Origin: Actinomycetota bacterium
Lineage (GTDB): Bacteria; Actinomycetota; Acidimicrobiia; Spongiisociales; UBA5794
Length of the DNA stretch: 39,334 bases
NCBI GenBank assembly: GCA_030123765.1
Contig: JASJXX010000014.1
Location: 1-39,334 of the forward strand
Direction of reading: 5' to 3'
A model generated the notes under the pieces. That model was given only the letters and a program-made list of their open reading frames with translations. It had not been told where the DNA came from and ran no database searches. This document shows, in pieces, positions 1 to 39,334 of the stretch. Within the stretch, counting starts at the first letter, position 1. Each line of letters starts with the position of its first letter. The translations under genes and the position numbers were made by a program.

Positions 1-38
1 GTCGACAGTCGTGCGTCTCGCGCATCGGCAACCAGATG

Positions 39-1703
39 CTAGGCACGAGCAACCCAGCCGCTGATCACTTCGAGAAAGTCCTCGCCGTACGCTTCGAGCT
101 TGGTAGGCCCAACGCCGCTGATGGCGAGCAGCTCGTGACGGTCCGAAGGCAGCGACGTCGCCATGGCCCGCAGGGTGGCGTCGTTGAATACGACGTAAGC
201 CGGGACGCTCCGCTCCTTCGCGAGGCGTCGACGCAGCACACGTAGGTCGTCGAAGAGGCCCTGCGCCTCCGCCGCCAGCACGCCGGGGAGAGCCTGCCCC
301 CGCCCGGGGACCACAACCTCGTCGAAGTCGAAGCTGCCGTCCGTGCATCGGTCGCACGACGATGCACACCGATCGATCGTCTCACCGAAATAGCTTGCGA
401 TCGCCCGATGCATACACCCGGTGCCCTCAGAGAGGGCGTACATCTCGCGGACGTGTCGCGCCTGGGACGACTGGTTCTCGCTCCCCGAGATCATCCTCTC
501 GAACTGGACCACGTCCGCCCACGAGTAGAACAGGTAGCAGTCACTGTCAAGGCCGTCACGCCCGGCACGGCCGATCTCCTGGTAGTACCCCTCAATCGAC
601 TTCGGCATGTCGCGGTGGATGACGAACCGTACGTTGGACTTGTCGATCCCCATGCCGAAAGCCACCGTGGCACATACGACATCGATGTCGTCGCGGATGA
701 AGTCGTCCTGGACCTGGGTGCGGGTCTGCGGGTCAAGGCCGGCGTGGTAGGCGCCCGCCCTGATCCCGAGGGACCTCAGATACTCCGCCGTGCTCTCCGC
801 CGACTTCCTCGACAGCGTGTACACGATGCCGCTCTCGCCCGGGCGCCCGGTGCAGATCTTCCCGATGTACTCCTTCACCCTCACCGGCGCTGACGCCGTC
901 GCGCGCTTCTTCCCCTTCTTGTACACGTGGAGCTTGAGGTTCGGCCGGAAGAACGACGTCTGGACGACGAGCGGATCCGCAAGGTCCAGCTGGGTGATGA
1001 TGTCCCTGCGCACACGCTCGGTGGCCGTCGCGGTGAGGGCGAGGACGGGGACACCGAAGCGGGCCTTCAGGCCCACGAGCTGACGGTAAGCGGGCCGGAA
1101 GTCGTGGCCCCACTGGGAGATACAGTGCGCCTCGTCAACAGCGATGAGCCTCACGTCGACGTGGTCGAGGACCGGACCCAGTGACGCGACGAGACCTTCG
1201 GGAGCAACGTACACGAGTTCGTACTCACCGCGCCTGAGACGCTCGATCCGCCGGGACCGCTCGTCGCGTTCGATGCTGGAATTGAGGAAGGTGGCCCGGA
1301 TACCCGTCTCGATCGCCGCGTCGACCTGGTCCTTCATGAGGGCGATGAGGGGGGACACGACGAGAGTTGTGCCGCCGGTGAGCCTCGCGGCGAGCTGGTA
1401 CGTCAGCGACTTCCCTGAACCGGTCGGCATGACCGCGAGGCAGTCGACGCCGCCGAGAGCAGCCTCGAGGACATCTCGCTGACCGGGGAGGAACGAGTCA
1501 TACCCGAACGTGCTGCGGAGCGCTCCGAACAGCTCGGCTTCATCCACATCGACGGACGGTCGCTGCGGCCTCGACGGCGGCGCCTCGCGTCGGGCCGTAG
1601 GAGAGCTTGCCGTGCTTGGGGCCGGGTCGCCGGAGACCTCATTGGCCAGCATCTCCCAGTACGCGTCGTCTCGGGATCCGGTCTCGATCTCAGGTTCGTG
1701 CAC
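39..1703 (-). CDS. recQ: RecQ-type ATP-dependent DNA helicase with HRDC domain
   Basis: This is a superfamily 2 3'-5' DNA helicase acting in recombination and repair. The 554-residue protein shows the Walker A motif MPTGSGKS (residues 92-99), the DEAH box (190-193) followed by the RecQ-specific CISQWGHDFRP loop, and motif VI (YYQEIGRAGRDG). A four-cysteine zinc-binding segment follows (about 436-462). The last ~75 residues are an HRDC domain. Only about 20 residues separate the zinc segment from HRDC, so the winged-helix (RQC) domain of E. coli RecQ is missing. The first ~50 residues are polar and probably disordered. The start is GTG, placed exactly 6 nt after a TAACCT -10 hexamer, so the mRNA is probably leaderless. 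The gene lies 115 nt downstream of the LtrA-like gene on the same strand but has its own promoter. The family assignment is firm; the domain loss is my reading. Confidence 0.93.
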   Translation of the reverse strand: MHEPEIETGSRDDAYWEMLANEVSGDPAPSTASSPTARREAPPSRPQRPSVDVDEAELFGALRSTFGYDSFLPGQRDVLEAALGGVDCLAVMPTGSGKSLTYQLAARLTGGTTLVVSPLIALMKDQVDAAIETGIRATFLNSSIERDERSRRIERLRRGEYELVYVAPEGLVASLGPVLDHVDVRLIAVDEAHCISQWGHDFRPAYRQLVGLKARFGVPVLALTATATERVRRDIITQLDLADPLVVQTSFFRPNLKLHVYKKGKKRATASAPVRVKEYIGKICTGRPGESGIVYTLSRKSAESTAEYLRSLGIRAGAYHAGLDPQTRTQVQDDFIRDDIDVVCATVAFGMGIDKSNVRFVIHRDMPKSIEGYYQEIGRAGRDGLDSDCYLFYSWADVVQFERMISGSENQSSQARHVREMYALSEGTGCMHRAIASYFGETIDRCASSCDRCTDGSFDFDEVVVPGRGQALPGVLAAEAQGLFDDLRVLRRRLAKERSVPAYVVFNDATLRAMATSLPSDRHELLAISGVGPTKLEAYGEDFLEVISGWVARA

Positions 1704-1709
1704 AGAGAG

Positions 1710-1715
1710 AGGTTA
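1710..1715 (-). promoter_or_regulatory. -10 element of recQ, leaderless type
   Basis: On the minus strand TAACCT is followed by 6 nt and then the GTG start of recQ. Transcription would begin at the start codon itself. No convincing -35 element is visible. The same geometry recurs at four other genes in this window. Confidence 0.5.
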
Positions 1716-1818
1716 CAAGAGGTGAGTGACGATCCCACGGGACCACCCTGGCCAAGTTCGTCGACGCCGACGTGCGGACCCGCCTCGCGTACACAAGCTC
1801 GCTGCTGGCGCCGAGGTA

Positions 1819-2997
1819 CTACACCGAATCCTCTGCGACCGGGGCGAGGAGCACCAGGTCGCTGAGGACGAGCGTGCCACAGAGCGCTGCGAGAACCACG
1901 ACTGTGGCCGGCGCCTCGAGACCACCGACGGCGCCCACCACTATTGCGAGGGCGATCGCGACCAGTCGAGACAGAACCAGCCTGGACCGCAAGCTGGCTC
2001 GGACGTCTGGTCTCGATGCGACTTCGACCCCGACGACGGCGACCAGCGCCAGCGCGACCCCGCCGACCAGGAGCCAGCGTTCGGGCGAGGTGTAGTAGTG
2101 CTGCTGATCCGATGCGATGATCGCGTGCTCCACGCCGACGCCGACCATCGCGAGGCCGACCGCCAGAGGCAGGTGGCTGTATATCCACACCGTCGGTTGC
2201 CACGTCCTCCTCTCACCCTCGCGCCGCACGACCCGACCGTCGACGTTGTCGAAGTGGACCCACCACAGGGCTGTGGCGATCGCGAGTCCTGCGACTCCAG
2301 CCGTCGTCGTGCTCCACTGCCACTCAACATGGCTCAGACCGACGACCACTGCAACGATCGTCTCGCCCAGGACGAGGATCGTGAAGAGGCCGAAACGCTC
2401 AGGGAGGTGCGAGACATCCAGCGGAACAGCGGCCTGTGCCTTGCGTACAACGAACGGCGTGGTTAGATCGATCGCGAGGGCGACACCCCACAGCCAGAAT
2501 CGCGCGGGCTCCGGTACGAAGATCGACGCGATCCAGAGCACCGCGCCGATTCCGAACCCGGTGAGGTATCCGCCGACGAGTGGCCGCGTGACGGGCACAA
2601 ATCGGTACGCACGCGCATAGAGCAACAGGAGCAGGATTCTCGCCCCGGCGTATGCAGCGGCGAAGACCACCGTTGAACCCGACGGACCCGTCGAGACACT
2701 CGCCGCCAGGAACGCTATCGCAACCATCTGCCCTCCCGCGAGGAGGCGATACACGAGATCGTCCGTGTCGTAGCGATCCGCGTAGAACGTGTGACTCGCC
2801 CACAGCCACCACACGAGGAGGAAGTATGCGGCGTAGGAGAACCAACCGGTCAGAGAAGTGTCGGCCACAAGGCGGGTACCGAGCATCGCGACGGTTGCCA
2901 CGAATACGAGGTCGTAGAAGAGTTCGAGCCAGGTAGCGCTGCGCTCCGACTCGCTCACCGTATGGAGACGAGGTGGCCGTATGGCAGCGATCTTCAC
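1819..2997 (-). CDS. LtrA-family (low temperature requirement protein A) membrane protein
   Basis: This 392-residue integral membrane protein matches the LtrA family: near its N-terminus it has WLELFYDLVFVATVAMLG, the typical family signature, followed by many hydrophobic helices separated by short charged loops. The family is named from a Listeria cold-growth mutant, but its biochemical role is unknown. The GTG start overlaps the TGA stop of the upstream metallo-hydrolase gene (GTGA), so the two are probably translated from one mRNA. Nothing in the sequence indicates a substrate. Confident for family, not for function. Confidence 0.85.
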   Translation of the reverse strand: MKIAAIRPPRLHTVSESERSATWLELFYDLVFVATVAMLGTRLVADTSLTGWFSYAAYFLLVWWLWASHTFYADRYDTDDLVYRLLAGGQMVAIAFLAASVSTGPSGSTVVFAAAYAGARILLLLLYARAYRFVPVTRPLVGGYLTGFGIGAVLWIASIFVPEPARFWLWGVALAIDLTTPFVVRKAQAAVPLDVSHLPERFGLFTILVLGETIVAVVVGLSHVEWQWSTTTAGVAGLAIATALWWVHFDNVDGRVVRREGERRTWQPTVWIYSHLPLAVGLAMVGVGVEHAIIASDQQHYYTSPERWLLVGGVALALVAVVGVEVASRPDVRASLRSRLVLSRLVAIALAIVVGAVGGLEAPATVVVLAALCGTLVLSDLVLLAPVAEDSV

Positions 2998-3791
2998 AGC
3001 GCGATCTCCATACCCGGCCGGGCTGCCTCCGTGTTCGGAAACGCCCTGCGGGCGCTTTCGACCATCTCGTCGATCGCGGTGTCGGTTCGACCGACGTCAT
3101 GGCTCGTGAGGATCAGTTCGGTCGCGCCTGCCGCTCGTGCCGCGCTCGTGGCGCCTTCGTGTGTCGAGTGTCCCCATCCTCTGTGGGCAGCGAGCTCGTC
3201 GGGCAGATACTGTGCGTCGTGTAGGAGCACGTCCGCACCACGGACCGCGTCGAGTATCCCCGAGTCGAGGTTTGTCCCGGTCTCGTGATCGGTGACGATG
3301 GCCACGCTCCGGCTCGGTCCGTCGACGCGATACCCGCACGCACCTTGCGGATGGTGGACCGCGAACGGCGTGATGGTCAGTCCCCCGATATCGACCGGCC
3401 CGTCAGAGGACGCGAACCGAATCGAGGCGACGTCAGCGATCGAGACGGGGAAGAGCGGCGGAGAGATGGCGCGTTCGAGGATCTCCGCTGGGTCATCCGG
3501 CCCCCACACGCAGACGGCACACGCGCCACTCCACAGCTCACGCATCATCGAGAGCCCCTGGATGTGGTCCCAGTGGTAGTGGGTGAGAAAGACCTCGACA
3601 GACGGGGCGAGCTTGAGGCCGAGTGCGTCGGCGTTGATGAGTCCGGTGCCTGCGTCGATGAACGCGACGGTTACACCGCCGACGACGAGAGCGAAACAGG
3701 TGGTGCTCCCTCCGTAGCGGGCGAACCGGGATCCCGACACCGGGATCGAACCCCGGGCGCCGAGCACCGTGATGTGAGCCTTCCGCATCAT
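2994..3791 (-). CDS. MBL-fold metallo-hydrolase
   Basis: This is a 265-residue metallo-beta-lactamase-fold hydrolase. It opens with a beta strand and the GARGSIPVSG / YGGSTTCF segment seen in a subfamily of small MBL proteins related to phosphodiesterase and RNase Z-like enzymes. The metal-binding motif HYHWDHIQG is at residues 71-79 (H71, H73, D75, H76). A second-shell His-Asp (LLHDAQY) and a later GHSTHEGA segment supply further ligands. The substrate is unknown; a phosphodiester is plausible by analogy. Two ATG codons stand in tandem at the start, preceded by a GGGAAGG-like ribosome site. The gene is first in a minus-strand pair with the LtrA-like gene and is divergent from the signalling cluster at 3901. 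Confidence 0.82.
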   Translation of the reverse strand: MMRKAHITVLGARGSIPVSGSRFARYGGSTTCFALVVGGVTVAFIDAGTGLINADALGLKLAPSVEVFLTHYHWDHIQGLSMMRELWSGACAVCVWGPDDPAEILERAISPPLFPVSIADVASIRFASSDGPVDIGGLTITPFAVHHPQGACGYRVDGPSRSVAIVTDHETGTNLDSGILDAVRGADVLLHDAQYLPDELAAHRGWGHSTHEGATSAARAAGATELILTSHDVGRTDTAIDEMVESARRAFPNTEAARPGMEIAL

Positions 3792-3900
3792 CCGCCTTCC
3801 CTCGACAGCGTGGTGAGGCTAGCGAACACCGGCGTCGCGAGCGACGAGCGCATTCGGTAGGCTCGCCCCTGGTGCTCGGAAGTATGGGAAGGGACTAACC
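3792..3900. promoter_or_regulatory. Divergent intergenic region with two promoter candidates
   Basis: On the minus strand a TAGCCT hexamer (3816-3821) can serve the MBL gene. On the plus strand TAGGCT (3858-3863) can serve the response-regulator fusion, leaving a leader of about 30 nt with the ribosome site GGGAAGGGA before ATG 3901. The -35 elements are weak. This is a sequence-pattern call only. Confidence 0.4.
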
Positions 3901-5553
3901 ATGAGCAGACCGGTAATTCTCGCGGTCGATGACGACCCGCAGGTGCTCGCCGCAGTCACGCGAGATCTCAGGACACGGTATGCAGAGCAGTATCAGATCA
4001 TCTCGGCGAGCTCAGGCGCTGACGGACTTGGGGTGGTGCAGGAGCTCTCAGAACGAGGACGCACGATCGCCGCGTTCCTGGTTGATCAACGCATGCCGTC
4101 AATGACTGGCACCGAGTTCCTGCTCGACGCCCAACGGACGTTCCCGGAGGCGAAACGTCTCCTCCTCACCGCGTACGCGGACACCGAGGCAGCGATCCAG
4201 GCAATCAACGACGTCGGCCTCGACCAGTACCTCATGAAGCCATGGACCCCGCCAGAGGACACGCTGTATCCGGTCCTTGACGACGCACTCGACGATTGGC
4301 AGGCGCACGCAGACAAGCCGTTCGAAGGCGTACGGGTATTCGGGACAACGTGGTCACCCTCCACTTTCGAGTTGAAGACGTTCCTCGCCCGAAACGAAGT
4401 GCCCTACCGCTTCATCGACGTAGACCGGGACGCTGAGGGTGCCCAGACGGCTGCGCGAGCAGCCCCAGACAGCGCCGAGCTGCCGGTCGTTCTCCTCGAG
4501 GACAACACCGTGTTCGTGAACCCGACCAAGTCCGTCCTCGCTGAGGCGGTTGGCATACACACCGTTCCCGAATCTGTCTTCTATGACCTGATCGTCATCG
4601 GTGGTGGACCCGCGGGGCTGGCAGCGTCGGTGTATGGGGCCTCAGAAGGGCTCTCGACGGTGATGATCGAGAGAGAGGCGCCGGGTGGCCAGGCGGGGAT
4701 GAGCAGTCGTATCGAGAACTACCTCGGGTTCCCGAAAGGGATCAGCGGAGCGGACCTTGCGCGCAGGGCCATCGCACAAGCGACAAGGCTCGGAGCGGAG
4801 CTCATCACCGCTGCCGAGGTTGACAGGGTCGATCTCGTGGGACCGCTCAAGAAGGTGTATCTCACCGACGGCTCCGAGCTCACCTGCAGAGCTCTCGTGA
4901 TCGCGTCGGGGATGACCGTACGGCGTCTCCCGATCCCCGGTTATGAGAAGTTCGAGGGCGCAGGCGTGTACTACGGCGCCGCTGCGACAGAGGCTTCGAC
5001 GTACAAAGACCGCCATGTGTACGTCATCGGTGGCGCGAATTCCGCCGGGCAGGCAGCTGTGATGTTCGCCAGGACCAGTGCGCAGGTGACGATGGTCGTT
5101 CGCTCAGGCAACCTCGGCGACAGGATGTCGGCGTACCTCGTCGACCAGATCCAATCGATCGACAACATTGACGTGCTGACATCGACCACCGTTGTCGAGG
5201 TCACCGGCACAGACAGGGTCGAGCACGTCTGCCTGAAGAACGTCGAGTCGGGCGACCTGGAGACCCGCGACGCGGCCGCCTTATTCGTCTTCGTAGGAGC
5301 GATCCCGCACTCGGACTTCCTCGAAGACGCTGTAAAGAAGAACAGAGCAGGATTCGTTTACACGGGAACCGACGTGCGCGCCTTCACCGACGCGTGGCAG
5401 CTCAAGCGCGATCCGCTCCCCCTCGAGACTTCGGTGCCCGGCGTATTCGCCGCTGGAGACGTCCGTGAGGGAGCGGTGCGGAGAGTCGCGAACGCTGTCG
5501 GAGAAGGGTCCATTGCAGTGAGCTTCGTCCACCGATATCTGGACACCGTGTGA
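3901..5553 (+). CDS. Response regulator / glutaredoxin-like / thioredoxin-reductase-like fusion
   Basis: The 550-residue protein joins three domains. Residues 5-130 are a CheY-like receiver with the acidic pocket D10-D12, phospho-acceptor D62, T90 and K113. Residues 144-220 resemble a glutaredoxin or NrdH fold, but the expected CPxC is replaced by S152-P-S-T155. Residues 228-550 form a pyridine-nucleotide oxidoreductase of thioredoxin-reductase type with the FAD motif GGGPAGLAAS (234-243), the NAD(P)H motif GGANSAGQAA (377-386) and the second FAD motif AAGDVR (517-522). The CxxC of thioredoxin reductase is replaced by YGAAATEA (358-365), and only two cysteines (329 and 444) remain in the whole protein. 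It should therefore bind FAD and NAD(P)H but cannot do classical disulfide exchange. The histidine kinase gene overlaps its stop codon and is the obvious phospho-donor. Confidence 0.9.
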   Translation: MSRPVILAVDDDPQVLAAVTRDLRTRYAEQYQIISASSGADGLGVVQELSERGRTIAAFLVDQRMPSMTGTEFLLDAQRTFPEAKRLLLTAYADTEAAIQAINDVGLDQYLMKPWTPPEDTLYPVLDDALDDWQAHADKPFEGVRVFGTTWSPSTFELKTFLARNEVPYRFIDVDRDAEGAQTAARAAPDSAELPVVLLEDNTVFVNPTKSVLAEAVGIHTVPESVFYDLIVIGGGPAGLAASVYGASEGLSTVMIEREAPGGQAGMSSRIENYLGFPKGISGADLARRAIAQATRLGAELITAAEVDRVDLVGPLKKVYLTDGSELTCRALVIASGMTVRRLPIPGYEKFEGAGVYYGAAATEASTYKDRHVYVIGGANSAGQAAVMFARTSAQVTMVVRSGNLGDRMSAYLVDQIQSIDNIDVLTSTTVVEVTGTDRVEHVCLKNVESGDLETRDAAALFVFVGAIPHSDFLEDAVKKNRAGFVYTGTDVRAFTDAWQLKRDPLPLETSVPGVFAAGDVREGAVRRVANAVGEGSIAVSFVHRYLDTV

Positions 5554-6905
5554 CGGACTTCGACCTCGCCTCCGTCCCTCTCTTCTCGAAACTACCTGAG
5601 AAGGACCTCGCACGGCTGAGCGAGGGTGTCACCGATGTCTCCCTCGAGAGAGGCGAGGCGCTCTTCGCCGAGGGCGACGAAGCAGACATGGCCTATGTGA
5701 TCACCGAGGGTGAACTCGAGATTCTCAAGGAGTCTGCGGGTCGGAGCGTACGCATCGCAGTCTCTCAACCCGGCGACGTCGTAGGCGAGATGGCGATGCT
5801 CACAGGCGAAGCGCGCAACGCAGGCGCACGGGCGATCACAGCGGTCCGGCTCATCGCCATCCCGCGGGCATGCCTTGATGATGTGCTCTCGACGAGTGTC
5901 GACGCGAACAGAGCGCTCTTCGCTGTCTTCATCACACGGTGGCGCGAACAGGAGTCCCGGGTGCGGCAGTCCGAGCGGATGGCGCAGATCGGCGTCCTAA
6001 CTGCCGGACTCGCCCACGAGATGAACAACCCTGCAGCCGCCGTCACGAGCGGGTCACAAGGGTTGTCACAGGGTCTTGAGAACCTCACCGACCTCGCGCT
6101 GCGGCTGCCGCACGACGTGGTTCTGCCGTCCCCATCACACGCGGGACAGCCACTCTCGTCGATGCGGCGAGCAGACGTAGAGGAAGCGGTTGCTCAGACG
6201 CTTCAGACGATGGGCGTCTCGGACGCATGGAGATTGGCATCAGATCTCGCAGGCTCTGGATTCACGGCGGGAGACCTCAGCGGAGTCGACGGAGATCACG
6301 CGGTAGACGTCATCTCGTTCGTTGCGGCCACAGCGAGCCTGAGGTCACTGCTCGCGGAGGTGACTGAGGGGTCAAGAAGGCTCTCCGAACTCGTAGCAGC
6401 GCTCAAATCGTACTCCTTCCTCGACCAGGCGCCCGTCCAGCAGGTGAACCTCGCCCAGGGTATCGAGGACACACTTCTGATACTGCGCTCCAAGACCAGG
6501 GGGATCGCCATCACCACCGAGTACGCAGATGACCTGCCTGCCATCGTTGCCTATGGCAGCCAGCTCAACCAGGTGTGGACGAACCTCATCGACAACGCGG
6601 TGGACGCTCTCCACGACGCGGGCCTCGCCGATGGTCAGATCACGATCCGGGCCTTCCCTCAGGGCGAGAACGTCGTCATCGAGATCGAGAACGAGGGCCC
6701 ACCGATCCCGGAAGAAGTGATCGACCGGATATTCGAAGCGTTCTACACGACGAAGGAACCCGGGCGGGGTACGGGTCTGGGCCTCGACACCGCGTACCGC
6801 ATCGTGGTAACCCAGCATCGAGGATCGCTGACCGTCTCGTCAGGCCAGGACGCGACAGTCTTCCGCGTGACGCTGCCGACCACCCAGGCGGCCCTACCCG
6901 ACTGA
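5550..6905 (+). CDS. Cyclic-nucleotide-binding-domain histidine kinase
   Basis: This 451-residue soluble sensor kinase starts with GTG overlapping the previous stop (GTGA). Residues 5-125 form a cNMP-binding/Crp-like domain (LFSKLPEKDL, then ERGEALFAEGDEAD and GDVVGEMAML). The dimerisation and phospho-acceptor segment has H156 in LAHEMNNPAAAV. The HATPase_c domain carries the N box NLIDNAVDAL (345-354) and the G box GRGTGLGLD (405-413), then ends without a receiver. There is no membrane segment, so the signal is cytoplasmic, presumably a nucleotide or another ligand bound by the Crp-like domain. The neighbouring receiver fusion is the likely partner. The ligand cannot be deduced from the sequence. 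Confidence 0.9.
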   Translation: MTDFDLASVPLFSKLPEKDLARLSEGVTDVSLERGEALFAEGDEADMAYVITEGELEILKESAGRSVRIAVSQPGDVVGEMAMLTGEARNAGARAITAVRLIAIPRACLDDVLSTSVDANRALFAVFITRWREQESRVRQSERMAQIGVLTAGLAHEMNNPAAAVTSGSQGLSQGLENLTDLALRLPHDVVLPSPSHAGQPLSSMRRADVEEAVAQTLQTMGVSDAWRLASDLAGSGFTAGDLSGVDGDHAVDVISFVAATASLRSLLAEVTEGSRRLSELVAALKSYSFLDQAPVQQVNLAQGIEDTLLILRSKTRGIAITTEYADDLPAIVAYGSQLNQVWTNLIDNAVDALHDAGLADGQITIRAFPQGENVVIEIENEGPPIPEEVIDRIFEAFYTTKEPGRGTGLGLDTAYRIVVTQHRGSLTVSSGQDATVFRVTLPTTQAALPD

Positions 6906-6924
6906 ACTACCAGAGGAGAGAGAC

Positions 6925-7194
6925 ATGCCCGCACCATGTTCGCATCTCGAGACCGTCCCCCTCGCCTCAATGCCCGAAGGCGGGTGCGCAGAGTGCCTCG
7001 CCGTCGGCGACACGTGGGTGCACCTGCGGTTCTGCGTCATGTGCGGGCAGACGGGATGCTGCGACTCGTCGAAGAACAGACACGCTCGAAAGCACTGGAA
7101 AGATCACGGTCACGGCGTCGTCCGATCCAAGGAACCCGGGGAGTACTGGGCGTACTGCTATCAAGATGACGAAATAATCAGTACCCGGGGATGA
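6925..7194 (+). CDS. UBP-type zinc finger protein
   Basis: This 89-residue protein is almost entirely a UBP (ubiquitin-hydrolase-type) zinc finger. Candidate metal ligands are C5, H7, C21, C24, C37, C40, C45, C46, H53, H57, H61 and H63, spaced as in the bacterial stand-alone members. Bacteria have no ubiquitin in the usual sense; in the eukaryotic domain the fold reads a free C-terminal Gly-Gly tail. The gene follows the histidine kinase by 19 nt and has a GAGGAGAG ribosome site, so it belongs to the same operon. Its role as a partner or regulator of the receiver fusion or kinase is inference from position. Confidence 0.85.
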   Translation: MPAPCSHLETVPLASMPEGGCAECLAVGDTWVHLRFCVMCGQTGCCDSSKNRHARKHWKDHGHGVVRSKEPGEYWAYCYQDDEIISTRG

Positions 7195-7214
7195 TTTGTG
7201 GCATGAACGTCGGT

Positions 7215-7220
7215 TACGAT
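7215..7220 (+). promoter_or_regulatory. -10 element of the CoA-ligase gene, leaderless type
   Basis: TACGAT ends 6 nt before ATG 7227, which supports that codon as start and a leaderless mRNA. No good -35 is visible. An alternative start at ATG 7191 overlaps the zinc-finger stop (ATGA) and would translate through this hexamer. Confidence 0.45.
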
Positions 7221-7226
7221 CGGCGC

Positions 7227-8507
7227 ATGCCAGGCCTTCACCCCATCGAATCCGCGGATGTCGCTGAACTACGTGCGCTCCAGCTTGAACGCCTCCAGTG
7301 GTCGCTCTTGCACGCGTATGACAACGTCGCGCACTACCGCGACGCGTTCGACGAAGCCGGCTCTGCGCCACGAGATTGCCGCTCACTCAAGAATCTGGAA
7401 CGCTTCCCCTTCCTCCTCAAGGAACACCACAGAGCGAACTACCCGCTCGGGCTCCTCGCCGTGCCCAGGGACCAGGTCATCCGGATCCACGCCTCGTCAG
7501 GGACGACAGGGGTACCGACCGTCGTCGCCTACACCCGCAACGACATCGACATGTGGGCCGACGTCATGGCCCGCTCCATCTACGCTGCCGGCGGCCGCCC
7601 CGGTGACATCGCCCACATTGCGTACGGATACGGCCTCTTCACCGGAGGACTGGGAGCGCACTACGGCGCGGAGCGCCTCGGATGCACCGTCGTCCCCATG
7701 TCCGGCGGCCAGACAGAGAAGCAGGTCACGCTGATCAACGACCTCAAGCCGCGGATCATCCTCGTCACACCGTCGTACTGTCTGAGCCTCATCGACGAGA
7801 TGGAGCGGCAGGGGCTCGACCCGGCCGCGACCTCCCTCGAGATCGGGATCTTCGGCGCCGAGCCCTGGTCGAACGAGATGCGACGTCAGATAGAGGAACG
7901 CCTCGGTATCGATGCCGTCGACATCTACGGCATCTCTGAGGTCATCGGTCCAGGCGTCGCCCAGGAGTGCGTCACAACCAAGGATGGGCTCACGGTGTGG
8001 GAGGACCACTTCTACCCCGAGATCATCGACCCGGACACGGGTGAGGTCCTCCCCGACGGCGAAGAAGGGGAACTCGTTCTCACCTCCCTCACCAAGGAGG
8101 CTCTGCCGGTCATCCGGTACCGCACCGGGGACCTCACCCGACTCCTCCCGCCGACGGCGCGCACCATGCGACGCATCGCCCGCATCAAGGGCCGCACCGA
8201 CGACATGCTCATCATCCGTGGCGTCAATGTCTACCCGAGCCAGATCGAGGTCCAGATCCTCAAAGTCGCGGGCCTCACGCCCCACTACCAGATCGAGGTC
8301 ATCCAGAGAGGGAACGCCAAGGGCCTCATCGTCCATGTCGAATCGAACGAGGCGCTCGACCCTGCCACGCGCCGGGACCTTGAAACGGTCGCCGCGAGGC
8401 ACATCAAGGACAACATCGGCATCACGGTGGAGGTGCGGGTCTCCGCGCCGGGAACCGTGGTGCGCTCAACCGGCAAGGCAGAGCGAGTCATCGACCGGAC
8501 CTGCTGA
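7227..8507 (+). CDS. Phenylacetate-CoA ligase-like AMP-forming enzyme
   Basis: This 426-residue member of the ANL adenylating superfamily resembles PaaK, which activates aryl acids with ATP to acyl-AMP and then the CoA thioester. Visible motifs are the P-loop-like SSGTTGVPT (90-98), the PaaK-type YGYGLFTGGLGAHYG, IFGAEPWSNEMR, the YGISEVIGPGV substrate segment, the RTGDLT hinge and GRTDDMLIIRGVNVYPSQIE of the C-terminal subdomain. Length and order match the family. No other phenylacetate pathway genes are nearby, so the substrate is open; a PaaK-like activator of another aryl or acyl acid is equally possible. ATG 7227 is chosen from the leaderless promoter geometry; ATG 7191 adds 12 residues and is possible by coupling to the zinc-finger gene. 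Confidence 0.88.
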   Translation: MPGLHPIESADVAELRALQLERLQWSLLHAYDNVAHYRDAFDEAGSAPRDCRSLKNLERFPFLLKEHHRANYPLGLLAVPRDQVIRIHASSGTTGVPTVVAYTRNDIDMWADVMARSIYAAGGRPGDIAHIAYGYGLFTGGLGAHYGAERLGCTVVPMSGGQTEKQVTLINDLKPRIILVTPSYCLSLIDEMERQGLDPAATSLEIGIFGAEPWSNEMRRQIEERLGIDAVDIYGISEVIGPGVAQECVTTKDGLTVWEDHFYPEIIDPDTGEVLPDGEEGELVLTSLTKEALPVIRYRTGDLTRLLPPTARTMRRIARIKGRTDDMLIIRGVNVYPSQIEVQILKVAGLTPHYQIEVIQRGNAKGLIVHVESNEALDPATRRDLETVAARHIKDNIGITVEVRVSAPGTVVRSTGKAERVIDRTC

Positions 8508-8515
8508 CAGCCGGG

Positions 8516-9060
8516 TCAGACCGCCACCGCTTCGGCGACGAGCTCCACCGCCCTCACCGCCGTCTCGCGTGTGGTGCGCTGGCTGAGGAACGCGAGGCGC
8601 ACAACGAAGCGGCCGTTAATCGTTGTACTCGACACGTGCACCTCCCCCGAAGCGTTCAGGTACTCAAGGATCTGCCGTGACACCTCGTCTCCTTCGCTCG
8701 ACCGGAAGGCCACGACCGACAACTCGGGCACACACGCAAGCTCCACTCGTTTCGTCGCTTGGATCTCTTGCGCGGTCCACTGCGCGAGGTCGAGCATGGA
8801 GTCGAGCGTCTCACGGAACCGGGCGACGCCGTGAAGATGGAGCGGTAGCCACACTGAGAGCCCCCGGCTCGGTCGGGTGAGTTCAGGACCGAGAGCGAAG
8901 TAGTGCGGCAGCTCCTGGTCGGCAACGTCCTGCATGTAGGCACCGTGGCCTTCGTGCGCCTCCACAGCACTTTCCTCTCTCGCACCAGGAGGCCCCCAAC
9001 GCCGAAGGGCAGGAAGAGCGACTTGCGTGCATCGCCCGTGATCGAATCTGACTTCGCATA
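8516..9060 (-). pseudogene. C-terminal remnant of a group II PLP-dependent decarboxylase, frameshifted
   Basis: The translated segment matches the C-terminal half of the aromatic-amino-acid/glutamate decarboxylase family. The cofactor-lysine region DSITGDARKSLFLPFG, then GVGGLLVRER, lies in one frame (about 9060-8965). It continues after a frameshift near 8962-8964 as EAHEGHGAYMQDVADQELPH and on to the normal C-terminus ending at 8516. Restoring one G in the GG run there gives a continuous reading. Homology stops abruptly upstream of the lysine region. The N-terminal part of the same family sits at 9960-10290 on the same strand, across an inserted membrane-protein gene. The product cannot be a working enzyme. 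Confidence 0.78.
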
Positions 9061-9121
9061 ATTCCTTAGGTGTGGACTACGCATAACGCTCATAATCGGT
9101 TAGCATTGGACTACGGAATTA
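9059..9121. repeat. AT-richer segment with nested inverted and direct repeats
   Basis: TAATTCC (9059-9065) and its inverse GGAATTA (9115-9121) flank a segment holding the direct repeat TGGACTACG at 9073-9081 and 9107-9115. The stretch is visibly less GC-rich than its neighbours. It lies exactly where decarboxylase homology stops and just upstream of the inserted membrane-protein gene, so it could be a junction or a regulatory region. A TAGCAT hexamer (9101-9106) could act as -10. Confidence 0.45.
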
Positions 9122-9174
9122 GAAGTGGCTTGTAAATAGCACACGTCACGACACAAGAAATGAGGAAAGAGCCC

Positions 9175-9882
9175 ATGAAAAACCGACTCCGCAAGCTAGG
9201 GATCGTGATGATCGCATTCGGCGTCATATTCGCTGGCTCCGGGATCTTCGCGTTCACCCAGGTTCAGGCTGGCAACGCTTCGCTAGAAGCGTTCAGCACG
9301 GCGCAGAACGTGATCCTCCAGTACAACGATGATGGCGAGCTTATCGATCGCGGATCAACCGAGACAGCTGCGGCGATCCTGTCGCTACTCGAAGACGACT
9401 GGGCCTACCCGGTCCGCGCGAGCGAACTCGATCCGGCCGATCCACTCGTCAACACCGCGACTGAGTACATGTATCAGATGGCAGTTATCGGCTACCACGT
9501 CCTGCATGGCACTCAGACGGTTGTTCTCACCGAGGCAGTCGAGTACGAAGGCGAGACATTCGCAGCCGGTGCACACGAGTTCGCGATCGACGGCCGCTAC
9601 TGGACCGACTTCGACCGCAGGCACCCCCTCGAGGGCCCGGCGCGAAGCCAGGCGTGGAGCGGAACCGTCCACGGACTGTTCGGTGAACTCGGCGTCGGGA
9701 CGGTAACGGCGTCGACACTGCAGCTCGGCCTCGGCGTGAGCGCGCTGCTGTTCGGCATGGGTCTCACGATCATGATCCTCGGCACGGGCCTCTTCTGGGT
9801 CGGTGCAGCGAAGGAGGAAGATCTACTGCCACTGCCGCTCCCCGCTGAGGAGACTCGCATGCAGGATCCCGTCAGCGTCTAA
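9175..9882 (+). CDS. Membrane protein of unknown function (two predicted TM helices)
   Basis: I do not recognise a named family. The protein has 235 residues from ATG 9175, preferred over ATG 9160 because AGGAAAG lies 5 nt upstream. A basic N-terminus (KNRLRKLG) leads into a hydrophobic helix (about residues 7-29). A soluble region of roughly 150 residues follows, presumably outside the cytoplasm. It is acidic, rich in Tyr and Thr, and contains YHVLHGTQTVVL. A second helix (about 183-210) then leads to a short acidic tail. The gene sits between the two halves of a broken decarboxylase gene and reads against them. It is followed by a strong terminator, so it behaves as a self-contained transcription unit. 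Function unknown. Confidence 0.7.
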   Translation: MKNRLRKLGIVMIAFGVIFAGSGIFAFTQVQAGNASLEAFSTAQNVILQYNDDGELIDRGSTETAAAILSLLEDDWAYPVRASELDPADPLVNTATEYMYQMAVIGYHVLHGTQTVVLTEAVEYEGETFAAGAHEFAIDGRYWTDFDRRHPLEGPARSQAWSGTVHGLFGELGVGTVTASTLQLGLGVSALLFGMGLTIMILGTGLFWVGAAKEEDLLPLPLPAEETRMQDPVSV

Positions 9883-9904
9883 TGCCAGAGTAGTCAATCA
9901 ACTG

Positions 9905-9938
9905 AAACGGAGAGGTCACGACTGTGACCTCTCCGTTT
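9905..9938 (+). terminator. Strong hairpin terminator after the membrane-protein gene
   Basis: A perfect 15-bp stem (AAACGGAGAGGTCAC and its complement) with a GACT loop ends in TTT, followed by CTCG. It starts 22 nt after the stop codon of the membrane-protein gene. Because of the terminal A and T runs it may also work for transcription from the opposite strand. Confidence 0.85.
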
Positions 9939-9959
9939 CTCGCGCTGTCGACGGCAGTA

Positions 9960-10290
9960 GCGCGATCCGAGGGGTCGCAGGCGTATACCGGTTCGTCGCG
10001 GTAGCAAGGAAGGAGCCGAGCGCCGAGGCGAAGAGCCCACCCGTCGGGATGTAGGAGAGGAAGCCGCCCGAGGCTGTGTCGAACCCGGTGTCGATAGCCG
10101 CGTCAAGCCTCGCGAGCAGCGGGCCGAGTGCGCCTCCGGCCCCTGGCGGCGGGGAGAGAAGAGACGCGATCAGTTCCCGGTCAGGTGGGGGCGACGACAT
10201 CCGCGCATCGACACGTGCATCGAGGAAACGGTCGATGAATTCCACGACCGCGCTGCTCAGCAGAGCCCGCTGCTCCGCGTCTGGCTCCAT
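9960..10290 (-). pseudogene. N-terminal remnant of a group II PLP-dependent decarboxylase
   Basis: Reading from ATG 10290 the segment gives a leader helix (VVEFIDRFLDARVDAR), then a PPP-rich loop and GGFLSYIPTGGLFASALGSF followed by LATATNRYT, the characteristic N-terminal part of aromatic-amino-acid decarboxylase-like proteins. Family resemblance ends near 9960-9975. The frame then runs into the terminator hairpin and stops at 9916. Roughly 190 residues of the middle of the enzyme, including most of the cofactor-binding fold, are absent between this piece and the remnant at 8516-9060. The two are best read as one former gene. Confidence 0.75.
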
Positions 10291-10373
10291 CGGTACGCCG
10301 GGACCCGGCTCTGCTGTTGGAACCACGACACCGTAGCGCCTGCACACCGGCAGTGACGCAGACCTGGTTCCCG

Positions 10374-10379
10374 TACCCT
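10374..10379 (+). promoter_or_regulatory. -10 element of the ABC-F gene, leaderless type
   Basis: TACCCT ends 6 nt before ATG 10386. This supports that start over an in-frame upstream codon at 10317, which would overlap the divergent decarboxylase remnant. Confidence 0.5.
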
Positions 10380-10385
10380 GGCTCC

Positions 10386-12131
10386 ATGCACCTACTGAGC
10401 CTTGAGCGTGTCACGAAAGCGTTCCCGGAGAACCCGGTACTCGACGACATCTCCATGGGGATCTCCGCTGGCGAGCGCATCGGGGTCATCGGCCGCAACG
10501 GCTCGGGCAAATCGACCTTGCTCGGCATCATCGCGGGGACCGAAGAGCCCGACGGTGGCACCATCGTGCGATCCAGAGGTCTTCGTGTTGCAGCCCTTGA
10601 TCAGAACCCTGTCTTTCACGCCGACGCGACGGTCGGCGACGCGCTCGGCGACGCGCGCCGCACGATCGCTCTTGCTGACCGACTCGGTCTCACCGATCTC
10701 GACGCCCTCTGCTCGACGCTCTCAGGCGGCATGCAGAAGCGCCTCGCCCTCGCGCTCACCCTCGCCACGGAATGCGACATTCTCATCCTGGACGAACCCA
10801 CGAACCACCTCGACGTCGACAGCATCGACTGGCTCGAGGATCACCTCAGCAGCCGGAGAGAGGCCCTCCTCCTCGTGACCCACGACCGGTACCTCCTGGA
10901 CCACGTCGTGAACCGCATCATCGAAGTCCACGACCAGGCACTCTTCTCACATCGAGGAACGTACGAGGACTATCTCGAAGCAGCAGCAACGCGCGAGGCA
11001 CAACAGGCTGTGGCCGAGCACCGCAGGCAGCAGCGCATCAAGACGGAACTCGCCTGGCTGCGCCGCTCCCCTAAGGCACGCACTTCCAAGTCCCGCCATC
11101 GAGTGAAGAAGGCCACAGAGCTCATCGAGCAGCAGCGACGACCGGAACGTCAGCAACTCTCGATCGATCTGCCGTCCCGACGCATCGGGTCGAAAGTCGT
11201 CAACCTCCACAACGTCGGCAAGCAGTACAGCGACCGGTGGGTGTTGCGTCACGTCGACTACAAACTTCACCCCGACGCCCGCGTCGGGATCGTCGGCCCG
11301 AACGGTTCAGGCAAGACGACGCTGCTGCGGCTCATCGCGGAGCGCATCGAACCCGACGAGGGGAAGGTCACGACGGGTTCAACGATCCACTACGGCTGGT
11401 ACGGGCAGGATCCCAGACCGATCCCTGCCCACACGAGAGTGCACGCGGCGGTGCGTGAGCACCTCGACGAAGTACTCCTCGAGAGCGGCATCAAGGTCTC
11501 CGGCACACAGATGCTCGAACGGTTCCAGTTCACGAGGGAGCAGCAACAGTCCGAGGTCGGAGACCTCTCAGGGGGCGAGCGGCGGCGCCTCGAACTCCTC
11601 CTCACTCTCATGGAGGCCCCGAACCTGCTCCTCATGGACGAACCGACGAACGACCTCGACCTTGAGACGCTCAACGTCCTGGAGGAGTACCTCGACGCGT
11701 GGAGAGGTGCGCTCGTTGTGGCGAGCCACGACCGGTACTTCCTCGACCGGGTCTGCACAGACATCTTCTCCATCGAACCGGACGGGTCGGTGCGCCACCA
11801 CCCGGGCGGATGGTCCGCGTACCGCGCACTCAGCCAGGAGTTCTCACCACAGTCGTCGCGGAAGCCACCCTCCGCGAAAGCAAGAGCGAGGCAGCGACGA
11901 ACCAGGCTCACGTACAACGACGAGCGGGAACTCGCACTGCTCACGAAGCGCATCCCGCAGCTCGACAAGCAGAGGACCGCGCTCACAAGTGCCCTCGATG
12001 CCGCCGCGGGAGAGTACGAACGCACGGTCGACCTGTCGGGGGAGCTCGCCGGCGTGCTCGAAGAACTTGACGACTCGGAGACCCGCTGGCTAGAACTCAC
12101 CGAGAAATCTGAACGGCTCTCCGACAGTTGA
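10386..12131 (+). CDS. ABC-F family ATPase (Uup-like)
   Basis: This 581-residue soluble protein has two ABC ATPase domains and no membrane segment, the layout of ABC-F translation factors. Domain 1 has Walker A GRNGSGKST (36-44), signature LSGGMQKR and Walker B ILILDEPTNHLD. Domain 2 has GPNGSGKTT, LSGGERRR and LLLMDEPTNDLD. Between them lies a basic linker (RRSPKARTSKSRHRVKK), the ABC-F hallmark that reaches into the ribosome. The C-terminal ~75 residues form a charged coiled-coil tail beginning RLTYNDERELALL, close to the Uup C-terminal domain. The probable role is resolving stalled or structured states on the ribosome, or binding branched DNA as reported for Uup. Antibiotic resistance cannot be concluded. 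It converges with the SDR gene, leaving a 13-nt gap. Confidence 0.9.
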   Translation: MHLLSLERVTKAFPENPVLDDISMGISAGERIGVIGRNGSGKSTLLGIIAGTEEPDGGTIVRSRGLRVAALDQNPVFHADATVGDALGDARRTIALADRLGLTDLDALCSTLSGGMQKRLALALTLATECDILILDEPTNHLDVDSIDWLEDHLSSRREALLLVTHDRYLLDHVVNRIIEVHDQALFSHRGTYEDYLEAAATREAQQAVAEHRRQQRIKTELAWLRRSPKARTSKSRHRVKKATELIEQQRRPERQQLSIDLPSRRIGSKVVNLHNVGKQYSDRWVLRHVDYKLHPDARVGIVGPNGSGKTTLLRLIAERIEPDEGKVTTGSTIHYGWYGQDPRPIPAHTRVHAAVREHLDEVLLESGIKVSGTQMLERFQFTREQQQSEVGDLSGGERRRLELLLTLMEAPNLLLMDEPTNDLDLETLNVLEEYLDAWRGALVVASHDRYFLDRVCTDIFSIEPDGSVRHHPGGWSAYRALSQEFSPQSSRKPPSAKARARQRRTRLTYNDERELALLTKRIPQLDKQRTALTSALDAAAGEYERTVDLSGELAGVLEELDDSETRWLELTEKSERLSDS

Positions 12132-12144
12132 GCCTTGCAGCTCC

Positions 12145-12957
12145 CTACCTGTCGAACTCTGAACGGAGCGACCGAACCATCATCCGCTCGTAGCAACTCG
12201 GAGAGATCATCACCATGACCCGGGCGAGATGCCCGAACAGGCCGATGACAGCGGTCCGGCGTCTCCGCTCGACCGCGCGGTAGATCCGGTCGGCGACATC
12301 CTCCGGCGATGCCTGCCTGCCTATGCGCGACTGGGGGTGGTCCGCCAGCGCCCCATCCCCGCCGATCGCCCGATCCTGCATCTTCGTGTCGATGAATGCC
12401 GGGGCGATGATGGTGATATCGACGCCGGCCGGCCGGAGCTCGGCCCGCAACGTATCGAAGAGCCCGTGGAGCGCATGCTTGGATCCCGCGTACCCGGTGC
12501 GGCCGAGCACGGGGGCGAACCCGGCAACGGAGGACACCACAGCGATCGCCCCCCTGCGTTCAATGAGGAAGGGGAGCGCGGCCTTCGTGACATTCACTGC
12601 ACTGAAATAGTTGACCTCCATCACCCTGCGAATCACCGCGGGATCGGTCTCGGAGAACGGCGAACGGTGCGTCATCCCCGCATTGTTGATGAGCACATCA
12701 ACCCCTCCGAAGCGGTCCACCACCGCAGCGATGGCTTCGTTGCACGCGGCGGCGTCCGTGAGGTCACAGACGAGGGGGAGAGCGTGAACGAATGTGTCGG
12801 CGACTGCACTCAGACGCTGCCCGTCAATGTCGAGGAGGGCGACTCGTGCGCCGGACCGGTCGAATCGGCGTGCGACCGCAGCACCGAGCCCTCCCGCTGC
12901 GCCAGTCACGACAACGACCGCGCCCGTCAGGTCACGCTTCGGCACGGTCGGCGCCAC
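12145..12957 (-). CDS. Short-chain dehydrogenase/reductase
   Basis: This 270-residue classical SDR oxidoreductase has the cofactor motif TGAAGGLG (18-25), D43 after the second strand (LLDIDGQR, suggesting NAD(H) preference), NNAG (91-94) and the catalytic set S143, Y156 and K160 (SSVAGF, then YAGSK). The C-terminus is extended, with a hydrophobic stretch (GLFGHLARVMVMI) and a basic end seen in SDRs that act on lipids or steroids. The substrate is unknown. The start is GTG. The gene is divergent from the hydrolase-remnant/DDN unit, with about 90 nt between them. Confidence 0.88.
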   Translation of the reverse strand: MAPTVPKRDLTGAVVVVTGAAGGLGAAVARRFDRSGARVALLDIDGQRLSAVADTFVHALPLVCDLTDAAACNEAIAAVVDRFGGVDVLINNAGMTHRSPFSETDPAVIRRVMEVNYFSAVNVTKAALPFLIERRGAIAVVSSVAGFAPVLGRTGYAGSKHALHGLFDTLRAELRPAGVDITIIAPAFIDTKMQDRAIGGDGALADHPQSRIGRQASPEDVADRIYRAVERRRRTAVIGLFGHLARVMVMISPSCYERMMVRSLRSEFDR

Positions 12958-13048
12958 GACAAGAGATACAGAGCATCACAGGACGGTCAGCATACCGAAC
13001 CGGGCCCGTCCTGCTGCAACGGCACTGCACGGCGGGTGTCGTCGATCC

Positions 13049-13410
13049 ATGGATCTCAAGGTCATCGTGACCGAACCGAAGGAGGCTCTCAAGCCGACAC
13101 CGATCGTGTTCGTGCACGGAGCCTGGCACGGAGCCTGGTGCTGAACCGAGCACTTCACCGAGTACTTCGCCGACCACGGATACACCTCCCATGCGCTTGA
13201 TCTGCGAGGTCACGGAGCGTCCGCAACCCCGTGCTCGTCCTGGGAGCGAGCAACGACGCCCTGTTCAGCCCGGCGGAGATCCGCGCTACAGCCCGCGCCT
13301 ACGGCACGGAGGCTGTCATCGTCGACGGCATGGGCCACGATATGATGCTCGAACGTGACTGGCAGGTGCCAGCAGCAGCCATCGTTGAGTGGATCGAAGG
13401 AGACCTATGA
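13049..13410 (+). pseudogene. Alpha/beta-hydrolase remnant
   Basis: The N-terminal piece reads IVFVHGAWHGAWC, the oxyanion-hole HG region, then a TGA stop where the family has Trp, and continues in frame as TEHFTEYFADHGYTSHALDL then RGHGAS. At about 13222 the reading shifts to another frame with PVLVLGASNDALFSPAEI and later VDGMGHDMML, the regions that carry the catalytic Asp and His. The whole middle, including the nucleophile elbow (GxSxG), is missing. The gene therefore has a nonsense mutation, an internal deletion and a frameshift. Its old stop overlaps the ATG of the next gene (ATGA), which suggests that the two were once translated together. Confidence 0.78.
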
Positions 13411-13820
13411 GCAACAGGGCAGTGAAGTGGTTCTCGACGCTGCACACCGTCATGTACCGCACGACGCGGGGCCGCATCGGCCACAGGCTCGCCGCTAACG
13501 ACATGCTGCTCCTCACCACGACCGGGCACAAGACGGGGGCCAAGCACACGGTCCCGCTGCTCTACCTCCACAGCGGCGACGATCTCGTCGTGATTGCCTC
13601 CTACGGCGGCAAGCCGAACCATCCAACCTGGTACCAGAACCTTCTCGCCAACCCACGAGCGTCCGTGCAGATCCTCGGGAAGCGCCGGCAGGTGGAGGCC
13701 ACAACGATGATCTCGAGGGAGCGTCGTGAGTGGTGGCCCCAGATCGTCGAGGCGTACGGGGACTACGCCGTGTACCAGTCCAGAACCACTCGCAAGATAC
13801 CCGTCGTCTGGCTGAGGTAG
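13407..13820 (+). CDS. F420-dependent nitroreductase/quinone reductase-like (DDN/DUF385) protein
   Basis: This 137-residue protein is of the DDN family, small split-barrel proteins that bind deazaflavin F420 in actinobacteria and reduce quinones or nitro compounds. Diagnostic features are LLTTTGHKTGAKHTVPLLYL, the following VVIASYGGKPNHPTWYQNL and NPRASVQI, with a conserved Trp/Tyr region at the end. ATG 13407 has the ribosome site AAGGAGA immediately upstream; a longer reading from 13389 runs through that site. The gene sits behind a decayed hydrolase gene whose stop overlaps its start. The substrate is unknown. Confidence 0.87.
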   Translation: MSNRAVKWFSTLHTVMYRTTRGRIGHRLAANDMLLLTTTGHKTGAKHTVPLLYLHSGDDLVVIASYGGKPNHPTWYQNLLANPRASVQILGKRRQVEATTMISRERREWWPQIVEAYGDYAVYQSRTTRKIPVVWLR

Positions 13821-13896
13821 GCAGCGGGCTCTCCGCAGCTAATCGGCGTCGAGTGCGCCACGCGGCACGATCATCCTCCGCCAGGCTATCCTCGTG

Positions 13897-14082
13897 TTGC
13901 TCCCGGGGAAATCCCCGGGTACAGCATGACGAGCGAAGTCCGGTGAGATCCCGGCACTGTCCCGCAACTGTGATGCCTTCCGGCTAGTCAGGTCGCCTCC
14001 TGATGCTGTAGCGATACAGCGTCACGGAGGAGGACGTCACATCCAAGGCAGGCCACGGTAGATCCTCCACCGAAGGAGGATC
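13897..14082 (+). promoter_or_regulatory. Cobalamin riboswitch with Shine-Dalgarno-sequestering hairpin
   Basis: The conserved cobalamin core is visible: CCGGTGAGATCCCGG, then CTGTCCCGCAACTGTGATG and the B12-box-like AGTCAGGTCGCCTCCTGATG. A 5' hairpin (CCCGGGGA/TCCCCGGG, 13902-13919) and a GCGA-loop hairpin (14005-14020) flank the core. The expression platform pairs GATCCTCC (14061-14068) with GGAGGATC (14075-14082), which hides the ribosome site of the first gene. An upstream GGAGGAGGA (14026-14034) could take the same TCCTCC and free it. Control is therefore probably translational. A TATCCT hexamer at 13887-13892 is the likely -10. Confidence 0.9.
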
Positions 14083-14088
14083 CATTCC

Positions 14089-15072
14089 GTGAAACGCCTA
14101 TCCACCCTCGTCGCCGTGCTGGCGCTCGTCGCCGCGGCATGCGGAGGGGAGACGGTCGACACGACCGCTGTCCCACAAGCGCAGAGCACTACTTCCCCGA
14201 CGGTTGCTCCAGCCACGACAACGACCGAAGCCCCTGACGACGGGTTCCCGGTCACCGTGTCAGCCGCGAACGGTGACGTCATCCTCGAAGAGCGCCCCGT
14301 GAGCATCGTCTCCATATCCCCGACTGCGACGGAGATGATCTTCGCGATCGGTGCGGGCGATCAAGTTGTCGCCGTCGACGCGTACTCGTACTACCCGCCA
14401 GAGACACCGGTGACGGACCTCAGCGGATGGCAGCCGAACATTGAAGCTATCGCTTCCTACGAGCCAGATCTCGTGGTGACCTCTGGCGACCCTGACGGCC
14501 TGATCGAAGCCCTGACGACGCTCGGCGTCCCCGTTCTGCTGGTGCCCGCCGCAGCTACCTTCGATGACGTCTACACGCAGATCGAGCAGCTCGGAGCGGC
14601 GACAGGGAACGTCGGCAGCGCTGCGGAGCTCGTCGCGCAGATGCAGAGCGAGATCGCGGAGATCGTTGCCGGGCTCCCTGACTTCGCAACCGCTCCCACG
14701 TACTACCACGAGCTCAGCCCGGATCTCTACTCAGCAACGTCACTGACCTTCATCGGCACCGTGTACTCCACGCTCGGTCTCATCAACATCGCAGACGAAG
14801 CCGATCTCGACGGCTTCGGATACCCCCAGCTCTCCGCCGAATGGATCCTTGACCAGGACCCGGATTTCATCTTTCTTGCCGACGCCAAATGCTGCGGCGC
14901 TTCGCCGGAGTCGGTGAGCGAGCGTCCGGGCTGGGACGGCCTGAGCGCGGTCATCAACGGGCGGGTCGTTGTCCTTGACGACGACATCGCCTCGCGGTGG
15001 GGCCCGCGCATCGTTGAGTATCTGCGTTCCGTCGCGGCTGTCGTCGGGGCTCTAGAAACGTCAGATTCCTGA
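14089..15072 (+). CDS. btuF: Corrinoid ABC transporter substrate-binding lipoprotein (BtuF-like)
   Basis: This 327-residue class III periplasmic-binding-type lipoprotein has a signal peptide ending in AAAC with lipid-modified C18, then a Thr/Ser/Pro-rich linker to about residue 47. The mature domain has the BtuF/FecB layout: VSISPTATEMIFAIGAGDQV near the start of lobe 1, PNIEAIASYEPDLVV, a long backbone helix, and the lobe 2 motif QLSAEWILDQDPDFIFLAD. The GTG start is preceded by AAGGAGGA, which lies inside the riboswitch hairpin, so it is the directly controlled gene of the operon. Riboswitch and neighbours argue for a corrinoid rather than a siderophore. Confidence 0.88.
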   Translation: MKRLSTLVAVLALVAAACGGETVDTTAVPQAQSTTSPTVAPATTTTEAPDDGFPVTVSAANGDVILEERPVSIVSISPTATEMIFAIGAGDQVVAVDAYSYYPPETPVTDLSGWQPNIEAIASYEPDLVVTSGDPDGLIEALTTLGVPVLLVPAAATFDDVYTQIEQLGAATGNVGSAAELVAQMQSEIAEIVAGLPDFATAPTYYHELSPDLYSATSLTFIGTVYSTLGLINIADEADLDGFGYPQLSAEWILDQDPDFIFLADAKCCGASPESVSERPGWDGLSAVINGRVVVLDDDIASRWGPRIVEYLRSVAAVVGALETSDS

Positions 15073-16113
15073 GTGAGAGAGGAGCCCCGCTCCAGCTATC
15101 TGCCCCTACGGTGGCTGCTGGCAGGTGTGCTCACGCTCATCGGGGCGGGGCTCTTCAGTATCCTCAACGGTCCCATAAGTATCGGAGCCGCCGATGTCTT
15201 CAAGGAGATAGCCAGTCAGGTGTTCGGGGTCACGGTCACTACCGGCCTCACCGAACTCCAGTCGTCAATCCTCACCGACATCCGCCTGCCCCGTGTCGTT
15301 CTCGGCATGATCGCGGGCGGGACGCTCGCCGTTGCCGGTGGCGCCTACCAGGGTGTCTTCCGAAACCCTCTCGCGGACCCGTGGCTCCTCGGAGTCGCGG
15401 CAGGTGCCGGACTCGGCGCCACCCTCGCTATCTCAGGGGTCGGCGCACTCTCCCTGGCACTCCTTCCGCTCGCTGCATTCATCGGCGCACTCGGTGGCGT
15501 CGCACTCACCTACTTCGTGGGGCACTCGCTCAGCGCGGGCCGTACCTCGACGACGCTGATCCTCGCCGGTGTCGCCGTCGCATCGTTCCTGACAGCGCTC
15601 CAGACCTATGTGCAGCAGCGAAACAGCGAGACGCTGCGTGAGGTGTATTCGTGGATCCTTGGCGGCCTTCAAACTGCCTCATGGCGCGAGGTACGGCTGA
15701 TTCTGCCGTACGTGATCGTTTCTGTAGGTGTCGTGCTCTTCCATGGTCGCCTCCTTGACGTCCTCTCCGTCGGCGACGACGAGGCGGCGGCACTCGGCGT
15801 CAACGTCTCCCGAGTACGCCTCACGGTGGTCGTTTTCGCAACCCTCGGCACGGCAGCGGTGGTGGCGGTGACAGGCTTGATCGGGTTCGTCGGCATCATC
15901 GTCCCTCACGCCGTTCGGCTCGTCGCCGGTTCGAGTTACCGTCGACTGCTGGTTCTCTCCACGCTGTTCGGTGCCTCGTTCCTGGTCCTCGCCGACGTAC
16001 TCGCACGGACCGTTGCCGCGCCGGCTGAACTGCCGATCGGTGTGATCACCGCCTTCGCCGGGGCGCCCTTCTTCGCGATGATCCTGCGCCGTTCGAAAGG
16101 CGGCACTCTGTGA
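15073..16113 (+). CDS. btuC: Corrinoid ABC transporter permease (FecCD/BtuC family)
   Basis: This 346-residue permease of the FecCD family has about ten hydrophobic helices. Recognisable segments are ILTDIRLPRVVLGMIAGGTL with AVAGGAYQGVFRNPLADPWL, the coupling region DEAAALGVNVSRVR, and FVGIIVPHAVRLVAGSSYR near the C-terminus. The GTG start directly follows the stop of the binding-protein gene (TGAGTG). It forms the membrane part of the corrinoid importer as a homodimer. Confidence 0.9.
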   Translation: MREEPRSSYLPLRWLLAGVLTLIGAGLFSILNGPISIGAADVFKEIASQVFGVTVTTGLTELQSSILTDIRLPRVVLGMIAGGTLAVAGGAYQGVFRNPLADPWLLGVAAGAGLGATLAISGVGALSLALLPLAAFIGALGGVALTYFVGHSLSAGRTSTTLILAGVAVASFLTALQTYVQQRNSETLREVYSWILGGLQTASWREVRLILPYVIVSVGVVLFHGRLLDVLSVGDDEAAALGVNVSRVRLTVVVFATLGTAAVVAVTGLIGFVGIIVPHAVRLVAGSSYRRLLVLSTLFGASFLVLADVLARTVAAPAELPIGVITAFAGAPFFAMILRRSKGGTL

Positions 16114-16904
16114 ACGTCGAGATCTCCTCGTTGTCCGTGCGTTACGACGTCGGGCTCGTGCTCGACGAAGTCTCTCTCACGGTCCCCGCCGGATCCTGGC
16201 TGGGCGTCATCGGGCCCAACGGTGCAGGGAAGTCGACGCTGCTGCGAGCCATCGGGCGGCTGGTTCCCTATCAGGGATCTATCACCTTCGACGGTAAGGA
16301 CACTCGCAGCCTCGACAGGCGATCTCTCGCCCAGACGGTGGCTTACGTGGCACAGAATCCCGTCTTCCCTGTAGGGATGAACGTCTTCGACTTCGTGCTT
16401 CTCGGCCGGACTCCGTACATTTCACACTTCGGGACGGAGAGCGCGAGCGACCTCGAGATCATCCACGAGGTGCTCACAACTCTCGATCTTCTCGACCTGA
16501 CGCGGCGTCGCGTCACGGAGCTCTCTGGAGGTGAGGCACAGAGGGTGGCGCTCGCCCGAGCACTGGCTCAGCAGGCTCCGCTCGTCCTCCTCGACGAACC
16601 CACCGCAGCGCTCGACATCGGCCATCAGCAGGACGTGCTCGACCTCATCGACGACATGCGCCGGACGCAACAGCTGACGGTGATCTCAACGATGCACGAC
16701 CTCACGCTCGTCGGCCAGTTCGCCGAGTCGCTGGTGCTCCTGAGTGACGGCGTCGTGGCCGCAGAGGGATCAGCGAACGATGTGCTCACCGCTGGCACGA
16801 TCCGCGAGCATTACGGCGCCAACGTTCGCATCCTTCAGGACGACTCCGGCCATCCGGTAGTCGTCCCGTGGAGGAGCAAGGATCCGAGCGAGACAGGCTC
16901 GTGA
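16110..16904 (+). CDS. btuD: Corrinoid ABC transporter ATP-binding protein (BtuD-like)
   Basis: This 264-residue ABC ATPase has Walker A GPNGAGKST, the Q-loop region AYVAQNPVF, the signature ELSGGEAQRVALARAL, Walker B LVLLDEPTAALD and the switch histidine in TMHDLTL. The GTG start overlaps the permease stop (GTGA). It energises the BtuFC-like importer. FecE-type siderophore importers look very similar, so the corrinoid assignment rests on the riboswitch and the cobalamin genes downstream. Confidence 0.9.
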   Translation: MNVEISSLSVRYDVGLVLDEVSLTVPAGSWLGVIGPNGAGKSTLLRAIGRLVPYQGSITFDGKDTRSLDRRSLAQTVAYVAQNPVFPVGMNVFDFVLLGRTPYISHFGTESASDLEIIHEVLTTLDLLDLTRRRVTELSGGEAQRVALARALAQQAPLVLLDEPTAALDIGHQQDVLDLIDDMRRTQQLTVISTMHDLTLVGQFAESLVLLSDGVVAAEGSANDVLTAGTIREHYGANVRILQDDSGHPVVVPWRSKDPSETGS

Positions 16905-17782
16905 TCGTTCTCGGTGCCGCCGCGTGGGACGTGCTACTGGGTGAGCCGCCCCGTCGGGTGCATCCTGTTGTTGGCATGGGGAGACTGCTCGATACGTTGG
17001 ATCCCCAGCGACGCGTCACGGGGGAGAGCCGTACCGACACGGCGCTAGGCGCCGTCTCGTGGGCAATCTCTCTCGGTGTCGTGTCGGTCACGACGATTGC
17101 GGCCATGCACTTGGTGGCCAAGCTCCCCGCTCCCCTACGTCTCGCGTGCAAAGCGTTCCTCCTGAAGTCGGCGTTCGCGCACCGCATGCTGGTCGCTGAG
17201 GGTGTCGCTGTGGAAGAGGCCCTTGCAGATTCTCTGGAGTCGGGGAGGCTTCGACTGTCGCACCTGGTGAGCAGGCCGACCGACGACCTCACCGAGGGAG
17301 ACGTCCGCGAGGCAGCGATCGAGGCGATCGCTGAGAACATCAACGACTCGGTAGTCGCCCCCCTCTTCTGGTACGCGATCGGTGGCCTCCCCGGGGCTAT
17401 GGCATACCGGATGGTCAACACCGCGGACGCGATGTGGGGGTATCGAGGCGCCCGCGAGTACACGGGGAGAGTCGCTGCGGTCGCTGACGACGTTGCGTCC
17501 TGGCTGCCTGCGCGCCTCTCGGGTCTGCTGATCCGCCCGCACCGGCTTCGCGAGACTGCAAGGGCCGCCACCCCGGCACCCTCACCCAACAGCGGGTGGC
17601 CGATGGCTGCAATGGCGCTGCAGCTCAACGTTCGGCTCTCGAAGCCCGGGCAGTACGTCCTGAACGAGAGCGGCCAACCACCGGCCCCTCGCGATGTTGC
17701 CCGCGCCGCTTCGGTAGCGGACAGGGTCTTCGTCGCCTCGGTACTCGGTTCTGCGTTCCTCGCCTGGAGGCGACGTGGTTGA
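16901..17782 (+). CDS. cbiB: Adenosylcobinamide-phosphate synthase (CbiB/CobD family)
   Basis: This integral membrane amide ligase attaches (R)-1-aminopropan-2-ol or its phosphate to adenosylcobyric acid. The protein has 293 residues from GTG 16901, which overlaps the previous stop (GTGA); a longer frame from 16868 exists but overlaps more. Typical motifs are DVLLGEPPRRVHPVVGMG at the N-terminus, ISRPT-like VSRPTDDLTEGDVREAAIE, the signature ENINDSVVAPLFWYAIGG, and YRMVNTADAMWGYRG. The order and length fit the family. It acts after CobQ and before CobU/CobS in the same operon. Confidence 0.92.
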   Translation: MIVLGAAAWDVLLGEPPRRVHPVVGMGRLLDTLDPQRRVTGESRTDTALGAVSWAISLGVVSVTTIAAMHLVAKLPAPLRLACKAFLLKSAFAHRMLVAEGVAVEEALADSLESGRLRLSHLVSRPTDDLTEGDVREAAIEAIAENINDSVVAPLFWYAIGGLPGAMAYRMVNTADAMWGYRGAREYTGRVAAVADDVASWLPARLSGLLIRPHRLRETARAATPAPSPNSGWPMAAMALQLNVRLSKPGQYVLNESGQPPAPRDVARAASVADRVFVASVLGSAFLAWRRRG

Positions 17783-18773
17783 TGTGACCCATGGCGGGAC
17801 CACGGCCGGTGTCGACGTCCTCCACGACTGTTCCACCAACACGAACGCCTTCGGTCCTAACCCCGTCGTTGCAGAGCAGCTTCGCTCGGTTGACCCGACG
17901 GCCTACCCCGAGCCGACGTACCTTCGGTTACGGGAGCTCCTTGGGAAGGATCTCGGCGTACACCCCGACCGAATCGTCGTAGGCGCCGGGGCGAGCGAGC
18001 TCATCAACCGCATCGTCCGTACATACGGCGGCGACGTCGCTGCTCCTCCCCACACGTTCGGCGAATACGCTGCTGCTGCGATCCGGGCGAGACGTCGTCT
18101 CGTGACGTCGTCGTGGCACTCGTGGAGCGACGCGCTCTCTCGCGACTCCGTAGAGTTCCTCTGCTTGCCGAATAATCCCACCGGGTACGAGACGCCCGCT
18201 GCCGACATCAGCCTCCGTGTCGCAGCAAGAGTTGCTTCCGGCTCCCACGTCGTTCTCGACCTCGCGTACGCCCCCTTCCTCGATCGAAGGATCGCCGTCC
18301 CGGACGCGGCCATTGCGCTGTTCAGCCCGAACAAGGTTCACGGGGTGACCGGGGTCCGTGCCGCTTACGCAGTCACCCCTCGAGAGACCGCCTCGACCCT
18401 TCGTAGCGCGGCCCCGTCATGGGTGCTCGGAAATCATGGCGTCGCGATGCTCGAGGCGACGTGTCTCCCCGCGGCGAAGCTGTGGGTCCGGCGAACGACG
18501 TCTCTGCTTCGCTCTCTGCGCAGCGAGATCGTTGAGCGCCTCGAGAACCGTAGCTTTGAGCTCCGCCCCAGTGATGCACACTTCCTCATGGTGCGTGTCG
18601 GAGACGCGGCCCGTACACGGGGCCGTCTGCTGCGATACGGCCTCCACGTGCGGGACTGCTCGTCGTTTGGTCTCGCTGAGTGGATCCGCATCAGCGTCGG
18701 ACCGCGCGAGCGTAACGACCTCCTCGTCGACGCGCTAGCAGCCATTCACAAGGACCCGCCATGCGTTCCTTGA
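17775..18773 (+). CDS. Threonine-phosphate decarboxylase-like PLP enzyme (CobD/CobC type)
   Basis: This 332-residue fold-type I PLP enzyme is related to histidinol-phosphate aminotransferase. It shows STNTNAFGPNP near the N-terminus, LPNNPTG (131-137), the cofactor-contacting D162 in VLDLAYAPF, the Schiff-base lysine K187 in SPNKVHGVTG, and a late Arg (WIRISVG). In cobalamin clusters such proteins decarboxylate L-threonine phosphate to give aminopropanol phosphate for CbiB, and this gene overlaps cbiB by 8 nt and cobQ by 13 nt. On sequence alone an aminotransferase role cannot be excluded; the operon makes the CobD role likely. Confidence 0.82.
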   Translation: MVDVTHGGTTAGVDVLHDCSTNTNAFGPNPVVAEQLRSVDPTAYPEPTYLRLRELLGKDLGVHPDRIVVGAGASELINRIVRTYGGDVAAPPHTFGEYAAAAIRARRRLVTSSWHSWSDALSRDSVEFLCLPNNPTGYETPAADISLRVAARVASGSHVVLDLAYAPFLDRRIAVPDAAIALFSPNKVHGVTGVRAAYAVTPRETASTLRSAAPSWVLGNHGVAMLEATCLPAAKLWVRRTTSLLRSLRSEIVERLENRSFELRPSDAHFLMVRVGDAARTRGRLLRYGLHVRDCSSFGLAEWIRISVGPRERNDLLVDALAAIHKDPPCVP

Positions 18774-20182
18774 TGGTGCAGGGCTGCTCCTCCTCCGCGG
18801 GCAAGAGCGTCCTCGCAACGGGCCTGGCACGCGTGTTTGCCCGGCGCGGCATCGACGTTGCGCCTTTCAAGGCGCAGAACATGTCGAACAACGCCCGCGT
18901 CGCCGTCGGTGGCGAGATCGGGTCGGCACAGTTCGTCCAGGCAATTGCTGCACGACAGACGCCCACCATCGACATGAACCCGGTTCTCATCAAAACGAAC
19001 CACAGCGGCAGCGACGTCATCGTGAACGGCCGGCACGAGCATGAGATCTCCGCAACCGCGTGGGTTGACCGGACCCCCCTGGTCCGTGACGCGGTGTTCG
19101 GGGCACTCGATCGTTTGAAGGAAGCACACGACCTGGTACTTCTCGAAGGCGCAGGAAGTCCAGCAGAGATCAATCTCTGGGAGTGCGACATCGTCAACAT
19201 GGCCGCGGCTGACGCCGCCGACGCCGTGGTCATCCTCGTCGTCGACATAGATCGAGGAGGGGCCTTCGCCCACCTCTACGGCACCTGGCTACTCCTCCCG
19301 CGCCCGTGGCGAGATCGTATTCAGGGCTTCGTCCTCAACAAGTTTCGCGGGGACGAATCCTTGATAGGCCCCGCATGTGCGGCCATCACCGCAGTGACAG
19401 GTGTGCCGTTCCTTGGAGTCGTCCCATGGGTTGAACACGGCATCCCGGACGAAGACAACGCGTCGCTTCACGGTGCCGCATCTCAAGGCGGACCCCTCCA
19501 GGTTGACATCGTGCGCTACCCAACCGTTTCGAACGCGGACGAGTTTGGACTGCTCGGAGAAGTAGCGAACGTCCGGTGGGTGACCACGCCTCAACAGATC
19601 GTTGACCCTGACCTCGTCATCTTGCCCGGGTCCAAGGACGTCACGGGTGACCTCTCCTGGATGCACACAAGCGGTGTGAGCGGGCGCATCGTGGAGCTCG
19701 CCGGTGCAGGGACGCGTATCGTCGGTGTGTGCGGGGGCCTCCAGATGTTGGGCGACCAGCTCACGGGCGAGCACGAGATGGGGGAGACAGTGACCGGCCT
19801 CGGGCTGCTACCCATCGAAACCACCTATCGAAATCCGAAAGAGGTACGATCGGTCCATGTGGCCCTCAACACTGATCCTGCGGGAAGGTTCGCAGAGCTG
19901 GCAGGCATCGCTTTCGAAGGCTACGAGATCCGCGAGGGAGTCACACGGCGGTCAGCGAGCCGAACCGTCCACACCTGTCTCAGCGACGACCGTGGATTCG
20001 AGCTCGGCCCGGTACTTGCGGTCTACACCCACGGCATGTTCGAAAGCGAGACAATATTGAGCGCGCTGACCGGGCGGACCGACATCCGAACTCTCTCTCA
20101 GCGCATCGACGATTTCGCCGACGTCCTCGAGCGAGTTCTCGCGATAGACACCCTTCTCTCACTGATAGGAGACGACGCATGA
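18761..20182 (+). CDS. cobQ: Cobyric acid synthase
   Basis: This 473-residue glutamine-dependent amidotransferase amidates four peripheral carboxylates of adenosylcobyrinic acid a,c-diamide to give cobyric acid. The N-terminal dethiobiotin-synthetase-like domain begins MVQGCSSSAGKSVLATGLAR, with APFKAQNMSNN a little later. It is followed by LLEGAGSPAEINL and VDIDRGG. The C-terminal class I glutaminase-like domain has the nucleophile C324 (GVCGGLQMLG) and H424 (YTHGMFE). It overlaps the preceding PLP-enzyme gene by 13 nt and the next gene by 4 nt. Confidence 0.95.
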   Translation: MRSLMVQGCSSSAGKSVLATGLARVFARRGIDVAPFKAQNMSNNARVAVGGEIGSAQFVQAIAARQTPTIDMNPVLIKTNHSGSDVIVNGRHEHEISATAWVDRTPLVRDAVFGALDRLKEAHDLVLLEGAGSPAEINLWECDIVNMAAADAADAVVILVVDIDRGGAFAHLYGTWLLLPRPWRDRIQGFVLNKFRGDESLIGPACAAITAVTGVPFLGVVPWVEHGIPDEDNASLHGAASQGGPLQVDIVRYPTVSNADEFGLLGEVANVRWVTTPQQIVDPDLVILPGSKDVTGDLSWMHTSGVSGRIVELAGAGTRIVGVCGGLQMLGDQLTGEHEMGETVTGLGLLPIETTYRNPKEVRSVHVALNTDPAGRFAELAGIAFEGYEIREGVTRRSASRTVHTCLSDDRGFELGPVLAVYTHGMFESETILSALTGRTDIRTLSQRIDDFADVLERVLAIDTLLSLIGDDA

Positions 20183-20742
20183 CCGAGGGACCACCCACGG
20201 ACGACCCGACACCCGAGCTTCGCCGCGCACCCTCGCTCGTGCTCCTCAACACAGGGGACGGAAAAGGCAAGTCGACCGCAGCGATGGGCGTCATGCTGCG
20301 CAGTGTGGCAAGAGGGTGGAGAGTCGCCGTTGTCCAGTTCCTCAAGTCCGGTGACTGGGCGACGGGCGAACAGAAGGCTGCAGAACGTCTCGGCGTCGAC
20401 TGGTGGGCTCTCGGTGACGGATTCACCTGGGACTCGGACGATCTCGACAAGAGCGCAGAGGTTGCTCGGGAAGCGTGGAAGAAGGCGGAGGAGATCATTG
20501 CTTCGGGGGAGTACTCGCTCGTGATCCTCGACGAGGTCACCTACCCGCTGACGTGGGGGTGGGTCGACCTCGATGAGGTGACCCGGGTTATCAGAGCCCG
20601 CCCGCAGCATGTCAACCTGGTACTCACCGGCAGGGACGCGCCCGACGAGCTCGTCGAGGTCGCGGACACCGTGACCGAGATGCGGAATGTCAAGCACGCC
20701 TTTCAACAGGGCATCCGAGCCAAGAAGGGGATCGACTTCTGA
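20179..20742 (+). CDS. cobO: Cob(I)yrinic acid a,c-diamide adenosyltransferase
   Basis: This 187-residue CobA/CobO-type corrinoid adenosyltransferase transfers the adenosyl group from ATP to Co(I) corrinoids. It has the unusual P-loop NTGDGKGKSTAAMG (24-37), VVQFLKSGDW, VILDEVTYPLTWGWVD and VLTGRDAPDELVEVAD, all typical of the family. The start is ATG in an ATGA overlap with cobQ. It handles newly made or salvaged corrinoids before amidation and nucleotide-loop assembly. Confidence 0.95.
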   Translation: MTEGPPTDDPTPELRRAPSLVLLNTGDGKGKSTAAMGVMLRSVARGWRVAVVQFLKSGDWATGEQKAAERLGVDWWALGDGFTWDSDDLDKSAEVAREAWKKAEEIIASGEYSLVILDEVTYPLTWGWVDLDEVTRVIRARPQHVNLVLTGRDAPDELVEVADTVTEMRNVKHAFQQGIRAKKGIDF

Positions 20743-21281
20743 TGCCGTACACGGTCCTTGTCGGGGGAGCAAGGTCGGGGAAATCCGCGGTCGCCCTGCA
20801 GCTCGCCGCGGAGAGTGCGACAGAGGTCACCTTCGTGGCGACCGCCCGAAGCACCGACCCCGAGATGCGTGAGAGAATCCTCCGTCACGTCCAGGATCGT
20901 CCCGCGTCGTGGGCGACGGTCGAGGCTCCCCTCGATGCTGCAGCCGCCGTGAAGGGCGCCCCCGCGCAGCACACGGTGGTGGTTGACTGCGTCACGGTCT
21001 GGCTCTCGAATCTTGTGGTGGAGAGCGGGCTCCAACCCGACGAGGTACTTGAACGTGTCGACGAGATGATCGTGGCATGCCAGGCTCGCGAAGCCTTGAC
21101 GATCCTCGTGTCGAACGAAGTCGGGATGGGCATCGTTCCGCAGACTCCTCTGGGACGCTCCTTCCGCGACCTCCAGGGAACCGCGAACCAGCGACTCACC
21201 GCACGCGCTGACCGTGTCGGACTCGTCGTTGCCGGCCGTGTTCTCGACCTCTCCGTGTCCGGGGACTGGATAGCGCGATGA
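20742..21281 (+). CDS. cobU: Adenosylcobinamide kinase / adenosylcobinamide-phosphate guanylyltransferase
   Basis: This 179-residue bifunctional enzyme phosphorylates adenosylcobinamide and then activates it with GTP to AdoCbi-GDP. It has the P-loop GGARSGKS (8-15), the FVATAR strand, the nucleotide-accepting segment RILRHVQDRPASWATVE with its histidine, VVDCVTVWLSNL, and SNEVGMGIVP near the end. The ATG shares its A with the cobO stop (TGATG). The reading ends in TGA within ATGA, overlapping the start of a small ORF. Confidence 0.94.
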   Translation: MPYTVLVGGARSGKSAVALQLAAESATEVTFVATARSTDPEMRERILRHVQDRPASWATVEAPLDAAAAVKGAPAQHTVVVDCVTVWLSNLVVESGLQPDEVLERVDEMIVACQAREALTILVSNEVGMGIVPQTPLGRSFRDLQGTANQRLTARADRVGLVVAGRVLDLSVSGDWIAR

Positions 21282-21376
21282 CCACCCGCCCCTGCGAACC
21301 TCTCCGAGGCATGCCTCTCCTCTCGGCCCAACGTGATGAGAGGTTCGTCTGCATCCCTGGTCAGGTCAGGTCGTAG
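21278..21376 (+). CDS. Small ORF between cobU and cobS (32 codons)
   Basis: I do not recognise this peptide. It starts with ATG in an ATGA overlap with the cobU stop and ends in TAG 2 nt before the cobS GTG, so ribosomes could pass from cobU to cobS through it. The 32-residue product has two Cys and several Arg and no clear hydrophobic segment. Most of it is encoded inside a strong inverted repeat. cobS has a poor ribosome site (GGTCAGGTCAGG), which fits a coupling or leader-peptide role. It may equally be a chance reading of a regulatory RNA structure. Confidence 0.4.
   Translation: MTTRPCEPLRGMPLLSAQRDERFVCIPGQVRS
21295..21347 (+). repeat. Inverted repeat enclosing a 12-bp palindrome, before cobS
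   Basis: CGAACCTCTC (21295-21304) pairs perfectly with GAGAGGTTCG (21338-21347). Inside lies the perfect palindrome GAGGCATGCCTC (21306-21317). There is no T-run, so this is not an ordinary terminator. It sits inside the operon, just upstream of the cobS start. Confidence 0.6.
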
Positions 21377-21378
21377 CG

Positions 21379-22149
21379 GTGCGCGGCCTTCTACGAGCGT
21401 TGAGTTTCCTGACGCGGGGCCCGTTCCCTGCTGAGGATCTCCGCCCGAAGGAGCTCGCTCGCGTAATCCTGTGGTTCCCGGTCGCGGGGATCACAATCGG
21501 AGGTCTCGTAGCAGCCGTGTACTGGGTGGCCGCTCAAGGCCTCCCACCGTTTGTTGCTGCCACACTGGCTCTCCTCGCCGGTATCGCGGTCACGGGCGGC
21601 CTTCACGAGGACGGGCTTGGGGACACGTTCGACGCCCTCGGTGGCCGGTCGACTCCTAAAGAGATGCTGATGATCATGAAGGACTCGCGACAGGGAACAT
21701 TCGGGGTTCTCGCCATTGTGGGGTCTGTGATGCTGCGGGTCGCTGCCCTGGCGGCGCTTCCCGCGGCCGTTGGCGCCTGGACGCTCGTCGTCGCCCACTG
21801 CGTGTCGCGGAGCGCGGTTGTAGGCGTCATGGCGACGTCGAAGCCGGTCTCGTCGCGAGGCCTGGGTGCCGCATACGCGAAGGAGCTGCATCACATCTCT
21901 GCGCTCCTCACGGCCGCTCTCGGATCTCTTCTCGCCGTGGTCGTGTGGGGCGTCGACGGCTTCCTGATCGTTGGTGTGGTCGTCGTCGTTCTCGCCATCT
22001 TCATGGCGTGGGTGCACCGAAACCTCGGTGGGTACACGGGAGACGTTCTGGGAGCCGTTGAACAGTTCGCTCAGGCTGGAGTGCTGGTAGCAGCCGCGTG
22101 GATGTTCGGTCGAGGGTGGGAGATCGCCCCCTGGCTGCCCTGGGGATGA
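21379..22149 (+). CDS. cobS: Adenosylcobinamide-GDP ribazoletransferase (cobalamin-5-phosphate synthase)
   Basis: This 256-residue polytopic membrane enzyme joins AdoCbi-GDP to alpha-ribazole(-phosphate) in the last step of nucleotide-loop assembly. It has the N-terminal RALSFLTRGPF, the acidic signature GGLHEDGLGDTFDALGG, KDSRQGTFGVLAIV, and GYTGDVLGAVEQFAQ near the C-terminus, with hydrophobic helices throughout. The start is GTG, 2 nt after the stop of the small ORF. It is the last gene of the riboswitch-controlled operon. The partner enzyme CobT is not encoded in this window. Confidence 0.92.
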   Translation: MRGLLRALSFLTRGPFPAEDLRPKELARVILWFPVAGITIGGLVAAVYWVAAQGLPPFVAATLALLAGIAVTGGLHEDGLGDTFDALGGRSTPKEMLMIMKDSRQGTFGVLAIVGSVMLRVAALAALPAAVGAWTLVVAHCVSRSAVVGVMATSKPVSSRGLGAAYAKELHHISALLTAALGSLLAVVVWGVDGFLIVGVVVVVLAIFMAWVHRNLGGYTGDVLGAVEQFAQAGVLVAAAWMFGRGWEIAPWLPWG

Positions 22150-22203
22150 TCGCCGATCTCGCACCACCACATCCCGGCGGTTCGCTTCTCGATCGCGGAG
22201 GCG

Positions 22204-22209
22204 TAGAAT
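22204..22209 (+). promoter_or_regulatory. -10 element of the VIT-family gene, leaderless type
   Basis: TAGAAT ends 6 nt before ATG 22216. A weak -35-like TTCGCT lies 17 nt upstream of it (22181-22186). No ribosome site precedes the start, which agrees with a leaderless mRNA. Confidence 0.55.
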
Positions 22210-22215
22210 CTTCAT

Positions 22216-22953
22216 ATGGCAAGCAAGGAGCAGAAGAGGGAGGCGCCTCCCGGGTATCAACCGCACATCGGGAGTTCCCGCCAATACATGCGCGACATCA
22301 TCCTCGGTGTCAACGACGGCCTCGTTTCGACTTTCCTGCTCGTCGCTGCCGTCGTCGGCGGTGGTCTCGACGCTACCCTGGTTCTCCTTACGGGCGCTGC
22401 GGGAGCTCTGGCAGGCATGATCTCCATGAGCCTCGGCGAGTTCCTTGCCACCAAGTCACAAGACGAGGTCTTCGACGCTGAGATCGCTCTCGAGAAGATC
22501 CATCTCCGGGACCATCGCCAACACGAGAGGGATCAGCTCACCGACATGCTCGGAAAGATGGGCCTCGACGGCAACGACCTCGAGACGGTCGTCGAGATCA
22601 TCAATAGCAACGACGACGCGATGCTCAACATGCACGCAGCACTCGAATTCGGCGTCGTAGACGGTGAGCGCCGCAGTCCGTACGCGGCGGCACTGGCTGC
22701 TGGAGCCCTCTTCCTCATGGGTGCCCTTCCTTCGGTGATCCCGTTCGCTGTCTGGGAGAACACGACCACCGCCCTCCTCGCAGCCGCCACGCTGTCAGGG
22801 GTCGGTCTCTTCTTCGTCGGTGCAGCCAAGACGTTCCACACGAAGAGGAATTGGTCGATCTCGGGCCTTGAGAATCTCAGCCTCGGCCTCGCCGCCGGTG
22901 TGTTGGCCTTCTTCGTAGGTAGGGCCTTCGATCAGATCATCTCAGGGTCGTAA
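22216..22953 (+). CDS. VIT1/CCC1-family iron/manganese transporter
   Basis: This 245-residue membrane protein of the VIT/CCC1 family exports or stores Fe(II)/Mn(II). Helix 1 begins with the family motif DIILGVNDGLVSTFLLVAA; helix 2 has AGALAGMISMSLGEFLATKS. A cytosolic, Glu/His-rich helical domain follows (about residues 83-147, EVFDAEIALEKIHLRDHRQH), the metal-binding region of the family. Three more helices complete the five-helix layout, ending GLAAGVLAFFVGRAF. The gene is independent of the cobalamin operon, with its own promoter. Metal specificity cannot be read from the sequence. Confidence 0.9.
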   Translation: MASKEQKREAPPGYQPHIGSSRQYMRDIILGVNDGLVSTFLLVAAVVGGGLDATLVLLTGAAGALAGMISMSLGEFLATKSQDEVFDAEIALEKIHLRDHRQHERDQLTDMLGKMGLDGNDLETVVEIINSNDDAMLNMHAALEFGVVDGERRSPYAAALAAGALFLMGALPSVIPFAVWENTTTALLAAATLSGVGLFFVGAAKTFHTKRNWSISGLENLSLGLAAGVLAFFVGRAFDQIISGS

Positions 22954-22988
22954 GACGCTGTGCGAACCACAGCGAGCCGACACCGTTG

Positions 22989-22994
22989 TATCTT
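22989..22994 (+). promoter_or_regulatory. -10 element of the small ORF at 23001, leaderless type
   Basis: TATCTT ends 6 nt before GTG 23001, the same spacing as at four other starts in the window. This is the main support that the short ORF is a real gene. Confidence 0.5.
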
Positions 22995-23000
22995 CCCGAT

Positions 23001-23135
23001 GTGAGACGGACCCTTCTTCTCCTCGCATCCGCTGCTCTTGCAGCCCTCGCCGTTGCTCGGTCGCGTACGCCTGCGGAACTCCCCGAACCTCCCAGAGGAT
23101 CCTGGGAGCTCGTCGACGACGACTCCTCCACGTGA
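23001..23135 (+). CDS. Small hydrophobic peptide (44 aa), unknown
   Basis: The predicted peptide begins MRRTLLLLASAALAALAV, a basic N-terminus followed by one hydrophobic helix. It then has a short Pro-rich and finally acidic tail (WELVDDDSST). It could be a single-pass membrane peptide or an uncleaved signal anchor. It has a leaderless-type promoter and its stop overlaps the next GTG (GTGA), so it is probably co-translated with the unknown 244-residue protein. I know no family for it. Confidence 0.5.
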   Translation: MRRTLLLLASAALAALAVARSRTPAELPEPPRGSWELVDDDSST

Positions 23136-23866
23136 GGTTCGCCCTCGATAGCGGATCCGACATCGGTCAGCGGGCCGCACGGATTCTCCTGGGAGATGAG
23201 CGATGCGAACAGCTCGTCGTTCTCAGCCCGACGCCTCTCCCGAGAGATCGCAGAGTGGTGCGCACCAAGAACCTCGCCAGCGTGGACGTCGTTGTTGCGG
23301 ATGGCACCACACCGCTTGTAAGCCTCATCGGTCGCGCTTCGGTCGCCGGGGTGCCGCTCGTCGTGTGGAGTGACGCGCCAGAGTCTGACCTGGGACCCTC
23401 CTCCTTCCCCGTGATCGTAGGAGCGAACGTTGGTTCCGCCCTGGCCGAGGCCCTCGTCACTCACCCCTCCCTGCAGCCAGATGACAGCGACTTTGTCCAG
23501 GTCGCGTGGACAGAGCCCGGGGAGCCTCTCACCAGAGGTACAGCGATCCCTTTCCCCGAGCCCGTTGGCATGGCCTGGGCCGAGGAGCGATCAGCGGGAA
23601 GGTTCGTCGCCTACCGGAACGATGACTGGGGGGCAGCGTCGGCGATCGTCGAGGACAGTGCCGGTCGGCGGATCGTTGGTGTGGCTGACCTCGTACCTCA
23701 TCTCGAAGCCATCACTCTCGTTGCCGTCGCGTTCGCGGCAGCGAACGCTTCCTTCGATGCGGGGATACAGCGAGCCAGCAACGCAGCGGAAGCGGTGCTC
23801 ACTGAAGTCAGGAATCTCGAACTCGACCTCGCTGTGTGGCGCCCCCTCGTTACTCGCCACCCCTGA
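23132..23866 (+). CDS. Hypothetical protein (244 aa)
   Basis: I do not recognise this protein. It has no signal peptide or membrane helix. The N-terminal ~100 residues alternate strands and helices (RFALDSGSDIGQRAARILLG, VDVVVADG, VPLVVWSD, FPVIVGANVGSALAEALV), which suggests a Rossmann-like alpha/beta fold with a degenerate glycine motif. The C-terminal part, after WTEPGEPLTRGTAIPFPEPV, is Ala-rich and helical, and its predicted sheet resembles a substrate-binding domain as in two-domain dehydrogenases; this is a guess. The GTG start is coupled to the small peptide gene. It converges with the DUF3566 gene, leaving a 44-nt gap. Confidence 0.65.
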   Translation: MRFALDSGSDIGQRAARILLGDERCEQLVVLSPTPLPRDRRVVRTKNLASVDVVVADGTTPLVSLIGRASVAGVPLVVWSDAPESDLGPSSFPVIVGANVGSALAEALVTHPSLQPDDSDFVQVAWTEPGEPLTRGTAIPFPEPVGMAWAEERSAGRFVAYRNDDWGAASAIVEDSAGRRIVGVADLVPHLEAITLVAVAFAAANASFDAGIQRASNAAEAVLTEVRNLELDLAVWRPLVTRHP

Positions 23867-23910
23867 GGACGACGCCGACGACGGAGCCTCTGCCTCAACC
23901 CTCCGGGCTC

Positions 23911-24369
23911 TCAGCCGGGGTGCTCAACGGTGTCTGCTGTGTTCAGATCAGAGTTTCTGTTGTTCGCTGGAACGTGCAGGACGGGGCGCGGCTGGGTTCT
24001 CTCCGCTGCCCGCGTGGGTTCGTGTGTCTCCTCGAGCATGATCAGTTCCACTCCGCCGACCATGTCCGAGATCAAGTTGTACAGCACCGCGGTGAGCGTC
24101 ATGCCCGCCGTCACGATGATCACACCAACGATCGCCATCATCAGAATAATGCGGAAGTAGAGTTCGCCGTCGGGAGAGACGACGATCGTCAGGCGGCCGA
24201 GGGTCTCTACGAACGCGTCGGGAATACCGCGTTGCAACGCTACTGACCACGCGACCCACACTCCGAGCAACCAGACCAGAGCGCCGACCGTGTTCATGGT
24301 GAGGCTCACCTTGAGCACCGTCCAGGGATCGATCTTGCGGATTATGCGTCGAACCCGACGAACGTGCAT
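23911..24369 (-). CDS. DUF3566 transmembrane protein
   Basis: This 152-residue membrane protein is of the DUF3566 family that lies next to gyrA in many actinobacteria. The N-terminus has a basic RRVRRIIRKIDPWTVLKVSL lead, a first helix (about 22-46), a middle segment, and a second helix (about 72-98) followed by a conserved amphipathic part (NLISDMVGGVELIMLEE). The tail is polar. The ATG is preceded by AAGGAGG. The function is unknown; the position behind gyrA on the same strand suggests co-transcription. Confidence 0.85.
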   Translation of the reverse strand: MHVRRVRRIIRKIDPWTVLKVSLTMNTVGALVWLLGVWVAWSVALQRGIPDAFVETLGRLTIVVSPDGELYFRIILMMAIVGVIIVTAGMTLTAVLYNLISDMVGGVELIMLEETHEPTRAAERTQPRPVLHVPANNRNSDLNTADTVEHPG

Positions 24370-24451
24370 GTGTCCTCCTTGCGCGACAGTGTACCGAGAG
24401 GGTCCCGAACAGCCCCCTATTGCAAGAGAGAAGCAACCGGAATGGTTCTAC

Positions 24452-27400
24452 TTACTCCTCGACTACTTGAGCGATCGTCAGGGCAGACAACGTCGCTCCG
24501 GCAGACAGATTCAGGACCTTCACCCCAGTTGACGGTCGCTTCTGGCGCGAGATGGATTTCACCGCAGCACGCATCACGATGCCATCTGACGACGTGACAA
24601 CGATCTCGTCCGACAGTGAAACGGCGCACGCCGCTGCGACGACACCCCTGTTCCTGGCGAGCTTGATGGAGATGACGCCGAACCCGCCCCTCTTCTGAAC
24701 CCGGAACTCACTCATCTTGACTCGTTTGCCGTACCCCCCCGACGTGAGGATCAGCACTTCTTCTGCCTCGTCCGCAACAGCCGCGGAGACGACCTCGTCG
24801 CCGTCTCTCAGCCTGATCCCGCGCACGCCCTGTGACGCGCGCCCTGTTGACCGCACATCGCTCTCCTTAAATCGGATACCGAATCCGTTGCGAGTGAGCA
24901 TCATGAGGTCTGCTTCGCCGTTCGTTTGACGCACAGCAACGACTTCGTCGCCGTCAAGAAGGTTGATGGCGACGAGTACCTGATTTCGCGAGTCGTAATC
25001 CGAGAACTTCGACTTCTTGACGAGTCCCTTCTTCGTGAACATGACCAGATAGCGGTTCGTCTCGTAATCCCTCGTGTCGATGATTGCTTCGACAACCTCG
25101 TCTGCGTCCATGGGGAGCACGGACTGGATGAGTTGACCCTTCGCAGTGCGATCCTTGCGCGGGATCTCGTGCGCCCTGACCCGATACACCTTGCCGCGGT
25201 TCGTGAAGAAGAGCAGGTACGCGTGGGCCGACGTGTGGAGCAGATGCTGGACAACGTCATCGTCCCTAAGACCTGCTCCCTTGATTCCTCGCCCTCCGCG
25301 TCCCTGCGTGCGATACACCGAAGCCAATACGGACTTGACGTAGCCGGCAGTCGAGACACTGATCACCAGTTCCTCGTCTGCGATCAGGTCTTCGAGGGAC
25401 ATCAGCCCCAGGTCCGGGATGATTCTCGACCGTCTGGGATCTGCAAACTTCTCCCTGACTTCGATGAGTTCGGTGGCGATCAGGGTTCGCCGTTCTGCTT
25501 CGTCCCCGAGGAGGCCCTCGAGGTACGCGATCGTCTCTTCGATGACACGCAGTTCGTCTCGGAGTTTGTTGGTCTCGAGCGCCGTGAGCCTGCGCAGCGG
25601 CATGTCCAGGATGTGGTTGGCCTGGATCTCGGAGAATTCGAAGGCCTCCATCAACGCCGTACGGGCCGCGTCAACATTCGCAGACGCTCGGATAATGGCA
25701 ACAACCTTGTCGATGTTGTCGAGCGCGATGAGCAGTCCGCGCAGGATGTGCGCTCTCGCCTCTGCCTTGGCGAGCCGGAACTTCGAGCGACGTTCGATGA
25801 CTTCAAGCTGATGATCCACGTAGTGGTGGACGAGCTGCGCGAGGTTGAGAGTTCGCGGCACACCATCTACGAGAGCGACGTTGTTCACGGAGAACGTGTC
25901 CTCGAGCTGGGTGTGCTTGAAGAGCAGGTTGAGAACGACCTGCGCGTTGGCGTCGCGTTTGAGCTCGATGACGAGGCGCATGCCGTGCCTGTCGGACTCG
26001 TCCCTCAAGTCCGAGATGCCTGCAATCGTCTTTTTTCGAACGAGCTCGGCGATCTTCTCCATGATGCGATCCCGTGAAACCTGATAGGGGATCTCTGACG
26101 CGATGATGGCCATCCGTCCCTTATCCGTCTCGACGACGTCGGTGACGGCACGCATCTTGATCGAGCCGCGCCCGGTCAGCAGGGCGTCGTTGACTCCCTT
26201 GACGCCAACAATGTAGGCGCCCGTCGGGAAATCCGGGCCCTTGACGAACTGCATCAGATCCTCGACCGTCGCCTCGGGATTCTCCAGGGCGTGCAGCACC
26301 GCGTCTGCCACTTCACCGAGGTTGTGCGGAGCCATGTTCGTCGCCATGCCAACCGCTATACCTGTTGATCCGTTCACGAGAAGGTTCGGGAACCTCGACG
26401 GAAGGACGGAGGGTTCCTGGCGCTCACCCGAGTAATTGTCCTTGAATGTAACGGTGTCTTCGTCGATGCCGTCGAGCATGTGGGCGGCCAACTTCGCGAG
26501 GCGGGCCTCCGTGTTGTGGTTGACGAATCCGTCTCCGATGAACGAGTGGTCATCTGAGTCGACTCGCACCGAGTACACGGGCTGCGCACCTGCGGGCGTC
26601 ACGGACTCAACCGTCGCGTAGAAGAAGCCGTGATCCACGATCTCTTCAACAATGGTGAGGACATCCGTATCCGGGATGTGCCTCCTGATCGCCTCACCCT
26701 CTTCCTCCCAGCACGCAACGCGGCCGATGTCGTGGGTCGCGAGCCACTCGCTGTCACTGCCACCGGGGGCGGTGCGAACGAAGTCGGCAATGAACGGTAT
26801 CTCGTCCTCTTGGAACACCCTCTCACGGGAAGTGACGTTTCCGAGATCCCCTTCGGGGTCGGTGGGCCCGGACGCGGGGAACCCGACCCGAGCGGCGAAG
26901 AGTTGCGTGTCGCGACCTGGTGTGATCACCACCGTGCACCCGCCGCTCTCGTGCCGAACCAATCTGGCTATGACACCGAATTCCAGGAGGAGGCGCTGCA
27001 CATCGTTCGCCCGTTCCTCGGACTGTGTTGCGTACCCGACCCGAATCGCTCGCTCCTTCGCGTCAGGACGGAGAGAGCCACCGGCCTGAAAGAGGGCCGC
27101 GAGGAACGTGGCTTTCACGTCTGTGGAGGCGTTCCACACGGAGTCGGGGATCGTGGTGTCGTTCGACTTGCTCGCCCGCATGGCGTCTTCCCTGGTGAGG
27201 CCTGAGCTGCCTTGAGTCGGGACATAATTCCGCGCAATGGCGACTCGTTCTCCTGGGGCGATCTCGTCGATTCTCTTCCAGATCAACGCGGGTAGGCCTG
27301 CAATGCTCTCGATCGTGAGGAGGGGGTGGTTCGCCGTGCCCGTGACTGTGAAGCCCTCCTCTGTGCGAACGGTGAAAGTCGCGTGGGTTCCAGAATGAAA

Positions 27401-27925
27401 GAGCGTGTCCGCGACCTGGAGACCGCCGCGACGGTCGAGCACCTTGATCTCGATGGGAGTGTCCGAATCTGGTGCAGCGTCGGGTGCGATCGAAGCTATG
27501 CGTCGGCTCCCGTCGGCTGTTGCTATCCGCGTCTCCCCTGCCACGCAGTAGCGCATTGCTGCCGGTGGGTCGTCGACCGTCCCAAAGTTCCCCTGAGGGT
27601 CCACGACCGGGTAGCGCAACGAGAAGTCCTGGGCGAGACGGACCATCGAGTCGTACACGGCCTCGGGTGAGTGCGGATGAAACCAACCTACGACGTCGCC
27701 AACGACGCGGGCGCACTTGCGATATGGGGTGCCCGGGCGGATGCCGCTGTCCCACATCGAATAGAGCACCCTGCGATGAACCGGCTTGAGGCCGTCACGC
27801 ACGTCAGGGAGGGCGCGCGACACGATGACGGACATCGCGTACTCCAGGAAGGAGTTCTCCATCTCCGTCTCGATGTCAATCGGCCGCGTTATCTCAGTGT
27901 CTGGGTTTTCGTTCGACATGCTCAC
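24452..27925 (-). CDS. gyrA: DNA gyrase subunit A with in-frame intein
   Basis: The 1157-codon reading frame encodes about 812 residues of GyrA plus a 345-residue intein (residues 127-471). GyrA breaks and rejoins DNA as part of the A2B2 gyrase. The N-terminal part has LKPVHRRVLYSMWDSG, VVGDVVGWFHPHSPEAVYDS and the catalytic Tyr126 in AAMRY. After the intein, TEARL resumes, followed by the tower and coiled-coil regions and a beta-pinwheel domain with a GyrA-box-like QGRGGRG. The quinolone-binding loop is unusual: E. coli G81-D82-S83 corresponds to S86-P87-E88, while E. coli D87 is kept as D92. The gene follows gyrB by 9 nt. Confidence 0.97.
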   Translation of the reverse strand: MSMSNENPDTEITRPIDIETEMENSFLEYAMSVIVSRALPDVRDGLKPVHRRVLYSMWDSGIRPGTPYRKCARVVGDVVGWFHPHSPEAVYDSMVRLAQDFSLRYPVVDPQGNFGTVDDPPAAMRYCVAGETRIATADGSRRIASIAPDAAPDSDTPIEIKVLDRRGGLQVADTLFHSGTHATFTVRTEEGFTVTGTANHPLLTIESIAGLPALIWKRIDEIAPGERVAIARNYVPTQGSSGLTREDAMRASKSNDTTIPDSVWNASTDVKATFLAALFQAGGSLRPDAKERAIRVGYATQSEERANDVQRLLLEFGVIARLVRHESGGCTVVITPGRDTQLFAARVGFPASGPTDPEGDLGNVTSRERVFQEDEIPFIADFVRTAPGGSDSEWLATHDIGRVACWEEEGEAIRRHIPDTDVLTIVEEIVDHGFFYATVESVTPAGAQPVYSVRVDSDDHSFIGDGFVNHNTEARLAKLAAHMLDGIDEDTVTFKDNYSGERQEPSVLPSRFPNLLVNGSTGIAVGMATNMAPHNLGEVADAVLHALENPEATVEDLMQFVKGPDFPTGAYIVGVKGVNDALLTGRGSIKMRAVTDVVETDKGRMAIIASEIPYQVSRDRIMEKIAELVRKKTIAGISDLRDESDRHGMRLVIELKRDANAQVVLNLLFKHTQLEDTFSVNNVALVDGVPRTLNLAQLVHHYVDHQLEVIERRSKFRLAKAEARAHILRGLLIALDNIDKVVAIIRASANVDAARTALMEAFEFSEIQANHILDMPLRRLTALETNKLRDELRVIEETIAYLEGLLGDEAERRTLIATELIEVREKFADPRRSRIIPDLGLMSLEDLIADEELVISVSTAGYVKSVLASVYRTQGRGGRGIKGAGLRDDDVVQHLLHTSAHAYLLFFTNRGKVYRVRAHEIPRKDRTAKGQLIQSVLPMDADEVVEAIIDTRDYETNRYLVMFTKKGLVKKSKFSDYDSRNQVLVAINLLDGDEVVAVRQTNGEADLMMLTRNGFGIRFKESDVRSTGRASQGVRGIRLRDGDEVVSAAVADEAEEVLILTSGGYGKRVKMSEFRVQKRGGFGVISIKLARNRGVVAAACAVSLSDEIVVTSSDGIVMRAAVKSISRQKRPSTGVKVLNLSAGATLSALTIAQVVEE
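26513..27547 (-). mobile_element. GyrA intein (345 aa) with degenerate LAGLIDADG endonuclease
   Basis: The intein starts with C1 (CVAGETRIATADG, block A), directly after the active-site Tyr of GyrA, and ends HSFIGDGFVNHN (blocks F/G) with H344 and N345. The +1 extein residue is Thr. Block B is TANHPLLT (T71, H74). All splicing residues are present, so self-splicing is expected and necessary for gyrase. The site is the same Tyr/Thr junction used by mycobacterial GyrA inteins. The central domain has a LAGLIDADG-like helix FLAALFQAGGSL (148-159) in which the metal-binding Asp is Gly. A second motif is not recognisable, so the homing endonuclease is probably inactive. Confidence 0.93.
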
Positions 27926-27934
27926 TCGCTCGGA

Positions 27935-29881
<1,947 letters not shown>

Positions 29882-29917
29882 TCAGGTGAGGTTTCGGCGG
29901 CTGATAACACTGTTGTA

Positions 29918-29939
29918 AGTATAGCGGATTTGGGGATAA
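29918..29939 (-). promoter_or_regulatory. gyrB promoter -10 with adjacent DnaA-like box
   Basis: On the minus strand TATACT (29918-29923) is a near-consensus -10, about 55 nt upstream of the gyrB start. Just upstream, TTATCCCCA (29931-29939) differs from the DnaA box TTATCCACA at one position and would lie between the -35 and -10 positions. No clear -35 is visible. Confidence 0.45.
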
Positions 29940-29972
29940 ACCCTTACGTAAACGGCCTTTTCCCCGCATTCT

Positions 29973-30299
29973 TCAGCGGGTGACCCGGAGACGCACGGCC
30001 GTGACGAGATCGTCCCCGAACGTATCGGCGATGGCGTCCATGAGTTGGCCCGTCTGGTACTTCAGAAGTGACCCTGCCGTACCGGTCGGTACCTCGACGA
30101 GGAGTATCTGCTCCTTGATGCCGATCGGCGTTGCTGCTTCGACCCAGTCGTGGGGGACGATCTCAGCCCATCGTTTCACGAGCTCTCCTTGACGTATGTC
30201 TATCCGGAGAGAAGCCCGCTCGATGAGCGATCCGAGGACCTTGCTGATCTCCTGCGGATCGCGTCTCTCTCCGTAACTGATGTATTTGGCCCGTGTCAC
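29973..30299 (-). CDS. dciA: DciA-like (DUF721) protein, probable replicative helicase loader/operator
   Basis: This 108-residue DUF721 protein is of the group now called DciA, which works with DnaB in bacteria lacking DnaC/DnaI. It contains the family core: an N-terminal helix (QEISKVLGSLIE), LVKRWAEIVPHDWVEAATPIGIK, then strand ILLVEVPTGTAGSLLKYQ and a helix with a final RLRV segment. The GTG at 30299 overlaps the recF stop (GTGA) and is preferred over a GTG at 30326 that overlaps recF more deeply. The position between recF and gyrB is standard in actinobacteria. Confidence 0.85.
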   Translation of the reverse strand: MTRAKYISYGERRDPQEISKVLGSLIERASLRIDIRQGELVKRWAEIVPHDWVEAATPIGIKEQILLVEVPTGTAGSLLKYQTGQLMDAIADTFGDDLVTAVRLRVTR

Positions 30300-31384
30300 G
30301 ACACGCTCCCGTCTCTCACCAACCAACGGCGTCCTCTGATCGGTACTTCATTCTCTCTCGCCGTTGTGACAAAAACTTGACCTGTCTCGATGAGCGACAC
30401 GACGCGCTTGGCCCGGTGACGGTCGAGTTCGGAGAAGACGTCGTCGAGGAGCAGGATCGGCGTCTGGCCGCGAATCTCACGGATGACGCGGTACGCGCCG
30501 ACCCTCAGTGAGAGCGCTGCGGTGCGCTGCTCTCCCTGTGACGCCCGTGTCCGTGTGGGTCTCCCATCAAGCAACAGGTCGGGTTCGTCTCTGTGCGGGC
30601 CGACAGTCGTTGTACGGACATCCATATCCCTCGCGTGCCTCTCTGCGAGGGATTCCGAGAGAGCGCCACGCAACTCCGCGAGCCCTGTCGCCTCCTGTGA
30701 CTTCCACGTAGAACGGTACGCCCACTCGAGGGATCCCTCCCCCCCAACAACTTCGTACACGTTCTGTAGGTGAGGCTGAAGGGCCGCTGCGACGGTCCTG
30801 CGATGAAGCAGTACCCGGGCACCGGCATCGGCGAGACGCTCATCCCAGACACCGAGCGTCACCAGATCCGTTCCCCTGCCCTGCTGTTTCAACAACGCGT
30901 TCCGCTGACGCAGCGTTCTCTCATACTCGGTGAGGTCTGCTCCCGCCTGCGGCCAGAGCCGCGAAGCAAGGTCGTCAAGGTAATCCCTGCGGTACGCGGG
31001 GCCGCGCTTGATCACATCGAGATCGTCCGGAACAAAAGCGACGACGGGGACGGCGAGGAGGAGATCCCGTAATCGTGCAGGTCTCTTTCCGTTGAGTAAC
31101 ACCGTCCGGCGTCCGGATTCGGGCAACTCACACTCCACTCTGGTCTCTGTCGCTCCCCCGGCGAACCCGCCACGAAGAACGGCACCGTCTGCTCCGTCGC
31201 GAATCAGCGCCCTGTCGGGAACCCCTCGAAGGGAGCGCAGCATGCCGAGGTATCCGATCGCCTCGAGCACCGAGGTCTTGCCGGCACCGTTATCTCCCAC
31301 CAGGATGTTCACGCCATCTACCGGCTCGAACCGGAGTGTCGCATACGGCCGGAAATCCCTTAGTTCCAGCCATGTGAGGTGCAT
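30296..31384 (-). CDS. recF: DNA replication and repair protein RecF
   Basis: This 362-residue SMC-like ATPase loads RecA at gaps together with RecO/RecR. It has LRDFRPYATLRFEP at the start, Walker A VGDNGAGKTSVLEAIG (P-loop 30-38), the LLNGKRPARLRDLL and VVAFVPDDLDVIKRGPAYRR segments typical of RecF, an ABC-type signature (SQGEQRTAAL) and Walker B ILLLDDVFSELD. It starts at ATG 31384, 6 nt after dnaN, and overlaps dciA by 4 nt. Confidence 0.95.
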   Translation of the reverse strand: MHLTWLELRDFRPYATLRFEPVDGVNILVGDNGAGKTSVLEAIGYLGMLRSLRGVPDRALIRDGADGAVLRGGFAGGATETRVECELPESGRRTVLLNGKRPARLRDLLLAVPVVAFVPDDLDVIKRGPAYRRDYLDDLASRLWPQAGADLTEYERTLRQRNALLKQQGRGTDLVTLGVWDERLADAGARVLLHRRTVAAALQPHLQNVYEVVGGEGSLEWAYRSTWKSQEATGLAELRGALSESLAERHARDMDVRTTTVGPHRDEPDLLLDGRPTRTRASQGEQRTAALSLRVGAYRVIREIRGQTPILLLDDVFSELDRHRAKRVVSLIETGQVFVTTARENEVPIRGRRWLVRDGSVS

Positions 31385-31390
31385 GTCACG

Positions 31391-32470
31391 TCACAGTCGG
31401 ACAGGCATCAACAGGTATCTAAAGTCCTTCTTCGTCGCGCCAAGGAGGAGCCCTGGCTTGAGCGGGTCGCTCGTCTCTATGACGATCCTGTCGTCATCGA
31501 CAGCATTCACCCCGTCCGTGAGGTAACGCGTGTTAAAAGCAATGGTCAGGTCTTCTCCGATGTACTCCCCCTCAAGCATCTCGGTCTCCTCACCTACCTC
31601 CTGGCGCACGACACTGAGCTCAACGCCGCCAGAGTGCATCGCCATCCTTACCGGAATGTGATCCTCAGCCACGAGCGAAGCGCGTCCAACAGCCTCGAGC
31701 AGCGCTGCCTTATCGACTGTCAAGCGATTCGTGTGGCTCTCCGGGAGGAGCTGTCGATAGTTAGGGAACGCTGAATCGATTATCCGTGCAGTGAGTTGTC
31801 CCCGATCGGTGAAGAAGGAGGCCTCCCTCTCACCGAGTACGACCCGCATGGACCCGGCACCGATCGTACGACCCAGCTCGCGCAGGGCCCTGTAGGGAAC
31901 AAGCTTGGATCCCTCCGTCGTAACGCCCTCGACATCGCGGACACCGAGGCGGTAGGAGTCCGTTGCGACGAGTCGGAGGGAGTCTCCTCCCCCCTCGAAC
32001 AGAACACCGGTGAGCGTTGGACGAGCATCGTCGGAGGAAGCAGCAACACCCACCTGGCTGATCGCTTTGATCAGTTGGCCACCGTCGAGATTGATTCCTT
32101 CTTCCGACGTTGGCTCCGCGATCTTCGGGTAATCGTCTATAGCCATCTCGCGGAGCTTGAATCGTGGTCCTCCGCCAGTGATCTCAACTTCTCCGTTGCT
32201 CGCCGATATCGTCACTGCCCCTGCGGGAAGCTTTCGAACGGCTTCTGCTGCGAGCTTCGCAGGGATCACCGTTCTCCCCTCCTCCGTGACTTCGACTTCC
32301 AGATAGGTGCGCACCGTGACCTCGTTATCGGTCCCCGTCACCGTCAACTTTCCCCCGGAGACCTCACAGAGTATTCCCTGGAGGATCGGGAGAGGTGAAC
32401 GCACGCCGACGGCTCGGCCAGCTCTTGCCAGCACGTCTGCAAGATCGTCTCTCTCTGCTCGGATTCTCAC
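31391..32470 (-). CDS. dnaN: DNA polymerase III beta subunit (sliding clamp)
   Basis: This 359-residue processivity clamp is slightly shorter than the usual 366-380 residues. All three clamp subdomains are visible: the N-terminal domain with RSPLPILQGILCEV, the middle domain with RPTLTGVLFE and LVATDSYRLGVR, and the C-terminal domain with IAFNTRYLTDGVNAV ending in the conserved YLLMPVRL. The GTG start has GAGGA upstream. The 191-nt spacer to dnaA holds the probable origin. Confidence 0.96.
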   Translation of the reverse strand: MRIRAERDDLADVLARAGRAVGVRSPLPILQGILCEVSGGKLTVTGTDNEVTVRTYLEVEVTEEGRTVIPAKLAAEAVRKLPAGAVTISASNGEVEITGGGPRFKLREMAIDDYPKIAEPTSEEGINLDGGQLIKAISQVGVAASSDDARPTLTGVLFEGGGDSLRLVATDSYRLGVRDVEGVTTEGSKLVPYRALRELGRTIGAGSMRVVLGEREASFFTDRGQLTARIIDSAFPNYRQLLPESHTNRLTVDKAALLEAVGRASLVAEDHIPVRMAMHSGGVELSVVRQEVGEETEMLEGEYIGEDLTIAFNTRYLTDGVNAVDDDRIVIETSDPLKPGLLLGATKKDFRYLLMPVRL

Positions 32471-32661
32471 GTATGCATCCTCTGCTATTGCTTATTGTTT
32501 TAAGAGAGTAGTGGTAGTAGTAGGCCCTGTGGATTGTGGATATCGAAAGAAATCCCTTGGTGTGGCTAGTTTTCTACATCCACACGCCTTGTTGATATCT
32601 GCAGATATCTCCACAGTCTCCACAGGGAGGCGCCGGGGCGCCGCCATGTTGTGGAGAAGTT
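32471..32661. other. Probable oriC, dnaA-dnaN spacer
   Basis: The spacer holds several sequences close to the DnaA box TTATCCACA. On the minus strand these are ATATCCACA (32535-32543), CAATCCACA (32528-32536) and TTCTCCACA (32650-32658). On the plus strand they are ACATCCACA (32576-32584), ATCTCCACA (32607-32615) and GTCTCCACA (32616-32624). An AT-richer stretch at about 32485-32520 (TTGCTTATTGTTTTAAGA) could be the unwinding element. Location and box content match known actinobacterial origins. A GGCGCC-GG-GGCGCC hairpin lies near the dnaA end. Confidence 0.75.
32594..32609. repeat. 16-bp perfect palindrome in oriC
   Basis: GATATCTGCAGATATC is a perfect palindrome, placed between the DnaA-like boxes at 32576-32584 and 32607-32615 and overlapping the latter by three bases. 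It may bind a dimeric origin protein; no known protein site is recognised. Confidence 0.7.
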
Positions 32662-34020
32662 TCACTTTGTCCTCAGTTGCTGGGTGATCTCCGTGACCTG
32701 GTCATAAATGTCCTTGTCGGATTGGAGAAGACCCTTGATTTTCTCTACCGCGTGCATCACCGTTGTGTGATCTCTCCCTCCGAAGGCTGCCCCAATTTTT
32801 GGTAGGGAGAGGTCCGTGTTCTCTCTGCACACGTACATAGCGACCTGCCTCTGGCGAGCGAGCGGCTGGCGGCGGGACGTGCCGACGAGCTCCCCATTGG
32901 GGATCACGTAATAGTGAGCCACTGTGGAGATGACGGTGTCCGCCGTCAGGGGAGCCGTAGAGCGGAGCCCGACGATGTCCCGCAGGACACTCGATGCGAG
33001 GTCGGGAGTCACCTTCTCGTTTGTGAGTGTTGCAAAAGCAGTGACGCGAGTCAGGGCTCCCTCAAGTTCCCGGATGTTGTCAGCGACGTTCTCGGCGATG
33101 AATTCGAGTACTTCGTTGGGAACCGGAGTCGGGTTCAACGCGGCGTTCTTGCGCAGGATAGCGAGACGGGTCTCGACGTCGGGGCTCTGAATGTCGGTCG
33201 TAAGACCCCATTCGAAGCGGCTTCGCAGACGGTCTTCGACGGTGCGCAGTTCCCGCGGAGGTCGATCCGAAGAGATGACCATCTGATTCCCCGCCTCGTA
33301 GAGGGAGTTGAACGTGTGGAAAAACTCTTCGAGTACCTGTTCCTTCCCCTCGAAGAACTGGACGTCGTCGAGCAGCAGCAACCCGACCCTTCGGTATCTC
33401 GATTTGAAGTCGTCCATGCGCTTCCGCCTGATCGAGTTGATGAACTCGTTGAAGAAAGACTCTGAAGTGACGTAACGAACCACCGTTGTGGCGTCGAGCT
33501 CAAGCCGGTGTCTTCCAACGGCATGCAAGAGGTGTGTCTTTCCGAGTCCCGAGCCGGCGTAGATGAAGAGGGGGTTGTAGTGCCTGCCGGGCTGTTCCGC
33601 GACGGCCTGGGCAGCTGCGTGAGCGAAGCGGTTGGACGGCCCTACGACGAAGCTGTCGAAGGAGTATCGAGCAACAAGGTTCGAAGTGTTGCTCTGGTGG
33701 GGGGTTGTCCTCCTCGGCTCGTCCTCTGACACAGTGAGCGTCGGTTGGTACGCCGTTGTGGTTGTCGGTTCTACGACCGGGGATATTGATGTAACCGTAA
33801 TCGTGACGTCGAAGGGTTCCGGCCATACGGACGCGGCGATCTCACGGACCTGATGTGTGTAGTTGTCTCTTACCCATGTCGCGTTGAAGCGGTTCGGTGC
33901 GACGAGATGAAGTCCGGAACTCTCGAACGTTGTCGTCAGCGGCTTGATCCAGGTCTCCCACTTTGCAATACCGATCACGTCGCGCAGTCGACTGTTGAAG
34001 AGATCGATCTGGCTATCCAC
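32662..34020 (-). CDS. dnaA: Chromosomal replication initiator protein DnaA
   Basis: This AAA+ initiator is 452 residues from GTG 34020. Domain I begins IDLFNSRLRDVIGIAKWETW, the linker is Thr/Pro-rich (about 83-112), and the AAA+ domain starts NLVARYSFDSFVVGPSNRFA. Walker A is GSGLGKT (156-162) and Walker B is LLLLDDVQFFEGKEQ. The DNA-binding domain IV has LPKIGAAFGGRDHTTVMHAV. The frame stays open to 34185, and ATG 34074 is also possible. I prefer 34020 because it puts the start about five residues before the conserved LF, and because 34091-34123 is packed with DnaA boxes rather than coding signal. Confidence 0.95.
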   Translation of the reverse strand: MDSQIDLFNSRLRDVIGIAKWETWIKPLTTTFESSGLHLVAPNRFNATWVRDNYTHQVREIAASVWPEPFDVTITVTSISPVVEPTTTTAYQPTLTVSEDEPRRTTPHQSNTSNLVARYSFDSFVVGPSNRFAHAAAQAVAEQPGRHYNPLFIYAGSGLGKTHLLHAVGRHRLELDATTVVRYVTSESFFNEFINSIRRKRMDDFKSRYRRVGLLLLDDVQFFEGKEQVLEEFFHTFNSLYEAGNQMVISSDRPPRELRTVEDRLRSRFEWGLTTDIQSPDVETRLAILRKNAALNPTPVPNEVLEFIAENVADNIRELEGALTRVTAFATLTNEKVTPDLASSVLRDIVGLRSTAPLTADTVISTVAHYYVIPNGELVGTSRRQPLARQRQVAMYVCRENTDLSLPKIGAAFGGRDHTTVMHAVEKIKGLLQSDKDIYDQVTEITQQLRTK

Positions 34021-34090
34021 GGCTTCCACCGGGACGTGTATGGCTCCCACGCTACGTTTTCTCCCGTCGGGCATAAACCCAGTTCCAAAA

Positions 34091-34123
34091 CTGTCCACAC
34101 ATCTATCCACAGGATGTGGAGAA
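34091..34123. promoter_or_regulatory. DnaA-box cluster upstream of dnaA
   Basis: CTGTCCACA (34091-34099), CTATCCACA (34103-34111) and, on the minus strand, TTCTCCACA (34115-34123) each differ from a DnaA box at one position and are packed within 33 bp. They lie between the dnaA promoter candidate and its likely start, fitting autoregulation by DnaA or a second origin half. Confidence 0.7.
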
Positions 34124-34205
34124 GATGTACCACGGGCAGACAACATCGACCCCTGGATTCCCGCCATTAGCGGAGAGTTCCACATCCGCTGAATGAGCGC
34201 AGGGG

Positions 34206-34235
34206 AGTGTAGGAAGCACTTTCACAGCAGTACAA
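34206..34235 (-). promoter_or_regulatory. Candidate dnaA promoter
   Basis: On the minus strand TTGTAC (34230-34235) and TACACT (34206-34211) are separated by 18 nt. Transcription would start near 34199 and run through the DnaA-box cluster. Confidence 0.4.
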
Positions 34236-34446
34236 GAACGGCAAATTCGCGGTTAGGTGAGCGAGGCGCAAGCAGGCGTATCCGCCTGAATCCCTTCGCT
34301 GCCAAGGGATCTAGCGTGTTCCTGAGTGGTGACGGGTGACAAGAGTCAAGCGAAGTTGGCCGCTCTAGGGCCTATTCTGTCTTTCGCGAGGCCATGCGAA
34401 GTTTCGCGGGCTGGTGCGGCTCTGTCGGTTTCGCGGGCGAGTCACC
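34236..34446. other. dnaA-rpmH intergenic region with hairpins
   Basis: The dnaA-rpmH gap carries no recognisable gene. It holds two adjacent hairpins: CAGGCG-TATC-CGCCTG (34273-34288) and ATCCCTT/AAGGGAT with a 7-nt loop (34290-34310). A repeated GTTTCGCGGGC (34401-34411 and 34429-34439) lies before the rpmH promoter. A plus-strand reading frame crosses the right part into rpmH, but it has no ribosome site and I treat it as noncoding. Confidence 0.45.
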
Positions 34447-34476
34447 TAGAATGCATGCGTTCCGTGAGTCCACGGA
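34447..34476 (+). promoter_or_regulatory. rpmH promoter -10 and leader hairpin
   Basis: TAGAAT (34447-34452) is a good -10; the -35 is weak. The leader of about 50 nt starts with the hairpin TCCGTG-AGTC-CACGGA (34461-34476). This would be the promoter of the rpmH-rnpA-yidD-yidC-jag operon. Confidence 0.5.
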
Positions 34477-34511
34477 GCTGCCGCGACCTTCCCAACCAGG
34501 GACACCTCATC

Positions 34512-34646
34512 ATGAAGCGTACATATCAACCGAACAAGCGCCGCCGCAAACGTAAGCACGGTTTTCGTGGGCGTATGCGTAACCGCCACGGGCGCGCGCT
34601 GATCAAGCGCCGCCGCGCTAAGGGCCGCCACAAGCTCTCCGCCTGA
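34512..34646 (+). CDS. rpmH: 50S ribosomal protein L34
   Basis: This 44-residue, strongly basic ribosomal protein begins [20 protein letters not shown] and ends [12 protein letters not shown], diagnostic for bL34 over its full length. The true start is ATG 34512; the frame is open further upstream to 34326 but the extra part has no L34 features. It is first in the conserved rpmH-rnpA-yidD-yidC-jag gene order. Confidence 0.97.
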
Positions 34647-34647
34647 C

Positions 34648-34986
34648 GTGTCCTCCTACGTCTCGCTCCGCCCGGGAATCCGCTTTCGAGAGGTCTACCG
34701 TACCGGGAGAGGCCGAAGGTGTGGTGGACTCACCGTGGTAAAGGCCGCGGGGAGAGGTACAACTCCTGAGGTGGGTGTTGTTGCGGGGAAGAGAGTCGGA
34801 AACGCTGTGCAGCGGAACAGAGCGAAGCGCAGGCTCCGAGAGGCGGTTCGCAGAGTCGATCTGCAGCCCAACACCGCCTACGTGCTTGTAGCTTCCGCGG
34901 AAGTACTCGAGGCGCCGTTCGCCGAGATGCTTGAGTGGGTGGTGGCTGGTACAGCTCGAGAGACAGGGACGAGGGATGAGAAATGA
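34648..34986 (+). CDS. rnpA: Ribonuclease P protein component
   Basis: This 112-residue basic protein subunit of RNase P supports 5' maturation of tRNA. The signature is [28 protein letters not shown], the RNR motif that binds the catalytic RNA. The N-terminal [12 protein letters not shown] is also typical. The start is GTG, 1 nt after the rpmH stop. Confidence 0.95.
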
Positions 34987-35270
34987 ATGAGCAAGGCGGC
35001 CGAACGGTGGGCATCGCAGCCCGTGCGTTGCTTGGTCTTGTGCGTGGGTACCAGAAGGCGGTCTCCCCCTTCTTGGGACAGAACTGCCGTTACTACCCCT
35101 CCTGTTCCCAGTACACCTATGAAGCTGTCGAGATGCACGGTGTTCTCAGGGGGAGCTGGCTCGGCACGAAACGCATTGGTCGCTGTCACCCGTTTCATGA
35201 GGGAGGCGTTGACCCGGTCCCCGCCTTGACGAAGAAAGAAACCGAAGAGATACAAGGAATTAGCTCGTGA
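34983..35270 (+). CDS. yidD: Membrane protein insertion efficiency factor YidD
   Basis: This 95-residue protein has the YidD core: [44 protein letters not shown], followed by the [17 protein letters not shown] ending. It is a peripheral membrane protein thought to help YidC-dependent insertion. The ATG overlaps the rnpA stop (ATGA) and its own stop overlaps yidC (GTGA). Confidence 0.95.
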
Positions 35271-36166
35271 ATCCATGGAATTTACTACTGAACGCCCTGG
35301 GTGGGGCTCTCGCGTTCTTCTACGACACATTACCAAATTATGGAATTGCGATTATCGCTCTTACACTCACGGTAAGCCTTCTGCTCTTCCCCTTGACGCT
35401 CAAGCAGACGAAGTCCATGCGAGCGATGCAGCTCCTCCAGCCAGAGGTGAAGACGCTTCAGAAGGAGCACAAGGGGGACCGCGAGGAGTTGAACAAGCAG
35501 CTGATGGCGCTGTACAAGGAGCGGGGCGTCAACCCTGCGGCCGGGTGCCTTCCGATGATCGTGCAGATGCCGATCTGGTTCGCTCTCTACCGTGTCCTGT
35601 GGCAGGGTAACGGTGTTCCTCCGAGCTCAGCCCTTGGAGACATATTCTTCCAGGCCAACAAGGCGCTTGAAGCCGGCGCCGAGCTCACCGAGGCCATATT
35701 CGAACCGGTGCAATTCCTCGGAATGAACCTTCTCGTCAGTCCTGGCCGCGGAGTTGACTTCGCCAACATCACCGGATCGCTGCCGTACATCATCCTGCTT
35801 CTCATCATTGTCGCTGCCGGGTATTACCAACAGTTGCAGATGACACGCAAGATGAAGTCGGACCCGAACCAGCAGATGAGCTCACAGATGCAGAGCATGC
35901 AGACCGTGATGAAGGTCATGCCCATCATGTTCGGGTTCATATCGTGGAACCTGGTCGCGGGTCTCGGTCTGTACTTCGCGACATCGAACATTTTCCGCAT
36001 CGGCCAGCAAGCGGTCATTCTGAGGACGACCGGTGGCAGTGACGGGGATGGAGTGATCGTCGAGAGCAACGCGAACGGACCAGCAGATGATCCAGCGAGC
36101 GAGCCCAAAGTGAACCGTCCCAGCCAGCATGCGAGCAAGAAGCGCAACCGTCGAAGAAGGAAGTAG
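35267..36166 (+). CDS. yidC: Membrane protein insertase YidC/Oxa1
   Basis: This 299-residue insertase lacks the large periplasmic domain of Gram-negative YidC, as usual in Gram-positives. It has a first hydrophobic helix, [22 protein letters not shown] with [12 protein letters not shown] a little later, the cytosolic hairpin with [17 protein letters not shown], then [20 protein letters not shown] and two later helices ([40 protein letters not shown]). The C-terminus is very basic (KKRNRRRRK), typical for ribosome contact. The start is GTG. Confidence 0.95.
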
Positions 36167-36170
36167 CCCC

Positions 36171-36998
36171 ATGGATTGGGTTGAAGTACAGGGTAAGACC
36201 GTTGAGGTGGCTGTTGGTGTGGCCATCAAAGAGTTGGGTCTACACTCCGAAGATGACGTCAAGATTGAAGTCATACAGGAGCCGAAGGCCGGATTCCTGG
36301 GAGTAGGTGGCAAGGACGCCATCGTCAAGGTGACGAAGGCGCCAGCACGCCGCAGGCGTCGTCGGGGACGCAGCGGATCCCGTTCCTCCAACAATGCCCA
36401 GAAGAACCGGCAGAACACCGACAAAGGCAAGAACAGTCAGGGCAAGGAGCCACGCAAACGGCGTCAGGAGAAGCAGGTGTCCCAGTCAGACGCAGAGAAG
36501 GAAAAGCCAGCGACGAGCGAACGACCGGATCCGGCCCCCATCGAGGAACAGGCGAGAGTCGCCGCGAGCTTCGTCTCGGGTCTGCTTGACGCGTTCGGCC
36601 TCGAAGGATCGGTCGATACAAGGATTGAGGACGACGTTCTCTACATCGAAGTCACGGGATCTGAGACGGAAGCGCTCGTCGGGCCTAAAGGGTCTGTCAT
36701 GCAGTCCGTTTACGAGCTCACCCGTACCGTCGTACAGCGGAAGACCTACGGGGCGCCACGTATGCGCATCGACATCGCAGGGTACCGGGAGAGGCGACGA
36801 GCGGCGTTGACGATTTACGCAGGAAAGCTTGCGAGCCAGGTGATCGACGAGGACTCAGAGGTGATGCTTGAGCCGATGAATGCCGCAGATCGCAAGGTGG
36901 TCCACGACGCGGTAGCCGAGATTGCCGAAGTGCGCTCCTACTCAGAGGGCGAGGACCCCCGGCGCGCCGTGGTGATTGCACCCGCCCAGAACGACTGA
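36171..36998 (+). CDS. jag: Jag/KhpB-family RNA-binding protein
   Basis: This 275-residue protein has a Jag-N domain (1-50, WVEVQGKTVEVAVGVAIKEL and KAGFLGVGGKDAIVKV), an Arg/Lys/Gln-rich linker (about 55-120), a KH domain (EVTGSETEALVGPKGSVMQS) and an R3H domain with YRERRRAAL and MNAADRKVVHDAV. It probably binds small RNAs or mRNAs together with KhpA. ATG 36171 has GAAGAAGGAAG upstream, 4 nt after yidC. The last gene of the operon, it is followed directly by two parS sites. Confidence 0.92.
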   Translation: MDWVEVQGKTVEVAVGVAIKELGLHSEDDVKIEVIQEPKAGFLGVGGKDAIVKVTKAPARRRRRRGRSGSRSSNNAQKNRQNTDKGKNSQGKEPRKRRQEKQVSQSDAEKEKPATSERPDPAPIEEQARVAASFVSGLLDAFGLEGSVDTRIEDDVLYIEVTGSETEALVGPKGSVMQSVYELTRTVVQRKTYGAPRMRIDIAGYRERRRAALTIYAGKLASQVIDEDSEVMLEPMNAADRKVVHDAVAEIAEVRSYSEGEDPRRAVVIAPAQND

Positions 36999-37006
36999 CA
37001 CCAACG

Positions 37007-37022
37007 TGTTCCACGTGGAACA
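37007..37022. other. parS site 1
   Basis: TGTTCCACGTGGAACA is a perfect 16-bp palindrome differing from the consensus TGTTTCACGTGAAACA by one symmetric change per arm. It lies between jag and rsmG, upstream of parAB, and covers the likely -35 region of the rsmG promoter. Confidence 0.93.
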
Positions 37023-37031
37023 TCGGCAGGG

Positions 37032-37037
37032 TAAGAT
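37032..37037 (+). promoter_or_regulatory. rsmG-parA-parB promoter -10
   Basis: TAAGAT is a near-consensus -10. A TTCCAC hexamer 17 nt upstream (37009-37014) lies inside parS site 1, and the expected start point (about 37044) lies inside parS site 2. ParB spreading or binding could therefore repress its own operon. Confidence 0.5.
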
Positions 37038-37042
37038 GACGG

Positions 37043-37058
37043 TGTTCCACGTGAAACA
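37043..37058. other. parS site 2
   Basis: TGTTCCACGTGAAACA matches the parS consensus TGTTTCACGTGAAACA at 15 of 16 positions. It ends 3 nt before the rsmG start codon. Confidence 0.93.
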
Positions 37059-37061
37059 TGT

Positions 37062-37739
37062 ATGAGCGATGTCGCGAACCTCGACCGAATTGCCTGCTGG
37101 CTCGGAACCGAGTGGAGTGAGCAACAGCGGGCGCTCTTTATCGAGTACGGGGAGTGGCTTGCGGGCGAAGCGATTGACGCAGGAGGCATAGGGCCTCGAG
37201 AGGGCGAACGAATCTTCGACCGACACATCGCAGACTCCCTGGCGTTCGCCCTACTGATACCCGATCGAGCTTCAACGCTTGTCGACGTCGGATCGGGAGT
37301 GGGCCTTCCCGCCATTCCCCTCGCTATCGCCCTCCCCGAACTGAGCATCACGATCGTGGATCGATCGGAGCGCCGCTGCAGTCTGGCTGCCCGGGCGTTG
37401 CGGATACTCGGCATCGAGAATGTTGAGGTGCGGGTGGCGGATGTAGACGATCTAGAGGGAACGTACGACGTTGTGACGTTCCGGGCATCGCTTCTTCCCC
37501 CTAATGCGACCCGCACATTCGTCCGGTTGACGGATCTCTCGGGAACTGGCCTCCTCGCTCTCACCCGAAGGGAGAGAGCACCGGAGGTTCCTGAACCCCC
37601 CACGGGCGTTATCTTTTCGGTCACGTCCGAGGGAGTGGGAGTCCTTGACTCTCCGGCGTGGATCCTTAGAATGCAGCACACCCGATTTACCGAGGAGCAG
37701 ACAGACGATGTCCGGAGGCACGATAGTTGTCATAGCTAA
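37062..37739 (+). CDS. rsmG: 16S rRNA m7G527 methyltransferase RsmG (GidB)
   Basis: This 225-residue SAM-dependent methyltransferase modifies G527 of 16S rRNA, using E. coli numbering. The substrate and cofactor motifs RIFDRHIADSLAFALL, LVDVGSGVGLPAIPLAI and ITIVDRSERRCSLAARAL are typical. The catalytic-side segment usually reading VxxRA is VVTFRASLLPP here. The C-terminal ~30 residues overlap the parA start and look unconserved. It starts at ATG 37062, only 3 nt after parS site 2, without an obvious ribosome site. Confidence 0.92.
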   Translation: MSDVANLDRIACWLGTEWSEQQRALFIEYGEWLAGEAIDAGGIGPREGERIFDRHIADSLAFALLIPDRASTLVDVGSGVGLPAIPLAIALPELSITIVDRSERRCSLAARALRILGIENVEVRVADVDDLEGTYDVVTFRASLLPPNATRTFVRLTDLSGTGLLALTRRERAPEVPEPPTGVIFSVTSEGVGVLDSPAWILRMQHTRFTEEQTDDVRRHDSCHS

Positions 37740-38484
37740 CCAGAAGGGTGGCGTCGGCAAGTCAACTACAGCGATCAATCTCGGTGCCGGTCTCGCGCTC
37801 CAGGACGAACGGATCCTGATCGTGGACCTCGACCCACAGGGAAACACGAGCTCGGGCCTGGGTGTGGACCGAGGAGCGATCGAATCCTCAACCTATGACG
37901 TACTCGTCGGTGGGGTCGACGTATCGGACGTACTCGAACCGACCTCCGTCAAGGGCCTGCACGTCGTGCCGGCAACGATTGAGCTTGCGGGAGCAGAGAT
38001 CGAGCTCGTCTCCATGTTCTCACGCGAGCACCGCCTCAGACAGGCGCTCCAGAGCGTCGTAGAGGAGTACGACTTCGTCCTTATCGACTGCCCGCCCTCG
38101 CTCGGACTGCTCACTATCAATGGTCTTGCCGCTGCGGACGAAGTTCTCATCCCAATTCAGTGTGAGTATTACGCACTTGAAGGTGTCAGCCAGCTGACCC
38201 GGAATATCGATCTCGTCAGGGGGAGCCTTAACCCTGAACTTGAGATAGAAGGTGTGGTGTTGACCATGTTCGACGGAAGAACGAAGCTCTCGGCCGATGT
38301 CGTGGCTCAGGTGCGGGAGCACTTCGGGGAGACGACATATCGGACGGTGATACCCAGAACGGTACGCCTCTCGGAGGCCCCGTCGTACGGCGAGCCGATA
38401 GAAGCGTACGACGACATGTCCCGCGGGGCGATTGCATATAGGGAACTCGCGAGAGAATTTAGGAGGCGTCATGGCCGCGCGTAG
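37708..38484 (+). CDS. parA: Chromosome partitioning ATPase ParA (Soj)
   Basis: This 258-residue deviant-Walker ATPase moves ParB-parS complexes. It has KGGVGKST (13-20) with the signature lysine, LIVDLDPQGNTSSGLG, FVLIDCPPSLGLLT and VIPRTVRLSEAPSYGEPI near the end. ATG 37708 has GAGGAG upstream; the longer frame from 37645 lies within rsmG and is not expected to be used. It overlaps rsmG by 32 nt and parB by 14 nt. Confidence 0.96.
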   Translation: MSGGTIVVIANQKGGVGKSTTAINLGAGLALQDERILIVDLDPQGNTSSGLGVDRGAIESSTYDVLVGGVDVSDVLEPTSVKGLHVVPATIELAGAEIELVSMFSREHRLRQALQSVVEEYDFVLIDCPPSLGLLTINGLAAADEVLIPIQCEYYALEGVSQLTRNIDLVRGSLNPELEIEGVVLTMFDGRTKLSADVVAQVREHFGETTYRTVIPRTVRLSEAPSYGEPIEAYDDMSRGAIAYRELAREFRRRHGRA

Positions 38485-39328
38485 GAGTGGATTAGGAAGA
38501 GGGCTAGAAGCACTGATACCACAGGACCAGTCGATGGAGGGGTTCGCAGAGATCCCTGTCGCTTCGATTGAGCCCAATCCCCTACAGCCGCGGTCGACCT
38601 TCGACCCTGCCTCCATTGATGCGTTGGCGGCCTCGATCGAAGCTGTCGGGCTCCTTCAGCCGATTGTCGTACGGCAGGGAGGCGGGGGCTATGTCCTGGT
38701 CGCAGGGGAGAGGAGGCTTCGAGCGGTGAAGCAGGTCGGGTTGGCTACGATCGCCGCTGTGGTCAGGAGCGAGAGCGACGAGGGAACGAGCCTCGCAGAG
38801 GCGCTTGTAGAGAACCTTCAGCGTGAGGACCTAGGCATCCTCGAAGAGGCAGCAGCCTTCAGCCAGCTTATGGAAGATTATGGAATGACCCATGAGGATG
38901 TAGGACGTCACGTAGGGAAGAGCCGATCGGCGGTCACGAATACCATGCGTCTCCTCCAGCTCCCCGCCGTTATCCAGGGGATGCTCGTCAAAGGAGAGCT
39001 CTCCCCCGGCCACGCTCGGGCGCTCCTGGGCTCGGACGACGAACGTTACGTAGTGCACATAGCCAAGCGAGCTGTCGCTGAAGGATGGACAGTTCGCAGG
39101 GTTGAGGAGGCGATACGGCTGCGCACGACGCAGGGTCAGGCGAAGAGTCATCGTGCGAAGAAGATTCGGCCTGCGGCGATCATCGAGCTTGAAGAGAGGC
39201 TTCAGGAGAGGCTCGGAACAAAGGTGAACATCGACTTTCGGGGTAAGGGTGGAAAGATCACGATCAAGTACACCTCACCGGAAGATCTTGAGCGAATTTA
39301 CCGGCACTTGTTCGTCCCGGACGCATGA
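38471..39328 (+). CDS. parB: Chromosome partitioning protein ParB (Spo0J)
   Basis: This 285-residue CTP-dependent DNA clamp binds parS. The N-terminus RRSGLGRGLEALIP is the ParA-interacting end. The ParB/Srx domain has IEPNPLQPRSTFD and the CTP-binding GERR motif (79-82, VAGERRLRAVKQ), followed by LVENLQREDL. The helix-turn-helix (about 135-165, MTHEDVGRHVGKSRSAVTNT) contacts parS. The C-terminal dimerisation domain ends IYRHLFVPDA. ATG 38471 has AGGAGG 4 nt upstream. The gene is complete and stops 6 nt before the window end. Confidence 0.96.
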   Translation: MAARRSGLGRGLEALIPQDQSMEGFAEIPVASIEPNPLQPRSTFDPASIDALAASIEAVGLLQPIVVRQGGGGYVLVAGERRLRAVKQVGLATIAAVVRSESDEGTSLAEALVENLQREDLGILEEAAAFSQLMEDYGMTHEDVGRHVGKSRSAVTNTMRLLQLPAVIQGMLVKGELSPGHARALLGSDDERYVVHIAKRAVAEGWTVRRVEEAIRLRTTQGQAKSHRAKKIRPAAIIELEERLQERLGTKVNIDFRGKGGKITIKYTSPEDLERIYRHLFVPDA

Positions 39329-39334
39329 TCGCGC

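Follow-up and report, generated by a model that had tools for sequence, protein, structure and literature searches.

AhpF requires a CxxC motif in both of its parts, and the ferredoxin-NADP reductases of the thioredoxin reductase (TrxR) type are TrxR-like flavoproteins that work without one. The only characterized relative of the protein considered here that was found in the open-licence literature searched is ATII-TrxR, an enzyme with a Crp-type cNMP domain that is described as binding FAD, using both NADPH and NADH, and reducing DTNB and thioredoxin (PMC6544261). The locus analyzed in the present study encodes a protein with a related flavoprotein core, accompanied by a histidine kinase and a small zf-UBP protein. 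No paper describing this module was found in the open-licence literature searched; its parts are of known kinds, and no description of their combination, its wide conservation or its link to zf-UBP proteins was found there. We give roughly an even chance to the reading that the module works as a two-component system in which a phospho-gated NAD(P)H flavoprotein, and not a DNA-binding regulator, is the output.

The window, meaning the whole 39,334-nt stretch of DNA that was analyzed, corresponds to contig C37 in a genome of 2.2 Mb. Three tightly packed genes lie head to tail on its plus strand (3901-7194): a 550-aa fusion of a receiver, a glutaredoxin-fold domain and a TrxR-like FAD/NAD(P)H module (3901-5553), a 451-aa cNMP-domain histidine kinase (5550-6905) and an 89-aa zf-UBP protein (6925-7194). 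The fusion and kinase ORFs overlap by 4 nt, and the zf-UBP ORF starts 19 nt past the kinase stop, preceded by the ribosome-binding-site-like aggagag; a promoter and terminator scan found nothing. The ORFs and their Pfam matches agree with the initial annotation, which had read the cluster as this fusion, a Crp-domain kinase and a small UBP-type zinc finger, and had proposed a survey for the three genes together; by co-occurrence and adjacency counts, the cluster does recur elsewhere. A frame error or assembly artefact is ruled out by an 82%-identical homolog in an independent MAG (L005) and by the lack of internal stops, and a chance neighborhood by the co-occurrence and adjacency statistics. 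No fourth core part was accepted, because LtrA accompanies the fusion at just three loci and PaaK, MBL, USP, DUF4032 and MFS are clade-specific or non-recurrent neighbors.

The fusion begins with a receiver domain (3901..4290, plus strand; Pfam Response_reg 1.1e-13, residues 6 to 118) whose phosphorylation set is complete, comprising D62, T90 (the Thr/Ser position), K113 and the acidic pair D10-D11. Structurally, the middle domain (residues ~138 to 220; 4312..4560, plus strand) adopts a glutaredoxin fold: modeled in isolation with AF2 (pLDDT 85), it shows the beta-alpha-beta-alpha-beta-beta-alpha topology, its best PDB matches are the thioredoxin-like BC3987 and glutaredoxins (Z 11-13), and P195 retains the cis-Pro position. 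Its match to the mycoredoxin family TIGR02200 (4.9e-7) lies under that family's cut-off. The remainder of the protein (residues 228 to 550; 4582..5553, plus strand) is a TrxR-like FAD/NAD(P)H module, identified by TIGR01292, by Pyr_redox_2 (residues 228 to 536, 7.8e-38, Pfam) and by the alignment of 95 homologs. Pfam, TIGR02200 and the AF2 domain fold bear out the three-part architecture first proposed, as the alignment does the persistence of both cofactor motifs, the FAD site GGGPAG at 234 and the NAD(P)H site GGANSAG at 377. The AF2 model of the whole fusion, built from six sequences, is weak (pLDDT 63.5, with a poor TrxR part), and therefore no geometric claims are drawn from it.

TIGR01292 is the top family for the fusion (1.4e-72), at 244 bits against a cut-off of 343, and because the match falls under this cut-off the protein is not filed as a TrxR. 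An ordinary thioredoxin reductase, misannotated and set among chance neighbors, would fit this top family and the names NCBI gives to relatives (FAD-dependent oxidoreductase or thioredoxin-disulfide reductase). The shortfall in score and the missing CxxC argue against it, and its chance-association part is refuted by the co-occurrence statistics; we consider this explanation extremely improbable.

Cysteines were counted in the alignment of 95 fusion homologs. In the window fusion, the glutaredoxin CPxC is replaced by SPST (S152-P153-S154-T155), as the initial annotation had it. The CxxC of the TrxR part is likewise lost, but the AAAT named as its replacement is one residue off: the CATC of TrxR falls opposite G359-A360-A361-A362 or, if a one-residue insertion is allowed, ends at T363 (GAAAT, residues 359 to 363). 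This offset leaves the conclusion as it was: C329 and C444 are the only cysteines in the entire protein, and neither is conserved. A CxxC is absent from the Grx-TrxR core in 95/95 homologs, and 13 of the 95 have no cysteine in the core at all. The first glutaredoxin Cys position is Ser in 79/95 and Cys in none, and the TrxR CxxC position reads Y-G/A-A/S-x-x-T/S-E across the alignment. The search for a hidden alternative CxxC or conserved cysteine pair gave none; at the best column, 368, roughly half of the homologs have Cys and the window protein has Tyr. Near-invariant among the homologs are G234xG236PxG239, G262-G263-Q264-A265, N380-S381-A382-G383-Q384 and G519-D520. With the redox cysteines lost family-wide, TrxR-type dithiol-disulfide chemistry is therefore very unlikely, and on sequence grounds the classical CxxC-based thioredoxin reductase mechanism is excluded for the window fusion.

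Fusion homologs occur in 69 of the 296 sampled genomes of the phylum and, outside it, in Deinococcus, cyanobacteria, Chloroflexi and Burkholderiales. The closest named relatives of the window fusion, at 82% and 61% identity, come from an 'Actinobacteria bacterium' MAG and an Acidimicrobiia MAG, respectively. Tree and architecture divide the homologs into three groups. Class A, with an intact receiver and a full-length identity of ~50% or more, has members in Actinomycetota, Chloroflexi, Deinococcus, cyanobacteria and Burkholderiales. Class B is monophyletic (100/96) and carries a degenerate receiver, whose phosphorylation residues are in most cases incomplete. Class C, also monophyletic (100/97), has a cNMP-type domain where class A has its receiver, goes without a kinase, and includes a protein of C. 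metallidurans. Homologs without an intact receiver or a kinase (class B) are common; the flavoprotein therefore does not require phospho-control.

The kinase contains cNMP_binding (residues 30 to 115, 2.8e-20) and HATPase_c (residues 338 to 445, 3.8e-22) domains by Pfam, and motif alignment identifies the H-box LAHEMNN with H156, the N box NAVDAL, the G1 box IENEGP and the G2 box GTGLGL. Both proposed phosphotransfer residues, H156 of the kinase and D62 of the receiver, are thus present by alignment. The Crp-type phosphate-binding cassette of the window kinase, with its Gly-Glu and Arg, reads GEMAMLTGEARNAGA. This cassette is canonical in the nearest relatives and degenerate in most of the kinase family, for example in Streptomyces, which suggests that the ligand probably differs among members. 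The earlier suggestion of a cyclic-nucleotide-type input is accordingly plausible for the window's relatives, but may not extend to most of the kinases; a class III cyclase is encoded in the source genome.

Genomic neighborhood analysis ties this kinase to the receiver. Kinase homology starts at most 150 nt downstream of the fusion in 47 of 51 class A loci; among the other four, one has its kinase upstream, two lie at contig edges and one is without a kinase. Conversely, of the 49 full-length kinases that the family has in the 296 genomes, 45 have a fusion within 5 kb; two of the four exceptions begin at a contig edge. Receiver integrity tracks the presence of a kinase (49:1 vs 3:40, Fisher p=1.4e-21), the sole kinase-bearing exception being a truncated receiver. 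These comparisons are strong evidence that kinase and receiver form what is probably a working evolutionary pair. At some loci a single fusion is followed by two or three tandem kinases, an arrangement that would suit a reversed flow of signal, in which the fusion, by its flavin/NAD(P)H state, would act on the receiver and so serve the kinase as a phosphate sink or phosphatase. Against this, no second response regulator, DNA-binding or other, recurs across the clusters examined. Moreover, the cNMP domain of class C sits directly on the Grx-TrxR core, which makes the N-terminal slot look like an input and the flavoprotein like an output. Reversed flow is therefore judged very unlikely.

On Rhodococcus and Nocardia plasmids the class C gene closes the order dnaK-grpE-dnaJ-cbpM-clpB-trxA-zfUBP-cNMP-TrxR, and a Streptomyces plasmid has a similar order. 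This dnaK–clpB–trxA–zfUBP context points to protein-stress physiology for class C. The trxA product reads WCAPC in the one operon examined, and a functional tie of class C to thioredoxin is kept open by the presence of this gene. The class C protein from C. metallidurans CH34, the closest sequenced relative of ATII-TrxR and a candidate for the one cited in its paper, shows YYWASPVEAKLC, with no CxxC. Cysteines 206, 223 and 376 of ATII-TrxR, as numbered in that paper, match this candidate homolog at a constant offset, and cysteine 467 does not (PMC6544261). ATII-TrxR thus appears to belong to the cysteine-less Grx-TrxR family.

If so, the family could include thioredoxin reductases of unusual chemistry, in which electrons would pass straight from the reduced flavin to the disulfide of a dedicated thioredoxin and the enzyme would need no CxxC of its own. 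The activity reported for ATII-TrxR, the alignment of three of its four named cysteines with a relative that lacks CxxC, and the trxA gene in the plasmid operons all speak for this. The family has no conserved cysteine, however, and the core is free of cysteine in 13 homologs; the immediate neighbors in the window include no thioredoxin gene, and the source genome separately encodes a canonical TrxB (CATC) with a thioredoxin gene beside it, on contig C58. Furthermore, the missing CxxC is not discussed in the consulted passages of the ATII-TrxR paper (PMC6544261), so carry-over of host TrxR or non-specific, flavin-driven reduction of DTNB may have contributed to the assay. Either unusual chemistry underlies the activity, or the assay would have to be redone in a host that lacks trxB. 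Unusual thioredoxin reduction is, on balance, quite unlikely for the window fusion. The initial annotation had read the protein as something other than a disulfide reductase; the family-wide loss of CxxC supports this, but the thioredoxin reduction reported for a sister-class enzyme (PMC6544261) is the strongest evidence against that reading in its pure form.

The third protein matches Pfam zf-UBP (PF02148; 2.9e-11, 43.9 bits against a gathering threshold of 22.7). Its conserved residues are C21, C24, C37, C40, C45, C46, H53, H57 and H63, with ligand columns above 90% in 53 relatives, and its best solved relative, 2ida (9.5e-21), is a hypothetical protein. Among the 296 genomes, 68 encode a zf-UBP protein and 48 have it together with the fusion, that is, 48 of the 69 fusion genomes (p=6e-23). 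Of 91 zf-UBP genes, 22 have a fusion within 12 kb and 19 have one within 1.6 kb, where 0.65 and 0.12 would be expected. The significance of these figures is overstated because genomes are treated as independent, and no genome count in this study is corrected for shared ancestry. At one locus (L049:4328-6085), the zinc finger forms the C-terminal part of the kinase itself. Adjacency, this kinase–zinc-finger fusion and co-occurrence with the kinase-free class make the link to the system strong. Most fusions have no zf-UBP gene nearby, and in another genome the domain is fused to a Na+/H+ antiporter, which indicates a reusable module that is not exclusive to this system. Since zf-UBP also lies beside the kinase-free class C, the flavoprotein or its pathway is a likelier shared partner than the kinase on its own.

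Eukaryotic zf-UBP folds, such as those of USP5 and HDAC6, are readers of peptides or proteins; to our knowledge, ubiquitin itself is absent from bacteria. No function for the bacterial forms was found in the open-licence literature searched. A reader of this kind would suit a Grx-TrxR module that serves as a non-catalytic redox or nucleotide sensor or scaffold, its FAD/NAD(P)H state and receiver phosphorylation together controlling the binding of a partner such as zf-UBP. A module that only binds would be expected to look like this, with every catalytic cysteine gone and the cofactor sites kept. Against this, the FAD and NAD(P)H domains are ~50% identical across phyla, flavin-near residues included, which suggests turnover, and ATII-TrxR is reported to oxidize NAD(P)H (PMC6544261). 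A purely binding role is thus unlikely.

Under the two-component reading with a flavoprotein output, the cNMP-type domain of the kinase would sense a small ligand, for which a cyclic nucleotide is a plausible candidate in the window's clade. The kinase would then autophosphorylate on H156 and pass the phosphate to D62 of the receiver. Acting through the cysteine-less glutaredoxin-fold domain, the receiver would shift the conformation of the TrxR-like module, for example by rotation of the NAD(P)H domain, and this shift would gate hydride transfer from NAD(P)H to FAD. Because the fusion is without a dithiol, electrons would leave the flavin directly for an acceptor other than an internal disulfide, such as a partner protein, a quinone or oxygen. 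The zf-UBP protein may serve as an accessory or adaptor of the flavoprotein branch. More broadly, and only tentatively, the cysteine-less Grx-TrxR flavoproteins may form a signal-output class of their own: NAD(P)H redox switches that are operated by a kinase–receiver pair or by a cNMP-type domain fused directly to them, and that use zf-UBP as a dedicated adaptor or electron acceptor. If true, a common family annotated as thioredoxin reductase or FAD-dependent oxidoreductase would be the flavoprotein output of two-component signaling, which would act directly on NAD(P)H electron flow, and bacterial zf-UBP proteins would gain a context. A dedicated adaptor or acceptor role would be the first defined for a bacterial zf-UBP protein, as far as the open-licence literature searched goes. 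The thioredoxin reductase activity published for a relative apparently without a catalytic disulfide would then be either doubtful or remarkable.

Compared with known systems, the window fusion shares its FAD and NADPH domains with low-Mr thioredoxin reductase (E. coli TrxB, 1trb), and its TrxR module is 33% identical to the best solved relative, 7jyp. It differs from these enzymes in lacking CxxC, in its additional receiver and Grx-fold domains and in scoring under the TIGR01292 cut-off. Like AhpF, it places a thioredoxin-fold domain N-terminal to the TrxR module (TIGR03140, 1.5e-48), but it has CxxC in neither part. The TrxR-type ferredoxin-NADP reductases (3lzw, 3ab1 and 8c16) are weaker sequence matches; they deliver electrons to ferredoxin or flavodoxin and have no receiver, whereas the fusion has one, and no ferredoxin gene was seen among the recurring neighbors examined. 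The zf-UBP protein has its domain in common with bacterial 2ida and with eukaryotic HDAC6 and USP proteins. ATII-TrxR, judged by its sequenced relative, has the same Grx-TrxR core without CxxC and a reported use of FAD and NAD(P)H, and is set apart from the window fusion by an N-terminal cNMP domain in place of the receiver, by the absence of a kinase and by its claimed thioredoxin reductase activity.

The PaaK-type phenylacetate-CoA ligase gene (7191-8507, plus strand; TIGR02155 above cut-off) lies immediately 3' of the trio's zf-UBP zinc finger in the window and does not recur as a neighbor of the receiver-glutaredoxin-TrxR-like fusion. Its ORF start overlaps the zinc-finger gene; a later ATG near 7228 is the likelier start than 7191. 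LtrA (low temperature requirement A) genes are close to the fusion in three distant genomes (window 1819-2997, minus strand; L039, 11337-12566; L043, 9154-10329).

Among class A loci (intact receiver), those of Streptomyces type (L041, L071, L076, L078, L079, L081) share upstream DUF4032/Kdo-kinase-like genes, and the annotated L041 also carries universal stress protein and MBL genes. A recurrent neighbor in L051, L053, L054, L056 and L059 is a DAC (diadenylate-cyclase-type) protein, encoded ∼3-4 kb downstream from the fusion (e.g., L059:1094-1807, minus strand); most of these loci encode two or three tandem cNMP-kinases, and in three of these genomes zf-UBP lies ∼7 kb away. Elsewhere, a single ORF (L140:1-1695) joins a zf-UBP domain to the C-terminus of a Na+/H+ exchanger.

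Some class B (degenerate receiver) and class C (cNMP-type domain replacing the receiver) fusions have large cyclase/NB-ARC/TPR proteins nearby (L098:3195-5837, the one whose domains were checked against Pfam, and relatives near L104, L110, L111, L121 and L126). Class C also occurs in a plasmid operon ordered dnaK-grpE-dnaJ-cbpM-clpB-trxA-zfUBP-cNMP-TrxR in Rhodococcus and Nocardia, with the dnaJ-to-TrxR portion visible in a Streptomyces locus (L159:1-7674, L160:1-8116 and L045:1-6302 for the three genera together). The Rhodococcus trxA product is Trx2-like, with an additional pair of CxxC motifs at its N-terminus. This plasmid operon is an island of the heat-stress type.
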